From an uncultured Pelagibacteraceae bacterium (GTDB taxonomy: Bacteria > Pseudomonadota > Alphaproteobacteria > Pelagibacterales > Pelagibacteraceae): a stretch of DNA of 64,000 nt. The first letter of the stretch is position 1. Each line of letters starts with the position of its first letter. The translations under genes were made by a program, and so were the position numbers. The notes beneath the pieces are model-generated. The model had not been told where the DNA came from, searched no databases, and was given only the letters and a program-made list of their open reading frames with translations. Below are positions 1 to 64,000 of the stretch, piece by piece. The stretch lies in NCBI GenBank assembly GCA_902547535.1, contig CACCOB010000002.1, forward strand, positions 62,001-126,000, in the 5' to 3' direction.

Positions 1-152
1 TAGAAAACAAATCAGAGGATTATGCAAATTTAATTAAAATAAATAAACTTATAGAAAAAAAATTTCAAAAAAATTTTACAGAAATATCAAAAAAAACATA
101 TTTTAAAATCAAAGAGATAAAATCAAAGAAAGATGGAAAAAAAACTAAATAG
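1..152 (+). CDS. 3' end of an unidentified gene, cut by the window edge
   Basis: The frame beginning at base 3 is open for 49 codons and stops at TAG 150-152; the other two forward frames stop within the first 40 bases, which in such AT-rich DNA favours real coding. The visible tail is very Lys-rich (ends [11 protein letters not shown]) and runs 20 bp into ispA, which suggests translational coupling. In many bacteria the gene before ispA is xseB (exonuclease VII small subunit), but no XseB motif can be seen in this fragment, so no function is assigned. Confidence 0.5.
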   Translation, partial: ENKSEDYANLIKINKLIEKKFQKNFTEISKKTYFKIKEIKSKKDGKKTK

Positions 153-1002
153 AATTGTTAAAAAAACTAATAATTATCTCTATAGATATTTTTCAAAAGA
201 AAAAAAAACAGATTTAATCAAGCCAATGTTATATGGGCTTCTTCCTGGAGGAAAAAAGGTAAGATCAAAAATATTATTTGATGTTGGTTTAATATTTGAT
301 CTAGATAAAAAAACTATCTTGCAAGTAGCTGCTGCAGTAGAATGTATTCATGCTTACTCACTCATTCATGATGATTTACCCTGTATGGATAATGATAATT
401 TAAGGAGAGGTAAGTTGACAACCCATAAAAAATATAGTGAGTCGACAGCAATACTCGCCGGTAATTCTTTACTTACAATAGCTTTCCAAATTTTGAGTCA
501 CAAAAACTTAAATCTAAGTGGAAAGAAGAAAATAAAATTAATAAACTTACTATCAGAGAGTTCTGGTCATGCAGGTATAGCTGGGGGTCAATTTCTAGAT
601 TTAAGTTATGAGAAAATAAAAAAAAATAAAAGACAAATTATTGATATGCAAATTAAGAAAACTGGTAAACTTTTTAGTTTTTGTTGCGTGGCACCAATTA
701 TTATGTCAGGTAAAATAAAATATGCAAACAAGTTTAATAAAATTGGAAATCAAATAGGCTTACTGTTCCAAATTGCTGATGATTTAATAGATTTAAAGGG
801 AAAAACATCAAGTGTTGGAAAAAAAACTAGAAAAGATTTAAAAATGGGAAAAGCTACTTTAATAAGTTTACTAGGTACTAAAAATACTATTAAATACGCA
901 AATAACCTGAAATTAAATATATTTAAAAGTTTAAATAAATTTGGAAAAAAAAGTAGAGATCTAAAAGAAACCATAAATTATATTTTAAGTAGAACAAAAT
1001 GA
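133..1002 (+). CDS. ispA: Geranyl/farnesyl diphosphate synthase
   Basis: Short-chain trans-isoprenyl diphosphate synthase, which condenses IPP with DMAPP/GPP in the cytoplasm to make farnesyl-PP. The 289 aa protein has the first Asp-rich motif DDLPCMD at residues 80-86, followed by RRGK at 91-94, and the second Asp-rich motif DDLID at 216-220 with the downstream Lys-rich GKKTRKD at 229-235. The length and the four-residue insertion in the first motif (DDxxxxD) fit bacterial IspA rather than the long-chain IspB enzymes. Its stop overlaps the dxs start by 4 bp (ATGA), so it is co-transcribed with the enzyme that starts the same pathway. Confidence 0.93.
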
Positions 1003-2912
1003 GCAATAATTACAAATTTTTAAACAATGTCAATTTTCCAGGCGATATCAGAAAATTATCTCAATCTGAGATAAAAGTTTTGGCTGACGAGGTAAGACAT
1101 GAATTAATTGAAGTTGTTTCAGAAACTGGTGGGCACCTAGGAGCTGGTCTTGGAGTTGTAGAGCTCACTGTGGTTTTGCATTATATATTTAATACTCCAC
1201 ATGATAAATTAATTTGGGATGTTGGGCACCAAACCTATCCTCATAAAATATTAACTGGTAGAAAAAATAAAATTAGAACACTAAGAAAAGGGAAGGGATT
1301 ATCTGGTTTTACAAAAAGATCAGAAAGTGAGTATGATCCTTTCGGCGCTGCTCATAGTTCAACTTCTATATCTTCAGCATTAGGAATGGCTGTTGCTAAT
1401 AAATTGTCAAATAAATCTGATAATGTAATTGCGGTCATAGGTGATGGAGCGATAAGTGCTGGTATGGCATATGAGGCAATGAACAACGCAGGAGAAAGTA
1501 AGACTAAAATGATAGTCGTTTTAAACGATAATGACATGTCAATTGCAAAACCTGTTGGAGCAATGAGAAAGTATCTTGCAAAAATTCTGTCTGGTAAAAT
1601 TTATTTTAGTTTTAGAGAGACATTAAAATTAATCATATCTGCCTTCTCAAAAAGATTTAAAAACAAAGCAGGAAAAGCTGAGGATTTTTTAAGATCTGCA
1701 GTTACTGGTGGTACTTTATTTAATTCCATGGGATTTTATTACATTGGGCCAATAGATGGACATGATATTGATACAATGGTTTCTGTATTTAAAAATGCAA
1801 AAGAAATTAATTATGATGGTCCAATTTTAGTTCATGTAAAAACTAAAAAAGGAAAAGGTTATAAATTCGCTGAAAAATCAGAAGATAAATTCCATGGAGT
1901 TTCAAAATTTAATGTAAAAACAGGAGAACAGATAAAGTCTTCATCTAATGCACCATCATATACAAAAGTATTTGCTAACACTTTAATCAAGCATGCTGAA
2001 AAGGATAGTAAAGTTGTTGGTATAACAGCAGCGATGCCATCAGGAACAGGTATGGATTTATTTGGAAAAAAATTTCCTAACAGAATGTTTGATGTTGGAA
2101 TAGCAGAACAGCACGCAGTAACTTTTGCCGCTGGAATGGCTACTGAGGGATTTAAACCATATGCAGCAATATACTCAACTTTTCTTCAAAGAGCTTATGA
2201 TCAAGTTGTTCATGATGTTGCAATCCAATCCTTGCCAGTTAGATTTGCTATTGATAGAGCTGGACTAGTTGGCGCTGATGGACCAACACATGCAGGCTCG
2301 TTTGATATAACATACTTATCAACACTACCAAATTTTGTAGTAATGGCGGCTAGCGATGAAGCCGAACTTGTAAGAATGATCAATACCTCAATAGATATTA
2401 ATGATAGACCTTCAGCTTTTAGATATCCAAGAGGAAATGGTTTAGGGATTGAATTACCAGAAATAAATGAAAAAATTGAGTTGGGTAAAGGAAAAATTAT
2501 TAAAACTGGAAAAAAAGTTGTGATTTTAAATTTTGGTGCAAGACTTCATGAGTGTATTTTAGCATCTGAAAATTTATCTAAAAAAGGAATTAATATTTCT
2601 ATAATTGATGCAAGATTTGCAAAACCTTTAGATGAAAATTTAATCTGGCAAATTGCAACAGAGCATGAAGTTTTAATCACAATAGAGGAGGGATCTATTG
2701 GTGGATTTGGATCTCATGTTAGCCAATTTCTTAGTGAAAAAAATCTTCTAGATAGCAATTTAAAATTTAGATCAATGATATTGCCTGATAGATTTATTGA
2801 TCATGACAAACCAGAGTTAATGTATAAATTTGCAAATCTAGATTCAATTGGAATAGAAAATAAGATTTTAGATACATTAAATTCAAAAGTTTTAATAAAA
2901 AAATCTAATTAA
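999..2912 (+). CDS. dxs: 1-deoxy-D-xylulose-5-phosphate synthase
   Basis: Catalyses the thiamine-PP-dependent condensation of pyruvate and glyceraldehyde-3-phosphate, the entry step of the MEP isoprenoid pathway; DXP also feeds thiamine and pyridoxal synthesis. The 637 aa length is normal. Visible motifs: GHLGAGLG at 45-52, [11 protein letters not shown] at 73-83, the TPP motif GDG at 148-150 ending in NDN at 176-178, the catalytic Glu370 in AEQHA, and [15 protein letters not shown] at 419-433. It starts inside the last codons of ispA. Its stop shares the four bases TTAA with the convergent aroC stop. Confidence 0.97.
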
Positions 2913-3994
2913 ATTTTATTTTGAGCAGTGTTCATTAAATAGTGGTCAAGAATTACACAATGCATCATAGCTTCTCCTATTGGGACTGCTCTAATTCCTA
3001 CACACGGGTCATGTCTTCCTTTAACAGATATTGTTGTATTTTTGCCGAACTTATCAATCGTTTTTCTAGATGATAAAATCGATGAAGTTGGTTTAACAGC
3101 AAATGAAATTTTTATTTCTTGACCTGTTGAAATTCCACCCAAAATTCCACCAGCATTGTTTGATTTAAAACTAGTTTTACCTTTTCTTTGTAAAATCTCA
3201 TCAGAGTTTTCTTCCCCAGTTAGCATAGCTGAATCCATTCCTGATCCAATATTTACCCCCTTTACAGCATTAATGCTCATCATCGCAGATGCTAAATCCA
3301 TATCTAATTTGGAATATATTGGCGCTCCAAGTCCTAAAGGTACTCCTCTTGCTCTTATCTCAATTATTGCTCCACAAGATGAACCAGCTTTTCTTATGCC
3401 GAGTAAATATTTTTCCCAGAGCTTAATTACAGATTTGTCAGGACAAAAAAATGGATTTGTGGATATAGTTTTATCTTTCCATTTGTTTATATCACACCCT
3501 AAAATTCCTAATTGTATAACTGCACCGACTGCTTGATATTTAGCACCAATCTTATTTTTCAAAACTACTTTTGCAATTGCTCCTGCTGCAACTCTTGCTG
3601 CAGTCTCACGGGCTGATTGTCTTCCACCTCCTCTATAATCCCGAATTCCATATTTTTTAAAATAAGTGTAATCTGCATGTCCTGGTCGAAATTTGTTCTT
3701 TATTGTCTCATAATCTCTAGATCTCATGTCTTTGTTATAAATTATTAAAGATATCGGAGTTCCAGTAGTTTTTCCCTCAAAAACACCAGATAAAATATTA
3801 ATTTTGTCATCCTCTTTTCTTTGTGTTGTGAATTTAGATTGACCTGGTTTTCGTTTATTAAGTTCTTTTTGAATATCACTTTCCTTTATTGGAACATTTG
3901 GTGGGCATCCGTCCACAACACACCCAATTGCAGGACCATGAGACTCTCCCCAAGTAGTAAATCTAAATAACTTTCCAAAAGTATTAAATGACAT
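2909..3994 (-). CDS. aroC: Chorismate synthase
   Basis: Converts EPSP to chorismate with reduced FMN, the last step of the shikimate pathway in the cytoplasm. The 361 aa protein shows the family signatures [14 protein letters not shown] at 16-29, [19 protein letters not shown] at 121-139, and a C-terminal [17 protein letters not shown] block. It stands alone on the minus strand, convergent with dxs (4 bp shared) and divergent from pdxH with a spacer of about 32 bp, so any promoter must lie in or near the pdxH 5' region. Confidence 0.97.
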
Positions 3995-4026
3995 TATCTT
4001 ACTGTATAAATTATTTTTTTAAAATT

Positions 4027-4650
4027 ATGAACGAAAAAAACTCACTTGGATTAAATCTTTGCTTTAAAGATCATAATAACCCAATAAAACTTTTTGAGGA
4101 ATGGTTCAATAAAGCGAAAAAAACTGAAATTAATGACCCAAATGCATTTGCTGTAGGTACTGTTAATAAAAAAGGATTTCCAACAGTCAGAATGGTTCTT
4201 CTTAAAGATTTTGATAAAAATGGTTTCGTTTTTTATACAAATTTAAAAAGTGATAAAAGTAAAGCCATTAAAAATTCTTCAAAAATTTCCATGTGTTTTC
4301 ATTGGAAAAGCCTACAAAGACAAATTAGGGTAATTGGTATTGCATCTAAAGTTTCAAAAAAAGAAGCTGATGATTATTATAAATCAAGAGCATATGGAAG
4401 TAGAATTGGCGCCTGGGCTTCACAGCAGAGCAGCATTTTAAAAAAAAGAGACGATTTATATAAATCAATAAAAGAATTTAAAAAAAAATTTCCAAATCAA
4501 AAAAAAGTACCACGACCAGAGTACTGGTCAGGCTGGAGAATAAAACCTAAAGAAATAGAATTCTGGCTTGATGGTCAAAATCGAATTCATGAAAGATTGA
4601 AATACATTAAAAAAACTAGAAGTTGGAAAAAAGTATTGCTAAGCCCTTAG
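4027..4650 (+). CDS. pdxH: Pyridoxamine 5'-phosphate oxidase
   Basis: FMN enzyme that oxidises pyridoxamine/pyridoxine 5'-phosphate to pyridoxal phosphate. The ATG at 4027 (207 aa, beginning MNEKNSLGLNLCFKDHNNP) is preferred over an upstream in-frame start at 3988, which would add 13 hydrophobic residues and overlap the divergent aroC start. Visible features: VRMVLLKDFD and FYTNLKSDKS (FMN-binding region), YGSRIGAWASQQS in the middle, and the C-terminal FWLDGQNRIHER family signature. Convergent with ispB, with both stop codons sharing the bases TTAG. Confidence 0.95.
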   Translation: MNEKNSLGLNLCFKDHNNPIKLFEEWFNKAKKTEINDPNAFAVGTVNKKGFPTVRMVLLKDFDKNGFVFYTNLKSDKSKAIKNSSKISMCFHWKSLQRQIRVIGIASKVSKKEADDYYKSRAYGSRIGAWASQQSSILKKRDDLYKSIKEFKKKFPNQKKVPRPEYWSGWRIKPKEIEFWLDGQNRIHERLKYIKKTRSWKKVLLSP

Positions 4651-5660
4651 AAATTTCTCTCTATACTAAAAGATGTTAAATTTTTAAGCACATTTTTTTC
4701 ATCAGATTCCTCAAATACGCTCAAAGAATTAGAAGCTAAATTTATATAATGCTCTGCTTTTTTATAACACTCTTTAATTATGTTATTTTTTTTTATTAGA
4801 TTTAGAACATATTCTAAATCTTTCTTTTCACGAATTTGTTTTTCAAATAAAGATTTTAATTTTTCTTTTTCAACATCATCTAATTTTTGATAAAGTAGAA
4901 TTATAGGTAAAGTTACTTTTCCCTCATAAAAATCATTACCAATATTTTTTCCAAATAATTTTAATTCAGAATTATAATCTAATGTGTCATCTGCAATTTG
5001 AAATGTGAGACCTAGGTTTTTTCCATAAAATTCTAAAGCATTTTTAAATTTTAAATCTTTTTCTGAAATTATTGCGCCAACTTTAGTAGCTGCTGCAAAT
5101 AATGATGCAGTCTTTGAGGAAATAATATTAAGATATGTCTCCTCTAACATGTCTATTTCTTTATTGTGTTGCAATTGCAGAACTTCACCTTGAGCAATTT
5201 CTGATGATGTGTTAGCCAAAAGTTTAAGTAATTCTAAATTTCCATCTTCAACCATCATTTCAAAACATTTGCTTAAAAGATAATCGCCTACTAAAATTGA
5301 TGAGTGATTTCCCCATATCTTATTTAAGGTCTTTTTTCCTCTTCTAATTTTAGAGCTATCAATTACATCATCGTGCATTAAAGTTGCTGCATGGATTAAT
5401 TCAACACATGCAGCCAGATTAACATCTCTTAATCCTTTCTCGTATCCACAAATTTTTGAGCATTGCAATGTTAATAAAGCTCTAAGTCTTTTACCGCCAG
5501 TGCTTAAATGATATTTTGTCATCTTTTGAACTAGCTCAACTTTACTTGCTAATCTGGAATTAATTTTTTCTTCAACTAGAATCAATTTATCTTCAACTGA
5601 GTTTTTTAAGTCAGTATAAGAATTATTAATTTGTTTTTTTAGCTGTATTACAGTTCCCAT
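4647..5660 (-). CDS. ispB: Long-chain (octaprenyl-type) diphosphate synthase
   Basis: Makes the polyprenyl-PP side chain of ubiquinone. The 337 aa protein has the first Asp-rich motif as HDDVID followed by RRGK, without the extra residues of IspA-type enzymes, and the second motif as QIADDTLDY. The longer length, GGKRLRALL block and motif spacing put it in the long-chain branch; the exact chain length made cannot be read from the sequence. The gene is divergent from sppA across about 110 bp that contains a sigma70-like promoter facing sppA. Confidence 0.92.
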   Translation of the reverse strand: MGTVIQLKKQINNSYTDLKNSVEDKLILVEEKINSRLASKVELVQKMTKYHLSTGGKRLRALLTLQCSKICGYEKGLRDVNLAACVELIHAATLMHDDVIDSSKIRRGKKTLNKIWGNHSSILVGDYLLSKCFEMMVEDGNLELLKLLANTSSEIAQGEVLQLQHNKEIDMLEETYLNIISSKTASLFAAATKVGAIISEKDLKFKNALEFYGKNLGLTFQIADDTLDYNSELKLFGKNIGNDFYEGKVTLPIILLYQKLDDVEKEKLKSLFEKQIREKKDLEYVLNLIKKNNIIKECYKKAEHYINLASNSLSVFEESDEKNVLKNLTSFSIERNF

Positions 5661-5702
5661 GTTTTAAAACTATTATATACAAATTATTAATATACTTATC
5701 AA

Positions 5703-5730
5703 TTGACGCACCTTATTCTTTAATTATAAC
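5703..5730 (+). promoter_or_regulatory. Sigma70-like promoter for the sppA-glyQS-ppdK run
   Basis: A TTGACG box at 5703-5708 and a TATAAC box at 5725-5730 are separated by 16 bp, in the only sizeable gap (5661-5770) upstream of a long plus-strand gene series. The predicted start, near 5737, lies about 35 bp before the sppA ATG. Called from the consensus only. Confidence 0.5.
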
Positions 5731-5770
5731 TAGGGTTTATAATATATTTAAAAAATTTATAAAAATTTAA

Positions 5771-6580
5771 ATGTTTTCATTTTTTAAAAAAAAAAAAGTT
5801 ATTAGCCATCTTAAACTATCTGGCGTTATAGGAAATGTTGGAAAATTTAGACAAGGAATAGATTATTCAAGCCAGGAAGAAATAATTAAAAAAGCTTTCT
5901 CACTAAAAAAAGCATTAGTAGTAGCAATTACAATAAACTCACCAGGAGGATCTCCAGTTCAATCACATCTGATATATAAACTTATTAAGGAACAATCAAA
6001 AAAAACAAAAAAAAAAGTGATTGTCTTTGCTGAAGATGTGGCTGCATCCGGTGGATACCTGATCGCTTGTGCTGGTGATGAGATATATGCAAACTCAAGT
6101 TCGATAATAGGATCAATTGGCGTTATTTCTGCATCATTCGGATTTAAAAACTTAATAGAAAAAATTGGAGTTCAAAGAAGAGTATATACAGCAGGAAAAA
6201 ATAAAAGTACTTTAGACCCTTTTCTTGATGAAAAAGAAGAGGATATAAATCGGTTAAAAAATATTCAATTAGAAATTCATCAGGACTTTATTGATGTCGT
6301 TGAGGAGAGTAGAAAAGAAAAACTAAACAAAAACTCTGGTATTGAACTTTTTTCAGGTGAGTTTTGGGCTGGAAAAAAAGCAAAAGAATTAGGTTTAATC
6401 GATGGTTTGGGTAATGCAGAACAAATATTAAGAGAAAAATATGGAGATCAAATTGAGATTAAGAAATTTGAAAAAAGTAAAGGGTGGTTGTCAAAAAAAT
6501 TATCATCCTCAGAAAATTATACTGATAAAGTAATCAGTTTATTAGAAGAAAGATCAATCTGGCAAAGGTATGGTCTATAA
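5771..6580 (+). CDS. sppA: S49-family signal peptide peptidase (short SppA/SohB type)
   Basis: Serine/lysine-dyad protease that degrades cleaved signal peptides at the membrane. At 269 aa it is the single-domain form. SPGGS is at 58-61, the nucleophile Ser93 is in DVAASGGY, and the likely general base Lys145 is in [10 protein letters not shown]. No convincing N-terminal membrane anchor is visible (it begins [16 protein letters not shown]), unlike most SppA proteins, so it may be peripheral or cytoplasmic. The last 11 bp overlap glyQ. Confidence 0.88.
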
Positions 6581-7442
6581 AACAAAAAAAAAAACTTTAT
6601 CTTTTCAAGACACAATCTTTAATTTACAAAAGTACTGGTCAAAAAAAGGTTGTGTAATATTACAACCGTACGATCTAGAGGTAGGAGCTGGAACATTTCA
6701 TCCAGCAACCACTCTAAGATCGCTTGGTCCAAGACCATGGAAAACTGCATATGTTCAACCATCACGTAGACCGACTGACGGAAGATATGGTGACAACCCC
6801 AATAGATTACAACATTACTATCAGTTCCAAGTATTAATTAAACCCTCGCCAAAAGAAATAAAAAAGATGTATTTAAATAGCCTGTCATCAATAGGTATTA
6901 ATTATGAGGAACACGATATAAGATTTGTTGAAGATGACTGGGAAAGTCCTACTCTCGGAGCAGCAGGCCTTGGATGGGAAGTTTGGTGTGATGGTATGGA
7001 AGTAACGCAGTTTACCTACTTCCAACAAATGGCTGGAGTTGAATGTAAACCTGTATCTGTCGAAATTACATATGGATTAGAGAGATTGTGTATGTTTATT
7101 CAAAACAAAAAAAGTGTTTTTGACTTAATTTGGAATGATGAAGGAATAACTTACAAAGATGTTTTTCATAAGTCAGAGAAAGAATTTTCAGCATATAATT
7201 TTGAATATGCCAACACTGATAATTTATTTAAAATATTTGAAATGCTTGAAGAGGAGACAAAATTTCTAGTTGAAAAAAAAATTTCACTTCCAGCATATGA
7301 TCAATGTTTAAAATGTAGCCATGTGTTTAATATTCTAGATGCTAGAGGGGTGATAAGTGTAGCACAAAGGGCTGAATATATTGCAAGAATAAGGGAACTA
7401 ACTAAATCAATTGGGAAAGTTTGGATTGAAAGCCAAAGTTAA
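6570..7442 (+). CDS. glyQ: Glycyl-tRNA synthetase alpha subunit
   Basis: Catalytic subunit of the bacterial alpha2-beta2 glycyl-tRNA synthetase, which charges tRNA-Gly in the cytoplasm. The 290 aa product is the expected size and carries [21 protein letters not shown] near the N terminus, then [13 protein letters not shown] and [19 protein letters not shown], all strongly family-specific. It starts within the end of sppA and ends in a TAATG junction with glyS (1 bp shared), typical of translational coupling that keeps the subunits equimolar. Confidence 0.97.
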
Positions 7443-9505
7443 TGTCAGAATTATTTGTAGAGCTATTTAGTGAGGAAATTCCTGCAAAGCTTCAGATAAA
7501 TGCAAGGAATGAGTTAAAAAAAAATATTAAAAATTTTTTTATTGATAACCAAATTAAATTTAATGAAGATTTCAATGTTTATTCAACACCAAATAGACTA
7601 GTTCTCCATATTGATAAAATCCCTAATGAAATTAAACTCAACTCAGAGGAAATTAAAGGTCCAAATATAAATGCTCCCGAAAAAGCTTTAGAGGGATTTA
7701 TTAGATCAAACAATACAACATTAGAAAAAATTTTTAAAAAAAGTACTGAGAAAGGTGAATTTTACTTTTTTAAAAAAGAGTCTAGAAAAATAAAAGTATC
7801 AGATTTGTTAGAAAAAAATTTAAGTGAAATCTTAACAAAGATAACTTGGAATAAATCTATGAAATGGGCAAATTATGATCTTTACTGGGGAAGACCTCTT
7901 AAATCCATTTTAGCAATATTTAATAAAAAACCTCTTAATTTTGTTTTTAACCACATAAATAGCTCTAACAAAACTTTTACAGATAAATCACTAGAAGAAG
8001 GTATGAAAATTTTTAACGACTTTAATTCGTATATAAAATTTTTTAAACAAAAAGGTATTTTAATTGATCAAGATTTAAGAAAAAAAATAATACAGAATAA
8101 GATTAATGAAATAATTAATAAAAAAAATTTAAAAATCGAACAGAATGAAAGGCTTATAGATGAAATAGTAAATATAGTTGAAAAACCAGCAGTAATTATT
8201 TGTGATTTTGACAAAAAATTTTTGAATGTACCTAGTGAAATATTGATTACGACTATGCAGAGCCATCAAAAATATTTACCAACTTTTGATAAAAAAAATA
8301 ATCTTTCAAATAATTTTTTTGTAGTTTCAGATATAAGAGACACAAAAGGGTTTGTTAAATTAGGAAATGAGAGAGTGATCGAGGCAAGATTAAGAGATGC
8401 TGAGTTTTTTTGGGAAAAAAATAAAACCCAAAATTTAGTTAAACAAGTAGATAAATTAAAAAATATAAATTATTTTAAAGGTTTAGGTTCATACTTTGAC
8501 AAAATTCAACGCATGAGAAAGTTATCATCATTAATTTCTGATGATTTTTTAATTAGTAAAGAAAAAATTGAAATAGCCTCATCAATTTGTAAAGTTGATT
8601 TAATGTCAGATCTTGTTGGAGAGTTTCCGGAGCTCCAAGGTATTGTTGGAGGTCATTTTGCAAAGTTTCAAGGCTTTGATAAAGAAGTTTGTCTTGCAGT
8701 ATCTGAACAATATTTGCCTAACGGAATGGAAAGCAAATTACCAAAAAAAATGTATAGTGTTGCTTTATCTTTAAGTGATAAAATAGATTCACTAGTAGGT
8801 TTTTTTGGAATTAATCTGAAACCTACTAGTTCAAAAGACCCATATGCCATAAGAAGAATGGCTGTAAGTCTTGTCAGATTAATTGTTGAAAATGAAACAA
8901 AAATCAAACTAAAAGATTTAATTGTTTACAACTGTTCATTATATAGAGATCAGGGCTATGAATTTGATACTAAAAAGATACAAAACGAATTAAGTGATTT
9001 CATAATTGAAAGATTAAAAAATTATTTAAAAGAAAGAAAAATAAGACAAGATATAATTGAAAGTTCAACATTTTTGCTTGGATTGGATGATTTATTAAAG
9101 GCTTATAAAAAATCTTTATGTTTAAATAAAAATATTAAAAAAGAAATCGGCTTTGAAACTATTGCAGCATACAAGAGATCTTCAAATATTTTAAATACTG
9201 AAAAAAAAATATCTATTGAATCCCTTGGTTTTGCAGATCCGGGTTTATTTAAAAATGATTACGAGAAAAAATTATACAAAAAAATAAATGATATAAGAAA
9301 ATATTTTTTGAGCATTGGAAAAGACGAAAATTACGAGGAAAGTCTGAAAATTTTATCAAGCATTAAGAATGAGGTAAACGATTTTTTTGATAATGTTATT
9401 GTCAATGATGAAGATATAATAATTAAAAAAAATAGATTAGAATTATTGAATATGTTGTGTAAAACTTTTGATAACTACTTTAATTTTTCAAAGATAGAAG
9501 CCTAG
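7442..9505 (+). CDS. glyS: Glycyl-tRNA synthetase beta subunit
   Basis: Partner of GlyQ that contributes tRNA recognition. 687 aa, normal for the family. It begins [16 protein letters not shown], the classic GlyS N terminus, and contains TTMQSHQKYLPTF, an HD-like central region (DLMSDLVGEFPELQGIVGG) and KPTSSKDPYAIRR; the C-terminal part resembles the anticodon-binding (DALR-like) domain. Coupled to glyQ by a 1 bp overlap and followed by ppdK after a single base. Confidence 0.97.
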   Translation: MSELFVELFSEEIPAKLQINARNELKKNIKNFFIDNQIKFNEDFNVYSTPNRLVLHIDKIPNEIKLNSEEIKGPNINAPEKALEGFIRSNNTTLEKIFKKSTEKGEFYFFKKESRKIKVSDLLEKNLSEILTKITWNKSMKWANYDLYWGRPLKSILAIFNKKPLNFVFNHINSSNKTFTDKSLEEGMKIFNDFNSYIKFFKQKGILIDQDLRKKIIQNKINEIINKKNLKIEQNERLIDEIVNIVEKPAVIICDFDKKFLNVPSEILITTMQSHQKYLPTFDKKNNLSNNFFVVSDIRDTKGFVKLGNERVIEARLRDAEFFWEKNKTQNLVKQVDKLKNINYFKGLGSYFDKIQRMRKLSSLISDDFLISKEKIEIASSICKVDLMSDLVGEFPELQGIVGGHFAKFQGFDKEVCLAVSEQYLPNGMESKLPKKMYSVALSLSDKIDSLVGFFGINLKPTSSKDPYAIRRMAVSLVRLIVENETKIKLKDLIVYNCSLYRDQGYEFDTKKIQNELSDFIIERLKNYLKERKIRQDIIESSTFLLGLDDLLKAYKKSLCLNKNIKKEIGFETIAAYKRSSNILNTEKKISIESLGFADPGLFKNDYEKKLYKKINDIRKYFLSIGKDENYEESLKILSSIKNEVNDFFDNVIVNDEDIIIKKNRLELLNMLCKTFDNYFNFSKIEA

Positions 9506-9506
9506 T

Positions 9507-12167
9507 ATGAAAAAATTTATATTTAATTTTAAATCAAATAAAATAAAAAATATTAAATTGCCAAAAAAAATTCTTGGTGGCAAAGGTGCAAACCTTTCTG
9601 AGATGAGAAGAATGGGGCTACCTGTACCCCCCGGTTTCACAATATCTACTGAGGTTTGTGATTTGTTTTATAAGAATAAAAAAAAGTTAAATAAAAAAAT
9701 ACTTAATGAAATTAATAAAGAATTAAAATTTATTGAAAAAGACTCAGGAAAAAAATTTGGAGATATAAAAAATCCCCTTCTAGTATCAGTAAGATCTGGA
9801 GCTAGGGTTTCTATGCCCGGTATGATGGATACTATTTTAAATCTAGGTCTAAATGATAATACGGTAATAGCACTTGCAAAAAAAACCTCAAATATAAGAT
9901 TTGCAAATGATAGTTATAGGCGTTTTATTCAAATGTATTCTAATGTAGTATTGGGGATCGAAGGCTATCATTTTGAAGATATAATTGAGAACTATAAATT
10001 AACAAAAGGAGTATTGCTAGACACAGAATTAGATGAGTACGACTGGGAAGCTTTAATAAAAGATTTTAAAAACATTGTAAAAGAAAAAACAAAAAAAGAT
10101 TTTCCTCAAAATGTCAATGAACAACTGATAGGGGCTATTAGTGCAGTTTTTTTATCTTGGGAAAGTCATAGAGCAAAAGTCTATAGAAAATTAAATCAAA
10201 TACCTTCGCATTGGGGTACAGCAGTTAATGTACAATCAATGGTCTTTGGAAATATGGGAAATGATTGTGCAACAGGTGTAGTATTTACTAGAAATCCATC
10301 TGATGGATCAAAAAATATTTATGGTGAATATTTAATAAATGCACAGGGTGAAGATGTTGTTGCTGGAACTAGAACACCACAACATATTACAAAAAAAGCA
10401 AAGGTTAAATCAAAAGAAAATCTTAAGTCAATGGAGGAGTCAATGCCAAAGACATACAAGCAACTAAAAAATATATTAATCAAATTAGAAAAACATTACA
10501 AAGATATGCAAGATGTTGAGTTTACTGTTGAAAACAAAAAACTATGGATACTTCAAACACGCTCTGGAAAAAGAACAGCTAAGTCCGCTGTTAAAATAGC
10601 TGTAGATATGGTTAAAGAAAAATTGATTACTAAAAAAGATGCAATATTACGAATAGAACCTAATTCTTTAGATACTTTGCTTCATCCAACATTAGATGTG
10701 AAAGAAAACTTAGAAGTTATTGGGTCAGGCCTTCCTGCATCACCAGGTGCTGCAAGTGGAAAAGTTGTTTTCACGTCTGAAGAGGCTGAAAGACTAAATA
10801 ATATGATGCAAAGTGTAATATTAGTTCGTGTAGAAACTTCACCTGAAGATATACATGGTATGCACGCAGCAAAAGGAATACTTACCTCAAGAGGAGGCAT
10901 GACAAGTCATGCCGCAGTAGTTGCTAGAGGGATGGGAAGACCATGTGTTTCTGGATCTAGTGAAATAGAAATTGATTATGAAAATAAATTATTCAAAACA
11001 AATAACAGAGTAATCAAAGAGGGAGAAATAATTACAATTGATGGTTCAACAGGGAGAATAATTATTGGTGAGGTAAAAACAGTTAAGCCAGAAATATCAG
11101 GCAATTTCTCAAAAATAATGCGTTGGTCTGATGATTTTAGAAAATTAAAGATTAGAACTAATTCGGAAACGCCATTGGATAGTAAAACTGCTAGAGAATT
11201 TGGTGCAGAGGGTATTGGTTTATGTAGAACCGAACACATGTTTTTTGAAGAAGAAAGAATATTATCAGTAAGAGAAATGATATTATCAAAAACAATAGAA
11301 GATCGATCTAATGCACTTAAAAAGCTATTACCACATCAAAAAAATGATTTTATTGAAATATTTAAGATAATGAAAGGTTTACCGGTAACAGTAAGATTGC
11401 TTGATCCACCACTACATGAATTTTTGCCAAAAAGTAATAATGAAATTAATGATGTTGCAGTTTCTCTAAATATTCCCGTTAAAGATCTTGAAGTTAGAAT
11501 TTCAGAACTTCATGAACAAAATCCAATGCTAGGTCATAGAGGTTGTAGATTGGCAATTTCATTCCCCGAAATTTATGAGATGCAGTGTACTGCAATTTTT
11601 GAAGCTTTAGTGGAATGTAAAAAACAAAAAATTCAATCAACTATGCCGGAAATCATGATACCTTTAGTTTCAACAGAGGCAGAAATAAAAATTATGAAAG
11701 ATTTAGTCATTAGGGTTGCAAAAAAAGTTCAAGATGAGAATAAAATTAAAATTGATTTTTTAGTTGGAACAATGATTGAATTGCCGAGAGCGGCAATAAA
11801 GGCAAAAGATATTGCTAAACACGCTGAATTTTTTAGTTTTGGAACTAATGATTTAACTCAAACTACATTTGGAATTAGTAGAGATGATAGTGGTAAATTT
11901 CTTAACGATTACATCGAGAACAAAATTTTTGACATTGATCCTTTTGTGTCGATTGATGATGGAGTTGGAGATTTAATAAAAATTGCAACTGAAAAAGGAA
12001 GAAAACAAAACAAAAAAATTAAACTTGGAATTTGTGGTGAGCATGGCGGAGATCCTAAAAGCATAGGATTTTGTGCAAAAACTGGATTAGATTATGTGTC
12101 TTGCTCTCCATACAGGGTTCCAGTTGCAAGATTAGCTGCAGCTCAAGCTCAAATAAAAAAAAATTAA
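9507..12167 (+). CDS. ppdK: Pyruvate, phosphate dikinase
   Basis: Interconverts pyruvate + ATP + Pi and PEP + AMP + PPi, giving reversible flux between pyruvate and PEP. 886 aa. The N-terminal ATP-grasp domain has GGKGANLSEMRRMGLPVPPGF at about 24-44 and SVRSGARVSMPGMMDTILNLG. The swivelling domain has the phosphorylated His468 in GGMTSHAAVVARG. The C-terminal TIM barrel has GLCRTEHMFF and Cys843 in GICGEHGGDP. The position directly after glyQS is the usual alphaproteobacterial arrangement. Its stop shares TTAA with the convergent nadC stop. Confidence 0.97.
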   Translation: MKKFIFNFKSNKIKNIKLPKKILGGKGANLSEMRRMGLPVPPGFTISTEVCDLFYKNKKKLNKKILNEINKELKFIEKDSGKKFGDIKNPLLVSVRSGARVSMPGMMDTILNLGLNDNTVIALAKKTSNIRFANDSYRRFIQMYSNVVLGIEGYHFEDIIENYKLTKGVLLDTELDEYDWEALIKDFKNIVKEKTKKDFPQNVNEQLIGAISAVFLSWESHRAKVYRKLNQIPSHWGTAVNVQSMVFGNMGNDCATGVVFTRNPSDGSKNIYGEYLINAQGEDVVAGTRTPQHITKKAKVKSKENLKSMEESMPKTYKQLKNILIKLEKHYKDMQDVEFTVENKKLWILQTRSGKRTAKSAVKIAVDMVKEKLITKKDAILRIEPNSLDTLLHPTLDVKENLEVIGSGLPASPGAASGKVVFTSEEAERLNNMMQSVILVRVETSPEDIHGMHAAKGILTSRGGMTSHAAVVARGMGRPCVSGSSEIEIDYENKLFKTNNRVIKEGEIITIDGSTGRIIIGEVKTVKPEISGNFSKIMRWSDDFRKLKIRTNSETPLDSKTAREFGAEGIGLCRTEHMFFEEERILSVREMILSKTIEDRSNALKKLLPHQKNDFIEIFKIMKGLPVTVRLLDPPLHEFLPKSNNEINDVAVSLNIPVKDLEVRISELHEQNPMLGHRGCRLAISFPEIYEMQCTAIFEALVECKKQKIQSTMPEIMIPLVSTEAEIKIMKDLVIRVAKKVQDENKIKIDFLVGTMIELPRAAIKAKDIAKHAEFFSFGTNDLTQTTFGISRDDSGKFLNDYIENKIFDIDPFVSIDDGVGDLIKIATEKGRKQNKKIKLGICGEHGGDPKSIGFCAKTGLDYVSCSPYRVPVARLAAAQAQIKKN

Positions 12168-13000
12168 ATCTCTAATTTTAAATCCAAGGCTTGAATACTA
12201 TGTGTTAACTGACCCACTGATATTCTATCAACTTTTGTTTCAGCTATTTTTTTTACATTTTTTAAAGTTATTCCTCCAGAGGCTTCAGTCTCATATTTGC
12301 CTTTTGCATATTTAATAGCCAACCCTAGAGTTTTCGGACTCATATTATCAAACAGAACTGTATTAAAATTAAGTCCATTTATTCTTTTAAATTGCTTCAA
12401 GGTGTCTACCTCGACAGTAATTTTTCTTCTTTTTTTATTTTTAATTGCTTTTTTTACTATTTCTTCAAATTTCTTTGATGAAGCTAGATGATTGTCTTTA
12501 ATTAAAAATTCATCACTTAAATTAAATCTGTGGTTTGTCCCACCTCCTAATTTTACAGCATATTTTTGAATAACTCTTAGATTGGGAATTGTTTTTCTAG
12601 TGCAACAAATTTTTGTTTTCTTACCTACCTTTTTTACAAATTTATTAGTTTTAGTTGCTATACCTGAGATATGAGAGAGAAAATTTAGAGCAACTCTTTC
12701 CCCAATTAATATATTTTTAATTTTACCTTCAATTACAGCAATTGTAGATCCTTTATTAACTTTTGATCCTTCTTTTTTTTTAATATAAAATTTAATATTT
12801 CTGTCTAATAACTTAAAAGTTTGTTTAGCAAATTCTAATCCACCTATAATACCTTTTTCATTGCTAATTAGTTTAACTTTTGAAATTAAATTGTTATTTA
12901 ATAGATTTGTTGTAATATCTCCAGACGGATATAGATCCTCATTAAGAGCTAACTTACAGGTTGATCGGATAAAATTTTTACTTAATTGTATTTTTGGCAC
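12164..13000 (-). CDS. nadC: Nicotinate-nucleotide pyrophosphorylase (quinolinate phosphoribosyltransferase)
   Basis: Converts quinolinate and PRPP to nicotinate mononucleotide in de novo NAD synthesis. 278 aa, normal. Family motifs: DLYPSGDITT near residue 22, RVALNFLSHISGIAT in the middle, CTRKTIPNLRVIQKYAVKLGGGTNHR (substrate-binding Arg/Lys residues), and EASGGI followed by ISVGQLTHS at the C terminus. It lies 5 bp downstream of nadA on the same strand, so the two consecutive pathway steps form one operon. Confidence 0.96.
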   Translation of the reverse strand: MPKIQLSKNFIRSTCKLALNEDLYPSGDITTNLLNNNLISKVKLISNEKGIIGGLEFAKQTFKLLDRNIKFYIKKKEGSKVNKGSTIAVIEGKIKNILIGERVALNFLSHISGIATKTNKFVKKVGKKTKICCTRKTIPNLRVIQKYAVKLGGGTNHRFNLSDEFLIKDNHLASSKKFEEIVKKAIKNKKRRKITVEVDTLKQFKRINGLNFNTVLFDNMSPKTLGLAIKYAKGKYETEASGGITLKNVKKIAETKVDRISVGQLTHSIQALDLKLEI

Positions 13001-13005
13001 AGAAT

Positions 13006-13995
13006 TTATCTGCCTATTTCAGCCATTCTCTCTACTGATTTCCTAGCTTTCTCAATTGTTTTGTGGTCCATTATTAATTCGTTGGTTTCATTTTCTAAAC
13101 AATCAAGTATTTTTGGCAGTGTGATTCTTTTCATGTGAGGACATAAGTTACAAGGTCTAATAAATTCTACATTAGGATTATCAATTTGAACATTATCACT
13201 CATTGAACATTCTGTAACCATCATAACTTTTTCAGGTTGATTATCTTTTACGTACTTAATCATTCCACTTGTTGAGCCAGCAAAATCACTTGCTTTTATT
13301 ACATCAGGAGGACATTCAGGATGAGCGATAATTTTAATTCCTGGATTATTTTTTCTTATTTCATTAATCTCTTCATCATTAAATTGCTCATGAACCTCAC
13401 AAGTTCCTTTCCATGAAATAATTTCTACATCAGTTTGAGAAGCAACATATTTTGCTAGATAGTCATCTGGTAAGAAAATTACTTTTTTTACACCTAAGGA
13501 GTTTACAATTTTAACAGCATTTGCGGATGTGCAGCAAACATCTGTTTCTGCCTTTACGTCTGCAGAAGTATTTACGTATGAAACCACAGGAACACCTGGA
13601 TATTGTTTTTTTAAATTTCTTACATCTTCTCCAGTTATAGATGAAGATAAAGAACAACCAGCTTTCATGTCTGGCAGCAAAACTTTCTTATTTGGACTCA
13701 TTAATTTTGCAGTCTCCGCCATGAAATGAACTCCACACATCACAATTATATCTGCCTCAGTTTTTGCAGCTTCAATCGCTAAGGCTAGTGAGTCTGCTGA
13801 AAAATCAGATATACCATGATATATCTCAGGAGTTTGATAATTATGTGCAAGAATTACTGCATTCTTCTCTTTTTTGAGTTTGTTAATTTTGTAAATGTAT
13901 GGTGCATGTGTAGCCCACTCTATTTCTGGAATTGATTTAGAAACCTTCTTATAAATAGGATCTGTTGCTATTTTAATTTCAGTTGTGAATTGCAT
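13006..13995 (-). CDS. nadA: Quinolinate synthase
   Basis: 4Fe-4S enzyme that condenses iminoaspartate with dihydroxyacetone phosphate to quinolinate. The ATG at 13995 (329 aa, MQFTTEIKIA) is chosen over a TTG five codons upstream. Motifs: AVILAHNYQTPEIY, MCGVHFMAETAKLMSP, LPDMKAGCSL, a GTCEVHEQF segment and CNLCPHMKRITL. The likely cluster ligands are the Cys in MCGVHF, the Cys in TCEVH and the last Cys in CNLC, assigned by analogy. No L-aspartate oxidase (nadB) is adjacent in this window. Confidence 0.96.
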   Translation of the reverse strand: MQFTTEIKIATDPIYKKVSKSIPEIEWATHAPYIYKINKLKKEKNAVILAHNYQTPEIYHGISDFSADSLALAIEAAKTEADIIVMCGVHFMAETAKLMSPNKKVLLPDMKAGCSLSSSITGEDVRNLKKQYPGVPVVSYVNTSADVKAETDVCCTSANAVKIVNSLGVKKVIFLPDDYLAKYVASQTDVEIISWKGTCEVHEQFNDEEINEIRKNNPGIKIIAHPECPPDVIKASDFAGSTSGMIKYVKDNQPEKVMMVTECSMSDNVQIDNPNVEFIRPCNLCPHMKRITLPKILDCLENETNELIMDHKTIEKARKSVERMAEIGR

Positions 13996-14011
13996 AATAA
14001 AACTTATCAAC

Positions 14012-14040
14012 TTGAAATAGTATTGTCATTCATTTAATCT
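14012..14040 (+). promoter_or_regulatory. Promoter of tRNA-Leu
   Basis: TTGAAA at 14012-14017 and TAATCT at 14035-14040 are separated by 17 bp, with a GC-rich discriminator (GACGC) just downstream. The tRNA begins 13 bp after the -10 box, so the predicted transcript start (about 14047) gives a leader of only a few bases. Confidence 0.6.
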
Positions 14041-14052
14041 GACGCATGATTT

Positions 14053-14138
14053 GCGGCCATGCTGAAATTGGTAGACAGGCACGGTTGAGGGCCGTGTGAG
14101 CTTAGCTCATGAGAGTTCGATTCTCTCTGGCCGCACCA
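14053..14138 (+). tRNA. tRNA-Leu (anticodon GAG)
   Basis: The 7-bp acceptor stem GCGGCCA / TGGCCGC pairs 14053-14059 with 14128-14134, and the 3' ACCA is encoded (14135-14138). The anticodon arm CACGG-TTGAGGG-CCGTG gives anticodon GAG, reading CUC/CUU leucine codons. There is a long variable arm (GAGCTTAGCTC) as in class II tRNAs, and the T arm is GAGAG-TTCGATT-CTCTC. It lies between the divergent nadA and accessory methyltransferase genes. I saw no repeated copy of its 3' end nearby that would mark it as an integration site. Confidence 0.97.
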
Positions 14139-14207
14139 ATTTTAATTAAAGCATTGAATTAATTAGTATTTCTTAAATTTCGAGTAATAAAAATGAACAA
14201 TCTTGTG

Positions 14208-14213
14208 TATAAT
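14208..14213 (+). promoter_or_regulatory. Possible -10 box for the methyltransferase gene pair
   Basis: A perfect TATAAT hexamer lies about 24 bp before the ATG at 14237, in the gap after tRNA-Leu. No good -35 box is seen at the right distance, so this is only a weak promoter candidate. Confidence 0.35.
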
Positions 14214-14236
14214 AAACCCTCAATCTAAAGAATTTG

Positions 14237-15148
14237 ATGATAAAAAATCCAATAATTAATGAACTTATAAAGCTAAAATTGATCAATAAGTCAGATTTAA
14301 ATATTATAAGTGAATCTACTAGAGATAAAAAAATAAGAGTAATTAAAGATAAAAAATCTAAAATTATTTTTCTGGAAAAGTTTGCCTCAAATAACAACTA
14401 CTATAAATACCTAAGATATAATGACAATGACAGGAAAAATATAGATAAGGTTAAAAAAATTACTAAAGTTAAAACATTAACTGGAATAGTAAAAACACCC
14501 ATAATTGATGATGACTTGAGGAGATTTAACCAATTTAAAAATTTTCTTAAAAATAAAGAAATTCTAGACTTTGGTTGTGGATGGGGTGGATTTTTAAATA
14601 AAATTAAAAATGCAAAGTCAATAAATGGAGTAGAGTTAAGAGTTGAATGTATTGATTATATAAAAAATAAATTTAAAAAAATTAAAATATTTAATAACTT
14701 AAATTTAGTAACAAAAAAATTTGATATTATTACAGCATTCCATGTTTTGGAACATATTCCATATCAAATAAATACACTGAAACTGCTAAAATCAAAACTT
14801 AAAAGGAATGGAAGAATAATTATAGAGGTTCCTCATGCAGAAGACTTTTTAATTTTACAAGATGAATTAAAAGAATTTAAAAAGTTCACATTTTGGAGTG
14901 AACATTTAATTCTCCACACTCACACATCTCTCAAAAAGGTTCTTCAACAATCTGGATTTAAAAATATCAAAATAAAATATTTACAGAGATACAATTTTGC
15001 AAATCATTTAGGTTGGTTTTTAAAGAAAAAACCTGGCGGACATAATAGCTATGCAAATATAACAAGTTACAAACTGGATAAAGAATATAAAAATAATCTT
15101 ACTCGTTTACGACAAACAGACACATTAATTGCCGAAGCAAATATTTAA
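14237..15148 (+). CDS. Class I SAM-dependent methyltransferase of unknown substrate
   Basis: 303 aa from the ATG at 14237 (a TTG lies one codon upstream). The C-terminal two thirds are a Rossmann methyltransferase: motif I LDFGCGWGG at 110-118, an acidic GVELR at the end of beta 2, FDIITAFHVLEHIP as motif II/III, and LKRNGRIIIEVPHAED as the following strand. The N-terminal ~90 residues are Lys/Asn-rich and unassigned. Similar proteins occur in surface polysaccharide and secondary-metabolite loci, but there is no such context here. It is followed 7 bp later by a second SAM-like protein, so the two are probably one accessory unit. Confidence 0.8.
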   Translation: MIKNPIINELIKLKLINKSDLNIISESTRDKKIRVIKDKKSKIIFLEKFASNNNYYKYLRYNDNDRKNIDKVKKITKVKTLTGIVKTPIIDDDLRRFNQFKNFLKNKEILDFGCGWGGFLNKIKNAKSINGVELRVECIDYIKNKFKKIKIFNNLNLVTKKFDIITAFHVLEHIPYQINTLKLLKSKLKRNGRIIIEVPHAEDFLILQDELKEFKKFTFWSEHLILHTHTSLKKVLQQSGFKNIKIKYLQRYNFANHLGWFLKKKPGGHNSYANITSYKLDKEYKNNLTRLRQTDTLIAEANI

Positions 15149-15155
15149 TTTTTTT

Positions 15156-15797
15156 ATGTTTATAAAGATCATAAAGTTATTTATTCCAGAAATTATTTTT
15201 CTTATTTATAGAAAACTTTTTAAAACTAAAAAAAAAAAATTTTTGTTTGATGGTCATTCTAAATTATTTAAAGACTCTATTTCTAAAGAAACAATTTATG
15301 GAGAATATGGTTGTGGACTTTCAACTTGCTACGTTTCAAATAATTTTGAAATTCCAATATATTCAGCAGAATCAGATTTAAATTATATAAACAAAACAAA
15401 AAAACTTTTAAAATTTAAAAATACTAAATTTATTTATGTTAATATTGGAATTGTAGAAGAAGGTAGCTTTGGAAGACCTTTAGACTTTTCCATGAGAGAA
15501 AACTTTATGGTTTATGCCAATTCAATTTGGGAAAATGAATATAAGCCTAACTTTGTACTTATAGACGGTAGGTTAAGGGTTCTTTGTTTTCTAATTTCTT
15601 TAAAAAGATGCAATAATAATACAACAATTATATTTGATGATTATGTAACTAGAAAACATTATCATATAGTAGAAGAGTTAATAAAGCCTAAGTTGAATGA
15701 TATGAGACAAAGTTTATTTTACGTAGAAGATAAAAAAAAAATTGATACGAAAAAATTAGAATTTCTTATTAATAAATTTAATTATGTTCTAGATTGA
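15156..15797 (+). CDS. Hypothetical protein with SAM-methyltransferase-like fold
   Basis: 213 aa from the ATG at 15156; an upstream TTG would overlap the previous gene. The N terminus MFIKIIKLFIPEIIFLIY is hydrophobic and could be a membrane anchor. YGEYGCGLSTCYVS (about 48-61) resembles a degenerate methyltransferase motif I, followed by YSAESD and later NFVLIDGRLRVLCFL and TTIIFDDY, a pattern seen in methyltransferase-like proteins of polysaccharide loci. The substrate is unknown. The stop at 15797 is only 19 bp from the left repeat of the ssrA-associated island, so this is the last gene of the pre-insertion flank. Confidence 0.65.
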   Translation: MFIKIIKLFIPEIIFLIYRKLFKTKKKKFLFDGHSKLFKDSISKETIYGEYGCGLSTCYVSNNFEIPIYSAESDLNYINKTKKLLKFKNTKFIYVNIGIVEEGSFGRPLDFSMRENFMVYANSIWENEYKPNFVLIDGRLRVLCFLISLKRCNNNTTIIFDDYVTRKHYHIVEELIKPKLNDMRQSLFYVEDKKKIDTKKLEFLINKFNYVLD

Positions 15798-15816
15798 ATT
15801 ATTGGGTGTTCGTATA

Positions 15817-15841
15817 GGGGCGTTCTGTTGCCAGGTGCCCC
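15817..15841 (+). repeat. Left 25-bp direct repeat (candidate attL core)
   Basis: These 25 bp are identical to 19167-19191, where they form the last stem-loop of the ssrA coding RNA. On the minus strand the repeat folds as GGGGC/GCCCC around CTG-GCAA-CAG, a GNRA-type tetraloop. No other part of ssrA is present at this end, so this is not a second tmRNA gene but most likely the displaced 3' end left by site-specific integration. Confidence 0.8.
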
Positions 15842-15858
15842 GAACTATGTATCCGTGT

Positions 15859-16017
15859 TCACCAATAAACACACCTAAATACTACCATTAATAGAACACC
15901 AATCAAGGAACTTGTGACGCCACCATGACGCCAAATATTGGAAGAGGGGTCCCAAACAAAGTCCAAAATAGATTTAATTAAAGTTACCCACATACCAATA
16001 ACTACATAAAGGGGTCC
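15859..16017 (-). CDS. Possible small two-helix membrane protein
   Basis: A minus-strand reading frame rich in Val, Leu, Trp and Gly, unlike chance frames in this AT-rich DNA. From a GTG at about 16017-16020 it would give roughly 53 aa with hydrophobic stretches GPLYVVIGMWVTLIKSILDF and VTSSLIGVLLMVVF joined by a WDPSSNIWRHGG loop. A longer version would start at an ATG at 16080, but the extra 20 residues look noncoding. It overlaps the TGACGCCA double repeat, so sequence constraint here may come from that site instead. No ribosome binding site is obvious. Confidence 0.3.
   Translation of the reverse strand, partial: GPLYVVIGMWVTLIKSILDFVWDPSSNIWRHGGVTSSLIGVLLMVVFRCVYW
15915..15934 (+). repeat. 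Left TGACGCCA double repeat (candidate arm-type site)
   Basis: TGACGCCAC, two bases, then TGACGCCAA: two copies of an 8-mer offset by 11 bp (one helical turn) on the same strand. The near-identical partner is at 19092-19111 at the other end of the island. The two lie 73 and 55 bp from their respective core repeats. The spacing on one face of the helix suggests protein binding. Confidence 0.5.
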
Positions 16018-16090
16018 CACTGCTTTAGGTGTATAGCAAGTCGAATAAAGACAGGACAATTGGAAACTTTTTGGTACCATAAATAATTCA

Positions 16091-16294
16091 ATGGCTTGGT
16101 ATAATATAAATTCTCAGGATAGCGTAACTGCGGAAACTTTAGAAAAAATTAGAACTGAAAGGTGCGGTTTTTGTGGACAAGAAAAACCAGTTAGAAAGAG
16201 AATGAAAATATATTTTTCAGAATTTGAAATGGCAGAAAAACCAGTATGTCGAGATTGCTATGTCCAGAATTCAAAAAAGGCAATAGCTACTTAG
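16091..16294 (+). CDS. Small zinc-motif protein, unknown function
   Basis: 67 aa with two CxxC pairs, CGFC at 25-28 and CRDC at 53-56, separated by 24 residues with a basic stretch (KPVRKRMK). This is the layout of a small zinc ribbon or treble-clef domain that could bind DNA, RNA or protein. The first 23 residues are polar and contain no membrane segment. First plus-strand gene of the island; its last codons are part of a 15-bp sequence repeated at the far end of the cargo (19036-19050). It could be a regulator or recombination directionality factor by size, but nothing in the sequence proves that. Confidence 0.65.
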   Translation: MAWYNINSQDSVTAETLEKIRTERCGFCGQEKPVRKRMKIYFSEFEMAEKPVCRDCYVQNSKKAIAT

Positions 16295-16302
16295 TTTTAA
16301 AG
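16288..16302 (+). repeat. 15-bp direct repeat, left copy
   Basis: TACTTAGTTTTAAAG is present here across the stop codon of the zinc-motif gene and again at 19036-19050 just after the last cargo gene; similarity extends weakly a few bases upstream. The two copies bracket the six-gene operon, suggesting that the operon was inserted or exchanged as a cassette within the island. Confidence 0.5.
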
Positions 16303-16335
16303 GATATCATACGATAAATATAGGCAGACTCATGG

Positions 16336-16364
16336 TTCATGATTTGTTAGTCTTGGATCATGAA
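16336..16364 (+). promoter_or_regulatory. 8-bp inverted repeat before the cargo operon
   Basis: TTCATGAT (16336-16343) and ATCATGAA (16357-16364) form a perfect inverted repeat with a 13-base spacer, in the 103-bp gap before the operon start at 16398. There is no T-run after it, so it is more likely an operator or an mRNA leader hairpin than a terminator. Confidence 0.35.
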
Positions 16365-16397
16365 AATAAGCATGATTAAAAAAAGAGATCAAAGTTA

Positions 16398-16886
16398 ATG
16401 CTAGATTGGACGGCCTTCGGTCTAGAGTGTGATAATAAAACTAAATTTCATTTAAGCTATGGTGGAGATGGAATGAATATAACTTTGATAGGCTCTACAA
16501 TTAATACCTCAGAATTTGTCTCAAGAAGAGAAGATTATTTTGATAAGATTGATAAGTTCAAAAAATGGAGTGTAGTTATATTTCCCCAGGACAAAATTAA
16601 AAAAAAAAATTATGGTGAAATATGGCTTTCAGAGGAACAACTACCTGAACCCGATTTCGAAGGCATGTCAGCACAACTTGATATTCATTTGTTTATGAAA
16701 GATAATATCTTTAACAGATTGTGTTCCGATATAGCAAATAACGATATTGAATACGTTAAAAAGTTAATCATTTATATGCAAGTAAGCAAAAAAGAAATTA
16801 TTAAAGAAGATTGCCACAAATTAATTGTTCAGAGTTTCGGGGTAACTTATAATCGTAGAGAAACACTAGATGCACTTTTCTCATAA
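16398..16886 (+). CDS. Hypothetical cytoplasmic protein of the island operon
   Basis: 162 aa, no signal peptide or membrane segment. The first half looks beta-rich (LDWTAFGLECDNKTKFHLSY, MNITLIGSTI, WSVVIFPQDK) and the second half helical (DIANNDIEYVKKLIIYMQVSK). The overall look, a small acidic soluble protein heading a cargo operon, resembles immunity or adaptor proteins, but no family motif is recognised and no function is claimed. It is first in a compact run of six genes and is followed 6 bp later by a secreted protein gene. Confidence 0.65.
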   Translation: MLDWTAFGLECDNKTKFHLSYGGDGMNITLIGSTINTSEFVSRREDYFDKIDKFKKWSVVIFPQDKIKKKNYGEIWLSEEQLPEPDFEGMSAQLDIHLFMKDNIFNRLCSDIANNDIEYVKKLIIYMQVSKKEIIKEDCHKLIVQSFGVTYNRRETLDALFS

Positions 16887-16892
16887 ATTAAT

Positions 16893-17375
16893 ATGAAAAA
16901 ACTTTTAGGGATCATAGTTTTTAGTATTTTGTTTTGCCAAAGTGCAAATGCTGTAATGACTAAATTAAAATGCAAAGATATCATTATGGGAATAGCTTTT
17001 GATGACTATATTTATATAAATTTTGATGAAAAAATTATTCAAGTATTTCAAGGATCAGGGGGTAACAAAGTAGAATTTTTTGTTAAAAAAATCGATGAAT
17101 ACGTAGTTGAGTCAGAGGCGAGACCGCTTGTTGAGGGTTCGAAATATAAATCTAAATCTGGAGAATATAAAAAATACACAACCTATATCAGTGATTGGAC
17201 AGAATGGTGGAGTTCTGATTTTAAAGATCATTTATGGTTAGTTAAAATTGATCGACTTCAAGGGTTTGCAGGAATAGGAGTGTCTGAAGAGCCTATTGAT
17301 GGTAAAACAGAAAAATTTAATATTGATGATGCATACACAATGGAATGTAAAAAAAGAGGAACATCCAAATTCTAA
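16893..17375 (+). CDS. Small secreted protein, paralog 1 of 3
   Basis: 160 aa with a clear signal peptide MKKLLGIIVFSILFCQSANA, cleaved after residue 20 by an ANA-V site. The mature part starts with an LKC motif (Cys27) and ends in YTMECKK close to the C terminus; the two cysteines could form a disulfide that ties the ends together. Midway the sequence LWLVKIDRLQGFAGIG contains the hydrophobic-[DNS]-R-x-x-G core shared with the proteins encoded at 17387 and 18094. Predicted periplasmic, function unknown. Confidence 0.72.
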   Translation: MKKLLGIIVFSILFCQSANAVMTKLKCKDIIMGIAFDDYIYINFDEKIIQVFQGSGGNKVEFFVKKIDEYVVESEARPLVEGSKYKSKSGEYKKYTTYISDWTEWWSSDFKDHLWLVKIDRLQGFAGIGVSEEPIDGKTEKFNIDDAYTMECKKRGTSKF

Positions 17376-17386
17376 ATAATAAATTT

Positions 17387-17857
17387 ATGAAAAAACTTTT
17401 AAGTATTTTAGCTCTGAGTTTGTTTATGAGCGGGAGTGCTTATGCAGAAATTGTCCTTTTAAAATGTGAGTATGAAGACGGTAAACTACAACGGTATAAA
17501 AATAACAAACCCCAAAAGGTTGAAAAAGATAACGCAATAAAAGAATATGAAATAAAATTGGACCTTGCTTTAGAGACAGTGACGGATGGACCTGGGACTG
17601 GTTATGGTAGCACAGTTTTTTGGAAAGATGATTTTATTACGTGGATGTCCGACAATACTGTTGTAGGTCCTTATGACATGATGACTATTGCTAGTTTAAA
17701 TAGATTCAATGGTAAATTAATTATAGATCGTAAATCATTTAAAAGAGTTGTAGAAGACGGACACTTTCAAAAAGATTCTAACGGTAATTGGATCAGAAAT
17801 ATAGAGTGGGATTCACAATCTGAATACCAATGTAAAAAACAAGATAAACTATTTTAG
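17387..17857 (+). CDS. Small secreted protein, paralog 2 of 3
   Basis: 156 aa. Signal peptide MKKLLSILALSLFMSGSAYA, cleavage after AYA at residue 20; its first five residues equal those of paralog 1. The mature N terminus EIVLLKCEYEDGK has the shared LKC cysteine, the centre has IASLNRFNGKLIIDR (shared NR-x-x-G core), and the C terminus SEYQCKKQDKLF has the second shared cysteine. Apart from these landmarks it is strongly diverged from its neighbours. The stop is immediately followed by the ATG of a small membrane protein gene. Confidence 0.72.
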   Translation: MKKLLSILALSLFMSGSAYAEIVLLKCEYEDGKLQRYKNNKPQKVEKDNAIKEYEIKLDLALETVTDGPGTGYGSTVFWKDDFITWMSDNTVVGPYDMMTIASLNRFNGKLIIDRKSFKRVVEDGHFQKDSNGNWIRNIEWDSQSEYQCKKQDKLF

Positions 17858-18091
17858 ATGACACTTAGAGAAATATTCACATCAACTGCTGAAGGTGCAA
17901 CAACAGTCTTTAATTGGTTTCTAGACACTAATATATTTGTTTTGATCGGAATGTTTGTTTGCTTAGTGATGGGTCCATATTATGCTTTTACACTTCTGAG
18001 AGCAAAAGAAACTGGCAAGAAAGTAGTGGGTGGTTTCTTTGCATTAGCATCATTATTTTTTTATTACTTATTAATTGATGTACTGATCTAA
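17858..18091 (+). CDS. Small two-helix membrane protein
   Basis: 77 aa. Two hydrophobic helices are seen at about 26-48 (FVLIGMFVCLVMGPYYAF) and 57-77 (VVGGFFALASLFFYYLLIDV), joined by a basic loop (LRAKETGKK) that should lie in the cytoplasm. No family is recognised. It begins on the base after the stop of secreted paralog 2, so the two are almost certainly made together, and ends 2 bp before paralog 3. Confidence 0.65.
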   Translation: MTLREIFTSTAEGATTVFNWFLDTNIFVLIGMFVCLVMGPYYAFTLLRAKETGKKVVGGFFALASLFFYYLLIDVLI

Positions 18092-18093
18092 TA

Positions 18094-18603
18094 ATGAAAA
18101 AAGTTATATTAATTTTATTAATTATATTTTGGAACAACATTTCTTTTGCAGAGGTTGTTGATTTAAATTGTAAGTTAGGAGATAGAAAATTCTATGCAGG
18201 ATTAGACTTTGAAAATTCCAAATGGTTGAATGAAGACGGAACATCAACTTATATGACATATAACGATGATGTAATTGGAACTGTCAAACGTCAAAGCAAA
18301 ATGGATATAACCCATACACTTTGGATACTTTCAAGAAAAACAGGTGTTGGTGAAATTGCAGGATATGTATTAACTGAGGAGGAATTGGATTTAATATCAA
18401 ATAAACAAATAGAAGATATTATTTTAAAAGAGATTGGTGATTTGGAAAATAAAGGTTTGGATTCTGCTAGAAATAAATCTTTTGCACAAACAATTGTTGA
18501 ATATTTATTGAATAGACCAAATAAAAAAGTTGCTGGATATGAAGTACCACCTATTACAACTGAATTTGAATGTGAGAAATCAGAGAAAAAATATAAATTT
18601 TAA
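18094..18603 (+). CDS. Small secreted protein, paralog 3 of 3
   Basis: 169 aa. Signal peptide MKKVILILLIIFWNNISFA, then EVVDLNCKLGDRKFY with the first shared cysteine, TLWILSRKTGVGEIAGYV with the shared SR-x-x-G core, and TEFECEKSEKKYKF with the second shared cysteine at the C terminus. It has an extra helical segment (TEEELDLISNKQIEDIILKE) between core and C terminus that the other paralogs lack. Its stop overlaps the next gene's start by 1 bp (TAATG). Confidence 0.7.
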   Translation: MKKVILILLIIFWNNISFAEVVDLNCKLGDRKFYAGLDFENSKWLNEDGTSTYMTYNDDVIGTVKRQSKMDITHTLWILSRKTGVGEIAGYVLTEEELDLISNKQIEDIILKEIGDLENKGLDSARNKSFAQTIVEYLLNRPNKKVAGYEVPPITTEFECEKSEKKYKF

Positions 18604-18995
18604 TGGAGTTTTTAGATAATCTTTTTTTTGGTGTTGAATCTAACAATTCGTGGGGACTTATAATAATTGGGATTTTAATTCTAATTGCAGGATCAATAAG
18701 AATTAAAGATTGTTTGGATAAAAAAAGAAATTTTTTTATATCTACAATTATATCACTAGGTATTTTAATAGTTAATTGGGTGTTTGTATTATCTCTTTTC
18801 TTAGGTGTGGGGCATTTGGGAAGTTATATTAAATCTCTTTATTATATTCCATATTATTTACAGTACGCCTATTTTATCTTTTGTGCTGTTGGTGGATTTT
18901 TGTTGTTTTCTTTATTCTATATTTTTAACTATAAGTTTTATGCAAACTATAGAGATAATGGAAAATTAAGTTTTAAGAATAAAGTTAAATCTTAA
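18603..18995 (+). CDS. Three-helix membrane protein, unknown
   Basis: 130 aa with hydrophobic segments at about 17-33, 44-68 and 86-110 and a basic C-terminal tail (NGKLSFKNKVKS). No recognised family. Coupled to secreted paralog 3 by a 1 bp overlap, which repeats the secreted-then-membrane order seen at 17387/17858. Last gene of the cargo operon; no strong terminator follows. Confidence 0.65.
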   Translation: MEFLDNLFFGVESNNSWGLIIIGILILIAGSIRIKDCLDKKRNFFISTIISLGILIVNWVFVLSLFLGVGHLGSYIKSLYYIPYYLQYAYFIFCAVGGFLLFSLFYIFNYKFYANYRDNGKLSFKNKVKS

Positions 18996-19035
18996 TTAAT
19001 TTTGTATTTCCTATTTCTCAATTGAGATTAAGAGT

Positions 19036-19050
19036 TACTTAGTTTTAAAG
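19036..19050 (+). repeat. 15-bp direct repeat, right copy
   Basis: Identical to 16288-16302 (TACTTAGTTTTAAAG). It lies 40 bp after the last cargo gene and, with the left copy, brackets the six-gene operon. Confidence 0.5.
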
Positions 19051-19091
19051 AGTGTCTTATCCAGGAGTTCCTTTACTAAATCTCTTTTTTC

Positions 19092-19111
19092 TGACGCCAC
19101 TGTGACGCCAA
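19092..19111 (+). repeat. Right TGACGCCA double repeat (candidate arm-type site)
   Basis: TGACGCCAC, two bases, TGACGCCAA, in the same orientation as the copy at 15915-15934 and differing from it at two positions. 55 bp from the core repeat in ssrA. Confidence 0.5.
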
Positions 19112-19159
19112 CCTGTATCTACTTTCTAAAAAGTGTTTATTTTTCTAGCGAACCGAGAA

Positions 19160-19423
19160 TCTGGAAGGGGCGTTCTGTTGCCAGGTGCCCCAAGCCCCGT
19201 GACTTAATTAGTAAACTAATTAAGCTGCAAGTGCATAACTTTCGTTAGCATTTATAAATTTGCCCATCACGGCGGAACAATACCGAACGAAAGAACAACT
19301 TTTAAACACCCGTCGATCCTAATTCACCCCCATAAGTTGAAAATGGTGGAGGTGGTGGGTACTGCCCCCACGTCCGTAATGGTTATTACGAAATTCGTTT
19401 ATCGTCATAGTTGGAAAACCAAC
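19160..19423 (-). ncRNA. ssrA: Circularly permuted two-piece tmRNA
   Basis: Rescues stalled ribosomes and adds a degradation tag. On the minus strand the acceptor RNA comes first and ends in CCA (19346-19344). After a 12-base spacer (19332-19343) the coding RNA begins at about 19331. The acceptor stem GGGGGTG (19331-19325) pairs with CACCTCC (19354-19348) over all 7 bp (one G-U), and the T arm is CGTGGGG/CCCCAC-like. The tag frame at 19249-19220 reads ANESYALAA then TAA, inside a 9-bp hairpin CTTAATTAG-TTTA-CTAATTAAG, with CCGTGA/TCACGG closing the tag loop. The last stem-loop (19191-19167) carries a GCAA loop and is the repeat used by the island. Outer ends are approximate. Confidence 0.93.
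19167..19191 (+). repeat. Right 25-bp direct repeat inside ssrA (candidate attR core)
   Basis: Identical to 15817-15841. In the RNA it forms the 3' hairpin of the coding piece, so insertion at this point restores a functional ssrA end, as is usual for islands that target RNA genes. Confidence 0.8.
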
Positions 19424-19429
19424 GCTATT

Positions 19430-19457
19430 AATATAAAACCAAATAGAAGAGATTCAA
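19430..19457 (-). promoter_or_regulatory. Promoter of ssrA
   Basis: On the minus strand TTGAAT (19457-19452) and TATATT (19435-19430) are separated by 16 bp, placing the transcript start near 19423, right at the first bases of the acceptor piece. The promoter sits only about 11 bp from the divergent thyX ATG, so thyX must use an overlapping promoter or an almost leaderless mRNA. Confidence 0.55.
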
Positions 19458-19467
19458 TAATTTATTC

Positions 19468-20415
19468 ATGAAACTTACAAAAGAACAAATAAACGACATT
19501 AAAGATCAACAATCCCAAGAAAATGTAACTAAGAGAGTTACAGCTCCGGAATTAGAAAAAGTATTATATGAGGCAATGCCAGCTTTAGACCACGGCTTTA
19601 TAAGAGTTATTGACTATATGGGAGATGATAGTTCAATTGTTCAATCTGCAAGAGTTTCTTATGGCAAAGGAACTAAACAAGTTTCAACAGATAGTGGATT
19701 GATAAAATATTTAATGCGCCATTGGCATAGCACTCCATTTGAAATGTGTGAAATTAAATATCATGTAAAATTACCAATATTTATAGCAAGACAATGGATT
19801 AGACATCGTACAGCAAACGTCAATGAATACTCGGCAAGATATTCAATTTTAGATAAAGAATTCTATTTACCTGATCCACAAAATTTAGCTGCTCAATCAA
19901 TTGCAAATAGACAAGGTAGGGGTGATGTGATTGATGGAGATCAGGCAAAGGAAGTTTTAGAACTTTTAAAAAATGATGCTGAAAGAACATATGATAATTA
20001 TGAAACTATGCTTAATCAGAAATTTGATGGGTCTACAATTGACGAAAATAAAAAAGGATTAGCTAGAGAGTTAGCAAGAATGAACCTAACTTTGAATACG
20101 TATACCCAGTGGTATTGGAAAACTGATCTTTTAAACTTAATGAATTTTTTAAGATTACGTGCTGATCATCACGCTCAATATGAAATTAGAGTTTATGCAG
20201 ACATAATGTTGGATACATTAAAAAGATGGGTTCCAATTACTTATGATGCTTTTATGGATTATAGAGTTGGGGGAACTGAAGTTTCAGCTAAAGGTAAAAT
20301 TATTATTCAAAAGTTATTAAAAGGTGAAAATGTAAACATCGATAATTCTGGACTTTCAAAAAGAGAGTGGAACGAGCTTATGGAAGCTTTTGAAATTAAA
20401 GATAAGATTGTTTAA
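19468..20415 (+). CDS. thyX: Flavin-dependent thymidylate synthase
   Basis: FAD/NADPH enzyme that methylates dUMP to dTMP using methylene-THF, replacing ThyA. 315 aa, longer than the roughly 220-300 aa usual for the family because of extra N-terminal residues and a C-terminal tail. The ThyX motif [14 protein letters not shown] is at 112-125 and the region [20 protein letters not shown] just before it binds FAD. The C-terminal [22 protein letters not shown] block is also diagnostic. Divergent from ssrA; its 3' end overlaps convergent mrp by 20 bp. Confidence 0.95.
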
Positions 20416-21220
20416 TTTGTTCTGCAAATTTTAAATAAATTTTTGTTATTTCGTGATCTGGATCCTTCTCAACAATTGGAGTTCCCATATCTCCATATTT
20501 TCCTACATCAGCATTAATTGGAATTTGACCTAAAAATTTTTTTTCAAATTCTTTAGCTGTTCTTTCAACGCCATTCTCACCGAAAATTGTATATTTTTTG
20601 CCATCATCCCCTATGAAATGACTCATATTATCTATTAAGCCAATGATATTCACTTTTAATTTATCAAACATCCTAATTCCTCTTTTCACATCTTGTAATG
20701 CTATTTCTTGTGGGGTTGAGATTATAATTGCTCCATCAACATTAATTTCTTGTGCAAAAGTTAATTGAGTATCACCAGTTCCCGGGGGCATATCAACAAT
20801 AATAAAGTCTAAATCTTTCCATCCAACTTTTTGAGTAAAAGTTTTTATGGCACTTGTTACCATAGGTCCTCGCCATATCATTGGAGTTTGTTCATCAGTA
20901 AGGAAACCAATGGACATACATTGGATATCAAATTTCATAATTGGTTTTAAAATTTGACCATCGCTCTCAGGCTTTTCATTAATTGAAAACAATTTAGGTA
21001 AAGATGGTCCATAAATATCTGCATCTAAAATTCCAACTTTACATCCAACTTTTTTTAGGGCTAAAGCTAAATTTGTTGCAAAGGTTGATTTTCCAACACC
21101 GCCTTTTGCACTTGAAATAGCAATAGTAAACTTGGTACCTGGAATAGGGTTCCTTTTGAAGGTTTTTGGCTCAGTTTTTGCCTTCATTGTGTCACTTAGA
21201 CCTACTTTTTTATCATTCAT
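20396..21220 (-). CDS. mrp: Mrp/NBP35-family Fe-S cluster carrier ATPase
   Basis: P-loop ATPase that carries iron-sulfur clusters to apoproteins. 274 aa. The deviant Walker [11 protein letters not shown] is at 37-46, followed by [15 protein letters not shown] and [13 protein letters not shown], all typical. Two features are reduced: the N-terminal DUF59/MIP18 domain is absent, and the CPxC motif expected after the NMS segment is replaced by [18 protein letters not shown]. From memory this cysteine loss also occurs in other alphaproteobacterial Mrp proteins. Convergent overlap of 20 bp with thyX. Confidence 0.93.
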
Positions 21221-21273
21221 AAAAATACACTTACCTTGTTTTTAAACATAAAGACACTATATAGAATGTCATA

Positions 21274-22374
21274 ATGACCATTTATAAAAATCAAAGTCCA
21301 TGGGGTACACCGCCAGGAAGTGGTGGAAGTGGTGGAAACGGCGGAGGTTTCAGAAGAGGCCCAACTCCCCCTAACTTAGATGAGGCAATTAAAAAATTAC
21401 AAGACACCATAAATAAATTTTCAGGAGGTAGCGCAGGTGGAAAAAAACCCATCCTACTTGGATTGATAATATTAGTTGTTATTTGGGCATTAAGTGGTTT
21501 GTATAGAGTTTTACCTGATGAGCAGGGTGTAGTATTAAGATTTGGAAAATTTGTAAATACTACTCAGCCAGGATTAAATTATCATTTGCCATTTCCGATA
21601 GAGAGCGTGCTGACCCCTAAAGTTACAAAAGTTAATAGAATGGATATTGGTTTTAGATCAGAAAGAGACAGTGGATTTGGTCAAGGCGGAGGAGTTGCAG
21701 ACGTACCAGAGGAAAGTCTGATGTTAACCGGTGATGAAAATATTGTTAACATAGATTTCTCAGTATTTTGGGTAATTAAAGATGCTGGTAACTTTTTATT
21801 TAAAATACAAGACCCAGAGGGAACGGTTAAAGCTGCAGCCGAAACTGCTATGAGAGAAGTAATAGCAAGATCAAATATTCAACCAATTCTTACAGAAGGT
21901 AGAGCGGTTATAGAAAGAGATACACAAGATATTATACAAGGTATACTTGATGAATATGAAAGTGGAGTACAAATTACCCAAGTTCAAACTCAGAAAGCTG
22001 ACCCACCTGATCAGGTAATAGATGCATTTAGAGATGTCCAGGCTGCTAGAGCTGATATGGAAAGATCTAAGAACGAAGCAGAGGCTTATGCAAATGATGT
22101 AATACCAAGAGCTCGGGGAGAAGCTGCGAAAATTTTACAAGCAGCTGAGGCTTATAAAAAAGAAGTTGTTGCAAAAGCGGAAGGAGAGGCAAGCAGATTT
22201 TTATCAATTTACGCAGAGTACGCGAAAGCAAAAGATGTAACTCAAGAAAGAATGTATTTAGAAACAATGGAACAAGTCCTTGCAGATATTAATAAGATTA
22301 TTATCGATAAAGACTCTGGATCTGGTGTAGTTCCATATCTTCCATTACAAGAATTAAAATCGGGGACAAACTAA
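21274..22374 (+). CDS. hflK: FtsH protease modulator HflK
   Basis: Membrane SPFH/prohibitin-family protein that with HflC forms a large complex around the FtsH protease. 366 aa. A Gly/Pro-rich cytoplasmic N terminus (residues 11-32) precedes one membrane helix at about 59-77 and the periplasmic SPFH domain (VLPDEQGVVLRFGKF and YHLPFPIE). The C-terminal part is a long Ala/Glu-rich helix typical of the family (ARGEAAKILQAAEAYKKEVV). Its stop and the hflC ATG share a base (TAATG). Confidence 0.96.
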   Translation: MTIYKNQSPWGTPPGSGGSGGNGGGFRRGPTPPNLDEAIKKLQDTINKFSGGSAGGKKPILLGLIILVVIWALSGLYRVLPDEQGVVLRFGKFVNTTQPGLNYHLPFPIESVLTPKVTKVNRMDIGFRSERDSGFGQGGGVADVPEESLMLTGDENIVNIDFSVFWVIKDAGNFLFKIQDPEGTVKAAAETAMREVIARSNIQPILTEGRAVIERDTQDIIQGILDEYESGVQITQVQTQKADPPDQVIDAFRDVQAARADMERSKNEAEAYANDVIPRARGEAAKILQAAEAYKKEVVAKAEGEASRFLSIYAEYAKAKDVTQERMYLETMEQVLADINKIIIDKDSGSGVVPYLPLQELKSGTN

Positions 22375-23234
22375 TGAAAGCTGGAAAATTTATATTACCA
22401 ATAATTATATTAATTGCTGCAACACTTTTTTTTTCAATATTTATAGTTAAAGAGGTAAATCAAGCAATAGTTCTTCAATTTGGTGATCCAAAAAGAATAA
22501 TATTAAAACCAGGACTTAATTTTAAAATCCCGTTTATTCAAAACGTAGTTTTTTTGGACAAAAGAGTTTTAAATTTAGACACTCCACCAGAGGAAGTAAT
22601 TGCATCAGATCAGAAAAGGTTAATTGTTGATGCTTTTGCAAGATTTCAAATTGTTGATCCATTAAAATTTTACATATCAGTCGGTAATGAGAGAGTTGCA
22701 AGATCAAGACTAGCAACGATCATAAATTCTAGAATTAGGAACGTATTAGGTCAACAAAAGTTACAAACATTACTATCTGAGGATAGATCCAAACAGATGG
22801 CTTTGATCCAACAAGGTGTAAATAATGAAGCGGAAAACTTTGGAATAAAAATAGTTGATGTAAGAATTAAAAGAGCAGATTTACCTCAAGCAAACAGTGA
22901 TGCGATTTTCAGAAGAATGCAAACTGAAAGGGAAAGAGAAGCAAAAGAATTTAGAGCAAAAGGAGCAGAAATGGCTGTAACGATTACATCTACAGCAGAT
23001 AAAGAAGTTACAGTTATTCTTGCAGATGCTCAAAAAAAATCTGAGATAATGAAAGGGGAAGGAGACGGTCTAAAGAATAAAATTTTTGCAGATGCATTTG
23101 GACAAGACCCTGAGTTTTTTGGATTTTATCGAGCGATGCAGGCCTACCAAAAAGCTCTAATTGGTGGAGAAACATCTATGATTTTATCTCCTGATAGTGA
23201 GTTTTTTAAATTTTTTGGAAATAAAGAAAATTAA
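22374..23234 (+). CDS. hflC: FtsH protease modulator HflC
   Basis: Partner of HflK. 286 aa with an N-terminal membrane helix (FILPIIILIAATLFFSIFIV) followed by the SPFH domain (EVNQAIVLQFGDPKR and GLNFKIPFIQNVVFLDKRVL), the RIKRADLP strand and a charged helical region. The order hflK-hflC-DUF2065-htrA is a conserved proteobacterial quality-control operon. Confidence 0.96.
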   Translation: MKAGKFILPIIILIAATLFFSIFIVKEVNQAIVLQFGDPKRIILKPGLNFKIPFIQNVVFLDKRVLNLDTPPEEVIASDQKRLIVDAFARFQIVDPLKFYISVGNERVARSRLATIINSRIRNVLGQQKLQTLLSEDRSKQMALIQQGVNNEAENFGIKIVDVRIKRADLPQANSDAIFRRMQTEREREAKEFRAKGAEMAVTITSTADKEVTVILADAQKKSEIMKGEGDGLKNKIFADAFGQDPEFFGFYRAMQAYQKALIGGETSMILSPDSEFFKFFGNKEN

Positions 23235-23251
23235 ATTAAAAATAATTTAAA

Positions 23252-23437
23252 ATGAGAGAATTGATCATAGCTTTTGGTCTTTTCTTATTCATCGAAGGTG
23301 TTGCATATGCCTTATTTCCATCAAAAATGAAAAATATATTAAAAAAATTAGACTTAGTTGCAGATAGACAATTAAGAATAGGTGGTTTAATTTTTGCTTT
23401 AATTGGTTTTGTGATTATTTGGTATTTAAAAAAATGA
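23252..23437 (+). CDS. DUF2065 small membrane protein
   Basis: 61 aa with two hydrophobic helices (LIIAFGLFLFIEGVAYALFP and GGLIFALIGFVIIWYL) separated by a short basic segment ending LRIGG, the DUF2065 pattern. The function is unknown, but the family is regularly encoded between hflC and a Do-type protease, as here. The last codons overlap the htrA ATG by 4 bp (ATGA). Confidence 0.85.
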   Translation: MRELIIAFGLFLFIEGVAYALFPSKMKNILKKLDLVADRQLRIGGLIFALIGFVIIWYLKK

Positions 23438-24831
23438 AAAGAATAGTAAAAATTTTCACTGTAATTTTAGTTTCAATAAACTATTTTTCGATCTCATTTG
23501 CAAACTCAATCCCATCTTCTTTTGCTGATCTTGCAGAGAGATTGATGCCTTCAGTAGTCAACATATCAACAAGAACAACTGTTACTACAAGATCAAACCC
23601 TCTTCCATTTGAATTTCCCCCTGGTTCTCCTTTTGAGGATATGTTTGGTACACCACAACAAAGACAGACTAGTGCTTTAGGGTCTGGCTTTATTATAGAT
23701 GAAGAAGGTATAGTGATTACAAACAACCACGTTATTCAAGGAGCACAAGACATAGTGGTTAGAGTAAATGGTGATAAAGACTATAAAGCAAAAGTACTTG
23801 GAGCTGATGCTGGAATGGATTTAGCAGTTTTAAAAATAGAGTCAGATGAAAAATTTAAACCAGTAAATTTCGGTAATTCAGATAAGTCAAGAATAGGTGA
23901 TTGGGTGATAGCGATAGGAAATCCTTTTGGTCTTGGCGGCACAGTTACTGCAGGAATAATATCAGCAAGAAATAGAAGCATAGGTTTATCAAGATATGAA
24001 GATTACATTCAAACTGATGCTTCAATAAATCAAGGTAATTCTGGGGGACCACTATTCAACATGGCAGGTGATGTCATTGGAATAAATACTGCTATTTTAG
24101 GTCAATCAGGTTCAATAGGTATTGGTTTTGCAATTCCATCTAATAGTGCTCAAAAAGTAATTAAACAACTTATAGAATTTGGAGAAACTAAAAGAGGTTG
24201 GCTTGGAGTTAGAATTCAAGTTGTTGATCAAGGAATTGCTGATGCAGAAAATTTAGATAAACCAAGAGGAGCACTTGTTGCAAGTGTTGCAGAAAATAGT
24301 CCTTCAGACAAAGGTGGTATTAAACCAGGTGATATCATTTTAGAGTTTGATGGGAAACCTATAAATGAAATGAAAGAATTACCAAAGATTGTAGCAGAGA
24401 CAGATGTTGGAAAAAAAGTTATCGTGAAAGTTTGGAGAAATAAAAGAGAAATAACTAAAGAAATAATTCTTGGAAGATTAGAAACATCTGAAGATTTTAA
24501 AGCACAAAAACCAGTAATAACAAAACCCAAAATATCTAGAATAGAGGGTTTAAAAATAGAAGTTCGTTTATTGAATAAAGATGATATTGAGTCAAGAAAC
24601 TTACCAAAAGGAACAAGTGGTGTGGTAATCACAAAAATAGATAAAGAAAGTCCAATAAATTACTTACAAGTAAACAATATAATTGTAGAGGCTAATAGAA
24701 AAAAAATTAATACTATTGGTGATCTTGATAATGTAGTTAAGCTGAAATTAAGAAGTGACGAAAATAATTTATTGATTGCAATATATAATAATCAAAATCA
24801 GAGAACATACGTAGGCGTTAAGCTTAAATAG
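23434..24831 (+). CDS. htrA: Periplasmic Do-type serine protease (HtrA/DegP family)
   Basis: Degrades or refolds damaged envelope proteins. The ATG at 23434 overlaps the upstream stop and gives 465 aa starting with a signal peptide MKRIVKIFTVILVSINYFSISFA. The catalytic triad is visible as His99 (TNNHV), Asp129 (GMDLAVLKI) and Ser203 (GNSGGPLF). Two PDZ domains follow (first around GALVASVAENSPSDKGGIKPGD, second in the last ~90 residues, more diverged). An upstream TTG start would add five residues and weaken the signal peptide. Confidence 0.95.
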   Translation: MKRIVKIFTVILVSINYFSISFANSIPSSFADLAERLMPSVVNISTRTTVTTRSNPLPFEFPPGSPFEDMFGTPQQRQTSALGSGFIIDEEGIVITNNHVIQGAQDIVVRVNGDKDYKAKVLGADAGMDLAVLKIESDEKFKPVNFGNSDKSRIGDWVIAIGNPFGLGGTVTAGIISARNRSIGLSRYEDYIQTDASINQGNSGGPLFNMAGDVIGINTAILGQSGSIGIGFAIPSNSAQKVIKQLIEFGETKRGWLGVRIQVVDQGIADAENLDKPRGALVASVAENSPSDKGGIKPGDIILEFDGKPINEMKELPKIVAETDVGKKVIVKVWRNKREITKEIILGRLETSEDFKAQKPVITKPKISRIEGLKIEVRLLNKDDIESRNLPKGTSGVVITKIDKESPINYLQVNNIIVEANRKKINTIGDLDNVVKLKLRSDENNLLIAIYNNQNQRTYVGVKLK

Positions 24832-24835
24832 TCAA

Positions 24836-25744
24836 ATGGACCTTAAGTCCAAAATAATTTTAATATCAGGACCCACGGCATCAGGAAAATCTGAATTGGC
24901 GATTAAATTTGCTAAAAAAATAAATGGAGAAATAATTAATGCAGACAGTATGCAGGTCTACAAAGAATTAAAAATATTAACAGCCAGACCGATTAAAGAA
25001 AATAACAATAAAATTAAACACCATTTATATGGCTTTCAAAGTGTTAAAAATGAATTTTCTACTGGTCAATGGTTAAAATTAGTTAAAAAAAAAATAAAAG
25101 AAATAAGAAATAAAAACAAAATACCTATTCTGGTTGGTGGCACTGGTCTCTACTTTAAAGCATTAATAGATGGTTTGGTTAAGATACCGAAAATTCCTAA
25201 TAAAATTAGAAATAAAATTAGAAATATACAAACAAAAATAGGACAAAAAAAATTTTATCTAAGACTTTTAAAAAAAGATAAATTAATAAAAAACAAGATA
25301 GATCCTACAGATGTCCAAAGATCTTTAAGGGCTTATGAGGTGATTTACTTTACAAAAAAATCAATCTTTGAGTGGTATAAAAAAACAAAATCACAATATA
25401 AAAAAGACGAATTTTTAAGTATTTATATTGATTATCCTAAAGAGCAATTGGTCAATAAAATTACAAAAAGAGTAGATCAAATGATAAAAGATGGGGCTGT
25501 CGAAGAAGTTAAGAACTTTGGAAAGTTGAATTTAAAGAATAATAATAATCTTAATAAAGTTATTGGCATCAGAGAGATCAAAGATTTTATTGATAAAAAA
25601 ACTTCATTTAAAGAAATGAAACTAAATATTGTAATAAAAACGAGGCAATACGCTAAAAGACAAAGAACTTGGTCTAGAGGTCAGATGAGTGATTGGCAAA
25701 AATTTGATCCTAAGGGGCTGCTAAAATTTATAAAAAAATTATAA
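24836..25744 (+). CDS. miaA: tRNA dimethylallyltransferase
   Basis: Transfers the dimethylallyl group to A37 of tRNAs reading UNN codons, using DMAPP from the isoprenoid pathway. 302 aa. P-loop SGPTASGKS at 11-19, then INADSMQVYKEL, LVGGTGLYFKALIDG and the C-terminal tRNA-contact region IKTRQYAKRQRTW. It begins 4 bp after htrA and is probably the last gene of that operon. Confidence 0.96.
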   Translation: MDLKSKIILISGPTASGKSELAIKFAKKINGEIINADSMQVYKELKILTARPIKENNNKIKHHLYGFQSVKNEFSTGQWLKLVKKKIKEIRNKNKIPILVGGTGLYFKALIDGLVKIPKIPNKIRNKIRNIQTKIGQKKFYLRLLKKDKLIKNKIDPTDVQRSLRAYEVIYFTKKSIFEWYKKTKSQYKKDEFLSIYIDYPKEQLVNKITKRVDQMIKDGAVEEVKNFGKLNLKNNNNLNKVIGIREIKDFIDKKTSFKEMKLNIVIKTRQYAKRQRTWSRGQMSDWQKFDPKGLLKFIKKL

Positions 25745-25797
25745 TTTATCTCTACAATAACTTGACCAATGAGTACAACTTCAGCTAGATTGTCTGA

Positions 25798-27564
25798 ATG
25801 CCAAAATTATATTCAGGAGCTGAGATTGTATTTAAATGTTTAGAGGATCAGGGCGTCAGTCATATTTTTGGATATCCTGGAGGAGCAGTTCTTCCAATTT
25901 ATGATGAATTAAAAAATTTTAATTCTATCAAACATATTTTAGTAAGGCACGAACAAGGCGCCGGACATGCTGCGGAAGGTTATGCAAGATCAACAGGTAA
26001 ACCAGGTGTTTTATTGGTAACATCTGGACCTGGCGCAACAAATGCCGTTACTGCATTGACAGATGCATATATGGACTCTGTCCCATTAGTTTGTATTACA
26101 GGGCAAGTTCCAACTCATCTAATTGGAACTGATGCATTTCAAGAGTGTGACACAACTGGAATTACTAGACCTTGCACTAAACATAATTGGCTAGTTAAAG
26201 ATATTAATGATCTATCAGAGATAATGCATAAAGCTTTCGAAGTGGCAACCACTGGTAGACCAGGACCAGTGTTAGTTGATATTCCAAAGGATATACAATT
26301 TCAAAAGACAAAATATAAAAATTATCGAAAAGTAAAAAAGTTAAATGGCAAATCACATGATAATTTTTCTCAAAAAAATATTGATGAACTTATTAAATTA
26401 ATAAGCAAAGCAAAAAAGCCAATTTTTTACACAGGAGGAGGTGTAATTAATTCAGGACCAAAGGCGAGTGAACTTTTAAGAGAACTTGTGTATGCAACTG
26501 GTTTCCCTATAACTTCAACTTTGCAAGGCCTTGGTTGTTTCCCTGCTGATGATAACCAATTTTTAGGAATGTTGGGAATGCACGGAACTTACGAAGCTAA
26601 TAATGCAATGTATAGTTGTGATCTAATGATTAATATTGGTGCAAGATTTGATGATAGGATTACTGGTAAAATTGATGAATTCTCACCTAAATCAAAAAAA
26701 GTTCATATTGATATTGATCCATCGTCTATAAACAAAAATGTAAAGGTGGATTTACCGATAGTTGGAGATATTAAATCAGTATTAACATCAGCACTAAAAA
26801 CTTTAAAAAAATCTAAAAAGAATTTTTCTAAATCAAATAAACATCAAATATCTAATTGGTGGGAAAAAATACAAAAATGGAGATCTAAACGTTCTTTAGA
26901 TTATATTGGCAGTGAAGAGACAATTAAACCTCAATATGCTATTGAGAGATTATATGAATTAACTAAAGATAAAGATACGTATATTACAACTGAGGTTGGA
27001 CAACATCAAATGTGGGCTGCTCAACACTACAAGTTCAATAAACCTAATAGGTGGATGACCTCAGGTGGTCTTGGAACAATGGGATATGGTTTGCCTGCTG
27101 CGGTTGGAGTTCAGATAGCGCATCCTAAAAAATTAGTTGTTGATATTGCTGGTGAAGCTTCGGTTTTAATGACTATGCAAGAAATGTCTACTGCAGTTCA
27201 GTATAATCTACCAATAAAAATATTTATTTTAAATAATGAGTACATGGGCATGGTAAGGCAATGGCAAGAATTACTACATGATAAAAACTATTCAGAGAGT
27301 TACACGGCAGCGTTACCAGATTTTGTTAAAATGGCTGAAGCTTATGGATGTGTTGGAATACGAGCAAAAACACCAGAGGAATTAGACGACAAGATTATTG
27401 AAATGTTAAATACTGATAGACCAGTAATATTTGATTGTCTTGTAGACAAACAAGAAAATTGCTTCCCAATGATACCATCTGGAAAACCACATAATCAAAT
27501 GTTACTAGGTCCCAAAGATCAAAAAGATAAAAAAATCACAGGAAAAGGAAGAACTTTAGTTTAA
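25798..27564 (+). CDS. ilvB: Acetolactate synthase large subunit
   Basis: TPP/FAD enzyme that makes acetolactate and acetohydroxybutyrate, the first common step to Val, Leu and Ile. 588 aa. HIFGYPGGAVLPIYDEL and RHEQGAGHAAEGYAR (catalytic Glu) lie in the N-terminal domain, TLQGLGCFPADD in the FAD region, and GEASVLMTMQEMSTAVQY with ILNNEYMGMVRQWQ in the TPP domain. It heads ilvB-ilvH-ilvC-leuA. The 53-bp upstream gap shows no attenuator-type leader peptide or terminator. Confidence 0.96.
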   Translation: MPKLYSGAEIVFKCLEDQGVSHIFGYPGGAVLPIYDELKNFNSIKHILVRHEQGAGHAAEGYARSTGKPGVLLVTSGPGATNAVTALTDAYMDSVPLVCITGQVPTHLIGTDAFQECDTTGITRPCTKHNWLVKDINDLSEIMHKAFEVATTGRPGPVLVDIPKDIQFQKTKYKNYRKVKKLNGKSHDNFSQKNIDELIKLISKAKKPIFYTGGGVINSGPKASELLRELVYATGFPITSTLQGLGCFPADDNQFLGMLGMHGTYEANNAMYSCDLMINIGARFDDRITGKIDEFSPKSKKVHIDIDPSSINKNVKVDLPIVGDIKSVLTSALKTLKKSKKNFSKSNKHQISNWWEKIQKWRSKRSLDYIGSEETIKPQYAIERLYELTKDKDTYITTEVGQHQMWAAQHYKFNKPNRWMTSGGLGTMGYGLPAAVGVQIAHPKKLVVDIAGEASVLMTMQEMSTAVQYNLPIKIFILNNEYMGMVRQWQELLHDKNYSESYTAALPDFVKMAEAYGCVGIRAKTPEELDDKIIEMLNTDRPVIFDCLVDKQENCFPMIPSGKPHNQMLLGPKDQKDKKITGKGRTLV

Positions 27565-27565
27565 G

Positions 27566-28114
27566 ATGGCTAGCTCAAAATCGGCTTATAGTATTGCTGG
27601 AAAAAAACAGAAAAACGATACCCATATAATAGTAGTTTGGGTAGATAATGAAGCTGGAGTTTTAGCTAGAGTAGTGGGTTTATTTTCTGGAAGAGGTTAT
27701 AATATAGAGTCTTTAGCCGTAGCTGAGGTTGATCAAAAAGAAAATATCTCAAGAATTACAATAGTTACAACTGGAACACCTCAAGTGGTCGACCAGATTA
27801 AACTTCAACTAAAAAAATTGGTACCTGTCCATAAAGTTGCAGATTTTAAAAGAGAAGATAAAAATGTTATTTTTAAAGAAATGGCTCTATTTAAATTTGT
27901 TGCTAACAGTGAAAAATTAATAAAAGCATTTAAAGCGTGCAAAAACTTCAATCCTGTTGTATTGGATGAAACAAAAAAGTCAAAAGTAATTCAAATTACC
28001 GCTTTAAGAAGAGAAATAGACAAAATGTCAAAAAATTTAACAAAATTTGGTTTAGTAAGTGTTTCTAGAACAGGTGCTGTTGCAATGACTAGAGGATCAG
28101 ATGTATTTAAATAA
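27566..28114 (+). CDS. ilvH: Acetolactate synthase small (regulatory) subunit
   Basis: Binds branched-chain amino acids and gives feedback control of IlvB. 182 aa, with an N-terminal ACT domain (IVVWVDNEAGVLARVVGLFS and RGYNIESLAVAEVDQ) preceded by about 20 polar residues, and the conserved C-terminal domain (FKREDKNVIFKEMALFK, VSRTGAVAMTRG). It follows ilvB after one base. Confidence 0.95.
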   Translation: MASSKSAYSIAGKKQKNDTHIIVVWVDNEAGVLARVVGLFSGRGYNIESLAVAEVDQKENISRITIVTTGTPQVVDQIKLQLKKLVPVHKVADFKREDKNVIFKEMALFKFVANSEKLIKAFKACKNFNPVVLDETKKSKVIQITALRREIDKMSKNLTKFGLVSVSRTGAVAMTRGSDVFK

Positions 28115-29152
<1,038 letters not shown>

Positions 29153-29242
29153 ATCGATTACTGTTTTTTTTGGCATAAATTAGCCAATTTATTTTGCAAT
29201 CTGAGCGTGAGCATGTATGATGCTGAAGCTTAAATTAATAAA

Positions 29243-31866
<2,624 letters not shown>

Positions 31867-31871
31867 TTAAA

Positions 31872-32714
31872 ATGTCTAGAGAAATGGGCAGAGATGATTT
31901 CGTTATATCTGCTCGTTCCGTCTTTTTGAAAAAAGGAAATAGGCAAAAGTTTTCTTTATTAACGCTTATTATAATATCAATAGTTATTCTATCTTTAGAG
32001 TACTTTAAATCTGGTCCTATAAACCAGATAAGGATGATTACTAAAGATATTATTATAAAATCTTCATATGTTGCTTCTGTTCCTTTCAAATCAATTTCAA
32101 AAACATATTCCACAGCAATTGATCATTTCAATATGTATGATGAGTATGAAAAGTTAAAAAAAGCAGAAATAAAAAAAAAAAACTTAATATTAGAAAATAA
32201 TTTTTTTAAGGAAGAAAATCAAAGATTAAAAAAGCTAATAGACGAAAAAAATCTTTATAATAATGAATTCTATATAACTAAAGTGCTGTTAGATCAGAAA
32301 AGTCCATATTTAAGATCTTTGCTAATAAATAAAGGTTTTAAACATGGAATAAAATTAGGTGCTGCGGTCAGAAGTGAATCTTACTTTATAGGTAAGATTG
32401 TAGACTCAAACTATCTTACCTCAAGAATATTACTCATAAGTGATTTAAATAGTAAAATTCCTATTATAATTGAACCTGGTTCAATAAGTGCAATTTTATC
32501 AGGTACTGGAAATAACGAATTAGGCGAAATTGAATATTTGCCTGAGAATAATAATATTAAAGAAGGTGGGATAGTTTATACGTCTGGATCAGATGGAGTA
32601 ATTTCATCAGGTATACCTATTGGAAAAATTCTTTTGGATAACAATTTGATTAAAGTTGATTACTTTGCAGATTTTACCCAAATTAATTTTGTAAAGGTTT
32701 ATTACAAAAAGTGA
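31872..32714 (+). CDS. mreC: Rod-shape protein MreC
   Basis: Periplasmic scaffold anchored in the inner membrane, linking MreB to the wall synthases. 280 aa. A basic cytoplasmic tail (KKGNRQK) precedes the membrane helix (FSLLTLIIISIVILSLEYF), followed by a coiled coil around residues 90-130 (KKKNLILENNFFKEENQRL) and the beta-barrel domain with LINKGFKHGIKLGAAV and SDLNSKIPIII. The stop overlaps the mreD GTG by 4 bp. Confidence 0.93.
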   Translation: MSREMGRDDFVISARSVFLKKGNRQKFSLLTLIIISIVILSLEYFKSGPINQIRMITKDIIIKSSYVASVPFKSISKTYSTAIDHFNMYDEYEKLKKAEIKKKNLILENNFFKEENQRLKKLIDEKNLYNNEFYITKVLLDQKSPYLRSLLINKGFKHGIKLGAAVRSESYFIGKIVDSNYLTSRILLISDLNSKIPIIIEPGSISAILSGTGNNELGEIEYLPENNNIKEGGIVYTSGSDGVISSGIPIGKILLDNNLIKVDYFADFTQINFVKVYYKK

Positions 32715-33235
32715 GCATTATAAACAAAACTTATTCAAAGTTTCTAACAATTTCTCCAGTTGTAATTTTATTTATATCTACACTTTCAAATTCAAAATAC
32801 AATTTTACTTATGATGAAAATTATTTAAGTTTTAACATTAGTTATGTAATTGTTTTTTTTTGGAGCTTAAAAAGACCTGAATATTTTGGGTATGGATTTA
32901 TTTTTTTAGCAGGTATATTGAATGATGTAATTCAAAATAATCCTCTAGGAATTTCCTCAGTTGAATATTTATTAATTTGTGTGTTAACAGCTTTTGTTAG
33001 AAGAAGAATAATATTGCAAAATTTAATTTATGATTGGGTATTTTTTCTAATTTCAATTTTAATTGTAGGATCAATAAATTATATTATATTAGTATACATA
33101 TTTAAAATTCCGATAGTATATAACGGCTTGTTATTAGGATTGTTTGCGACCTTTCTAATTTATCCTATACTTGCCAAAATACTGAGTTGGATTGATAATA
33201 TCGTTCAAGCAAATATTAATGATAAAAAAAACTAG
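32711..33235 (+). CDS. mreD: Rod-shape protein MreD
   Basis: 174 aa integral membrane protein with about five hydrophobic helices and few conserved residues, as usual for MreD; the segment FIFLAGILNDVIQNNPLGIS resembles the family's G-x-x-x-D-x-x-x-x-x-P-L-G motif. It begins at GTG inside the mreC stop (GTGA) and its end overlaps the mrdA start. Confidence 0.88.
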   Translation: MSIINKTYSKFLTISPVVILFISTLSNSKYNFTYDENYLSFNISYVIVFFWSLKRPEYFGYGFIFLAGILNDVIQNNPLGISSVEYLLICVLTAFVRRRIILQNLIYDWVFFLISILIVGSINYIILVYIFKIPIVYNGLLLGLFATFLIYPILAKILSWIDNIVQANINDKKN

Positions 33236-35162
33236 TAATTTAGATAAAAATAAAACTATTAATAGAAGACTTTTTATCCTCGGGTCAGCAAAAGTAGGAC
33301 TATTAGGATTAATAACTTCAAGATTATATAATCTTCAGATTTCTGAAAAAATAAAATATGAAACTTTGTCTGATAAAAATAGATTTAGAGAATGGAAGAC
33401 ACCACCAAAACGTGGTGTAATTACAGACTTTTATAATAATATAATTGCAGACAATAAAAGAGTTTATCAAGTATATCTGTCTTTAGATGAAACAAAAGAT
33501 TTTAATAGTTCTATATTTAAATTAAAAAATATAATTGGTTTGACTAATGATGAATTAAGTAAAATTTATGAAAAAAAACAAAAAATTAAACCTTGGGATT
33601 CCATCTTGGTATCTGAAAATTTATCTTGGGAAAAATTTTCAAAATTAAATTTATATCTACATGAAATCGAGGGTGCTAAGCCTGTTTTATCTACTTCTAG
33701 ATATTACCCTTATTCAAATGATTTAGTTCATATAATTGGGTACGTTGGAGAGGCGAGCGCAAATGATATCACTAAGAATAAAAAAATTGAGAAAAATTTT
33801 GTTCCTGGCTTAAAAGTTGGTAAAATTGGGATTGAAAATTCAACTGACCAAATATTAATTGGAAATTATGGTATAAAAAGATTTGAAGTAAACTCCTCAG
33901 GAAAAAAAATAAGAGAAATCAGTTATAAAAAGGAAACACAAGGAGAAAACCTTAGAACAACTATTGATATTGAGGTTCAAAGACTTGCACAAAAACTTCT
34001 TGATAATAAAGCAGGCTCTATTTGTGCTATGGATATTTTCAGTGGTGAAATAATTGCTCTCGCATCATCTCCAACTTATGATCCAAACAAATTTACATAT
34101 GGCATAAACAAAAAAGATTGGAATGAAATTAAAAACAACAAACTTAGACCTTTGGTTAATAAATCAATAGCTGGCTTATACTCTCCAGGATCTACTATAA
34201 AACCGTTAGTAGCTCTCGCAGCTTTAGAGTACGGTATTATAAATCCAAACCTAAAAGTCAAATGTAAGGGACATAAACATCCATACGAATTATATGGGCA
34301 AAAATATCATTGTTGGAAAAAAGATGGACATGGAATAATGAGTTTAAGAAACGCAATTAAGCAATCATGTGATATTTATTTCTATGAAGTAGCGAGATTG
34401 CTTGGAGTTGATAAATTATCAATTATAGCAAAAAGATATGGTCTTGGCTCAAAAGTATTAGAAAATATTTTCCCAGAGGAAAAAAAGGGGCTTGTTCCAT
34501 CGACTAAATGGAAAAAACAAGTTCTTGAACAATCATGGTATCTTGGAGAGACTGTAATAACAGGAATTGGCCAAGGTTATATACAAACAACCCCTCTGCA
34601 GCTTTGTTTGATGACCGCACAATTAGCAAATGGTGGATTTAAAATTAAACCAAATATAATCTATAATAATAATTTTAATTACGAAGAAATTTTATCAAAA
34701 ATTAAATCTGAGAAAAATAAACCTATTGAAGCAAATATATTACAAGAAAGAGATATAAATCTTTATGAAAAACTATATAAAAATTCTAAAAATATAAAAA
34801 TTGTCCTTGATGCTATGTATGGATCAACAAATGAGCAATTTGGAACATCATTCAGATCTAGACATAAAGAAAAAAAATATAGATATGCTGGAAAAACAGG
34901 CACCTCTCAGGTAAGAAGAATTACAGAAAAGGACAGAGAACTCGATTTAGATACATCTGAAATTGAGTACGAAAATAGAGATCATGCACTGTTCGTAGCA
35001 TTTGCTCCTTATGATAAACCAAAATATGCAATTAGTGTTTTAGTTGAGCATGGTGGATCTGGGAGTAAAGCAGCAGCACCTTTGGCTAACAGGTTGATAA
35101 AAAAAATAATCGATAGAGACAAAGATAGAGAAATCAAAAGAAAGGAGCTTAAGATTATCTAA
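33219..35162 (+). CDS. mrdA: Penicillin-binding protein 2 (elongation transpeptidase)
   Basis: Class B PBP that cross-links peptidoglycan during lateral growth. The ATG at 33219 gives 647 aa; a TTG nine codons upstream would overlap mreD more. The N-terminal anchor is at about 18-38, then the PBP dimerisation domain (WKTPPKRGVITDFYNN). The catalytic Ser325-x-x-Lys328 is in SPGSTIKP, the second motif is SCD in IKQSCDIYFY, and KTG is at 559-561 (GKTGTSQV). It precedes rodA with a TAATG junction. Confidence 0.96.
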   Translation: MIKKTSNLDKNKTINRRLFILGSAKVGLLGLITSRLYNLQISEKIKYETLSDKNRFREWKTPPKRGVITDFYNNIIADNKRVYQVYLSLDETKDFNSSIFKLKNIIGLTNDELSKIYEKKQKIKPWDSILVSENLSWEKFSKLNLYLHEIEGAKPVLSTSRYYPYSNDLVHIIGYVGEASANDITKNKKIEKNFVPGLKVGKIGIENSTDQILIGNYGIKRFEVNSSGKKIREISYKKETQGENLRTTIDIEVQRLAQKLLDNKAGSICAMDIFSGEIIALASSPTYDPNKFTYGINKKDWNEIKNNKLRPLVNKSIAGLYSPGSTIKPLVALAALEYGIINPNLKVKCKGHKHPYELYGQKYHCWKKDGHGIMSLRNAIKQSCDIYFYEVARLLGVDKLSIIAKRYGLGSKVLENIFPEEKKGLVPSTKWKKQVLEQSWYLGETVITGIGQGYIQTTPLQLCLMTAQLANGGFKIKPNIIYNNNFNYEEILSKIKSEKNKPIEANILQERDINLYEKLYKNSKNIKIVLDAMYGSTNEQFGTSFRSRHKEKKYRYAGKTGTSQVRRITEKDRELDLDTSEIEYENRDHALFVAFAPYDKPKYAISVLVEHGGSGSKAAAPLANRLIKKIIDRDKDREIKRKELKII

Positions 35163-36289
35163 TGATATCCTCTTCTTTAAATTCCTCAAATTATTCTTTT
35201 TTCGACAAATTAAAATCTATTGATTATTTTTTAATTTTATTAGTTTTATTAATTGGAGCTATTAGTATTTTTTCAATTTATTCAACAGAAAGTGGAGACT
35301 TTTCTTATTATACAAAAAACCATTTATTAAGATTAGTTGCTTTTTTTTTATTGTTTTTAGCTTTATCATTTGTAAAAGTTTCTACTTGGTACAGGCAGGC
35401 ATATACATTTTATTTATTAGGACTTTTACTTTTATTGTTAGTTATTTTTTTTGGAATTTCAGTTTCTGGTTCTAAACGTTGGATTAATTTATTTGTATTT
35501 AATCTTCAACCCTCTGAGCTTATGAAAATTGCAGTAATTGTTAGTTTTGCAAGATATTACCATAGGATACAAACTGCAGATATCGAAAGTTATAAATATT
35601 TGCTGCAACCTATAATACTTTTGTTAATACCTTGTTATTTAGTAATTACTCAACCTGATTTAGGAACAGCTATTTTAATAGCAGGAAGTGGAATAGCTAT
35701 TATTTGGTTGGCAGGTTTAAATATTAAATATTTTATTTATTCAGGACTAATTGCTCTTGTCTCTATGCCATTTATAATTTCAATTTTAAAACCATATCAA
35801 AAATCTAGAATTTTGACTTTTTTCAATCCTGAAAGAGATCCTTTAGGCGCAGGTTATCAGATTATTCAATCTAAGATAGCAATAGGATCCGGCGGGATGT
35901 ATGGAAAAGGATTTTTAAAAGGTACTCAAAGTTATCTAGAGTTTTTGCCTGAAAAGCATACAGATTTCATATTCACTCTTTTCTCAGAGGAATTTGGATT
36001 TCTTGGGTCTTTATTGCTTATATTTTTATATGCTTTGTTGATTTACAGAATTATTAAAATAGGATTTTCGTGCAGAAGTTTTTTTGCAAAACTTTACTGT
36101 TTTGGCTTTTCATCAGCTCTTTTCTTATATGTATTCGTTAATATAGCTATGGTTCTAGGGTTGCTTCCAATTGTAGGCGCGCCTTTACCAATTATGTCAT
36201 ATGGAGGTTCATCAATGCTATCTATTATGATTGGGTTGAGCATTGTTATGAGTTGTAAAATTTACAGCCAGGAAGTAGTATCAAATTAA
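35162..36289 (+). CDS. rodA: SEDS peptidoglycan polymerase RodA
   Basis: Glycosyltransferase partner of PBP2. 375 aa with about ten membrane helices. SEDS-family landmarks are GSKRWINLFVFNLQPSELMK (third-fourth helix loop), QPDLGTAILI, the long periplasmic-loop segment PERDPLGAGYQIIQSKIAIGSGG, FLPEKHTDFIFTLFSEEFGF and the C-terminal PLPIMSYGGSSML. It ends the cell-shape operon; the following 76 bp have no clear terminator. Confidence 0.95.
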   Translation: MISSSLNSSNYSFFDKLKSIDYFLILLVLLIGAISIFSIYSTESGDFSYYTKNHLLRLVAFFLLFLALSFVKVSTWYRQAYTFYLLGLLLLLLVIFFGISVSGSKRWINLFVFNLQPSELMKIAVIVSFARYYHRIQTADIESYKYLLQPIILLLIPCYLVITQPDLGTAILIAGSGIAIIWLAGLNIKYFIYSGLIALVSMPFIISILKPYQKSRILTFFNPERDPLGAGYQIIQSKIAIGSGGMYGKGFLKGTQSYLEFLPEKHTDFIFTLFSEEFGFLGSLLLIFLYALLIYRIIKIGFSCRSFFAKLYCFGFSSALFLYVFVNIAMVLGLLPIVGAPLPIMSYGGSSMLSIMIGLSIVMSCKIYSQEVVSN

Positions 36290-36365
36290 ACTTATTATAT
36301 ATTATTATATCAGCCGCGATCAAATATCATATATAATTAAATACAACTCCATCTATATTCCTAAA

Positions 36366-37607
36366 ATGCCTAATAAAAATTTTAAAATTGGAATCGTTGG
36401 TGCAGGTATTCAAGGAGTTTGCAATGCTCTCTTTCTTCAAAAAAAAGGGTATCAAGTAATACTATTTGACAGAGATGAACCTGGTAATGCTGCATCTTAT
36501 GGAAATGCAGGACACTTCTCACCTTACGCTTCAGTTCCATTAAACAGACCAGACATTTTATCTGATGTGCCAGCAATGCTATTGAGTACAAGAGGACCCC
36601 TTGCTTTAAAATGGAATTATGTACCAAAAATGATCCCGTGGTTTTCAAGATTCATGATTAATTGTACAAAAGATAAAATGATGCATACCGCAAAATACAT
36701 GCATCAAATTTTAGACCAATCATTAATTGCCTATGATGAATTATTTGATGAAATAGATCTAGAAGGTTTAGTAGAAAGTAATGGAATACTTTATATTTGG
36801 AATGAAAAAAATTTAAAAAGTAGAGAATTAGAAATTAAAATTAGAGATGAACTAGGCGTAAAACAAAAAATTGTAAATAAGAAAGAAATACATGATTTAG
36901 AACCAAACTTAAAACCTATTTACTCAGGTGGAGTATTTTACGATTATGCAAGACATGCAAGAAATCCAAAAAAAATTCTAGTGAAATTATTTGAAAATTT
37001 TGTAAAAAAAGGTGGAAAATTTCTTAAACTAAATATTCGAGATGTTAATTTCGATGAAGGAAAACCAGTGTTAAGATCTGAAACACAAAGATTTGTATTT
37101 GATAAATTAGTAATAGCTTGTGGAGCATTTTCAAAAAGACTTACAGATCAATTACATGAAAAAATTCCTCTTGATACTGAAAGAGGATATCATGTTCATT
37201 TCAAAGATTTTGATCATTTAATTTCTAGACCAGTCGTGAACTCAAACAGAGGCTTCGGAATGTCTCCAATGGACCAAGGGTTAAGAGTAGTTGGCACAGT
37301 TGAGTTTGGTGGTTTAGAAAACGCACTTTCAAAAAATAGAATTAAAAATTTAATTTTAAATGCAAAAGAAATGCTAGATGGATTACCAGAACATAAAGAT
37401 GAGTGGCTAGGTTTTAGGCCTACTTTACCAGATTTTCTGCCAGTAATTGGACCATCAAAAAATTATGAAAATGTATACTATTCATTTGGTCATCACCATT
37501 TAGGATGGACTTTAGGTGCAATATCTGGAAAAATAGTTTCAGGGATGATTGCAAATGAAAATACTAATATGGATTTAAAACCGTATAGTTCAGTCAGATT
37601 TGCATAG
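36366..37607 (+). CDS. FAD-dependent D-amino acid dehydrogenase-like oxidoreductase
   Basis: 413 aa DAO-family flavoprotein. The N-terminal FAD-binding motif is GIVGAGIQGVCNALFL followed by FDRDEPGNAASYGNAGHFSP, characteristic of DadA-type enzymes; the C-terminal GFRPTLPDFLPVIGPS and FGHHHLGWTLGA segments are also DadA-like. It likely oxidises a D-amino or other imino/amino acid and feeds electrons to the respiratory chain; the substrate cannot be read from the sequence. It is followed after 14 bp by an oxoacid oxidoreductase gene, so the 2-oxoacid it makes may be the next enzyme's substrate. Confidence 0.85.
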   Translation: MPNKNFKIGIVGAGIQGVCNALFLQKKGYQVILFDRDEPGNAASYGNAGHFSPYASVPLNRPDILSDVPAMLLSTRGPLALKWNYVPKMIPWFSRFMINCTKDKMMHTAKYMHQILDQSLIAYDELFDEIDLEGLVESNGILYIWNEKNLKSRELEIKIRDELGVKQKIVNKKEIHDLEPNLKPIYSGGVFYDYARHARNPKKILVKLFENFVKKGGKFLKLNIRDVNFDEGKPVLRSETQRFVFDKLVIACGAFSKRLTDQLHEKIPLDTERGYHVHFKDFDHLISRPVVNSNRGFGMSPMDQGLRVVGTVEFGGLENALSKNRIKNLILNAKEMLDGLPEHKDEWLGFRPTLPDFLPVIGPSKNYENVYYSFGHHHLGWTLGAISGKIVSGMIANENTNMDLKPYSSVRFA

Positions 37608-37621
37608 TAAAGTTATATAGT

Positions 37622-40600
37622 GTGGATATTAAACTTGAGGATAAATATAAATTAATTGAAGGTACTAGATTCTTAACTGGTGCCCAAGCATTGGTTAGAG
37701 TTCCTATTGTTCAGGCTAGAAGAGATAAAAAAAAAAATCTAAATACTGCATGCTATATCTCTGGTTACAGAGGCTCACCCCTTGGTGGTTATGATCAACA
37801 AATAATAAAAAATAAAAAATATTTGAATGAAAATAATATTTTCTTTCAACCTGGAATAAATGAGGAACTTGCAGCAACTTCCTTATGGGGCACACAACAG
37901 GTTAATCTCAAAAAAAAAGATAAATATGATGGTGTATTTGGTATTTGGTATGGTAAAGGGCCAGGCGTCGATAGAGCGGGGGATGCATTAAAGCATGTAA
38001 ACTTAGCAGGTACCTCAAAGTTTGGTGGTGTTATAGCTTTAATGGGAGATGATCACATCTGCGAGTCTTCTACAACTTCGCACCAAAGTGAATTTGCGAT
38101 GATAGATGCAATGATACCTTTTTTTAATCCAAGTGGTGTTCAAGAAATATTAGATTATGGGATTATAGGAATTGAATTATCTAGAAAAAGTGGTTGTTGG
38201 GTTGGTATTAAGTGTGTTCATGACAATGTCAGTTCAGGTGCAACAGTTGATTTAGATGAAAACAGAGTTGCTCTTAAAGATATTTCTGAAGAAAATTATC
38301 CATCCGAAGGATTAAATATTAGATTGAAAGATACAGCTCAAGAAAAAGAATATCGATTACATCATCATAAATTAAAATACGTAAAAGAATATTGTAAATT
38401 AAATAATCTAAATAAATTAATTTTTGACTCGGAAAAACCTAGAATTGGAATTATTAGTACAGGAAAATCTTTCTTAGACACCAAGCTAGGACTTGAAAAA
38501 ATAGGAATAAATAAAGAAGTAGCAAATGATATAGGAATTAAATTTCTTAAAATTGCTATGCCTTGGCCATTAGAAGAAACAGTAATTGAAAAATTTGCAG
38601 AAAATTTGGATAAGATCATTGTAGTTGAGGAAAAAAGATCAATTATTGAGACACAAGTAAAAGAAATTTTATTTAATAAAAACCTAAAAGTAAAAGTAAT
38701 TGGAAAAAAAGACGAGAAAAGTAACGATCTGTTTGTTTCGTCTGGAGCTTTAGACCCGGGAGAGATTGGCTTAAAAATTTATGAAATAATAAAATATCTA
38801 AAATTACCTAAGGATGTGACTAATTTTTCTATGGAATTGAAATCTTTAACTGAGACAACTAATTCAAATATTTCCTTAAAAAGAATTCCACATTTTTGTT
38901 CAGGTTGCCCTCATAATACCTCAACTAGAATTCCAGAAGGTAGTAGAGCAATAACAGGTATAAGTTGTGCTTATCTTGTCGAACATATGGAAAGAGATAA
39001 TGAGGGTTTTTCACAAATGGGATCTGAGGGAGCTACATGGGTAGGAGAATCCGTTTTTAGTAACACTGAGCATGTTTTTCAAAATATGGGAGATGGAACT
39101 TATATACATTCAGGAATACTTTCGATTAGACACGCAGTTGCAGCAAAAACTAAAATGACATTTAAAATTTTATATAATGATGCTGTTGCTTTAACTGGAG
39201 GACAAGCATTAGATGGTTTACCAACAGTTGCTCAATTGTCCAAACAGCTTGAGGCAGAAGGAGTTGAAGAAATAGCAATAATTACAGATGAAATTAAAAA
39301 GTATGGTGACACGGGAGGCTTTGCTAAGAGTTCAAAAGTTTATGACAGAAAAAAAATTATAGATGTACAAATTGAATTAAGTAAAATTAATGGAACAACT
39401 GTAATAATTTATGATCAAACCTGTGCAGCAGAGAAAAGAAGAAGACGAAAAAAAGGTATATTAGAGGAACCAAAGAAAAAAATTTTTATTAATAAAGATT
39501 TATGTGAAGGGTGTGGAGATTGTGGAATACAATCTAATTGTGTTTCAATTGCTCCTGTTGAAACTGAGTATGGAAGAAAAAGACAAATTGATCAATCTTC
39601 ATGTAATAAAGATTACACATGTGTAGATGGATTTTGTCCAAGCTTTGTAAGTCTTGAGGGAGAGATAAGAATAAAAAAAAATTATGATGAAAACCTTATA
39701 AATAAAATAAATTCAAAAATCGAAGAACCAATACTACCTGAAATAAATAAATCTTATGGAATAATGATTGCTGGTATAGGTGGAACTGGCGTTGTTACTA
39801 TTGGAGCAGTGCTTGCAACAGCTGCCCAAATAGATGGTAGAGGATCTGGTGTTCTTGATATGACTGGACTAGCCCAAAAAGGCGGAGCTGTTAAAAGCTT
39901 TTTAAGAATTTTTGAAAAACCAGAGGATGTTGGGGCAATCAGATTATCCTACGGGGATACAAACTTACTTTTAGGATTTGATTTATTAGTATCAAATGAT
40001 TTAGAAATAATAAAAACTTTGGATAAAAAAATTTCAAAACTTATAATTAATACAGATGAAGTAATGCCAGGAGATTTTACGCGTGACAAAGATTTTTATT
40101 TACCATTCGAGGAAATGCGAAACAATTTAATTAATATAGCAGGATTAGAGAATATTAAATTTATATCATCAAACAAAATTACATCTAAGATCTTAGGAAA
40201 TTCAATACTATCGAATATGTTTAATGTGGGGATTGCATATCAATCAGGCCTAATACCAATTTCAGCTTCATCAATTGAAAAAGCAATTGAATTAAATGGC
40301 GCTAGTGTGAAAGATAATATCGATGCTTTCCGATTTGGTAGACATTATGAAAATTTAAAAGAAGAAGTAATTAATATAGTTAAAGATGAACCTGAAATAT
40401 TAGAAGGTTTTGATGCGAAATATCAGAATAGATTTAAATTTTTAGAAGACTATCAAAATAAAAAATATGCTCAAAATTATGAAGATTTGGTGAGTTATGC
40501 AAAAAAAGTTGATAAAGAAGTTGGAAATGGAAGTCAATTTTCCACAGCTGTATTAAAAAATTACTTTAAATTAATGGCTTACAAAGATGAGTATGAAGTA

Positions 40601-41041
40601 TCGAGATTAATGACAAATAAAAAATTCTCAGATGATATAAATAAAAACTTTGAAGGTAACTTTAGCTATAACTTTTATTTAGCTCCACCAATCTTCAGTA
40701 AAAAAAGTAAAGTAGATGGTAAAGTACTAAAGATTAAATTTGGTGGATGGTTATTTAATGTATTTAAATTAATCTCAAAATTTAAATTTTTAAGAGGTAC
40801 AAAATTTGATCCATTTGGTTATTTAAATGAAAGAAAAAAAGAGAGAGAATTAATAAGAGATTACAAACAAACCATCGTTGATATTGGATCAAAAATAAAT
40901 AAATCAAACTATGAAACAGCTGTCAAAATAGCATCAATACCTGATCAAATAAGAGGTTTTGGACACGTCAAAGAAAAGAATATAAAAGAAGCTATAAACA
41001 ATAGAACAGATTTACTTAATTCTTTTCATGAAAACTCTTAG
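37622..41041 (+). CDS. Indolepyruvate ferredoxin oxidoreductase, fused alpha/beta form
   Basis: 1139 aa single-chain 2-oxoacid:acceptor oxidoreductase that oxidatively decarboxylates aryl- or branched 2-oxoacids to acyl-CoA. It starts at GTG. The N-terminal pyrimidine-binding region (YISGYRGSPLGGYDQQI) and the TPP region (HFCSGCPHNTSTRIPEGS, MGSEGATWVGES, ILYNDAVALTGGQ) come first; a ferredoxin-like CEGCGDC cluster motif is at 628-634, and the C-terminal gamma-type domain begins IMIAGIGGTGVVTIGAVLATAA. The fused layout is common in proteobacteria. The upstream DadA-like gene suggests a role in aromatic or branched amino acid breakdown. Confidence 0.92.
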   Translation: MDIKLEDKYKLIEGTRFLTGAQALVRVPIVQARRDKKKNLNTACYISGYRGSPLGGYDQQIIKNKKYLNENNIFFQPGINEELAATSLWGTQQVNLKKKDKYDGVFGIWYGKGPGVDRAGDALKHVNLAGTSKFGGVIALMGDDHICESSTTSHQSEFAMIDAMIPFFNPSGVQEILDYGIIGIELSRKSGCWVGIKCVHDNVSSGATVDLDENRVALKDISEENYPSEGLNIRLKDTAQEKEYRLHHHKLKYVKEYCKLNNLNKLIFDSEKPRIGIISTGKSFLDTKLGLEKIGINKEVANDIGIKFLKIAMPWPLEETVIEKFAENLDKIIVVEEKRSIIETQVKEILFNKNLKVKVIGKKDEKSNDLFVSSGALDPGEIGLKIYEIIKYLKLPKDVTNFSMELKSLTETTNSNISLKRIPHFCSGCPHNTSTRIPEGSRAITGISCAYLVEHMERDNEGFSQMGSEGATWVGESVFSNTEHVFQNMGDGTYIHSGILSIRHAVAAKTKMTFKILYNDAVALTGGQALDGLPTVAQLSKQLEAEGVEEIAIITDEIKKYGDTGGFAKSSKVYDRKKIIDVQIELSKINGTTVIIYDQTCAAEKRRRRKKGILEEPKKKIFINKDLCEGCGDCGIQSNCVSIAPVETEYGRKRQIDQSSCNKDYTCVDGFCPSFVSLEGEIRIKKNYDENLINKINSKIEEPILPEINKSYGIMIAGIGGTGVVTIGAVLATAAQIDGRGSGVLDMTGLAQKGGAVKSFLRIFEKPEDVGAIRLSYGDTNLLLGFDLLVSNDLEIIKTLDKKISKLIINTDEVMPGDFTRDKDFYLPFEEMRNNLINIAGLENIKFISSNKITSKILGNSILSNMFNVGIAYQSGLIPISASSIEKAIELNGASVKDNIDAFRFGRHYENLKEEVINIVKDEPEILEGFDAKYQNRFKFLEDYQNKKYAQNYEDLVSYAKKVDKEVGNGSQFSTAVLKNYFKLMAYKDEYEVSRLMTNKKFSDDINKNFEGNFSYNFYLAPPIFSKKSKVDGKVLKIKFGGWLFNVFKLISKFKFLRGTKFDPFGYLNERKKERELIRDYKQTIVDIGSKINKSNYETAVKIASIPDQIRGFGHVKEKNIKEAINNRTDLLNSFHENS

Positions 41042-41933
41042 TCCAATATATCTAGCCTCTCTATACTTGGTCCTAGCTTGTTTATTTTGGGCTGGTAATT
41101 TTATAGTCGGTAAAGCAGCAAGTATTATTGATATACCTCCAATATCATTAAATTTTTATAGATGGTTTTTAGCTTGGTTAGTGTTACTCCCATTTACTTG
41201 TAAGGAATTATTAATTAAGAAAAAAATTATATTGGACAATATTTTCTTATTTTCAATTTTAGGAATATTGGCTGTAAGTGTATTTAATTCTGCCCTTTTT
41301 TATTCTTTGAGACATACCCAAGTAATAACTGGAGTGCTTATGATATCTACAGTACCGGTTATGATAATATTATTTTCATCTTTACTTAAAATTGAGAAAA
41401 CAAATTTCTTTCAAATAACTGGTGTATTTCTCTCACTTACAGGTGTTTTGTTTATAATAACTAAAGCAAATTTAAATAATCTGTTAAATTTATCTTTCAA
41501 TAAGGGAGATATTTTTGCATTGATTGCCATGTTTGCTTGGTCACTATATTCAACTCTCTTAAAAAAAAAGGAATTTAATATATCTCCAATTTCTCTATTA
41601 CAGATCGTTATAACCTTTGGAGTTATTTTTTTAATTCCTATGTATTTTATCGACTACAGTCTTGGTAGCACAATCAAATTAGAAACCTCTTTTTATTTAG
41701 TTTTGTTTTATGTTGTTTTTTTTCCTGGTCTAATCTCATTTTTATTTTGGATAAAAGGTGTTAAATTAATTGGTGCAAATAGATCTGGGGTTTTTTTACA
41801 TTTGATGCCCATACTTGGCGCTATAATGGCTATGATAATTTTCAATGAGAAAATATTATTTTATCATTTCTTAGGTGCAATTTTTATTATTGCTGGTATT
41901 ACAATTTCGAATAAAAAAACTCAAAATGCTTAA
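41028..41933 (+). CDS. EamA-family (DMT) transporter
   Basis: 301 aa with ten predicted membrane helices in two EamA repeats. The first repeat starts LYLVLACLFWAGNFIVGKAA and has FYRWFLAWLVLLPF; the second starts DIFALIAMFAWSLYSTLLKK and has GANRSGVFLHLMPILGAIMA near its end. Probable exporter of amino acids or related metabolites. Its start overlaps the preceding oxidoreductase by 14 bp and its end overlaps the next gene by 8 bp. Confidence 0.88.
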   Translation: MKTLSPIYLASLYLVLACLFWAGNFIVGKAASIIDIPPISLNFYRWFLAWLVLLPFTCKELLIKKKIILDNIFLFSILGILAVSVFNSALFYSLRHTQVITGVLMISTVPVMIILFSSLLKIEKTNFFQITGVFLSLTGVLFIITKANLNNLLNLSFNKGDIFALIAMFAWSLYSTLLKKKEFNISPISLLQIVITFGVIFLIPMYFIDYSLGSTIKLETSFYLVLFYVVFFPGLISFLFWIKGVKLIGANRSGVFLHLMPILGAIMAMIIFNEKILFYHFLGAIFIIAGITISNKKTQNA

Positions 41934-42876
41934 AGTTGCTATTTTAGACGACTACCAAAATATTTCTCAAGAATTTATTGATTTGAAAAATCTTTCATCA
42001 AAATTTGATATTGAGATTTTTAGTGAACCTTTTGAAAACGAGGACGATGCCATAGAAAAATTAAAGGAATTTGAAGCTCTGCTTATTATGAGGGAAAGAA
42101 CGTCAATTAATTCAAATATTATTAAAAGTTTAAAAAAACTAAAATACATCTCTACAAGTGGAATGAGAAATAAAGCCATAGATCTTGAAGCAACAAAAAA
42201 AGCTAAAATTATTGTTACAGGCACAGAAATTAATTCAAATCCAACATGTGAATTAACGTGGGCCTTAATTTTAGGACTAGCAAGAAATATCAAAGTGGAA
42301 GTTGATAATATGTACCAAGGCTATTGGCAGACAACAGTGGGTGTTGAATTAAAAGGAAAAATTCTTGGTCTTATTGGTTTAGGAAAAGTTGGATCTCAAG
42401 TTGCCAAAATTGGAAAAGCGTTTGGTATGCAAGTAATGGCATGGAGTGAAAATCTCAGTCTAGATAAATGTAAAGAGCTTGATGTTTTGCCTTCAAGCAA
42501 AGAAGATATAATCCAAAATTCTGATTTCATATCAATTCATGTACAAGGAGGAGAAAGATATAAAGATTGTTTTAAACTTGCTGAGTTTGATAAAATGAAA
42601 AAATCTGCCTTTTTGATTAATACCTCAAGAGGTCCGATTGTAAATGAAGATGATTTGATTATAGCACTTTCAACTAATGTAATCGCTGGTGCAGGAATTG
42701 ATGTTTATGATAAAGAACCTTTGCCTGCAGGTCACAAACTAAGATTTGTACCTAATGCACTTTTGCTTCCACACTTAGGCTATGTAACAGCAGAAAATTA
42801 TTCTATTTTTTATACACAAATGATTGAAAATTTAGAAGCTTGTGTTGCTGGTAAGCCTATAAGAGAAATAAAGTAA
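41926..42876 (+). CDS. D-2-hydroxyacid dehydrogenase (NAD-dependent)
   Basis: 316 aa from the ATG at 41926 (MLKVAILDDYQ); an upstream start would lie deep inside the transporter gene. The Rossmann motif GLIGLGKVGSQVAKIGKAFG and the catalytic Arg (NTSRGPIVNEDDL), Glu (DVYDKEPLP) and His (LLPHLGYVTAEN) segments place it in the SerA/glycerate dehydrogenase superfamily. No ACT domain, so it is not a full-length SerA. It probably reduces or oxidises a 2-oxo/2-hydroxyacid in the same pathway as its neighbours; the substrate is unknown. Confidence 0.9.
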   Translation: MLKVAILDDYQNISQEFIDLKNLSSKFDIEIFSEPFENEDDAIEKLKEFEALLIMRERTSINSNIIKSLKKLKYISTSGMRNKAIDLEATKKAKIIVTGTEINSNPTCELTWALILGLARNIKVEVDNMYQGYWQTTVGVELKGKILGLIGLGKVGSQVAKIGKAFGMQVMAWSENLSLDKCKELDVLPSSKEDIIQNSDFISIHVQGGERYKDCFKLAEFDKMKKSAFLINTSRGPIVNEDDLIIALSTNVIAGAGIDVYDKEPLPAGHKLRFVPNALLLPHLGYVTAENYSIFYTQMIENLEACVAGKPIREIK

Positions 42877-42877
42877 A

Positions 42878-43783
42878 GTGGAATTACCAGTTGTAAATCA
42901 TCCTGATTATGAAGCAAAGATTGGTGATGATAATAAATTTCCTATTAAAAAATTTGGTGAATTAGCAAATTTTCTTAAAAAAGAAAAAGTAGTTAAAAAA
43001 TTTTATAAACCTGAGCCATGTTCATTCGATACACTTAAAGAGGTTCACTCGAAGGAGTATATTTTAAAAATTAAAAATAAAACATTAGAAGAAACACTAG
43101 TTAAAAAAATAGGCTTTCCTTTAGTTGATAGTGTCGTAAGAAGATCTTTAGTTGCAACAGGTGGAACCGTGTTAGCTTCTAAATTGGCCATTAATTATGG
43201 AATAGCTTGTAATACTGCTGGTGGAAGCCACCATGCAATATATGATGAGGGAGCAGGATTTTGTGTTTTTAATGATGTAGCTGTCGCCGCAAAATATCTT
43301 TTAAATAGAGGACTAGCTAATAAAATTCTCATTTTAGATCTTGATGTTCACCAAGGAAATGGAAATGCAGAAATTTTTAAAAACGAAAATAATGTTTTTA
43401 CATTTAGCATGCACTCAAAAGTAAATTACCCTCCTATAAAATCAAAAGGTGATTTAGATGTTGAGCTTGAACAAGACATGCAAGACGAGCAATACTTGGA
43501 TATTTTAAAAAAGAATTTAATTTTCTTGAACGATTTCAATTTTGATTTTGTATTTTATATTGCAGGTGTTGATATTCATTTAGGCGATAGATTAGGCAAG
43601 TTAAAAATTACTGATATTGGCATTAATAGAAGAGATGAAATGGTTATTAGAAACTTTTTTGAAAGAAGAATTCCTATTTGTGGTGTTTTAGGGGGTGGTT
43701 ATAATAAAGACTTTGAAAAACTTATTGAATTGCACGCAAGTTTACATAAAAATTGTGCAAAATATTTAAATGACAAAAAATAA
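42878..43783 (+). CDS. Histone deacetylase-like amidohydrolase
   Basis: 301 aa zinc hydrolase of the arginase/deacetylase fold, starting at GTG one base after the previous stop. The catalytic His pair is H118-H119 in GGSHHAIYDEGAGFCVFND, and the metal-binding segment is ILDLDVHQGNG with a later Asp in YIAGVDIHLGDRLG. Bacterial members remove acetyl groups from small molecules such as acetylpolyamines; the exact substrate is unknown. 14 bp overlap with msrB. Confidence 0.9.
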   Translation: MELPVVNHPDYEAKIGDDNKFPIKKFGELANFLKKEKVVKKFYKPEPCSFDTLKEVHSKEYILKIKNKTLEETLVKKIGFPLVDSVVRRSLVATGGTVLASKLAINYGIACNTAGGSHHAIYDEGAGFCVFNDVAVAAKYLLNRGLANKILILDLDVHQGNGNAEIFKNENNVFTFSMHSKVNYPPIKSKGDLDVELEQDMQDEQYLDILKKNLIFLNDFNFDFVFYIAGVDIHLGDRLGKLKITDIGINRRDEMVIRNFFERRIPICGVLGGGYNKDFEKLIELHASLHKNCAKYLNDKK

Positions 43784-44138
43784 CCCAAATTTATCAGATC
43801 ACCAAAAAAAAGTTTTATTTGAAGAAGCAACAGAGGCTCCTGGTTCTAGCGAATTAAATTTTGAAAAGAGAGAGGGTAGTTATTATTGTGCAAATTGCGA
43901 AACAAAATTATTTGATTCTAATACAAAGTATGAAAGTGGTTCAGGATGGCCTTCATTTTACGAGTCCCTTCCTGATGTATTTGAAACTAAAACTGATCAT
44001 CATATTGGATATGCTAGGACTGAATATCACTGTAAAAAATGTGGTGGTCATCATGGGCATATTTTTGATGATGGACCACAGCCAACTGGTAAAAGATATT
44101 GTAATAATGGGGTATGCTTAGTTTTCAAACCAAAATAA
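43770..44138 (+). CDS. msrB: Peptide methionine (R)-S-oxide reductase
   Basis: Repairs R-methionine sulfoxide in proteins. 122 aa, single-domain. Zinc is held by C40xxC43 and C88xxC91. SGSGWPSF at 57-63 and the catalytic Cys111 in KRYCNNG close to the C terminus are diagnostic. An extra Cys116 nearby is a possible, but unproven, resolving residue. Confidence 0.95.
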   Translation: MTKNNPNLSDHQKKVLFEEATEAPGSSELNFEKREGSYYCANCETKLFDSNTKYESGSGWPSFYESLPDVFETKTDHHIGYARTEYHCKKCGGHHGHIFDDGPQPTGKRYCNNGVCLVFKPK

Positions 44139-44151
44139 TCGATTTCAAATT

Positions 44152-45387
44152 ATGAATTTAATTGAAATACAAAATAGGATTGTTTTTGAAAAAATTAAGC
44201 TTAGAAAAAAATCAAAAAACTTTGTTAATAATTTTAAAAAAATTGAAAAATATATTCAAAAAGAAGTTGCGATTATTAAAGAGTCAAAAGACTCAATTAT
44301 TCCAGAAATAGAATTTGAAGATATTTCTAATAAGGATCAAACGATAATTAAAGATAAAGTATTCAAACGTGGTTGTATAATCATTAGAAACGTTTTTGAT
44401 AAAAAAAAGGTGAGAGAATTAAATGAAGATTTAGATAAATATGTCTTAGAAAATAATTATTTTGAAGATCAAAAAAAAAAGACAGATATAGACAAATACT
44501 TTAGCGACTTAAAATCAGGAAAACCTCAAATTTTTGGATTGTATTGGTCTAAAGCTCAATCAGAAATTAGACATTCTAAAGAAATGGAAACTGTTAAAAA
44601 ATGGTTAAATAATCTTTGGAACTATAATTATGAGGGTAAAAATGTATTTGATCCAAATAGAGAACTTGTTTATGCAGATCGAGTGAGAAGAAGAGAACCA
44701 GGAGATGATACGTTAGGTTTATCTCCACATTGTGATGCTGGGTCAATTGAAAGATGGACAGATAAAGCATATCAAAAAATTTACAATGATATTTTTTCAG
44801 ACAATTTCGAAAATTTTAATCCATATGATGCAAAATATAGAGATGAAACAATTGAATTTGAATCGCCAGCCGTAGCACATGTATTTAGAACATTTCAAGG
44901 ATGGACTGCCTTAACAGAACAAGGTCCAAATGATGGAACTTTACAATTAATTCCTATTGTAAAAGGAATGTCATACGTTTTAACAAGAGCATTACTAGAC
45001 GATGTACCTGAAAATGAATTATGTGGATCAAAAGCAGGAAAAGCTTTATCGATAAATGAAAAATATCATAGTTTATTACTAGAAGGTTTAATCTCAATTC
45101 CAAAAATGAATCCTGGAGATACTATTTGGTGGCATCCAGATGTAGTACATGCAGTTGAGGAAAAACATCAAGGTAAAAATTACTCAAATGTTATTTATGT
45201 TGGAGCAACACCTTATTGTAAAAAAAATATCGATTATATAAAAAAACAATCAAAAAAATTTATTGAAGGCAAAAGTCCACCTGATTTCGCTCCTGAAGAT
45301 TATGAAGTAAATTATAAAGGTAGAGTCACAGTAAATGACTTAAGTGAATTAGCAAAAAAACAATTAGGATTAGTTGATTGGAATTAA
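44152..45387 (+). CDS. DUF1479 (YbiU-like) putative Fe(II)/2-oxoglutarate oxygenase
   Basis: 411 aa. The family has a cupin-type double-stranded beta helix. Likely iron ligands are His193 and Asp195 in LSPHCDAGSIERW and His333 in WWHPDVVHAVEE, in the H-x-D...H pattern, though only by analogy with related oxygenases. Other conserved segments are GCIIIRNVFDKKKV and FRTFQGWTALTEQGPNDGTLQL. The substrate is unknown. It lies alone, 13 bp after msrB, and converges on the glutaredoxin gene with one base between the stop codons. Confidence 0.88.
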   Translation: MNLIEIQNRIVFEKIKLRKKSKNFVNNFKKIEKYIQKEVAIIKESKDSIIPEIEFEDISNKDQTIIKDKVFKRGCIIIRNVFDKKKVRELNEDLDKYVLENNYFEDQKKKTDIDKYFSDLKSGKPQIFGLYWSKAQSEIRHSKEMETVKKWLNNLWNYNYEGKNVFDPNRELVYADRVRRREPGDDTLGLSPHCDAGSIERWTDKAYQKIYNDIFSDNFENFNPYDAKYRDETIEFESPAVAHVFRTFQGWTALTEQGPNDGTLQLIPIVKGMSYVLTRALLDDVPENELCGSKAGKALSINEKYHSLLLEGLISIPKMNPGDTIWWHPDVVHAVEEKHQGKNYSNVIYVGATPYCKKNIDYIKKQSKKFIEGKSPPDFAPEDYEVNYKGRVTVNDLSELAKKQLGLVDWN

Positions 45388-45388
45388 T

Positions 45389-45643
45389 TTATTTTAAAGA
45401 TGCTTCTAATTGACCATTTTTTTCAAGATCTCTAAGTTCTTGATAACCCCCAATATGCTCATCGTTAAAAAAAATTTGGGGAATTGTTCTTCTTCCATTA
45501 GCTTTTTGAATCATTTCATCTCTAAGCTCAGGACCTGTAGATACGTCAATAACTTTATATTGAAGATTATTTCTTTTTAATAATCTTTTTGCAGCATCAC
45601 AGAATGCACACATTGGCCCTGAATACATTGTTATATTTTTCAT
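45389..45643 (-). CDS. grxC: Glutaredoxin 3
   Basis: 84 aa thiol-disulfide carrier using glutathione. The active site is C12-A-F-C15 (usual CPYC, here with Ala-Phe), followed by the glutathione-binding RRTIPQIFFND with the cis-Pro and GGYQEL. Convergent with the DUF1479 gene and 28 bp after a DUF2805 gene on the same strand. Confidence 0.93.
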   Translation of the reverse strand: MKNITMYSGPMCAFCDAAKRLLKRNNLQYKVIDVSTGPELRDEMIQKANGRRTIPQIFFNDEHIGGYQELRDLEKNGQLEASLK

Positions 45644-45671
45644 ACTTTAGATATAATTATATTTCTTGATT

Positions 45672-45971
45672 TTACCAGTTATGAATTTCATTTTTCTTGA
45701 TCTTAACTCTTATTTGTTTTCTTGAATATTCGAACTTTTTTCTATGTTTAATGCTTTGTGAATTTACTCTTTTTCTCCATAACCTAAAAGACGAAGGTTT
45801 TAAATTTCTTCTCATAATCTTAATTACGTCTGATTCTGTTTTTCCAGTTTTTTTTTCTATATCTTCAAATGTAATTCTATCTGCCCATGCTGCCCAAATG
45901 ACCCAGTCTGGACTACCAGGTTTTGGCTCAGGATTTTTAACTCTGGTTGTGGGCCTGTGACTTTTTTTCAT
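45672..45971 (-). CDS. DUF2805 / TIGR03643-family protein
   Basis: 99 aa basic protein. The segment SPDWVIWAAWADRITFEDIE and IKIMRRNLKPSSFRLWRKRV matches the DUF2805 family, whose helix-turn-helix-like shape suggests nucleic acid binding, but no function is established. The last 30 residues are a very Lys/Arg-rich tail. Same strand as grxC, probably co-transcribed. Confidence 0.85.
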   Translation of the reverse strand: MKKSHRPTTRVKNPEPKPGSPDWVIWAAWADRITFEDIEKKTGKTESDVIKIMRRNLKPSSFRLWRKRVNSQSIKHRKKFEYSRKQIRVKIKKNEIHNW

Positions 45972-46038
45972 AAAATTCCAGTAATCTTGAAATAAATAAA
46001 TAATGCAAATTTATATGCTTATGATATTATCATTTTTA

Positions 46039-46085
46039 GATAGTCCTATCTAGCCATCTTTAGCTCCCGGTTTTTTAGGGCTATC
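46039..46085 (+). promoter_or_regulatory. Possible structured mRNA leader of the LysE-family gene
   Basis: GATAGTCC (46039-46046) can pair with GGGCTATC (46078-46085) over 8 bp with one G-U, ending 4 bp before the ATG at 46090. An alternative hairpin uses AGCTCCC (46062-46068) against the same GGGCT. Two structures competing for one strand just before a start codon would suit translational control. No known riboswitch was recognised. Confidence 0.3.
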
Positions 46086-46089
46086 CATC

Positions 46090-46704
46090 ATGTTTCCTTT
46101 AAATTATTTTCTATTTCTCCAAATTATCTTATTCATGTTTATAACTCCTGGAACTCCTAGAATTGTAATTATTTCATATTCTATGAATTATGGTGTTAGA
46201 AATTGTTTTTGGACTGCACTAGGAGATGTTACTGCAAATATTATTCAAGCATGTCTTGTAATTTTTGTAATTGGATCTTTTATCTCTGATAATCCAACTT
46301 TATTAAATATTATTAAATGGTTTGGTGTAATTTATATACTTTACCTTGCATTCGATATTTATAAATCTAAAACTAAAGACATTAACTCAAGTGAAACTTT
46401 ACACAAAAGTTCGTTATCATTTTTTAAAGATGGTTTTTTAGTTGCGGGCACAAGTCCTAAAGCTTGGATGTTCTTCCCTTTTATTTTTCCTCAATTCATT
46501 GATTTCAATTCAAATTACGTTGCACAATTTTTAATTTTAATAACAACTTATGTAATATTAGATTTTTTATCTTTGGTTGGTTATGCAGTCTTAGCTAATA
46601 AAATGATTACATGGGTTAAAGCAAAAGCAAAGGTCATAAACACAATTTCTGCGTGCGTCCTAGTTGTTATAGCTCTTATAATTGCATTTATGCAACAATA
46701 TTGA
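46090..46704 (+). CDS. LysE-family amino acid exporter
   Basis: 204 aa with about six hydrophobic segments. The N terminus FLFLQIILFMFITPGTPRIVIISYSMNYGVR carries the family's helix 1 and TPGP-like motif (here TPGTP), and FLVAGTSPKAWMFFPFIFPQF is the usual LysE/RhtB central signature. Probable exporter of amino acids or similar compounds. The 118-bp gap upstream may hold a structured leader. Confidence 0.87.
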   Translation: MFPLNYFLFLQIILFMFITPGTPRIVIISYSMNYGVRNCFWTALGDVTANIIQACLVIFVIGSFISDNPTLLNIIKWFGVIYILYLAFDIYKSKTKDINSSETLHKSSLSFFKDGFLVAGTSPKAWMFFPFIFPQFIDFNSNYVAQFLILITTYVILDFLSLVGYAVLANKMITWVKAKAKVINTISACVLVVIALIIAFMQQY

Positions 46705-46792
46705 CCATTAATGCGATACTACTGTTACTTGAAAAAAAACTAAATTCTTAGTTTAATAAGGTTTAAATTAATTAATTAATAAGAGGAGATAA

Positions 46793-48031
46793 ATGAAAAT
46801 TAAAAACATTATAATTACATTTGTTTCTGCAATAGCAATTTTATTTTCAACTTCAGTTGTTTCATTTGCAAAAGTTGTTGGTGATAAAATTATCCTAGGT
46901 GCCGCAATTTCTTTAACTGGAAAATATTCATCTAACGGAGTTCACACTCAAAACGGTTATAATATGGCCGTTGATAGAATTAATGAGATGGGTGGTGTTA
47001 AAGTTGGAGGAAAAACTTACAAGTTTGATATTATCTATTACGATGATGAGTCAAATCCAAAAAGAGCAGCACAACTTGCAGAAAGATTAATTTCACAGGA
47101 TGGTGTTGAGTTTATGCTTGGGCCATACAGTTCAGGTTTAACAAAAGCAATTGCGCCTGTAACAGAGAAATATGGTGTTCCAATGGTTGAAGCTAATGGT
47201 GCATCAAGATCTTTATTTACTAAGGGTTATAAATATTTATTTGCAGTGCTTGCGCCAGCAAACTTATATTTAGATGTTGCAATTGAAACAGCAGTAGCGC
47301 TGAATGGTGGAAAAGGTGTAAGAATTGCTCAAGCTTTCGAGCAAGATGCATTCTCACAAGACGTTAGATTAGGAATTCTAGATGCAGCAGAAAGAACTGG
47401 ATCTAAAATCATAATTGATGACAAACTACCAAAAGAGCTAAATGATATGGCTGCAACTTTAGCAAAAGTTAAAGCTGTTAAGCCAGATGTATTAGTTGTA
47501 TCGGGTCACACAAAAGGTGCATTAACTGCAATCAGACAAATAGCTGAAATGAAAGTTGATGTTCCAATGTTAGCAATGACACACTGTGATGCTGCAAAAT
47601 TATCTAAGCAACATGGTAAGAACTCACAATACGCACTATGTGCATCTCAGTGGCATAAAACATTAACTTACAAAGATGATTTCTTCAAAGACGGTATGAC
47701 ATATGCTGCGGACTTTGAGAAATTATTTGGTTATGATCCGCCATATCAATCAGCAGAATCATCAGCTGCTTTATTAGTATTCAAAGATGCATTTGAAAGA
47801 GCAAATACTTTTGATCAAAAGAAAGTAAGAGATGCTCTTGCAGCTACTAATATGCAAACATTCTATGGAAACATTAAGTTTGCCGAGGGTGGTCAGAACG
47901 TTGACAAACCAATGGTACTTTTCCAAGTAATGTGTGATGACGCAGGAAAATGTGAAAATAAAGTTGTAGCTCCATTAAAATGGGCTTCAGCAGAATTAAT
48001 TCACCCAATTCCTAAGTGGTCTGAAAGATAA
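46793..48031 (+). CDS. HAAT-type ABC transporter substrate-binding protein
   Basis: 412 aa periplasmic protein with a signal peptide MKIKNIIITFVSAIAILFSTSVVSFA. The mature part begins DKIILGAAISLTGKYSSNG, the type I binding-protein (LivJ/AmiC-like) entry, and has DRINEMGGVKVGG and YDDESNPKRAAQLAERLIS. The substrate is probably an amino acid or related amide; it cannot be fixed from the sequence. Strong Shine-Dalgarno GAGGAG 4 bp before the ATG. A terminator follows directly, which would make this the most abundant product of the cluster. Confidence 0.92.
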   Translation: MKIKNIIITFVSAIAILFSTSVVSFAKVVGDKIILGAAISLTGKYSSNGVHTQNGYNMAVDRINEMGGVKVGGKTYKFDIIYYDDESNPKRAAQLAERLISQDGVEFMLGPYSSGLTKAIAPVTEKYGVPMVEANGASRSLFTKGYKYLFAVLAPANLYLDVAIETAVALNGGKGVRIAQAFEQDAFSQDVRLGILDAAERTGSKIIIDDKLPKELNDMAATLAKVKAVKPDVLVVSGHTKGALTAIRQIAEMKVDVPMLAMTHCDAAKLSKQHGKNSQYALCASQWHKTLTYKDDFFKDGMTYAADFEKLFGYDPPYQSAESSAALLVFKDAFERANTFDQKKVRDALAATNMQTFYGNIKFAEGGQNVDKPMVLFQVMCDDAGKCENKVVAPLKWASAELIHPIPKWSER

Positions 48032-48045
48032 TTAAAAATAATATT

Positions 48046-48074
48046 AGCCCCCTAGCAATAGGGGGCTTTTTTTT
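48046..48074 (+). terminator. Rho-independent terminator after the binding-protein gene
   Basis: AGCCCCCTA (48046-48054), GCAA loop, TAGGGGGCT (48059-48067), then a run of eight T ending at 48074. Strong, GC-rich stem in AT-rich DNA. It lies between the binding-protein gene and its permease genes, so it probably lowers expression of the downstream genes by partial read-through. Confidence 0.93.
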
Positions 48075-48092
48075 ATATAGCATTTAGAAATT

Positions 48093-48986
48093 ATGGATTT
48101 TTTAATTTTCCAAGTTCCGATGTTAACTTTACAAGCCGTACTAGATGGTTTGTTACTTGGAATTTTATTTGCTTTAATTGCTTATGGAATGGCTCTCCAA
48201 TGGGGAGTAATGAATATAATTAATATTGCACAAGGTGATTTAGTTATATTAGGAGGATACATTGCATACTTTATGTATCTGTATGGAATTCATCCCGCAT
48301 GGGGAGTAATAGTTTCACCAATAATAATGTATTTTGTAGGTGTAATAATTTATAAACTGGTAATTAATAAAGTAGTTGATAGAGATCTATTCATTTCGAT
48401 TTTAGCAACTTTTGGAATTAGCATCTTATTCATGCAACTAATGAACTTTGCATTTGGTGCAGATGTCGTCCTTGCAAACTCAGGATATGGTACAACAATG
48501 CTGTTTGATAACTCTGTTACATTGCCAAACTCTAAGATTTTTTCAGCATTTATAAGTATTGTTTTTGCTATCGGGCTTGTGATTTATATGAAAAAATCCA
48601 AGCTTGGAAGGGCTATTAGAGCTACAGCCCAAAATGCTAGAGCTGCAAAAATTTTAGGCGTTGATACTGAAAAAGTTTATGCAGCAACTTTTGGAATAAA
48701 TGCTGCTCTCTGTGGAGTAGCTGGAGCTCTTATTTCTATTACATTTACTATACACCCTTATATGGGTCTACCATATACAATAAGATCTTTCATGATAGTA
48801 ATTGTTGCTGGATTAGGAAATTTACCTGGTGTTGCAATGTCAGGAATGGGACTTGGGGTATTTGAAGAATTTGCAGATTATATCTTAGGAACTGAATTTA
48901 GAATTGGATCAGTATTTTTACTATTAGTTTTAATACTTGTTTATAGAAGATTTAAACTTTCAAGAAAAAGAGAATATCTAAAATAA
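48093..48986 (+). CDS. livH: Branched-chain-type ABC transporter permease (LivH family), system 1
   Basis: 297 aa with about eight membrane helices. LLLGILFALIAYGMALQWGVMNIINIAQGD is the LivH opening, and GRAIRATAQNARAAKILGVDTEKVYAATFG is the coupling (EAA-like) loop that contacts the ATPases. First of four tightly joined transporter genes after the terminator; its stop overlaps the livM start by 1 bp. Confidence 0.93.
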   Translation: MDFLIFQVPMLTLQAVLDGLLLGILFALIAYGMALQWGVMNIINIAQGDLVILGGYIAYFMYLYGIHPAWGVIVSPIIMYFVGVIIYKLVINKVVDRDLFISILATFGISILFMQLMNFAFGADVVLANSGYGTTMLFDNSVTLPNSKIFSAFISIVFAIGLVIYMKKSKLGRAIRATAQNARAAKILGVDTEKVYAATFGINAALCGVAGALISITFTIHPYMGLPYTIRSFMIVIVAGLGNLPGVAMSGMGLGVFEEFADYILGTEFRIGSVFLLLVLILVYRRFKLSRKREYLK

Positions 48987-50035
48987 TGAATAAAAATATC
49001 ATTTTATATGGTGCTATTTTAATATTTGGTATTGCCGCACCTTTTATTTTTCCAGCATTTAAAGTTCAATTGTCAATTCTTTGTATATTAATAATTCTAG
49101 CTATCACTTGGAACGTCCAAGGTGGTGAAATGGGTTATAATACTTTTGGAAATATTTTGTTTTATGGACTAGGAATGTATTTATGCGCCTCAGTTCAAGT
49201 TGGAATGTTTTTTCCTTTAGGAGAGTGGACTGAGGGTGGTGGAGAAAAAACTTTTGTTCATACTCCTGCTCAATTCTTTCAAGGTTTTGCAGTAGGCTTA
49301 GCAGTAGCAGCGGTAGTCCCAGCAATTATAGCTGGTTTAATTGGTTATTCAATTTTAGGTTTAAGAGGACATTACTTTGCAATTTGCACATTGGGTTTAG
49401 GGGTTGCAGCTGGAGAAATTTCTGGTGGAATAGAAATCATTGGAGCAGGACAAGGTTTTACAACACCACCATTTCCTAATGTTGACAGGTTAGAAGCAAG
49501 AGGTGAGTTTTTCTACTTTTGTAGTTTTATAGTTTTGGTATTCACGTTTCTTGCAGTTAAAGCAATTTATTCAACAAGATTTAAACTTGTTCTTAATGCA
49601 ATTAGAGATAACGAAGATAAGGCTGAAGCAATGGGTATTCAAACAATGAAATATAAAATTATTGGTTGGATGATCTCTGCATTTTTCTGTGGATTGGCCG
49701 GAGGTATCATGGGCGGACTAGTTGGATATATAGACTCAACCGATGTTGCGTTTGATGGAAGAGAAATGGGAGTATTCATGGTCTTAATGGCTATACTTGG
49801 AGGTAAAGGAACTTTGTGGGGCCCAGTAATTGGTGCAACTTTATTTCACATTTTTAAAGAAGGTTTTTGGACTTTCTTCTTAGGTTGGCAGTATGTTGCT
49901 CTTGGGGTTTTGATTGTTGTAATTGTTATCTATTTCCCAGAGGGGATTATGGGTTGGTTGAGAGAAAAGTATCCAGAGAGATTTGGTGAAGTTGTGGATG
50001 AAGCAGATCGGAAAGCACAGGTTACACTCAAATGA
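48986..50035 (+). CDS. livM: Branched-chain-type ABC transporter permease (LivM family), system 1
   Basis: 349 aa, about ten helices. WNVQGGEMGYNTFGNILFYGLGMY and GLRGHYFAICTLGLGVAAGEI are the LivM signatures, and FKLVLNAIRDNEDKAEAMGIQTMKYK is the coupling loop. It forms the membrane channel with LivH. The 3' end overlaps livG by 4 bp (ATGA). Confidence 0.93.
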   Translation: MNKNIILYGAILIFGIAAPFIFPAFKVQLSILCILIILAITWNVQGGEMGYNTFGNILFYGLGMYLCASVQVGMFFPLGEWTEGGGEKTFVHTPAQFFQGFAVGLAVAAVVPAIIAGLIGYSILGLRGHYFAICTLGLGVAAGEISGGIEIIGAGQGFTTPPFPNVDRLEARGEFFYFCSFIVLVFTFLAVKAIYSTRFKLVLNAIRDNEDKAEAMGIQTMKYKIIGWMISAFFCGLAGGIMGGLVGYIDSTDVAFDGREMGVFMVLMAILGGKGTLWGPVIGATLFHIFKEGFWTFFLGWQYVALGVLIVVIVIYFPEGIMGWLREKYPERFGEVVDEADRKAQVTLK

Positions 50036-50772
50036 GTATTTTAGAGGTTAACAATGTCAGTAAGTCATTTGGTGGGGTAAAAGCAAATGTTGACATATCT
50101 ATGTCAGTTGAAAAAGGAAAAATCGTAGGTTTAATTGGGCCAAATGGATCTGGAAAAACTACATTGTTCAATTCTATAGTTGGAACATATCCTATAGATC
50201 AAGGTTCAATTAAATTTAATGGTAAAGAAGTATCCGAATTACCTGTTCCAGTAATAGCTAAACTTGGTTTGCTCAGAACTTTTCAGCAAACAAGAATTTA
50301 TGGAAAATTGAATTGCGTAGATAATATGCTTATAAGTCATAAAGCAAGTGATGAAAGTTTAGTTTCTATATTTTCCCAGATACCTCAAAATCTTACAGAA
50401 AAAGCTGAAAATTTACTAAATTTTGTTGGATTATATCAAAAAAGAAAACTAAGAGCTGGAGATTTATCATTTGGTCAGCAGAAATTATTAGAATTAGCAA
50501 TGGCATTAATGAATGAGCCTGAGATGTTATTACTGGACGAACCGACTGCAGGTATCAACCCTACATTAATAAATGGAATTATTGATAGATTGATAAAAGT
50601 AAATCAAGATTTTGGAATTACTCTACTTGTTATTGAACATAATATGAGAGTAATAATGCAATTAGCTGAAAGTATCTTTTGTCTTGCACATGGAAAAATG
50701 CTTGCAAATGGAACACCTGACGAAATTAAAAACGACAAGCGTGTTATTGACGCTTATTTAGGAGCTCAATAA
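50032..50772 (+). CDS. livG: Branched-chain-type ABC transporter ATPase (LivG family), system 1
   Basis: 246 aa. Walker A GPNGSGKTT, Q-loop in LLRTFQQTRIYGKL, signature LSFGQQKLLELAMALM (LSGGQ changed to LSFGQ, common in LivG), Walker B LLLDEPTAG and the switch His in VIEHNM. The C-terminal RVIDAYLGAQ is the usual LivG end. Overlaps livF by 1 bp. Confidence 0.94.
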   Translation: MSILEVNNVSKSFGGVKANVDISMSVEKGKIVGLIGPNGSGKTTLFNSIVGTYPIDQGSIKFNGKEVSELPVPVIAKLGLLRTFQQTRIYGKLNCVDNMLISHKASDESLVSIFSQIPQNLTEKAENLLNFVGLYQKRKLRAGDLSFGQQKLLELAMALMNEPEMLLLDEPTAGINPTLINGIIDRLIKVNQDFGITLLVIEHNMRVIMQLAESIFCLAHGKMLANGTPDEIKNDKRVIDAYLGAQ

Positions 50773-51557
50773 TGGCAAATCAATATGAAGTTCTTGGTAA
50801 AGCTCCTGGAGCAGAGGATTTAAAAAAACTATCATCAGAAAATGTTCACTTAACTATCAAGGGTTTATCAGCTGGTTATGGTAAGATGGAAATTTTACAC
50901 AATTTTGATTTGTTTGTAAGTAAAGCACAATCTCTCTGTTTGATTGGTCCTAATGGTGCAGGAAAATCAACTATACTTCATTCAATATATGGTTTTACAA
51001 ATATCTTTTCAGGAAAAATAGAAATTGATGGAAAAGAAATAACTAACCTCAGCCCTGCAGAAAAACTTAAGTCTGAGGGGATAGCTTATATTCTACAGGA
51101 TAATTCGGTTTTTCCAGATATGACTGTGGAAGAAAATCTTCTAATGGGTGGATACATTAAAGATAAAACAGAAGAATCTTTTGAAGAAGCAGAAAGAGTT
51201 CTTCAAAAATATGAAAGATTAAGAAACAGAAGAAATCAACCTGCAAAAGTATTATCTGGTGGAGAAAGACGACTATTAGAAATTTCTCGAGCCTTAGTTA
51301 TGAAACCTTCTATATTGCTTGTTGATGAACCATCAATTGGGCTTGAGCCTAGATACATTCAAATGGTTTTTGAAATTTTAGATGATCTTCAAAAAAATGA
51401 GAAAAAAACAATCATATTGGTTGAGCAAAATGCCAAAAAAGGTTTAGAGTTTGCTGATATTGGTTATGTTTTAGTTTCAGGAGAAACAGCTATTGCAGGT
51501 AAAGGAGATGATCTTTTAAATAATCCAGATGTCGGCCGTCTATTCTTAGGCGGTTAA
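50772..51557 (+). CDS. livF: Branched-chain-type ABC transporter ATPase (LivF family), system 1
   Basis: 261 aa. Has an N-terminal extension of about 25 residues (VLGKAPGAEDLKKLSSENVH) before the ATPase core. Walker A GPNGAGKST, signature LSGGERRLLEISRALV, Walker B ILLVDEPSIGLEP and a C-terminal PDVGRLFLGG. Ends in a TAATG junction with azlC. Confidence 0.94.
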   Translation: MANQYEVLGKAPGAEDLKKLSSENVHLTIKGLSAGYGKMEILHNFDLFVSKAQSLCLIGPNGAGKSTILHSIYGFTNIFSGKIEIDGKEITNLSPAEKLKSEGIAYILQDNSVFPDMTVEENLLMGGYIKDKTEESFEEAERVLQKYERLRNRRNQPAKVLSGGERRLLEISRALVMKPSILLVDEPSIGLEPRYIQMVFEILDDLQKNEKKTIILVEQNAKKGLEFADIGYVLVSGETAIAGKGDDLLNNPDVGRLFLGG

Positions 51558-52261
51558 TGATAAACCTAAAATATTTTATCAAAGGAATAGTCTGCTCAAA
51601 AAAATTTGATAGTCCGGCAATTGCATTAGGAGCTAGCTTCATTGCCATTGGTGCCTTGTTAAAAAATTTAGGGTTTAACATACAAGAAAGTATTTTCTCA
51701 ACACTTTTAACTTACGCCCTCCCAGGATCGTTAGTGATGGCGGAGTCGATGCTTATTGGCGCTTCACTAGTAAATATTTTTTTAGCAGTATGGTTGGTAA
51801 ATTCTAGACTATTTCCAATGACAGTTTCAATTATGCCATTACTTAAACATGATAGCCAACCAAGATGGAAATATTATCTATCATGTCACTTTGTAGCTGT
51901 TTCGTCGTGGTTGATTTTAAAAAGTAATTATGAGGAAATTGATAGAAAATATAGAATTGATTTTTGGATTGGTATAGGAACAGCTACTTGGCTGATTGCC
52001 ATTTTTTCAACAGTATTAGGATTTTATGCTGCCGACTTTTTAAGTAAAGATATGATAATTGGACTTGCAATAGTAAATCCAATTTATTTTATGTGTGCAA
52101 TGATAGGAGTAATGAAAACTATACAACTTTCCTCCGCAATTATTCTGGGTGCTTTTTTAGGACCAATTTTTTATTTTTTTTCACCAGAATGGAGTGTTTT
52201 ACTTGGTGGGTTGGCAGCTGGTTCAATTGCTTACTTTATAGGAGAGGTTTATGACAGCTAA
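51557..52261 (+). CDS. azlC: AzlC-family branched-chain amino acid export subunit
   Basis: 234 aa membrane protein with about six to seven helices. SPAIALGASFIAIGALLKNLGF and ALPGSLVMAESMLIGASLVNIFLAVWLVNSRLFPM are the AzlC/YgaZ hallmarks. With AzlD it would export branched-chain or related amino acids, a safety valve opposite to the importer encoded just upstream. Translationally coupled to livF (1 bp overlap) and overlapping azlD by 11 bp. Confidence 0.9.
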   Translation: MINLKYFIKGIVCSKKFDSPAIALGASFIAIGALLKNLGFNIQESIFSTLLTYALPGSLVMAESMLIGASLVNIFLAVWLVNSRLFPMTVSIMPLLKHDSQPRWKYYLSCHFVAVSSWLILKSNYEEIDRKYRIDFWIGIGTATWLIAIFSTVLGFYAADFLSKDMIIGLAIVNPIYFMCAMIGVMKTIQLSSAIILGAFLGPIFYFFSPEWSVLLGGLAAGSIAYFIGEVYDS

Positions 52262-52577
52262 TATTGTTTTAGCAATTTTAGTAACTTCTCTTGCAACTTA
52301 TATTTCAAGATTTCTTGGTGCTTTAACTTCAGAAAAGATAGGAGAGACATCTAAAATTTATAAATGGTTTAATTGTGTAGCATATTCAACTCTTGCAGCT
52401 TTAATCTCAAGAATGTTAATTTTCCCATCTGGAGATCTTTCAGATGTACATTATATTTTAAGGATAATTGTCATTTTATTATCAATATTAATTTTTTATG
52501 TCACTAAAAGAAATTTAGTTTATCCAACCATATTATCTGCTATAATTTTAGCTACATTAAATAGTTTTGCTGTATGA
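52251..52577 (+). CDS. azlD: AzlD-family export subunit
   Basis: 108 aa, four membrane helices, the usual size of AzlD/YgaH. The N-terminal LAILVTSLATYISRFLGAL and CVAYSTLAALISRMLIFPSG match the family pattern. Overlaps both azlC and the next gene, so the three are translated in sequence. Confidence 0.87.
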   Translation: MTANIVLAILVTSLATYISRFLGALTSEKIGETSKIYKWFNCVAYSTLAALISRMLIFPSGDLSDVHYILRIIVILLSILIFYVTKRNLVYPTILSAIILATLNSFAV

Positions 52578-53080
52578 AAAAACTTTTTTTTATTATATTT
52601 TTTCTAATACTTTCTGGTAATGCAAATGCTGGATGTGATGATCCAATAGCTGATGGAGTAGACTATTCTAAATGTAAATTTTCAGATGGTCAGGATTTAC
52701 AAGGAACCTTTCTTCCTAACTCTAATCTCTCATTTGCCAGTTTTATTCAAGTAAATTTTGATAAAAGTATAATGATGAATTCAGATTTAACATTTGGAAC
52801 TTTTTCAGAGTCGTCTTTCATAAGAGCTAATTTATATGAGTCAAATTTAGGTGGTGGAAATTTTGAGCAATCAAATTTTACAAGTGCTAACTTAACTAGA
52901 GTAGATTTCACAGGTTCTACTCTCATAGATGCAAATTTTCAAAATTCCAATTTAATGGAGGCAAACTTTACGTCATCTAATATTTTAAATGCAAATTTCG
53001 ATGGTGCGAATTTAATTGGCGCTACTTGGACAATGGGAGAAATTTGTGGACCAGAGTCTATAGGTATTTGTAATAAATAA
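52574..53080 (+). CDS. Secreted pentapeptide-repeat protein
   Basis: 168 aa. The signal peptide MKKLFFIIFFLILSGNANA is followed by about 17 pentapeptide repeats of the A(N/D)(L/F)xx type (for example SNLSFASF, ANLYESNL, ANFDGANL) from residues ~45 to 150, predicting a right-handed quadrilateral beta helix in the periplasm. Cys20 directly after the signal (GCDDP), Cys34 and two C-terminal Cys (EICGPESIGIC) may form disulfides. Function unknown. Coupled to azlD by ATGA. Confidence 0.85.
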   Translation: MKKLFFIIFFLILSGNANAGCDDPIADGVDYSKCKFSDGQDLQGTFLPNSNLSFASFIQVNFDKSIMMNSDLTFGTFSESSFIRANLYESNLGGGNFEQSNFTSANLTRVDFTGSTLIDANFQNSNLMEANFTSSNILNANFDGANLIGATWTMGEICGPESIGICNK

Positions 53081-53084
53081 ATTC

Positions 53085-54005
53085 GTGAAGAATCTTCTTA
53101 AATTAGATGGATTTGAAATTTCCTTTCATGAAAAATCTGAGAGGATAATAAATATAAAAATTGAGGATCAAATTATTGATCGATTAGTGTTTCCGTTTAA
53201 AAAATTTAATATTACAGCATTAGAATATAAACCATTTACAAGGTTCACTATTGCAAAAAGTTTAGATGAAACTGCATCTAATAAATTAAGTAATTTTTTA
53301 AACGAAATTATTAAAGATAGAGATACTGGTTGTTTTATAATTGGTCCAAAAAACAATTCTTCTAAAATAGATCAAACATTTTTAGTTAAACTATCAACTG
53401 CAATAACTCACTTAATTGGAAATCCAAATCACGACTCAATGGCTGGAAAATACTATGCAAGGTTTCACGTTAAACATGAAGATAATAGCGACTCATATCT
53501 TCGTAAGGCATATATAAATATGGATTTACATACTGATGGAACATATGTACGAGAAATAACTGATTGGATATTAATGTCAAAGCTAGAGGAGGAGAATGTG
53601 ATTGGTGGAGAGACTGCTTTACTACATCTTGATGATTGGGAACATTTGTCTGATCTCTCAGATGACAAAATTGGACAGCAAAATTTTATTTGGGGATCTC
53701 CAAAAAGTAAAAATATTGATTATAAAGTTGAACACCCTGTGTTTTCAAAAGATAGAGATGGAAAACCTATTATTTCTTACATCGATCAATTTCCTGAACC
53801 AAAAAATATGGATCAAGGACTGTTTTTACAAAGATTATCTGATGCTCTTGAGGGTAGTAAAAATAAGATAATCACATCTTTACCAGTTGGTAGCGCTGTT
53901 GTAGCGAATAATTATTTTTGGCTACATGGTCGAAAACCTTTTCAAGAAAATAAAAATTTATCAAGAGAATTACTAAGAATAAGAGGTTCCTTTTTTAACA
54001 ATTAA
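53085..54005 (+). CDS. glaH: Glutarate 2-hydroxylase (CsiD/GlaH family)
   Basis: Fe(II)/2-oxoglutarate oxygenase that turns glutarate into L-2-hydroxyglutarate and CO2 plus succinate, part of lysine breakdown through cadaverine/5-aminovalerate in E. coli. 306 aa from a GTG. Fe ligands His149, Asp151 (MDLHTDGTYV) and His281 (FWLHGR) and the 2OG-binding Arg near SRELLRIRG fit the family, as do GKYYARFHVK, NSDSYLRKA and LLHLDDWEHL, recalled from E. coli CsiD. The usual partner genes (L-2-hydroxyglutarate dehydrogenase, gabDT) are not adjacent. Confidence 0.9.
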   Translation: MKNLLKLDGFEISFHEKSERIINIKIEDQIIDRLVFPFKKFNITALEYKPFTRFTIAKSLDETASNKLSNFLNEIIKDRDTGCFIIGPKNNSSKIDQTFLVKLSTAITHLIGNPNHDSMAGKYYARFHVKHEDNSDSYLRKAYINMDLHTDGTYVREITDWILMSKLEEENVIGGETALLHLDDWEHLSDLSDDKIGQQNFIWGSPKSKNIDYKVEHPVFSKDRDGKPIISYIDQFPEPKNMDQGLFLQRLSDALEGSKNKIITSLPVGSAVVANNYFWLHGRKPFQENKNLSRELLRIRGSFFNN

Positions 54006-54022
54006 GTGTAGAAAATACACTA

Positions 54023-54793
54023 ATGAAACTTGGATTTATAGGAACCGGCAAAATTACTTCAGCAGTAGTGACGGGTATATGTAATTCTAAAATCAAGTAT
54101 TCTAAAATTATTGTATCCGAAAGAAATAAAAAAATTTCAAAACAATTAAAAAAAAGTTTCAAAAAAGTTTATATTGTAAAAAATAATCAAGATATTGTTA
54201 ATGACTGTAACTGGATTTTTCTAGCAGTAACACCTACTGTTGCAAATCAAATTATACATAAGCTAAAATTTAAAAAAAGTCAGGTAATTGTAAGTTTCAT
54301 ATCAACAATGAATCTTCAAAATATTAAGAAAGCTGTAAAAGTAAAAGCAAATATTTCGAGAGTAATTCCTTTACCACCTATCTCTCTTAAAAAAGGACCG
54401 ATTCCTATTTTTCCACCAAACAGGAAAGTTAAAAACTTTTTTAAACATCTAGGTACAGTTGTTGAAATTAAAAATGAAAAATTATCTAAAAATTTTTGGT
54501 CAACATCTGGAATGATGGCACCTTTTTATGAATTATTAAGAACAATGTCTGAATGGTTAAATGAAAAGGGAATTCAAAAAGACCAAGCTCAGAGATATAT
54601 AACATCTCTTTTTTTGGCACTTTCTGAAGATGCCGTAGTTAATTCTAACAGAGATTTAAAAATACTTGTCAAAGACTCCCAAACACCAAAAGGATTAAAT
54701 GAGCAAGGTGTAAATGAATTAAAAAAAGCTGGTTTCTATAAAGCTACTAACAAAACCCTAAATAGTATTCTTAAAAGATTAAATAAAATATAA
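54023..54793 (+). CDS. Pyrroline-5-carboxylate reductase-like protein
   Basis: 256 aa. An N-terminal Rossmann domain begins MKLGFIGTGKITSAVVTGI, and FLAVTPTVANQI, VISFISTM-like and SRVIPLPPISLKKGPIPIF are ProC-type features. The C-terminal dimerisation part is weakly conserved, but QTPKGLNEQGVNELKKAGF corresponds to the family's substrate-binding TPGG-like loop. It may be proline synthesis or a related imine reductase; the divergence argues against certain assignment as ProC. Followed 6 bp later by the second ABC system. Confidence 0.75.
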   Translation: MKLGFIGTGKITSAVVTGICNSKIKYSKIIVSERNKKISKQLKKSFKKVYIVKNNQDIVNDCNWIFLAVTPTVANQIIHKLKFKKSQVIVSFISTMNLQNIKKAVKVKANISRVIPLPPISLKKGPIPIFPPNRKVKNFFKHLGTVVEIKNEKLSKNFWSTSGMMAPFYELLRTMSEWLNEKGIQKDQAQRYITSLFLALSEDAVVNSNRDLKILVKDSQTPKGLNEQGVNELKKAGFYKATNKTLNSILKRLNKI

Positions 54794-54799
54794 TTTTAT

Positions 54800-55576
54800 A
54801 TGCAGCAAGCTTCAAACATTCTGCAAATTGATAACTTATCAAAATATTTTGGTGGTTTGGCAGCTGTATCAAATTGCTCATTAAAAATAAAAGAGGGTTC
54901 AATTACAGGAATAATTGGTCCCAATGGATCAGGCAAAACCACTCTATTTAATCTTATTGCAGGCAATCTCAAATCATCAGATGGAAAAGTATTATTTAAT
55001 AAAGAAGATATAACAAACGTACCATCTCATGAGCTTTTCTCAAAAGGTTTACTTAGAACCTTTCAAATAGCTCACGAGTTTTCAAATATGACTGTCCTTG
55101 AAAATTTAATGATGGTACCAGGTAACCAAACAGGGGAAATTTTAATAAATGCTCTTTTAAAACCAAATTTAATTAAAAAAGAGGAAGATATAATTAGAGC
55201 AAAAGCATACGAAGTAACTGAATTTTTAAATCTTAAACATCTAGCAAATGAACGTGCTGGTAATTTATCCGGAGGGCAAAAAAAGTTGCTAGAACTTGGA
55301 AGAACAATGATGGTGGATGCAAAGCTTGTTTTATTGGATGAAGTTGGAGCAGGGGTTAATAGAACATTATTAAAAGACTTAGGAACAGCAATATTAAGAC
55401 TTAACAAAGAAAAAAACTATACTTTTTGTATGATTGAGCATGATATGGATTTTATAAGCAGAATGTGTGATCCAGTCATTGTAATGTCTGAAGGTTCTGT
55501 TCTTTTTGAGGGAACTTCAGATGAAGTTAAAAAAAACGAAAAAGTTATAGATAGTTATTTAGGCAGAAAGAAGTAA
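54800..55576 (+). CDS. livG: Branched-chain-type ABC transporter ATPase (LivG family), system 2
   Basis: 258 aa. Walker A GPNGSGKTT, Q-loop LLRTFQIAHEFSNMT, signature LSGGQKKLLELGRTMM and switch His in MIEHDMDF. The Walker B region reads LVLLDEVGAGVN, with Val-Gly where most ABC ATPases have Pro-Thr after the catalytic Glu; the Asp and Glu themselves are kept. First gene of the second transporter, gene order G-F-H-M instead of H-M-G-F. Confidence 0.93.
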   Translation: MQQASNILQIDNLSKYFGGLAAVSNCSLKIKEGSITGIIGPNGSGKTTLFNLIAGNLKSSDGKVLFNKEDITNVPSHELFSKGLLRTFQIAHEFSNMTVLENLMMVPGNQTGEILINALLKPNLIKKEEDIIRAKAYEVTEFLNLKHLANERAGNLSGGQKKLLELGRTMMVDAKLVLLDEVGAGVNRTLLKDLGTAILRLNKEKNYTFCMIEHDMDFISRMCDPVIVMSEGSVLFEGTSDEVKKNEKVIDSYLGRKK

Positions 55577-56284
55577 ATGGCATTTTTTGAAGGAAATAAA
55601 ATGACAGGCGGATACGGTGATGGTCCTGATATTATCAGCTCGTGCACTATTAATGTTAATAGGGGTGAGATAGTTGCGATCCTTGGACCAAATGGAGCTG
55701 GCAAGTCTACAGCTATGAAGGCAATGCTTGGATTATTAAATTTAAAATCAGGAAAAATATCAATTGATGGAGAAGATATTTCTAAACTATCTCCTCAAGA
55801 AAGAGTTAAAAAGGGAATATCATTTGTACCACAAACTAGAAATGTTTTTGCAGAACTTACTGTTAAAGAAAATTTAGAGGTTGGTGCTTTTTTAAGAACG
55901 GATAATGTAAACAATGTTATCGAAGAAATATATGATCTATTTCCAATCTTAAGAGAAAAAAAAGATCAAGTTGTTGGACAATTATCAGGTGGACAAAGAC
56001 AACAAGTAGCTTTGGGACGGGCTTTAATGATAAAACCATCTGTTCTTATGTTGGATGAACCTACAGCAGGTGTTTCCCCTATAGTCATGGACGAATTATT
56101 TGAACACATTATCAGAGTTAAAAATACAAAAGTAGCAATCATTATGGTCGAACAAAATGCAAAACAAGCTTTAAGTATTTCCGATCGTGGATATGTGCTT
56201 GTAACTGGTGAAAATAAATTTGAGGGGTCTGGTAAGGAATTATTAAATGATCCAGAAGTTAGGAGATCTTTCTTAGGAGCTTAG
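55577..56284 (+). CDS. livF: Branched-chain-type ABC transporter ATPase (LivF family), system 2
   Basis: 235 aa. Walker A GPNGAGKST, signature LSGGQRQQVALGRALM, Walker B LMLDEPTAGVSP and the C-terminal LNDPEVRRSFLGA. It begins on the base after the livG stop and is followed 1 bp later by livH. No N-terminal extension, unlike LivF of system 1. Confidence 0.93.
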   Translation: MAFFEGNKMTGGYGDGPDIISSCTINVNRGEIVAILGPNGAGKSTAMKAMLGLLNLKSGKISIDGEDISKLSPQERVKKGISFVPQTRNVFAELTVKENLEVGAFLRTDNVNNVIEEIYDLFPILREKKDQVVGQLSGGQRQQVALGRALMIKPSVLMLDEPTAGVSPIVMDELFEHIIRVKNTKVAIIMVEQNAKQALSISDRGYVLVTGENKFEGSGKELLNDPEVRRSFLGA

Positions 56285-56285
56285 T

Positions 56286-57296
56286 ATGGATTTAATTAAT
56301 GCAGTAATAGTTTTATTGAATTATACAATTATTCCAGCCTTAACTTATGGCTCTCAATTAGCACTTGGAGCAATTTTTGTAACATTAATATACGGTATTT
56401 TAAGATTTGCTAACTTTGCAACCGGCGACATGATGTCATTTGGTACAATGTTTGCAGTGCTTTTGACTTATTACTTTCAATCAATCGGAATTAACTTTGG
56501 TTTTCTGCCTACAGCTTTGCTCACTATACCTTTTGCAATTTTTATGATGATTTTTTACATGCTGATAATTGATCAGACAGTATTTAAATATTATAGAATT
56601 AAGAAAAGTCCACCAGTAATGCTTGCAATGGTTAGCGTTGGTGTAATGTTTGTAACACAGGCGATCATAAGAATTATAATTGGGCCTACTGATCGAAGAT
56701 TCTTAGATGGTGAAAAATTTATTTTAAAAGCAACTGAGTTTAAGGAAATGACAGGTCTTGCAGAAGGTTTAACAATTAAATCTACACAAATGATAACAAT
56801 TGTGGTCACTATAATTGTTGTTGCTATTATGTTTTGGTTTTTAAATAAAACTAAAACTGGAACTAGCATGAGAGCCTACTCAGATAATGAAGATCTAGCT
56901 CTTCTCTCAGGAATAGATCCAAAAAAAGTAGTTCTAATTACCTGGATTATAGCTGGAATATTAGCAACAATTGGTGGAATTCTTTATGGTTTAGATAAAA
57001 GTTATAGACCATTTGTGTATTTTAATAACATGTTACCCATTTTTGCTGCTGCGATAGTAGGTGGAATAGGAAATCCATACGGAGCATTCTTCGGTGGTTA
57101 TGTTATAGCATTTGCTGAAATATTTTTGACATATGCATATAAAAGATTTTTAGTTTATATTTTGCCTGAGTCTTTAGAACCAAATTCATTGATGCAATTA
57201 TTATCAACTGATTATAAATTTGCGATTTCATTTTCTATACTAGTTATTGTTTTGATATTTAGACCATCAGGTATATTTGAAGGAAAACGCATATGA
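56286..57296 (+). CDS. livH: Branched-chain-type ABC transporter permease (LivH family), system 2
   Basis: 336 aa, about eight helices. LALGAIFVTLIYGILRFANFATGDMMSFGT is the LivH opening and GTSMRAYSDNEDLALLSGIDPKKVVLITW the coupling loop. A longer loop near residues 130-170 (GPTDRRFLDGEKFILKATEF) distinguishes it from the system 1 protein. Overlaps livM by 4 bp. Confidence 0.92.
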   Translation: MDLINAVIVLLNYTIIPALTYGSQLALGAIFVTLIYGILRFANFATGDMMSFGTMFAVLLTYYFQSIGINFGFLPTALLTIPFAIFMMIFYMLIIDQTVFKYYRIKKSPPVMLAMVSVGVMFVTQAIIRIIIGPTDRRFLDGEKFILKATEFKEMTGLAEGLTIKSTQMITIVVTIIVVAIMFWFLNKTKTGTSMRAYSDNEDLALLSGIDPKKVVLITWIIAGILATIGGILYGLDKSYRPFVYFNNMLPIFAAAIVGGIGNPYGAFFGGYVIAFAEIFLTYAYKRFLVYILPESLEPNSLMQLLSTDYKFAISFSILVIVLIFRPSGIFEGKRI

Positions 57297-58663
57297 GGAA
57301 TTATTTAAATATAATTATAGCGTATTCAATAATGATGCTTTTAATTATTTTAGTTGGCATCTTTCAGTCTTGGTCTATAGCATTAACAATTTTTAATTAT
57401 TGTATGATTTCAGCAGTAATGACACTGGGAGCAAATATTCAATGGGGTTATGCTGGCTTAATAAACTTTGGAATCATGGGGTATACTGCATTAGGTGGTT
57501 TGGCAGTTGTGTTAGTATCTGTAGCTCCTGTACCAGAAGCTTGGAGTGTGGGTGGAGTAAATATGATGACTTGCCTAGGAATAATCATATTAATGATTTT
57601 TTCTACGAGGTATATTTTAAAAAATATTCAAAAATCTAATAAAAGAAATTATTTAATAGCTGGAATAATTATAGTTGGTTTAATTCTAATAAAAATAATT
57701 GCTGGACCTGCAATTGAACAAATAGAAGCTGTTGACCCTGCAAAGACAGGGTTTCTAGGAGGACTTGGGTTACCAGTTTTATTCTCATGGATAGTTGGAG
57801 GACTTTTTGCTGCCGGATTAGCTTTTATTGTAGGGAAAGTTGCTCTAGGATTAAGAGCGGATTATTTAGCTATTGCAACGTTATTGATAGCTGAAATTGT
57901 TGTTTCTATTATTAAACATGAAGATTGGTTGGCAAGAGGTGTAAAGAACGTTATTGGATTAAAAAGACCAGCTCCTTATGAAATTGACTTACAAACTTCT
58001 CCTTGGTTTATAAATTTAGTAGAAAAATTTCACTCAGCAAAATTAGATTTAGCAAATTCATTGTCGGAGAGACAAGATATTTTAAATCAGTTAGTGATTG
58101 ATGCATCATCTGTTTATGTAAAACTATGCTTTGCAGGCATGTTTTTAGTTGTAGTTATAATTTTATTAATAATTACACAAAAAGCTCTTTACTCACCTTG
58201 GGGTAGAATGATGAGAGCAATAAGAGATAATGAAGAAGCTGCAAGTGCAATGGGTAAAAATGTAGTTAAACAACATTTATTTATATTTATTTTAGGATCA
58301 GCAATAGTTGGTATTGCTGGAGCTATGATGGTAACTAATGATGGACTGTTTACCCCAGGTAGTTATAGACCAATGAGATATACATTTGTAATTTGGGTTA
58401 TGGTGATTGTTGGTGGAACAGGAAATAACTTTGGAGCAATTCTAGGAGGGTTTGTTGTATGGTTTTTATGGGTAGAAGCAGCACCAATTGCTTTGTTCTT
58501 TATAAATTTATTTACAGCTCATTTACCTGAAACAAATGAAATCAAAGTTCATTTAATTAATAGTGCTCCATATTTTAGATTTTTGCTTGTTGGTATTGGA
58601 CTTCTTTTGATTATGAGATTTAGACCTCAGGGAATAATTCCAGAAAAAATTATAAAACAATAA
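57293..58663 (+). CDS. livM: Branched-chain-type ABC transporter permease (LivM family), system 2
   Basis: 456 aa, about 100 residues longer than system 1 LivM because of extra membrane segments near 85-140 and a periplasmic or cytoplasmic insert around 225-275 (WFINLVEKFHSAKLDLANSLSERQ). NIQWGYAGLINFGIMGYTALGG, LGLRADYLAIATLLIAEIV and RMMRAIRDNEEAASAMGKNV are the LivM signatures. Confidence 0.92.
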   Translation: MRNYLNIIIAYSIMMLLIILVGIFQSWSIALTIFNYCMISAVMTLGANIQWGYAGLINFGIMGYTALGGLAVVLVSVAPVPEAWSVGGVNMMTCLGIIILMIFSTRYILKNIQKSNKRNYLIAGIIIVGLILIKIIAGPAIEQIEAVDPAKTGFLGGLGLPVLFSWIVGGLFAAGLAFIVGKVALGLRADYLAIATLLIAEIVVSIIKHEDWLARGVKNVIGLKRPAPYEIDLQTSPWFINLVEKFHSAKLDLANSLSERQDILNQLVIDASSVYVKLCFAGMFLVVVIILLIITQKALYSPWGRMMRAIRDNEEAASAMGKNVVKQHLFIFILGSAIVGIAGAMMVTNDGLFTPGSYRPMRYTFVIWVMVIVGGTGNNFGAILGGFVVWFLWVEAAPIALFFINLFTAHLPETNEIKVHLINSAPYFRFLLVGIGLLLIMRFRPQGIIPEKIIKQ

Positions 58664-58669
58664 TTTACG

Positions 58670-59278
58670 ATGAGTTTTTTCATTTTGGGGTTCTTTACTG
58701 GACTGAGCTTAATATTAGCTATTGGTGCTCAAAATATATTTGTAATTGAGCAAGGTTTAAAAAAACAATTTATTTTTATTGTATGTATAATTTGTACATT
58801 TTCAGATTTCCTTCTTATTTTTTTAGGAATATTCTTATTTCATTATTTTGAAAGTTTTTTTTCGCCTTCAGTTGAATTAATTTTAAATATTCTTCTATTT
58901 TTATTTTTAGTTCATTTTATTTGGAAAAAACTTAAAAATATAAATATAAATTTTGAAATAAATCAAAAAAATGAAACCAAAAGTCTAGGTCCTGTAATAA
59001 TTAAAACTCTTGGTTTTACTTATTTAAATCCTCATGTTTATTCTGATACTGTATTTTTTTTAGGAAATTTTTCTAAAAGTTTTTTAATTAATCAAAAACT
59101 GTTATTTGGGTTTGGTGCAACTCTTTCCTCAATTATATTTTTTTTCACATTGGGATACTTATCTAAGTTTTTATCTAATTACTTAAATAGCAATAAAGTT
59201 TGGAAAACTATAAATATGCTAATAATTTTATTTATGTCAGCACTTAGTATTTTTGTATTAATAAATATTTTGGGATAA
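58670..59278 (+). CDS. LysE/ArgO-family amino acid exporter
   Basis: 202 aa with about six helices. GFFTGLSLILAIGAQNIFVIEQGLKK carries the LysE/ArgO GAQN motif, and TLGFTYLNPHVYSDTVFFLGNF is the second family block (LNPH-x-Y-x-D). It is closer to ArgO/LysE than the exporter at 46090. Probable exporter of basic amino acids. It follows livM after 6 bp and converges on the binding-protein gene. Confidence 0.9.
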   Translation: MSFFILGFFTGLSLILAIGAQNIFVIEQGLKKQFIFIVCIICTFSDFLLIFLGIFLFHYFESFFSPSVELILNILLFLFLVHFIWKKLKNININFEINQKNETKSLGPVIIKTLGFTYLNPHVYSDTVFFLGNFSKSFLINQKLLFGFGATLSSIIFFFTLGYLSKFLSNYLNSNKVWKTINMLIILFMSALSIFVLINILG

Positions 59279-59310
59279 AAAAAACTCCAGCGATTTTCAC
59301 CGCTGGAGTT
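59277..59310 (-). terminator. Rho-independent terminator of the second binding-protein gene
   Basis: AACTCCAGCG (59283-59292) and CGCTGGAGTT (59301-59310) form a perfect 10-bp stem with an 8-base loop. On the minus strand it is followed by eight T (A 59277-59284 on the plus strand), so it ends the minus-strand gene; on the plus strand the T-run is missing, though the hairpin may still slow read-through from the exporter gene. Confidence 0.93.
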
Positions 59311-59323
59311 AAATAATTAAGTA

Positions 59324-60514
59324 TTATCTTTGTTTTTTGTCTTTAAACTTACCGCCTTTGATTTCTTTCTCAATAAAGGCACCAGACGCTTCTCCAACAT
59401 CTGTAAGTTCTACACTTGATGCTCCTTCATAATTTACAGCTTTTCCACTAGCTAATAAATCTAAAGCTTTTTTCAATTCACCAGGATAAATTTTTTCTCC
59501 TGGAGCATTCGCAACAGACATTACATTTGCTTGTACAGTTGCTCTGTCAGCTTTACCACCAGCTTGCATAGCTAATACTATTAAAGCTGCAGCATCGTAA
59601 GATTCTGAAGTGTAAGGACCCGAAGAATCAATTCCTGCAGAACCAGCAACATCTTTGAATATTGTTGCACCTTTACCCATTGATCCTGGAAGTGATCCAA
59701 AAGATTTATTTAAATCATTACCAAATCTGTCTGTTAAAGAGTCACCGATCATACCATCAGATAATACAAACACATCAAATGCACCTGAATCTAATGAACC
59801 ATCTATGATACTTCCACCAGCTTGGTCTAAGTAACCTAATACAGCTAAAGCATCTCCACCTGCAGCTGCTAATGTAGCAACTTCTGCACCGTAGTCACCT
59901 TTACCTTCTTCATGAGCTGTTACAACAGTTACGTTTATTCCGTGAGCTTTAACAGCTGCAACATATACATCTGCTAAACCTTTTCCGTAGTCGTTATTTG
60001 TATGTGTAACTGCAATACTTTTAACTTTTCTATCTTTAGTTATATCCGCTAATACTTGACCACCTCTTGCATCAGATGGAGCAGTTCTAAAGAAATATCC
60101 ATTATCTTTAAGATCAGTTAATCCTGGAGAAGTAGCTGATGGTGAAATCATTACAACACCATTTGGAACAGCAACGTTAGTTGCTATAGCCCCTGTTACA
60201 CCAGAACAATCAGCACCCATAATTGCTACTACACCGCCAGATATTAAGCCTTCAGCAGCAGCTGTTGCAGCAGCTGAGTCAACACAAGTTGAGTCTGCTC
60301 TTTCAACAGAAATTTTCTTTCCACCAAGTAGCGAACCTGAGTCTGAAGCTTCTTTGAAAGCGAGCTCAGCTGAAGCAGCCATTGCTGGAGTTAGGGATTC
60401 AATAGGACCTGTAAATCCTAAAATAATTCCCATTTTAATGCCATGTCCATCTGAATATGCTTTTGATGCAAAGCAAGAAACAAATACAAACATCGCCAAT
60501 ACTAGTTTTTTCAT
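59324..60514 (-). CDS. HAAT-type ABC transporter substrate-binding protein, system 2
   Basis: 396 aa. Signal peptide MKKLVLAMFVFVSCFASKAYS, then KMGIILGFTGPIESLTPAMAAS as in type I amino-acid binding proteins. Cys76 and Cys98-type pair (DSTCVDSA, GADCSGVTG) may form the family disulfide. Richer in Ala/Gly and in GCT/GCA codons than most of the window, as expected of a highly expressed periplasmic protein. It has its own promoter and terminator and probably serves the G-F-H-M system on the other strand; the substrate is unknown. Confidence 0.9.
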   Translation of the reverse strand: MKKLVLAMFVFVSCFASKAYSDGHGIKMGIILGFTGPIESLTPAMAASAELAFKEASDSGSLLGGKKISVERADSTCVDSAAATAAAEGLISGGVVAIMGADCSGVTGAIATNVAVPNGVVMISPSATSPGLTDLKDNGYFFRTAPSDARGGQVLADITKDRKVKSIAVTHTNNDYGKGLADVYVAAVKAHGINVTVVTAHEEGKGDYGAEVATLAAAGGDALAVLGYLDQAGGSIIDGSLDSGAFDVFVLSDGMIGDSLTDRFGNDLNKSFGSLPGSMGKGATIFKDVAGSAGIDSSGPYTSESYDAAALIVLAMQAGGKADRATVQANVMSVANAPGEKIYPGELKKALDLLASGKAVNYEGASSVELTDVGEASGAFIEKEIKGGKFKDKKQR

Positions 60515-60525
60515 ATATTCCCTCT

Positions 60526-60539
60526 AATTGTTAACAATT
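60526..60539. promoter_or_regulatory. 14-bp perfect palindrome before the binding-protein gene
   Basis: AATTGTTAACAATT lies between the likely promoter (60552-60579) and the Shine-Dalgarno of the minus-strand binding-protein gene (ATG at 60514). The position just downstream of the promoter suits a repressor operator, but AT-rich palindromes also occur by chance here. Confidence 0.3.
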
Positions 60540-60551
60540 TATATAATTAAA

Positions 60552-60579
60552 ATTAAATCCTATTAGTTTTAATTTTCAA
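60552..60579 (-). promoter_or_regulatory. Promoter of the system 2 binding-protein gene
   Basis: On the minus strand TTGAAA (60579-60574) and TTTAAT (60557-60552) are 16 bp apart, about 37 bp before the ATG. The ATG is preceded by AGAGGGA, a good ribosome binding site. Confidence 0.45.
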
Positions 60580-60587
60580 TGAGAAAA

Positions 60588-61445
60588 TTATCTCATTTTT
60601 TGTGCAAAAAACACAGAAGTTATAACAATTATTCCACCAATTATTGTGATGAATGATGGAATCTCACCGAAAATGAAAAAAGTGAGTATTAAACCAAAGA
60701 CAGGAAATAAAGCATAGAAAGGTAAAACCATATCAAGAGGATAAAATTTATATAAATAAAACATCATCAAATGTCCAAGTAAGGAAATAATTGCTCCAGC
60801 ATACAGAACTGTAAACCAACTCTCTAAACTAATATTTGTTATAGTTTGAATAGCATTACCCTCAAATACAGATGATAATATAATTAAAATTAAAAATCCT
60901 GTGAAACTCATTATTGTATTTGTATATTTAATATCTAAATCTTTTAAATATCTTGAAAAGACTTGTGACAGACCATAAAAAAAGGCCATTCCACAAATTA
61001 GCAGTGATCCTATAATTTCATCAACAACTTTTGGATCAAAAGCAAGTATTACAATTCCAAAAAATGATGTCATAATAAGTATCCATTTCTTGTAACTTAT
61101 TTTTTCATTTAAAAATATTGAACTTAATATTATTCCAAACGGAATTGAAAGCTGAGCACCTATTGTTATTGGTGCTAGTATACTTGAGGCATTAATAGAT
61201 AAATATAAAAACATATTCACCGCAACACCAAAACAGATGGAAAATCCTATTAAAGGAACAATAAATTTTTTTTCAGGAATATAAAATTTAAAGAAAGGAA
61301 CTAAACAAATAAATACAACAGCCATTCTTAAAGCGCCAAAAAGAATTGGAGGAATTGAATCATTTAATCCAAGTTTTCCCGTTGGATAAGCGCTTCCCAA
61401 TAAAAAAACTACAAATAAAATTAGTAATGTGTGTTTTGTCGACAA
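60588..61445 (-). CDS. EamA-family (DMT) transporter
   Basis: 285 aa, ten helices in two EamA repeats (LLGSAYPTGKLGLNDSIPP, then LLICGMAFFYGLSQVFSRYL). The first possible ATG is 40 codons in, past the first helix, so a TTG at 61445 is taken as the start; it lies 3 bp after the aldehyde dehydrogenase stop, which supports it. Probably imports or exports the substrate of the linked pathway. Confidence 0.85.
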   Translation of the reverse strand: MSTKHTLLILFVVFLLGSAYPTGKLGLNDSIPPILFGALRMAVVFICLVPFFKFYIPEKKFIVPLIGFSICFGVAVNMFLYLSINASSILAPITIGAQLSIPFGIILSSIFLNEKISYKKWILIMTSFFGIVILAFDPKVVDEIIGSLLICGMAFFYGLSQVFSRYLKDLDIKYTNTIMSFTGFLILIILSSVFEGNAIQTITNISLESWFTVLYAGAIISLLGHLMMFYLYKFYPLDMVLPFYALFPVFGLILTFFIFGEIPSFITIIGGIIVITSVFFAQKMR

Positions 61446-61448
61446 ATA

Positions 61449-62930
61449 TTATCTTATAGAGAAAGGATCTAAAGTTGGTTCATCAGAAGTGTAATACCAT
61501 GTAGTTTTTACTCTAGTATAGTCTTTAATTGAGTCCATTCCCGCTTCCTTTCCATACCCACTATCTTTAATTCCGCCAAAAGGTGCTGAAGGTGAGATTA
61601 ATCTATAAGTGTTAACAAATGTTATTCCAGCTCTAATTGCATTGGATACTCTTAAACCTCTAGCAAAGTCGCTAGTATAAACTCCTGAGGATAATCCATA
61701 TTGGTTATCATTCATTTTTTCTATGACTTCTTTTTCATTATCAAATTTCATGACAGACAAAACTGGCCCAAATAATTCATTTTCAGCAGTTGGAAGGTAA
61801 TGATTATCACATTCAACTATAGTTGGAGGAAAATAATACCCGTCATTAGAAAAAGGATGTCTTTTACCTCCGCATTTTATTTTTCCACCTTGTTCAACTG
61901 TTTTTTTTATATTTTTTTCAATAATTTCTAGTTGCTTAAAATTACTCAAAGGACCCATTTCTGTGTCTGGATCCATTGGAGCGCCTATTTTTATTTTTTC
62001 AGCTCTTTTTATGAGTTTATCAAGAAACTCATCATAGATTCCTTTTTGCAAATATAGCCTTGAACCTGCAATACAACTTTGTCCACTAGCACCAAATATA
62101 CCTGCAGTAATACCGTTTATAGCATTTTCTTGATGAGCATCATCAAATACTGCAACAGGACTTTTTCCACCTAATTCTAAACTTACCTCAGATAAGTTTT
62201 CTGCAGAGTTTCTAATAATATGCCTTGCAGTTTCAGGCCCTCCTGTAAAAGCAACTTTTTCAACTAAATCATGTGTCGTTAAAGCTTTACCGCATGGATC
62301 TCCAAATCCTGTAATCACATTTACTACTCCTTTTGGAATACCAGTTTCTTCTATAAGTTTTGCAAATTCAAACATCACCGCAGGGGCAAGCTCAGAGGAT
62401 TTAATTACAACTGTATTTCCCATAGCTAGAGCAGGAGCAAGTTTTGTTGCTGTTAAAAACATTTGGGAGTTCCATGGTACAATTGCTGCAATAACACCTA
62501 TTGGTATCCTTGAAGTTATGGCTTGAATGTTTGGTTTGTCTATTGGAAGAACAGAACCTTCAACTTTATCAGCCATACCAGCGTAATAGTCATAATACTC
62601 TGCGATGTAGTTTGCTTGTTTGTTCGTTTCTCTAAATAGTTTTCCAGTATCAATCGTTTCAATCTTGCCAAGTAATTCTGCATTGTCTCTAAGTTTGTTT
62701 CCAATAGCTCTTAAAAATTTAGCTCTTTCTCTTGGCAATATTTTTGGCCAATCCCCTTCAAAAGCTTTCTGAGCAGCTTTAACTGCTTTATCCACATCAT
62801 TGGCACTTGCCTCTGGAACAACAGCCCAAGGTTTATTGTCTTCTGGGTTTAATGTTTCAAAAGTTTTTTTAGTATCAGATTCAACCCATTCTCCTCCAAT
62901 AAACATTTTATATTTTTTTAATTCAGGCAT
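61449..62930 (-). CDS. NAD(P)-dependent aldehyde dehydrogenase
   Basis: 493 aa ALDH superfamily enzyme that oxidises an aldehyde to the acid. Catalytic Glu252 (SLELGGKSP) and Cys286 (GQSCIAGS) are present; IPIGVIAAIVPWNSQ and FTGGPETARHI are the cofactor-binding segments, and FGPVLSVMKF and PFGGIKDSGYGKEAG the usual C-terminal ones. It most resembles the betaine/semialdehyde-type clade by eye; the substrate is not certain. Overlaps the upstream hydrolase gene by 8 bp. Confidence 0.93.
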   Translation of the reverse strand: MPELKKYKMFIGGEWVESDTKKTFETLNPEDNKPWAVVPEASANDVDKAVKAAQKAFEGDWPKILPRERAKFLRAIGNKLRDNAELLGKIETIDTGKLFRETNKQANYIAEYYDYYAGMADKVEGSVLPIDKPNIQAITSRIPIGVIAAIVPWNSQMFLTATKLAPALAMGNTVVIKSSELAPAVMFEFAKLIEETGIPKGVVNVITGFGDPCGKALTTHDLVEKVAFTGGPETARHIIRNSAENLSEVSLELGGKSPVAVFDDAHQENAINGITAGIFGASGQSCIAGSRLYLQKGIYDEFLDKLIKRAEKIKIGAPMDPDTEMGPLSNFKQLEIIEKNIKKTVEQGGKIKCGGKRHPFSNDGYYFPPTIVECDNHYLPTAENELFGPVLSVMKFDNEKEVIEKMNDNQYGLSSGVYTSDFARGLRVSNAIRAGITFVNTYRLISPSAPFGGIKDSGYGKEAGMDSIKDYTRVKTTWYYTSDEPTLDPFSIR

Positions 62931-63696
62931 TTTGTATATGGTCTTTTATTGTATTATTTACATCATCTGAGCATTCAATACTACAGAGATGTTTTCCTTT
63001 AGGAATAATTTTTACAACAGAATTTTTAATTTTTTTGCCTAAATTAATTGACATTTCTGGAGTTGATCCTATATCACCTTCACCCGTTATCACCAAAGTT
63101 TTAGTATTAATGTTTTCAAATTTTTCATTGTCTTTATGTTTCACGAATAAGGAATAGATCTTTATAAAATTATTCATATTATTGTTTTGAAGAATAGAGA
63201 AAATTTTATCTGAGATATCTGGATTTTTATTTAAAAAATCTTCTGTAAACCATCTTTTAAGAGCATCTTTAGTAAGTCTATGATCTTTTATGGTTTGTTC
63301 AAATCTATCATTTACTATTTTCTGCTCTTTATCAGATCGATTAAATATAGAGCATAAAAGTGTAAGAGAGGCCAATCTATTATTAAATCTTGTGGCAAAA
63401 TTTCTTGCAATTAATGAACCTATAGAAAAACCAACTAAGTGAACTTTGTTAAATTTTAATTCATCCATTAAGTTTATTATTTGATCCGAAAAGTCATCAA
63501 AACTTAAATCATTTTTGTTTAAAGGTGTTTTGCCATGACCTAGTATATCATAAATTAAAACAGTATTATCAAATTCATTTATTTGCGGATCCCATATAGA
63601 GTGATCAAGTCCCACGCCGTGGATAAATATGATTGGAGTTCTATCTTTTTTATTTAATATATAGAATGTGCCTTTAGAGTCTGTTGCATTGATCAT
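62923..63696 (-). CDS. Alpha/beta hydrolase
   Basis: 257 aa. Oxyanion segment HGVGLDHSIWDPQ near 26-38, nucleophile Ser91 in VGFSIGS, and the likely catalytic His near the C terminus in PKGKHLCSIE; the acid is probably the Asp in VITGEGD. The proportions are those of 3-oxoadipate enol-lactonase (PcaD)-like hydrolases, but the substrate is unknown. It begins 2 bp after the DUF1185 stop, so all four right-edge genes form one operon. Confidence 0.88.
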   Translation of the reverse strand: MINATDSKGTFYILNKKDRTPIIFIHGVGLDHSIWDPQINEFDNTVLIYDILGHGKTPLNKNDLSFDDFSDQIINLMDELKFNKVHLVGFSIGSLIARNFATRFNNRLASLTLLCSIFNRSDKEQKIVNDRFEQTIKDHRLTKDALKRWFTEDFLNKNPDISDKIFSILQNNNMNNFIKIYSLFVKHKDNEKFENINTKTLVITGEGDIGSTPEMSINLGKKIKNSVVKIIPKGKHLCSIECSDDVNNTIKDHIQNA

Positions 63697-63698
63697 TA

Positions 63699-64000
63699 TT
63701 ACTTTGGTTCAATGCCCATTTCCTTCATGTCTTGGTACCTATCACCTGTTCTAGCATGTGCTCTTCCAGTTGAAGCACCTCCAATTGCGATTACAATTTC
63801 GTCATCAAAAGGAGCATCATGTATTGTAAACTCATGTGTTAAATAATAAGGTCTTAAACCTGAGTCAGTTTTATGCATCATTGGGATTGAAATTTTTGAT
63901 CCGGCAGGACCCCTTGTATTCGTAAAACTTAGGTAAGAAGTACCACCGACCGCATCTCTAAATTTATTACCAAATCTCAATGTGTGAATGAAAGCAGATG
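63699..64000 (-). CDS. DUF1185 'amino acid synthesis' family protein, 5' end missing
   Basis: The reading frame is open to the window edge, so only the C-terminal ~100 residues are visible. SAFIHTLRFGNKFRDAV, SYLSFTNTRGPAG, IPMMHKTDSG and the C-terminal GRAHARTGDRYQDM are the DUF1185 pattern as I recall it. The full family length is about 195 aa. The biochemical function is not established. First visible gene of the minus-strand DUF1185-hydrolase-ALDH-transporter operon. Confidence 0.82.
   Translation of the reverse strand, partial: SAFIHTLRFGNKFRDAVGGTSYLSFTNTRGPAGSKISIPMMHKTDSGLRPYYLTHEFTIHDAPFDDEIVIAIGGASTGRAHARTGDRYQDMKEMGIEPK

Follow-up and report, generated by a model that had tools for sequence, protein, structure and literature searches.

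The block of DNA beside the tmRNA gene in the window, a 64,000-nucleotide stretch from an uncultured Pelagibacteraceae bacterium, is most likely a non-autonomous integrative cargo element with an address label for a satellite-type integrase that moves it in trans. From hairpin to hairpin the whole integrated element measures 3375 bp (15817-19191; interior 15842-19166, ~3.35 kb), an outline that rests on a repeat pair, on empty sites in relatives and on the same ends being found with other cargo in two further genomes (G315 and G303). The target is ssrA, a permuted alpha-type tmRNA gene on the minus strand (19163-19461; RF01849, E 6.7e-65; ARAGORN tmRNA*) with the tag ANESYALAA. Exact copies of the 25-mer GGGGCGTTCTGTTGCCAGGTGCCCC are located at 15817-15841 and 19167-19191, both on the minus strand, and no match to the pair was seen in 100 shuffles, indicating that it is not a product of chance. 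The one at 19167-19191, on the tmRNA side of the attachment, forms the final stem-loop of the coding piece, which upholds the claims of the earlier note that the terminal hairpin is duplicated exactly and that the repeat rebuilds the 3' end of the tmRNA. On the minus strand AGTTC precedes the distal attachment copy, a feature shared with many other cassettes at their distal hairpins. A genomic island at a tmRNA or tRNA gene is expected to have precise ends at which the 3' end of the target gene is repeated, and this element has them.

The earlier note had called for a search for empty sites in relatives, and 28 of the 71 SAR11 tmRNA loci examined are indeed empty. These include the three closest by flanking DNA among those compared (L236, 92.2%; L056, 88.9%; L221, 88.7%), in all of which 26 bp separate the tmRNA hairpin from tRNA-Leu; in the window a tRNA-Leu(gag) gene lies at 14053-14138 on the plus strand. 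Because empty sites are common, it is not the case that all relatives carry both repeats with no empty site, the situation that the note had named as speaking against insertion. The hairpin-flanked block evidently marks a real and precise insertion.

A second, independent signal, absent from the earlier note, is a tandem of the form TGGCGTCA-N3-TGGCGTCA inside both element ends. One tandem (TGGCGTCATGGTGGCGTCA) is at 15915-15933, 73 bp from the distal hairpin copy, and the other (TGGCGTCACAGTGGCGTCA) is at 19092-19110, 56 bp from the tmRNA-side copy, both on the minus strand. The tandem had no match in 100 shuffles and none elsewhere in the genome of the window (1.28 Mb, 10 contigs, 88% complete) at two or fewer mismatches. 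Across 399 genomes of the genus it is found exactly at eight places in six genomes, every one of them 56-73 bp from a hairpin copy, and only the window element and that of G315 have it exactly at both ends. G034 has the exact tandem at one end only, the left end of G303 has just one arm unit, and the arms of G393 and G266 are degenerate at one end. Across the hairpin-to-hairpin intervals (37 in all), ends belonging to the same interval resemble each other more than shuffled pairs do, the observed mean being reached in 0 of 5000 permutations; about 12 of the 37 show a clear pair of matched arms, and some other intervals resemble chromosomal genes trailed by a hairpin. The arrangement of tandem and hairpin is that of a lambda-type tyrosine integrase attachment site, suggesting that the tandems act as arm sites, and both arms and both cores are intact in the window element.

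The interior was described earlier as holding only small, unrecognised genes and as missing an integrase, and our scan agrees on both points: none of the eight ORFs between the hairpin copies reached a curated Pfam cut-off, PHROGs and PADLOC matches were weak only, and no recombinase was among them. A defence role for the cargo was rejected, the sole PADLOC match having an E value of 0.0072. Adjoining the distal end is a gene for a 67-aa CxxC...CxxC protein (16091-16294) with sub-threshold family matches only, whose counterparts are 98.5% identical in G315, 97.0% in G303 and 92.5% in an integrase-bearing element of G266. It is followed, also on the plus strand, by ORFs of 162 aa (16398-16886, no assigned family), 160 aa (16893-17375), 156 aa (17387-17857), 77 aa (17858-18091), 169 aa (18094-18603) and 130 aa (18603-18995). 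Judged by eye, the 160-, 156- and 169-aa products have signal-peptide-like starts (MKKLLGI.. and MKKLLSI.. in the first two) and those of 77 and 130 aa are hydrophobic. DNA homologous to the 162-aa ORF is found at hairpin-free loci in G373, G351 and G410, and DNA homologous to the 156-aa ORF at a hairpin-free locus in G238, a genome that also has DNA homologous to the 169- and 130-aa ORFs. Restriction-modification, endonuclease, protease and small secreted proteins are among the cargo of cassettes at hairpins.

Beyond what the earlier note had recognised, the element is one of a group whose members have their ends in common and differ by exchange of cargo. Its left 166 bp and right 533 bp are 93-96% identical to G315, as are its left 91 bp and right 550 bp to G303, and in both cases the interior is different. 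In G266:C19 the order is tmRNA, hairpin, the same left end with the same arms and then, directly, a tyrosine integrase (PF00589, 1.8e-19; phrog_1, 6.3e-52). This element is incomplete in the assembly, with its two pieces on different contigs; it has an integrase and a primase-like gene, and no capsid gene was recognised in the pieces seen. G303 retains the leader of the G266 integrase through the base preceding the start codon, and in G263 the hairpin and arms are followed by about 34 integrase codons and then by other DNA. The earlier note had offered a borrowed integrase or decay as alternatives, and both gain backing here, the first from G266, with the same arms and an integrase, and the second from the truncated integrase of G263. 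A complete relative is found in G185, where a 6.2-kb element between exact hairpins encodes an integrase, a DUF5906 primase-like protein and small genes, with no virion family among the seven proteins scanned. The combination expected of a satellite, an integrase and a replication gene with no capsid set, is seen in this element as scanned and not in that of the window. Conjugation families were absent from the scanned proteins of the integrase-bearing relatives, of which the G266 element is incomplete. An intact integrase of the hairpin type beside a hairpin was found in two of the 399 genomes (30 of the 36 listed matches had flanks to inspect). The two form one clade with support of 99/98 among 13 integrases, a clade of only two rows that was equalled by 29 of 500 label shuffles.

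Sequence comparison shows the precise insertion, the empty sites, arms identical to those of an integrase-bearing element, differing cargo within common ends and the truncation of an integrase in one relative. We propose that the tmRNA 3' hairpin would serve as the attachment core, and that the arm-type sites at both ends would suit a lambda-type tyrosine integrase that the element does not encode. The G266-type integrase, from a rare satellite-like element, would work in trans, binding arms and hairpin to integrate or release the cargo element, and every insertion would rebuild the tmRNA end. That the arms are identical in separate genomes suggests that an integrase acts in trans, and the G266-type integrase may act on the ends of the window element, which may still be able to move; transfer between cells may use a phage or other helper. 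Alternatively, the element could be a dead relic, a CIME in the strict sense: the remnant of a satellite that integrated a single time, was stripped of integrase and primase by deletion and is now immobile. G263 would be such a deletion caught half way, and the genome of the window (88% complete) has no integrase of the hairpin type. However, G315 and G303 have different cargo ORFs between the same ends, and an exchange of cargo between conserved ends is unexpected for a relic; the same end type also recurs at the rnhA-side hairpin of G393, and the two arms and two cores of the window element are intact, leaving the relic an unlikely account.

Movement in trans could also depend on a temperate phage, with a prophage integrase borrowed by the cargo element, instead of on a satellite that has no capsid. 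The family of the integrase, phrog_1, is a large one of phages, 20 Pelagibacter phage records were among 270 tblastn matches, and the incomplete assembly of the G266 element would accommodate a phage. Nevertheless, no phage record matched at 60% identity or above and none was found in IMG/VR, and the complete G185 element, with integrase, primase-like and small genes, had no virion family in its seven scanned proteins; we regard a phage helper of this kind as rather improbable. Neither the G266 integrase nor the G185 primase had a relative in IMG/VR, and two conserved distal-end patterns had no match there. The first of three hairpin patterns was too short; the stricter ones returned the same eight contigs, and in the seven of these that were read the hairpin lies within a tmRNA gene carried by a phage. 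A viral helper was rejected on these patterns, and no helper virus was found in these IMG/VR scans or the phage records. Two other movers, Xer and a serine recombinase, were rejected: PF00589 is present in 75 of 101 genomes, mostly in a single protein of Xer size (about 310-325 aa), and PF00239 in 0 of 101 SAR11 genomes, many of them incomplete (control positive in 10 of 14). Nine further integrases, with 16-18 kb each, had no hairpin copy at eight or fewer mismatches. A home-made integrase profile, which recovers its own seeds, gave no match by default among 5277 ORFs from 238 hairpin loci, with an unfiltered best E of 0.011; the G266 and G185 integrases were found later.

The hairpin also sits 3' of other genes, rnhA among them, and similar cassettes insert at those places, an occurrence that the earlier note had not described. 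In the genome of the window, a search at up to three mismatches found a third copy, with one mismatch, 3' of a gene that we take to be rnhA-like. Partnerless copies behind rnhA were seen at 9 of the 27 ends read, their presence is polymorphic, and we found no mechanism for their origin. Such copies could mean that the hairpin is a dispersed terminator-like repeat, two copies of which flank immobile genes by chance, and those behind rnhA and other genes are in sense orientation in the examples read. We give this very little credence, since it is contradicted by the arm data and leaves the paired arms, the empty sites and the integrase neighbour unexplained; moreover, the distal copy is antisense to the preceding gene. 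A terminator role was rejected, with no terminator-like site at 15700-19500. Relative to shuffles, the hairpin does not fold better in its tmRNA context (z -0.75) and does so at the distal copy (z -2.29).

Short hairpin sites trail small gene groups in series of uniform orientation (G028:C12 has five copies; none is reversed in 85 loci) and recall integron cassettes, in which an IntI-type recombinase acts on a folded single-stranded hairpin. Here the sequence of the site is conserved beyond its fold, paired repeats flank many sites, and the hairpin-linked integrases are phage-type (phrog_1), the match to IntI4 being weak (E 4.7e-4, solved structures), and an integron-like mechanism is most improbable. 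CALIN and integron cassette arrays are likewise integrase-less and reliant on a recombinase elsewhere (PMC11389934), whereas the SAR11 sites have paired arms and linked integrases of phage type.

A tandem arrangement behind the tmRNA gene, with a 20-bp repeat of its 3' end and varied cargo, is described for the ssrA islands of Dehalococcoides, sixteen of which, hence not all, have an integration module (PMC3146451). Those islands use the serine recombinase DsiB/DsiA and insert in the T-loop region (PMC3146451), whereas the SAR11 elements are small, with a tyrosine integrase, paired arms and a hairpin in the coding piece of a permuted tmRNA; PF00239, to set against the CcrB-like recombinase of the islands, is missing from all 101 SAR11 genomes, many incomplete. 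CIMEs keep attL and attR, have lost integration genes and accrete in tandem with related elements; the published account treats them as degenerate ICEs or IMEs mobilised together with an adjacent element (PMC5704250). The window element similarly keeps attL and attR without integration and transfer genes, but its SAR11 relatives look like satellites with primase-like genes, and the arms are identical across separate genomes. The microcin H47 island of E. coli is small, has direct repeats and no recombinase of its own, and is moved by functions supplied elsewhere (PMC3191183). The window element shares the flanking direct repeats and the missing recombinase; excision and integration of the 13-kb island, with its extensive imperfect repeats, were shown experimentally, and the abstract mentions no family in which common ends enclose swapped cargo (PMC3191183). 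PICMI satellites of Vibrionaceae are minimal, with integrase and primase (the search model includes DUF5906) and no capsid remodelling genes (PMC10803314). The G185 element is comparable, whereas that of the window has neither integrase nor primase; no AlpA match was found among the scanned G185 proteins, and the target is tmRNA rather than the fis of PICMI. The additive flexible islands of Methylophilaceae also belong to streamlined aquatic bacteria, and no recombinase is named in the portion of the account drawn on here (PMC10872708); for SAR11, the arms and the integrase-bearing relative suggest a mechanism.

More tentatively, and with somewhat less than even confidence, we suggest that SAR11 may possess a distributed cassette system, in which one hairpin, native to tmRNA and since duplicated behind further genes at their 3' ends, would be a common docking site, the interchangeable arm pairs of integrase-less cassettes would be address labels for particular satellite integrases, and cargo would be shuffled between labels, sites and cells. 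SAR11 are among the most abundant bacteria of the ocean and have small genomes with few mobile elements. If true, an integrase-less cargo family with readable address labels would account for part of the SAR11 flexible gene pool, and arm matching would offer a concrete, testable link from a cassette to its helper integrase.

The 25-bp repeat described in the earlier note is confirmed as exact. The copies at 15817-15841 and 19167-19191 are identical, which chance is not expected to give, and the right copy is indeed the last stem-loop of a tmRNA, of the permuted alphaproteobacterial type and encoded on the minus strand at 19163-19461. The 3.35 kb between them had been said to hold only small, unrecognised genes, and none of its eight ORFs, seven on the plus strand and a doubtful one on the minus strand, reaches the Pfam cut-off; the top PHROGs match has an E-value of 0.0036 and the sole PADLOC match one of 0.0072. 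Throughout the rest of the window genome (G000) the hairpin occurs once more at up to three mismatches, 3' of a gene that we take from its sequence to be rnhA-like. Inside the element, a 41-bp stretch at 16326-16366, located 5' of a cargo gene, contains the palindrome TTCATGAT...ATCATGAA, and a DNA search gave short matches to it (76-94% identity) in at least 30 other genomes and longer ones in G303, G315 and G238. The DNA at 16884-16933 and 17376-17447, where secreted cargo proteins start (MKKLLGI/MKKLLSI), is found again in many genomes, and other cassettes have similar secreted-protein starts ahead of different mature parts, as though the leader itself were modular. Outside the element, the window carries an rhtB sRNA at 46021-46103 (RF01814, 76 bits).

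Relatives do have empty sites, as the earlier note had proposed to check. We classed 71 hairpin-bearing tmRNA loci, comprising the window, 65 others and five later additions (G185, G315, G303, G266 and G106), and counted a site as empty if a conserved chromosomal feature, either tRNA-Leu or a presumed nadA-, mazG- or ppdK-like gene, lies no more than 250 bp away. In this sample, in which most genomes are incomplete assemblies and related species are not independent, 28 loci are empty, 16 carry an insert that has a distal copy of the hairpin, 19 carry an insert or other sequence lacking one, seven have a gap of 251-1000 bp and one is too short to class; the corresponding numbers minus the five later additions (n = 66) are 27, 13, 18, 7 and 1. 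Ranked by DNA identity of the flank on the side of what we take to be thyX, the nearest of the compared loci, L236 (92.2%), L056 (88.9%) and L221 (88.7%), are all empty, with 26 bp between the hairpin and the start of tRNA-Leu, and the next nearest, L232 and L414, have inserts. Beyond its distal copy the window has an extra 1.7 kb with two genes before tRNA-Leu is reached, and no hairpin marks this second insertion within that stretch. Lying within 14234-15797, at a place taken up by 26 bp in the closest relatives, the two genes are a methyltransferase (PF13489, E-value 1.1e-21) and a 209-222-aa ORF with no Pfam match.

Sequence comparison shows the hairpin to be native to the tmRNA, because another family of the order has a tmRNA hairpin with a different stem and a related loop (five loci shown). 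The 25-mer was found in at least 120 stretches of GTDB contigs; going by the titles of those listed, 119 come from Pelagibacteraceae, Pelagibacterales or Ca. Pelagibacter. The remaining one (L362, PAHC01000018.1), titled as a Rhodobiaceae MAG, matches the SAR11 hairpin exactly and may reflect transfer, misbinning or a native tmRNA. At up to three mismatches, 84 of 101 genus genomes have one or more copies, 42 of them two to six, with copies also located 3' of rnhA and a few other genes. At rnhA, the hairpin directly after the stop codon is polymorphic: of 30 loci fetched, 27 ends were read (L494, L480 and 25 others within L475-L503) and nine carry it, one copy having eight mismatches and several four or five; the one in the window genome is absent from the near relative G004. 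Seven IMG/VR phage contigs (L154, L168, L179, L198, L214, L215 and L216) carry their own tmRNA gene with a 25-bp hairpin identical to that of SAR11, adjoining presumed ribonucleotide reductase-like proteins.

In the 85 loci read in detail, 33 intervals run from hairpin to hairpin (0.2-6.3 kb), and no hairpin copy lies in reverse orientation. Gene-bearing intervals are also found at rnhA and other non-tmRNA sites (L082, L085 and L420). Cargo recognised across the family as a whole includes a type I restriction-modification pair, a trypsin-like protease, an HNH protein and an endonuclease of the GIY-YIG/NUMOD type, alongside numerous small proteins that have hydrophobic or signal-peptide-like stretches. 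DNA of the window element matches 248 of 399 genomes, mostly in pieces of 30-70 bp, with a few long matches. Two tmRNA-site elements, in G315 (L413, 4.0 kb) and G303 (L414, 4.6 kb), have ends 93-96% identical to those of the window element, including a 67-aa CxxC gene within the matching ends, and the genes between them differ.

Just inside both ends of the window element is the same-strand tandem TGGCGTCA-N3-TGGCGTCA, separated from the hairpins by 56 and 73 bp, which we read as putative arm-type sites of a lambda-type tyrosine integrase. Other intervals have different sequences in the same layout of two 8-mers with a period of 11, such as TCCGCACT in L080 and TGGCACAA in L070. Across 37 intervals of 300-9000 bp, the two ends of one interval are more alike than shuffled pairs (mean score 15.1 vs 11.3), a mean reached in none of 5000 permutations. 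A clear matched arm pair was seen by eye in about 12 of the 37 (the window element, G185, L413, L414, L420, two in L070, L080, L081, L084, L089 and L092) and not in the remainder, some of which, for example L061 and L065, are probably chromosomal genes followed by a hairpin. The exact window tandem occurs at eight places in six of 399 genomes (twice each in G000 and G315, once in G303, G266, G393 and G034), all 56-73 bp from a hairpin copy; the reversed pattern, used as a control, gave one match in each of two genomes. It is present at both ends only in the window element and in G315; the left end has a single unit in G303, a degenerate pair in G393 and no recognisable pair in G034.

Inserts carrying an integrase, which the earlier note had also proposed to look for, are present in G266 and G185. 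In G266, contig C19 has the left end and arms of the window element directly followed by a tyrosine integrase (PF00589, E-value 1.8e-19; phrog_1, E-value 6.3e-52), and contig C5 has a right end that matches at 81% and carries the 67-aa gene, arms in degenerate form and a primase-like protein (phrog_21866, E-value 4.2e-7). A protein search with this integrase matched 35 of 399 genomes (E-value ≤0.001), the next closest being that of G185 (52%). The G185 integrase begins 66 bp after an exact hairpin, and the 6.2-kb element around it is complete, with small genes, a DUF5906/phage-primase-like protein and, by eye, arms of a different type, TGGTCGGG. Among the 36 matches listed, 30 with checkable flanks, a hairpin lies near the integrase only in G266, G185 and a G263 fragment; the integrases of G211 and G413 adjoin a tRNA-Met gene. 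The two integrases found at hairpin sites group as a single clade (99/98 support) in a tree of 13 rows, and 29 of 500 label shuffles cluster two of the 13 rows equally. Elements appear to trade replication modules and integrases, since the G185 primase has relatives (81% and 60%) that sit with distant integrases in two elements, of G204 and G277. Four integrases of the same broad family that lack a hairpin (L437, L439, L442 and L447) have, by eye, paired repeats just before the start codon, and the arm layout may thus hold throughout this group of SAR11 integrases.

Tyrosine recombination requires identical overlap sequences. The loop variant ACCGGGTAACAGA is found in the tmRNA of G001, G028, G086 and G098 and also in their non-tmRNA copies at five sites in G028, one of which has a further change, and at two in G098, as well as in two more non-tmRNA copies, in G263 and L312, whose tmRNA lies outside the sequence read. 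This sharing fits the need for identical overlaps; common descent would also produce it. In L053 the distal loop is partly changed and the tmRNA is standard.

In the literature covered, which includes few subscription papers and so does not prove absence, we found no report of integrase-less elements at the SAR11 tmRNA; a search through the passages of PMC7318151, a paper on SAR11 ecogenomics, gave no mention of "tmRNA", "integrase" or "cassette". Of the 317 distinct sequences that follow a hairpin on its right, two (G266 and G185) have an intact integrase and one, G263, has only the first 34 or so integrase codons, directly behind arms, a fragment with two hairpins ahead of it. The G303 cargo element retains the arm-to-integrase stretch of G266 right up to, but excluding, the start codon. 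A three-gene set (138, 143 and 85 aa; 54, 68 and 85% identical) is common to G315, which has the window arms, and G114, which has others. The truncated integrase and the retained leader point to an origin of the cargo elements by deletion from integrase-bearing ones, after which, given the different interiors between shared ends and the gene set common to elements with different arms, they would exchange cargo.
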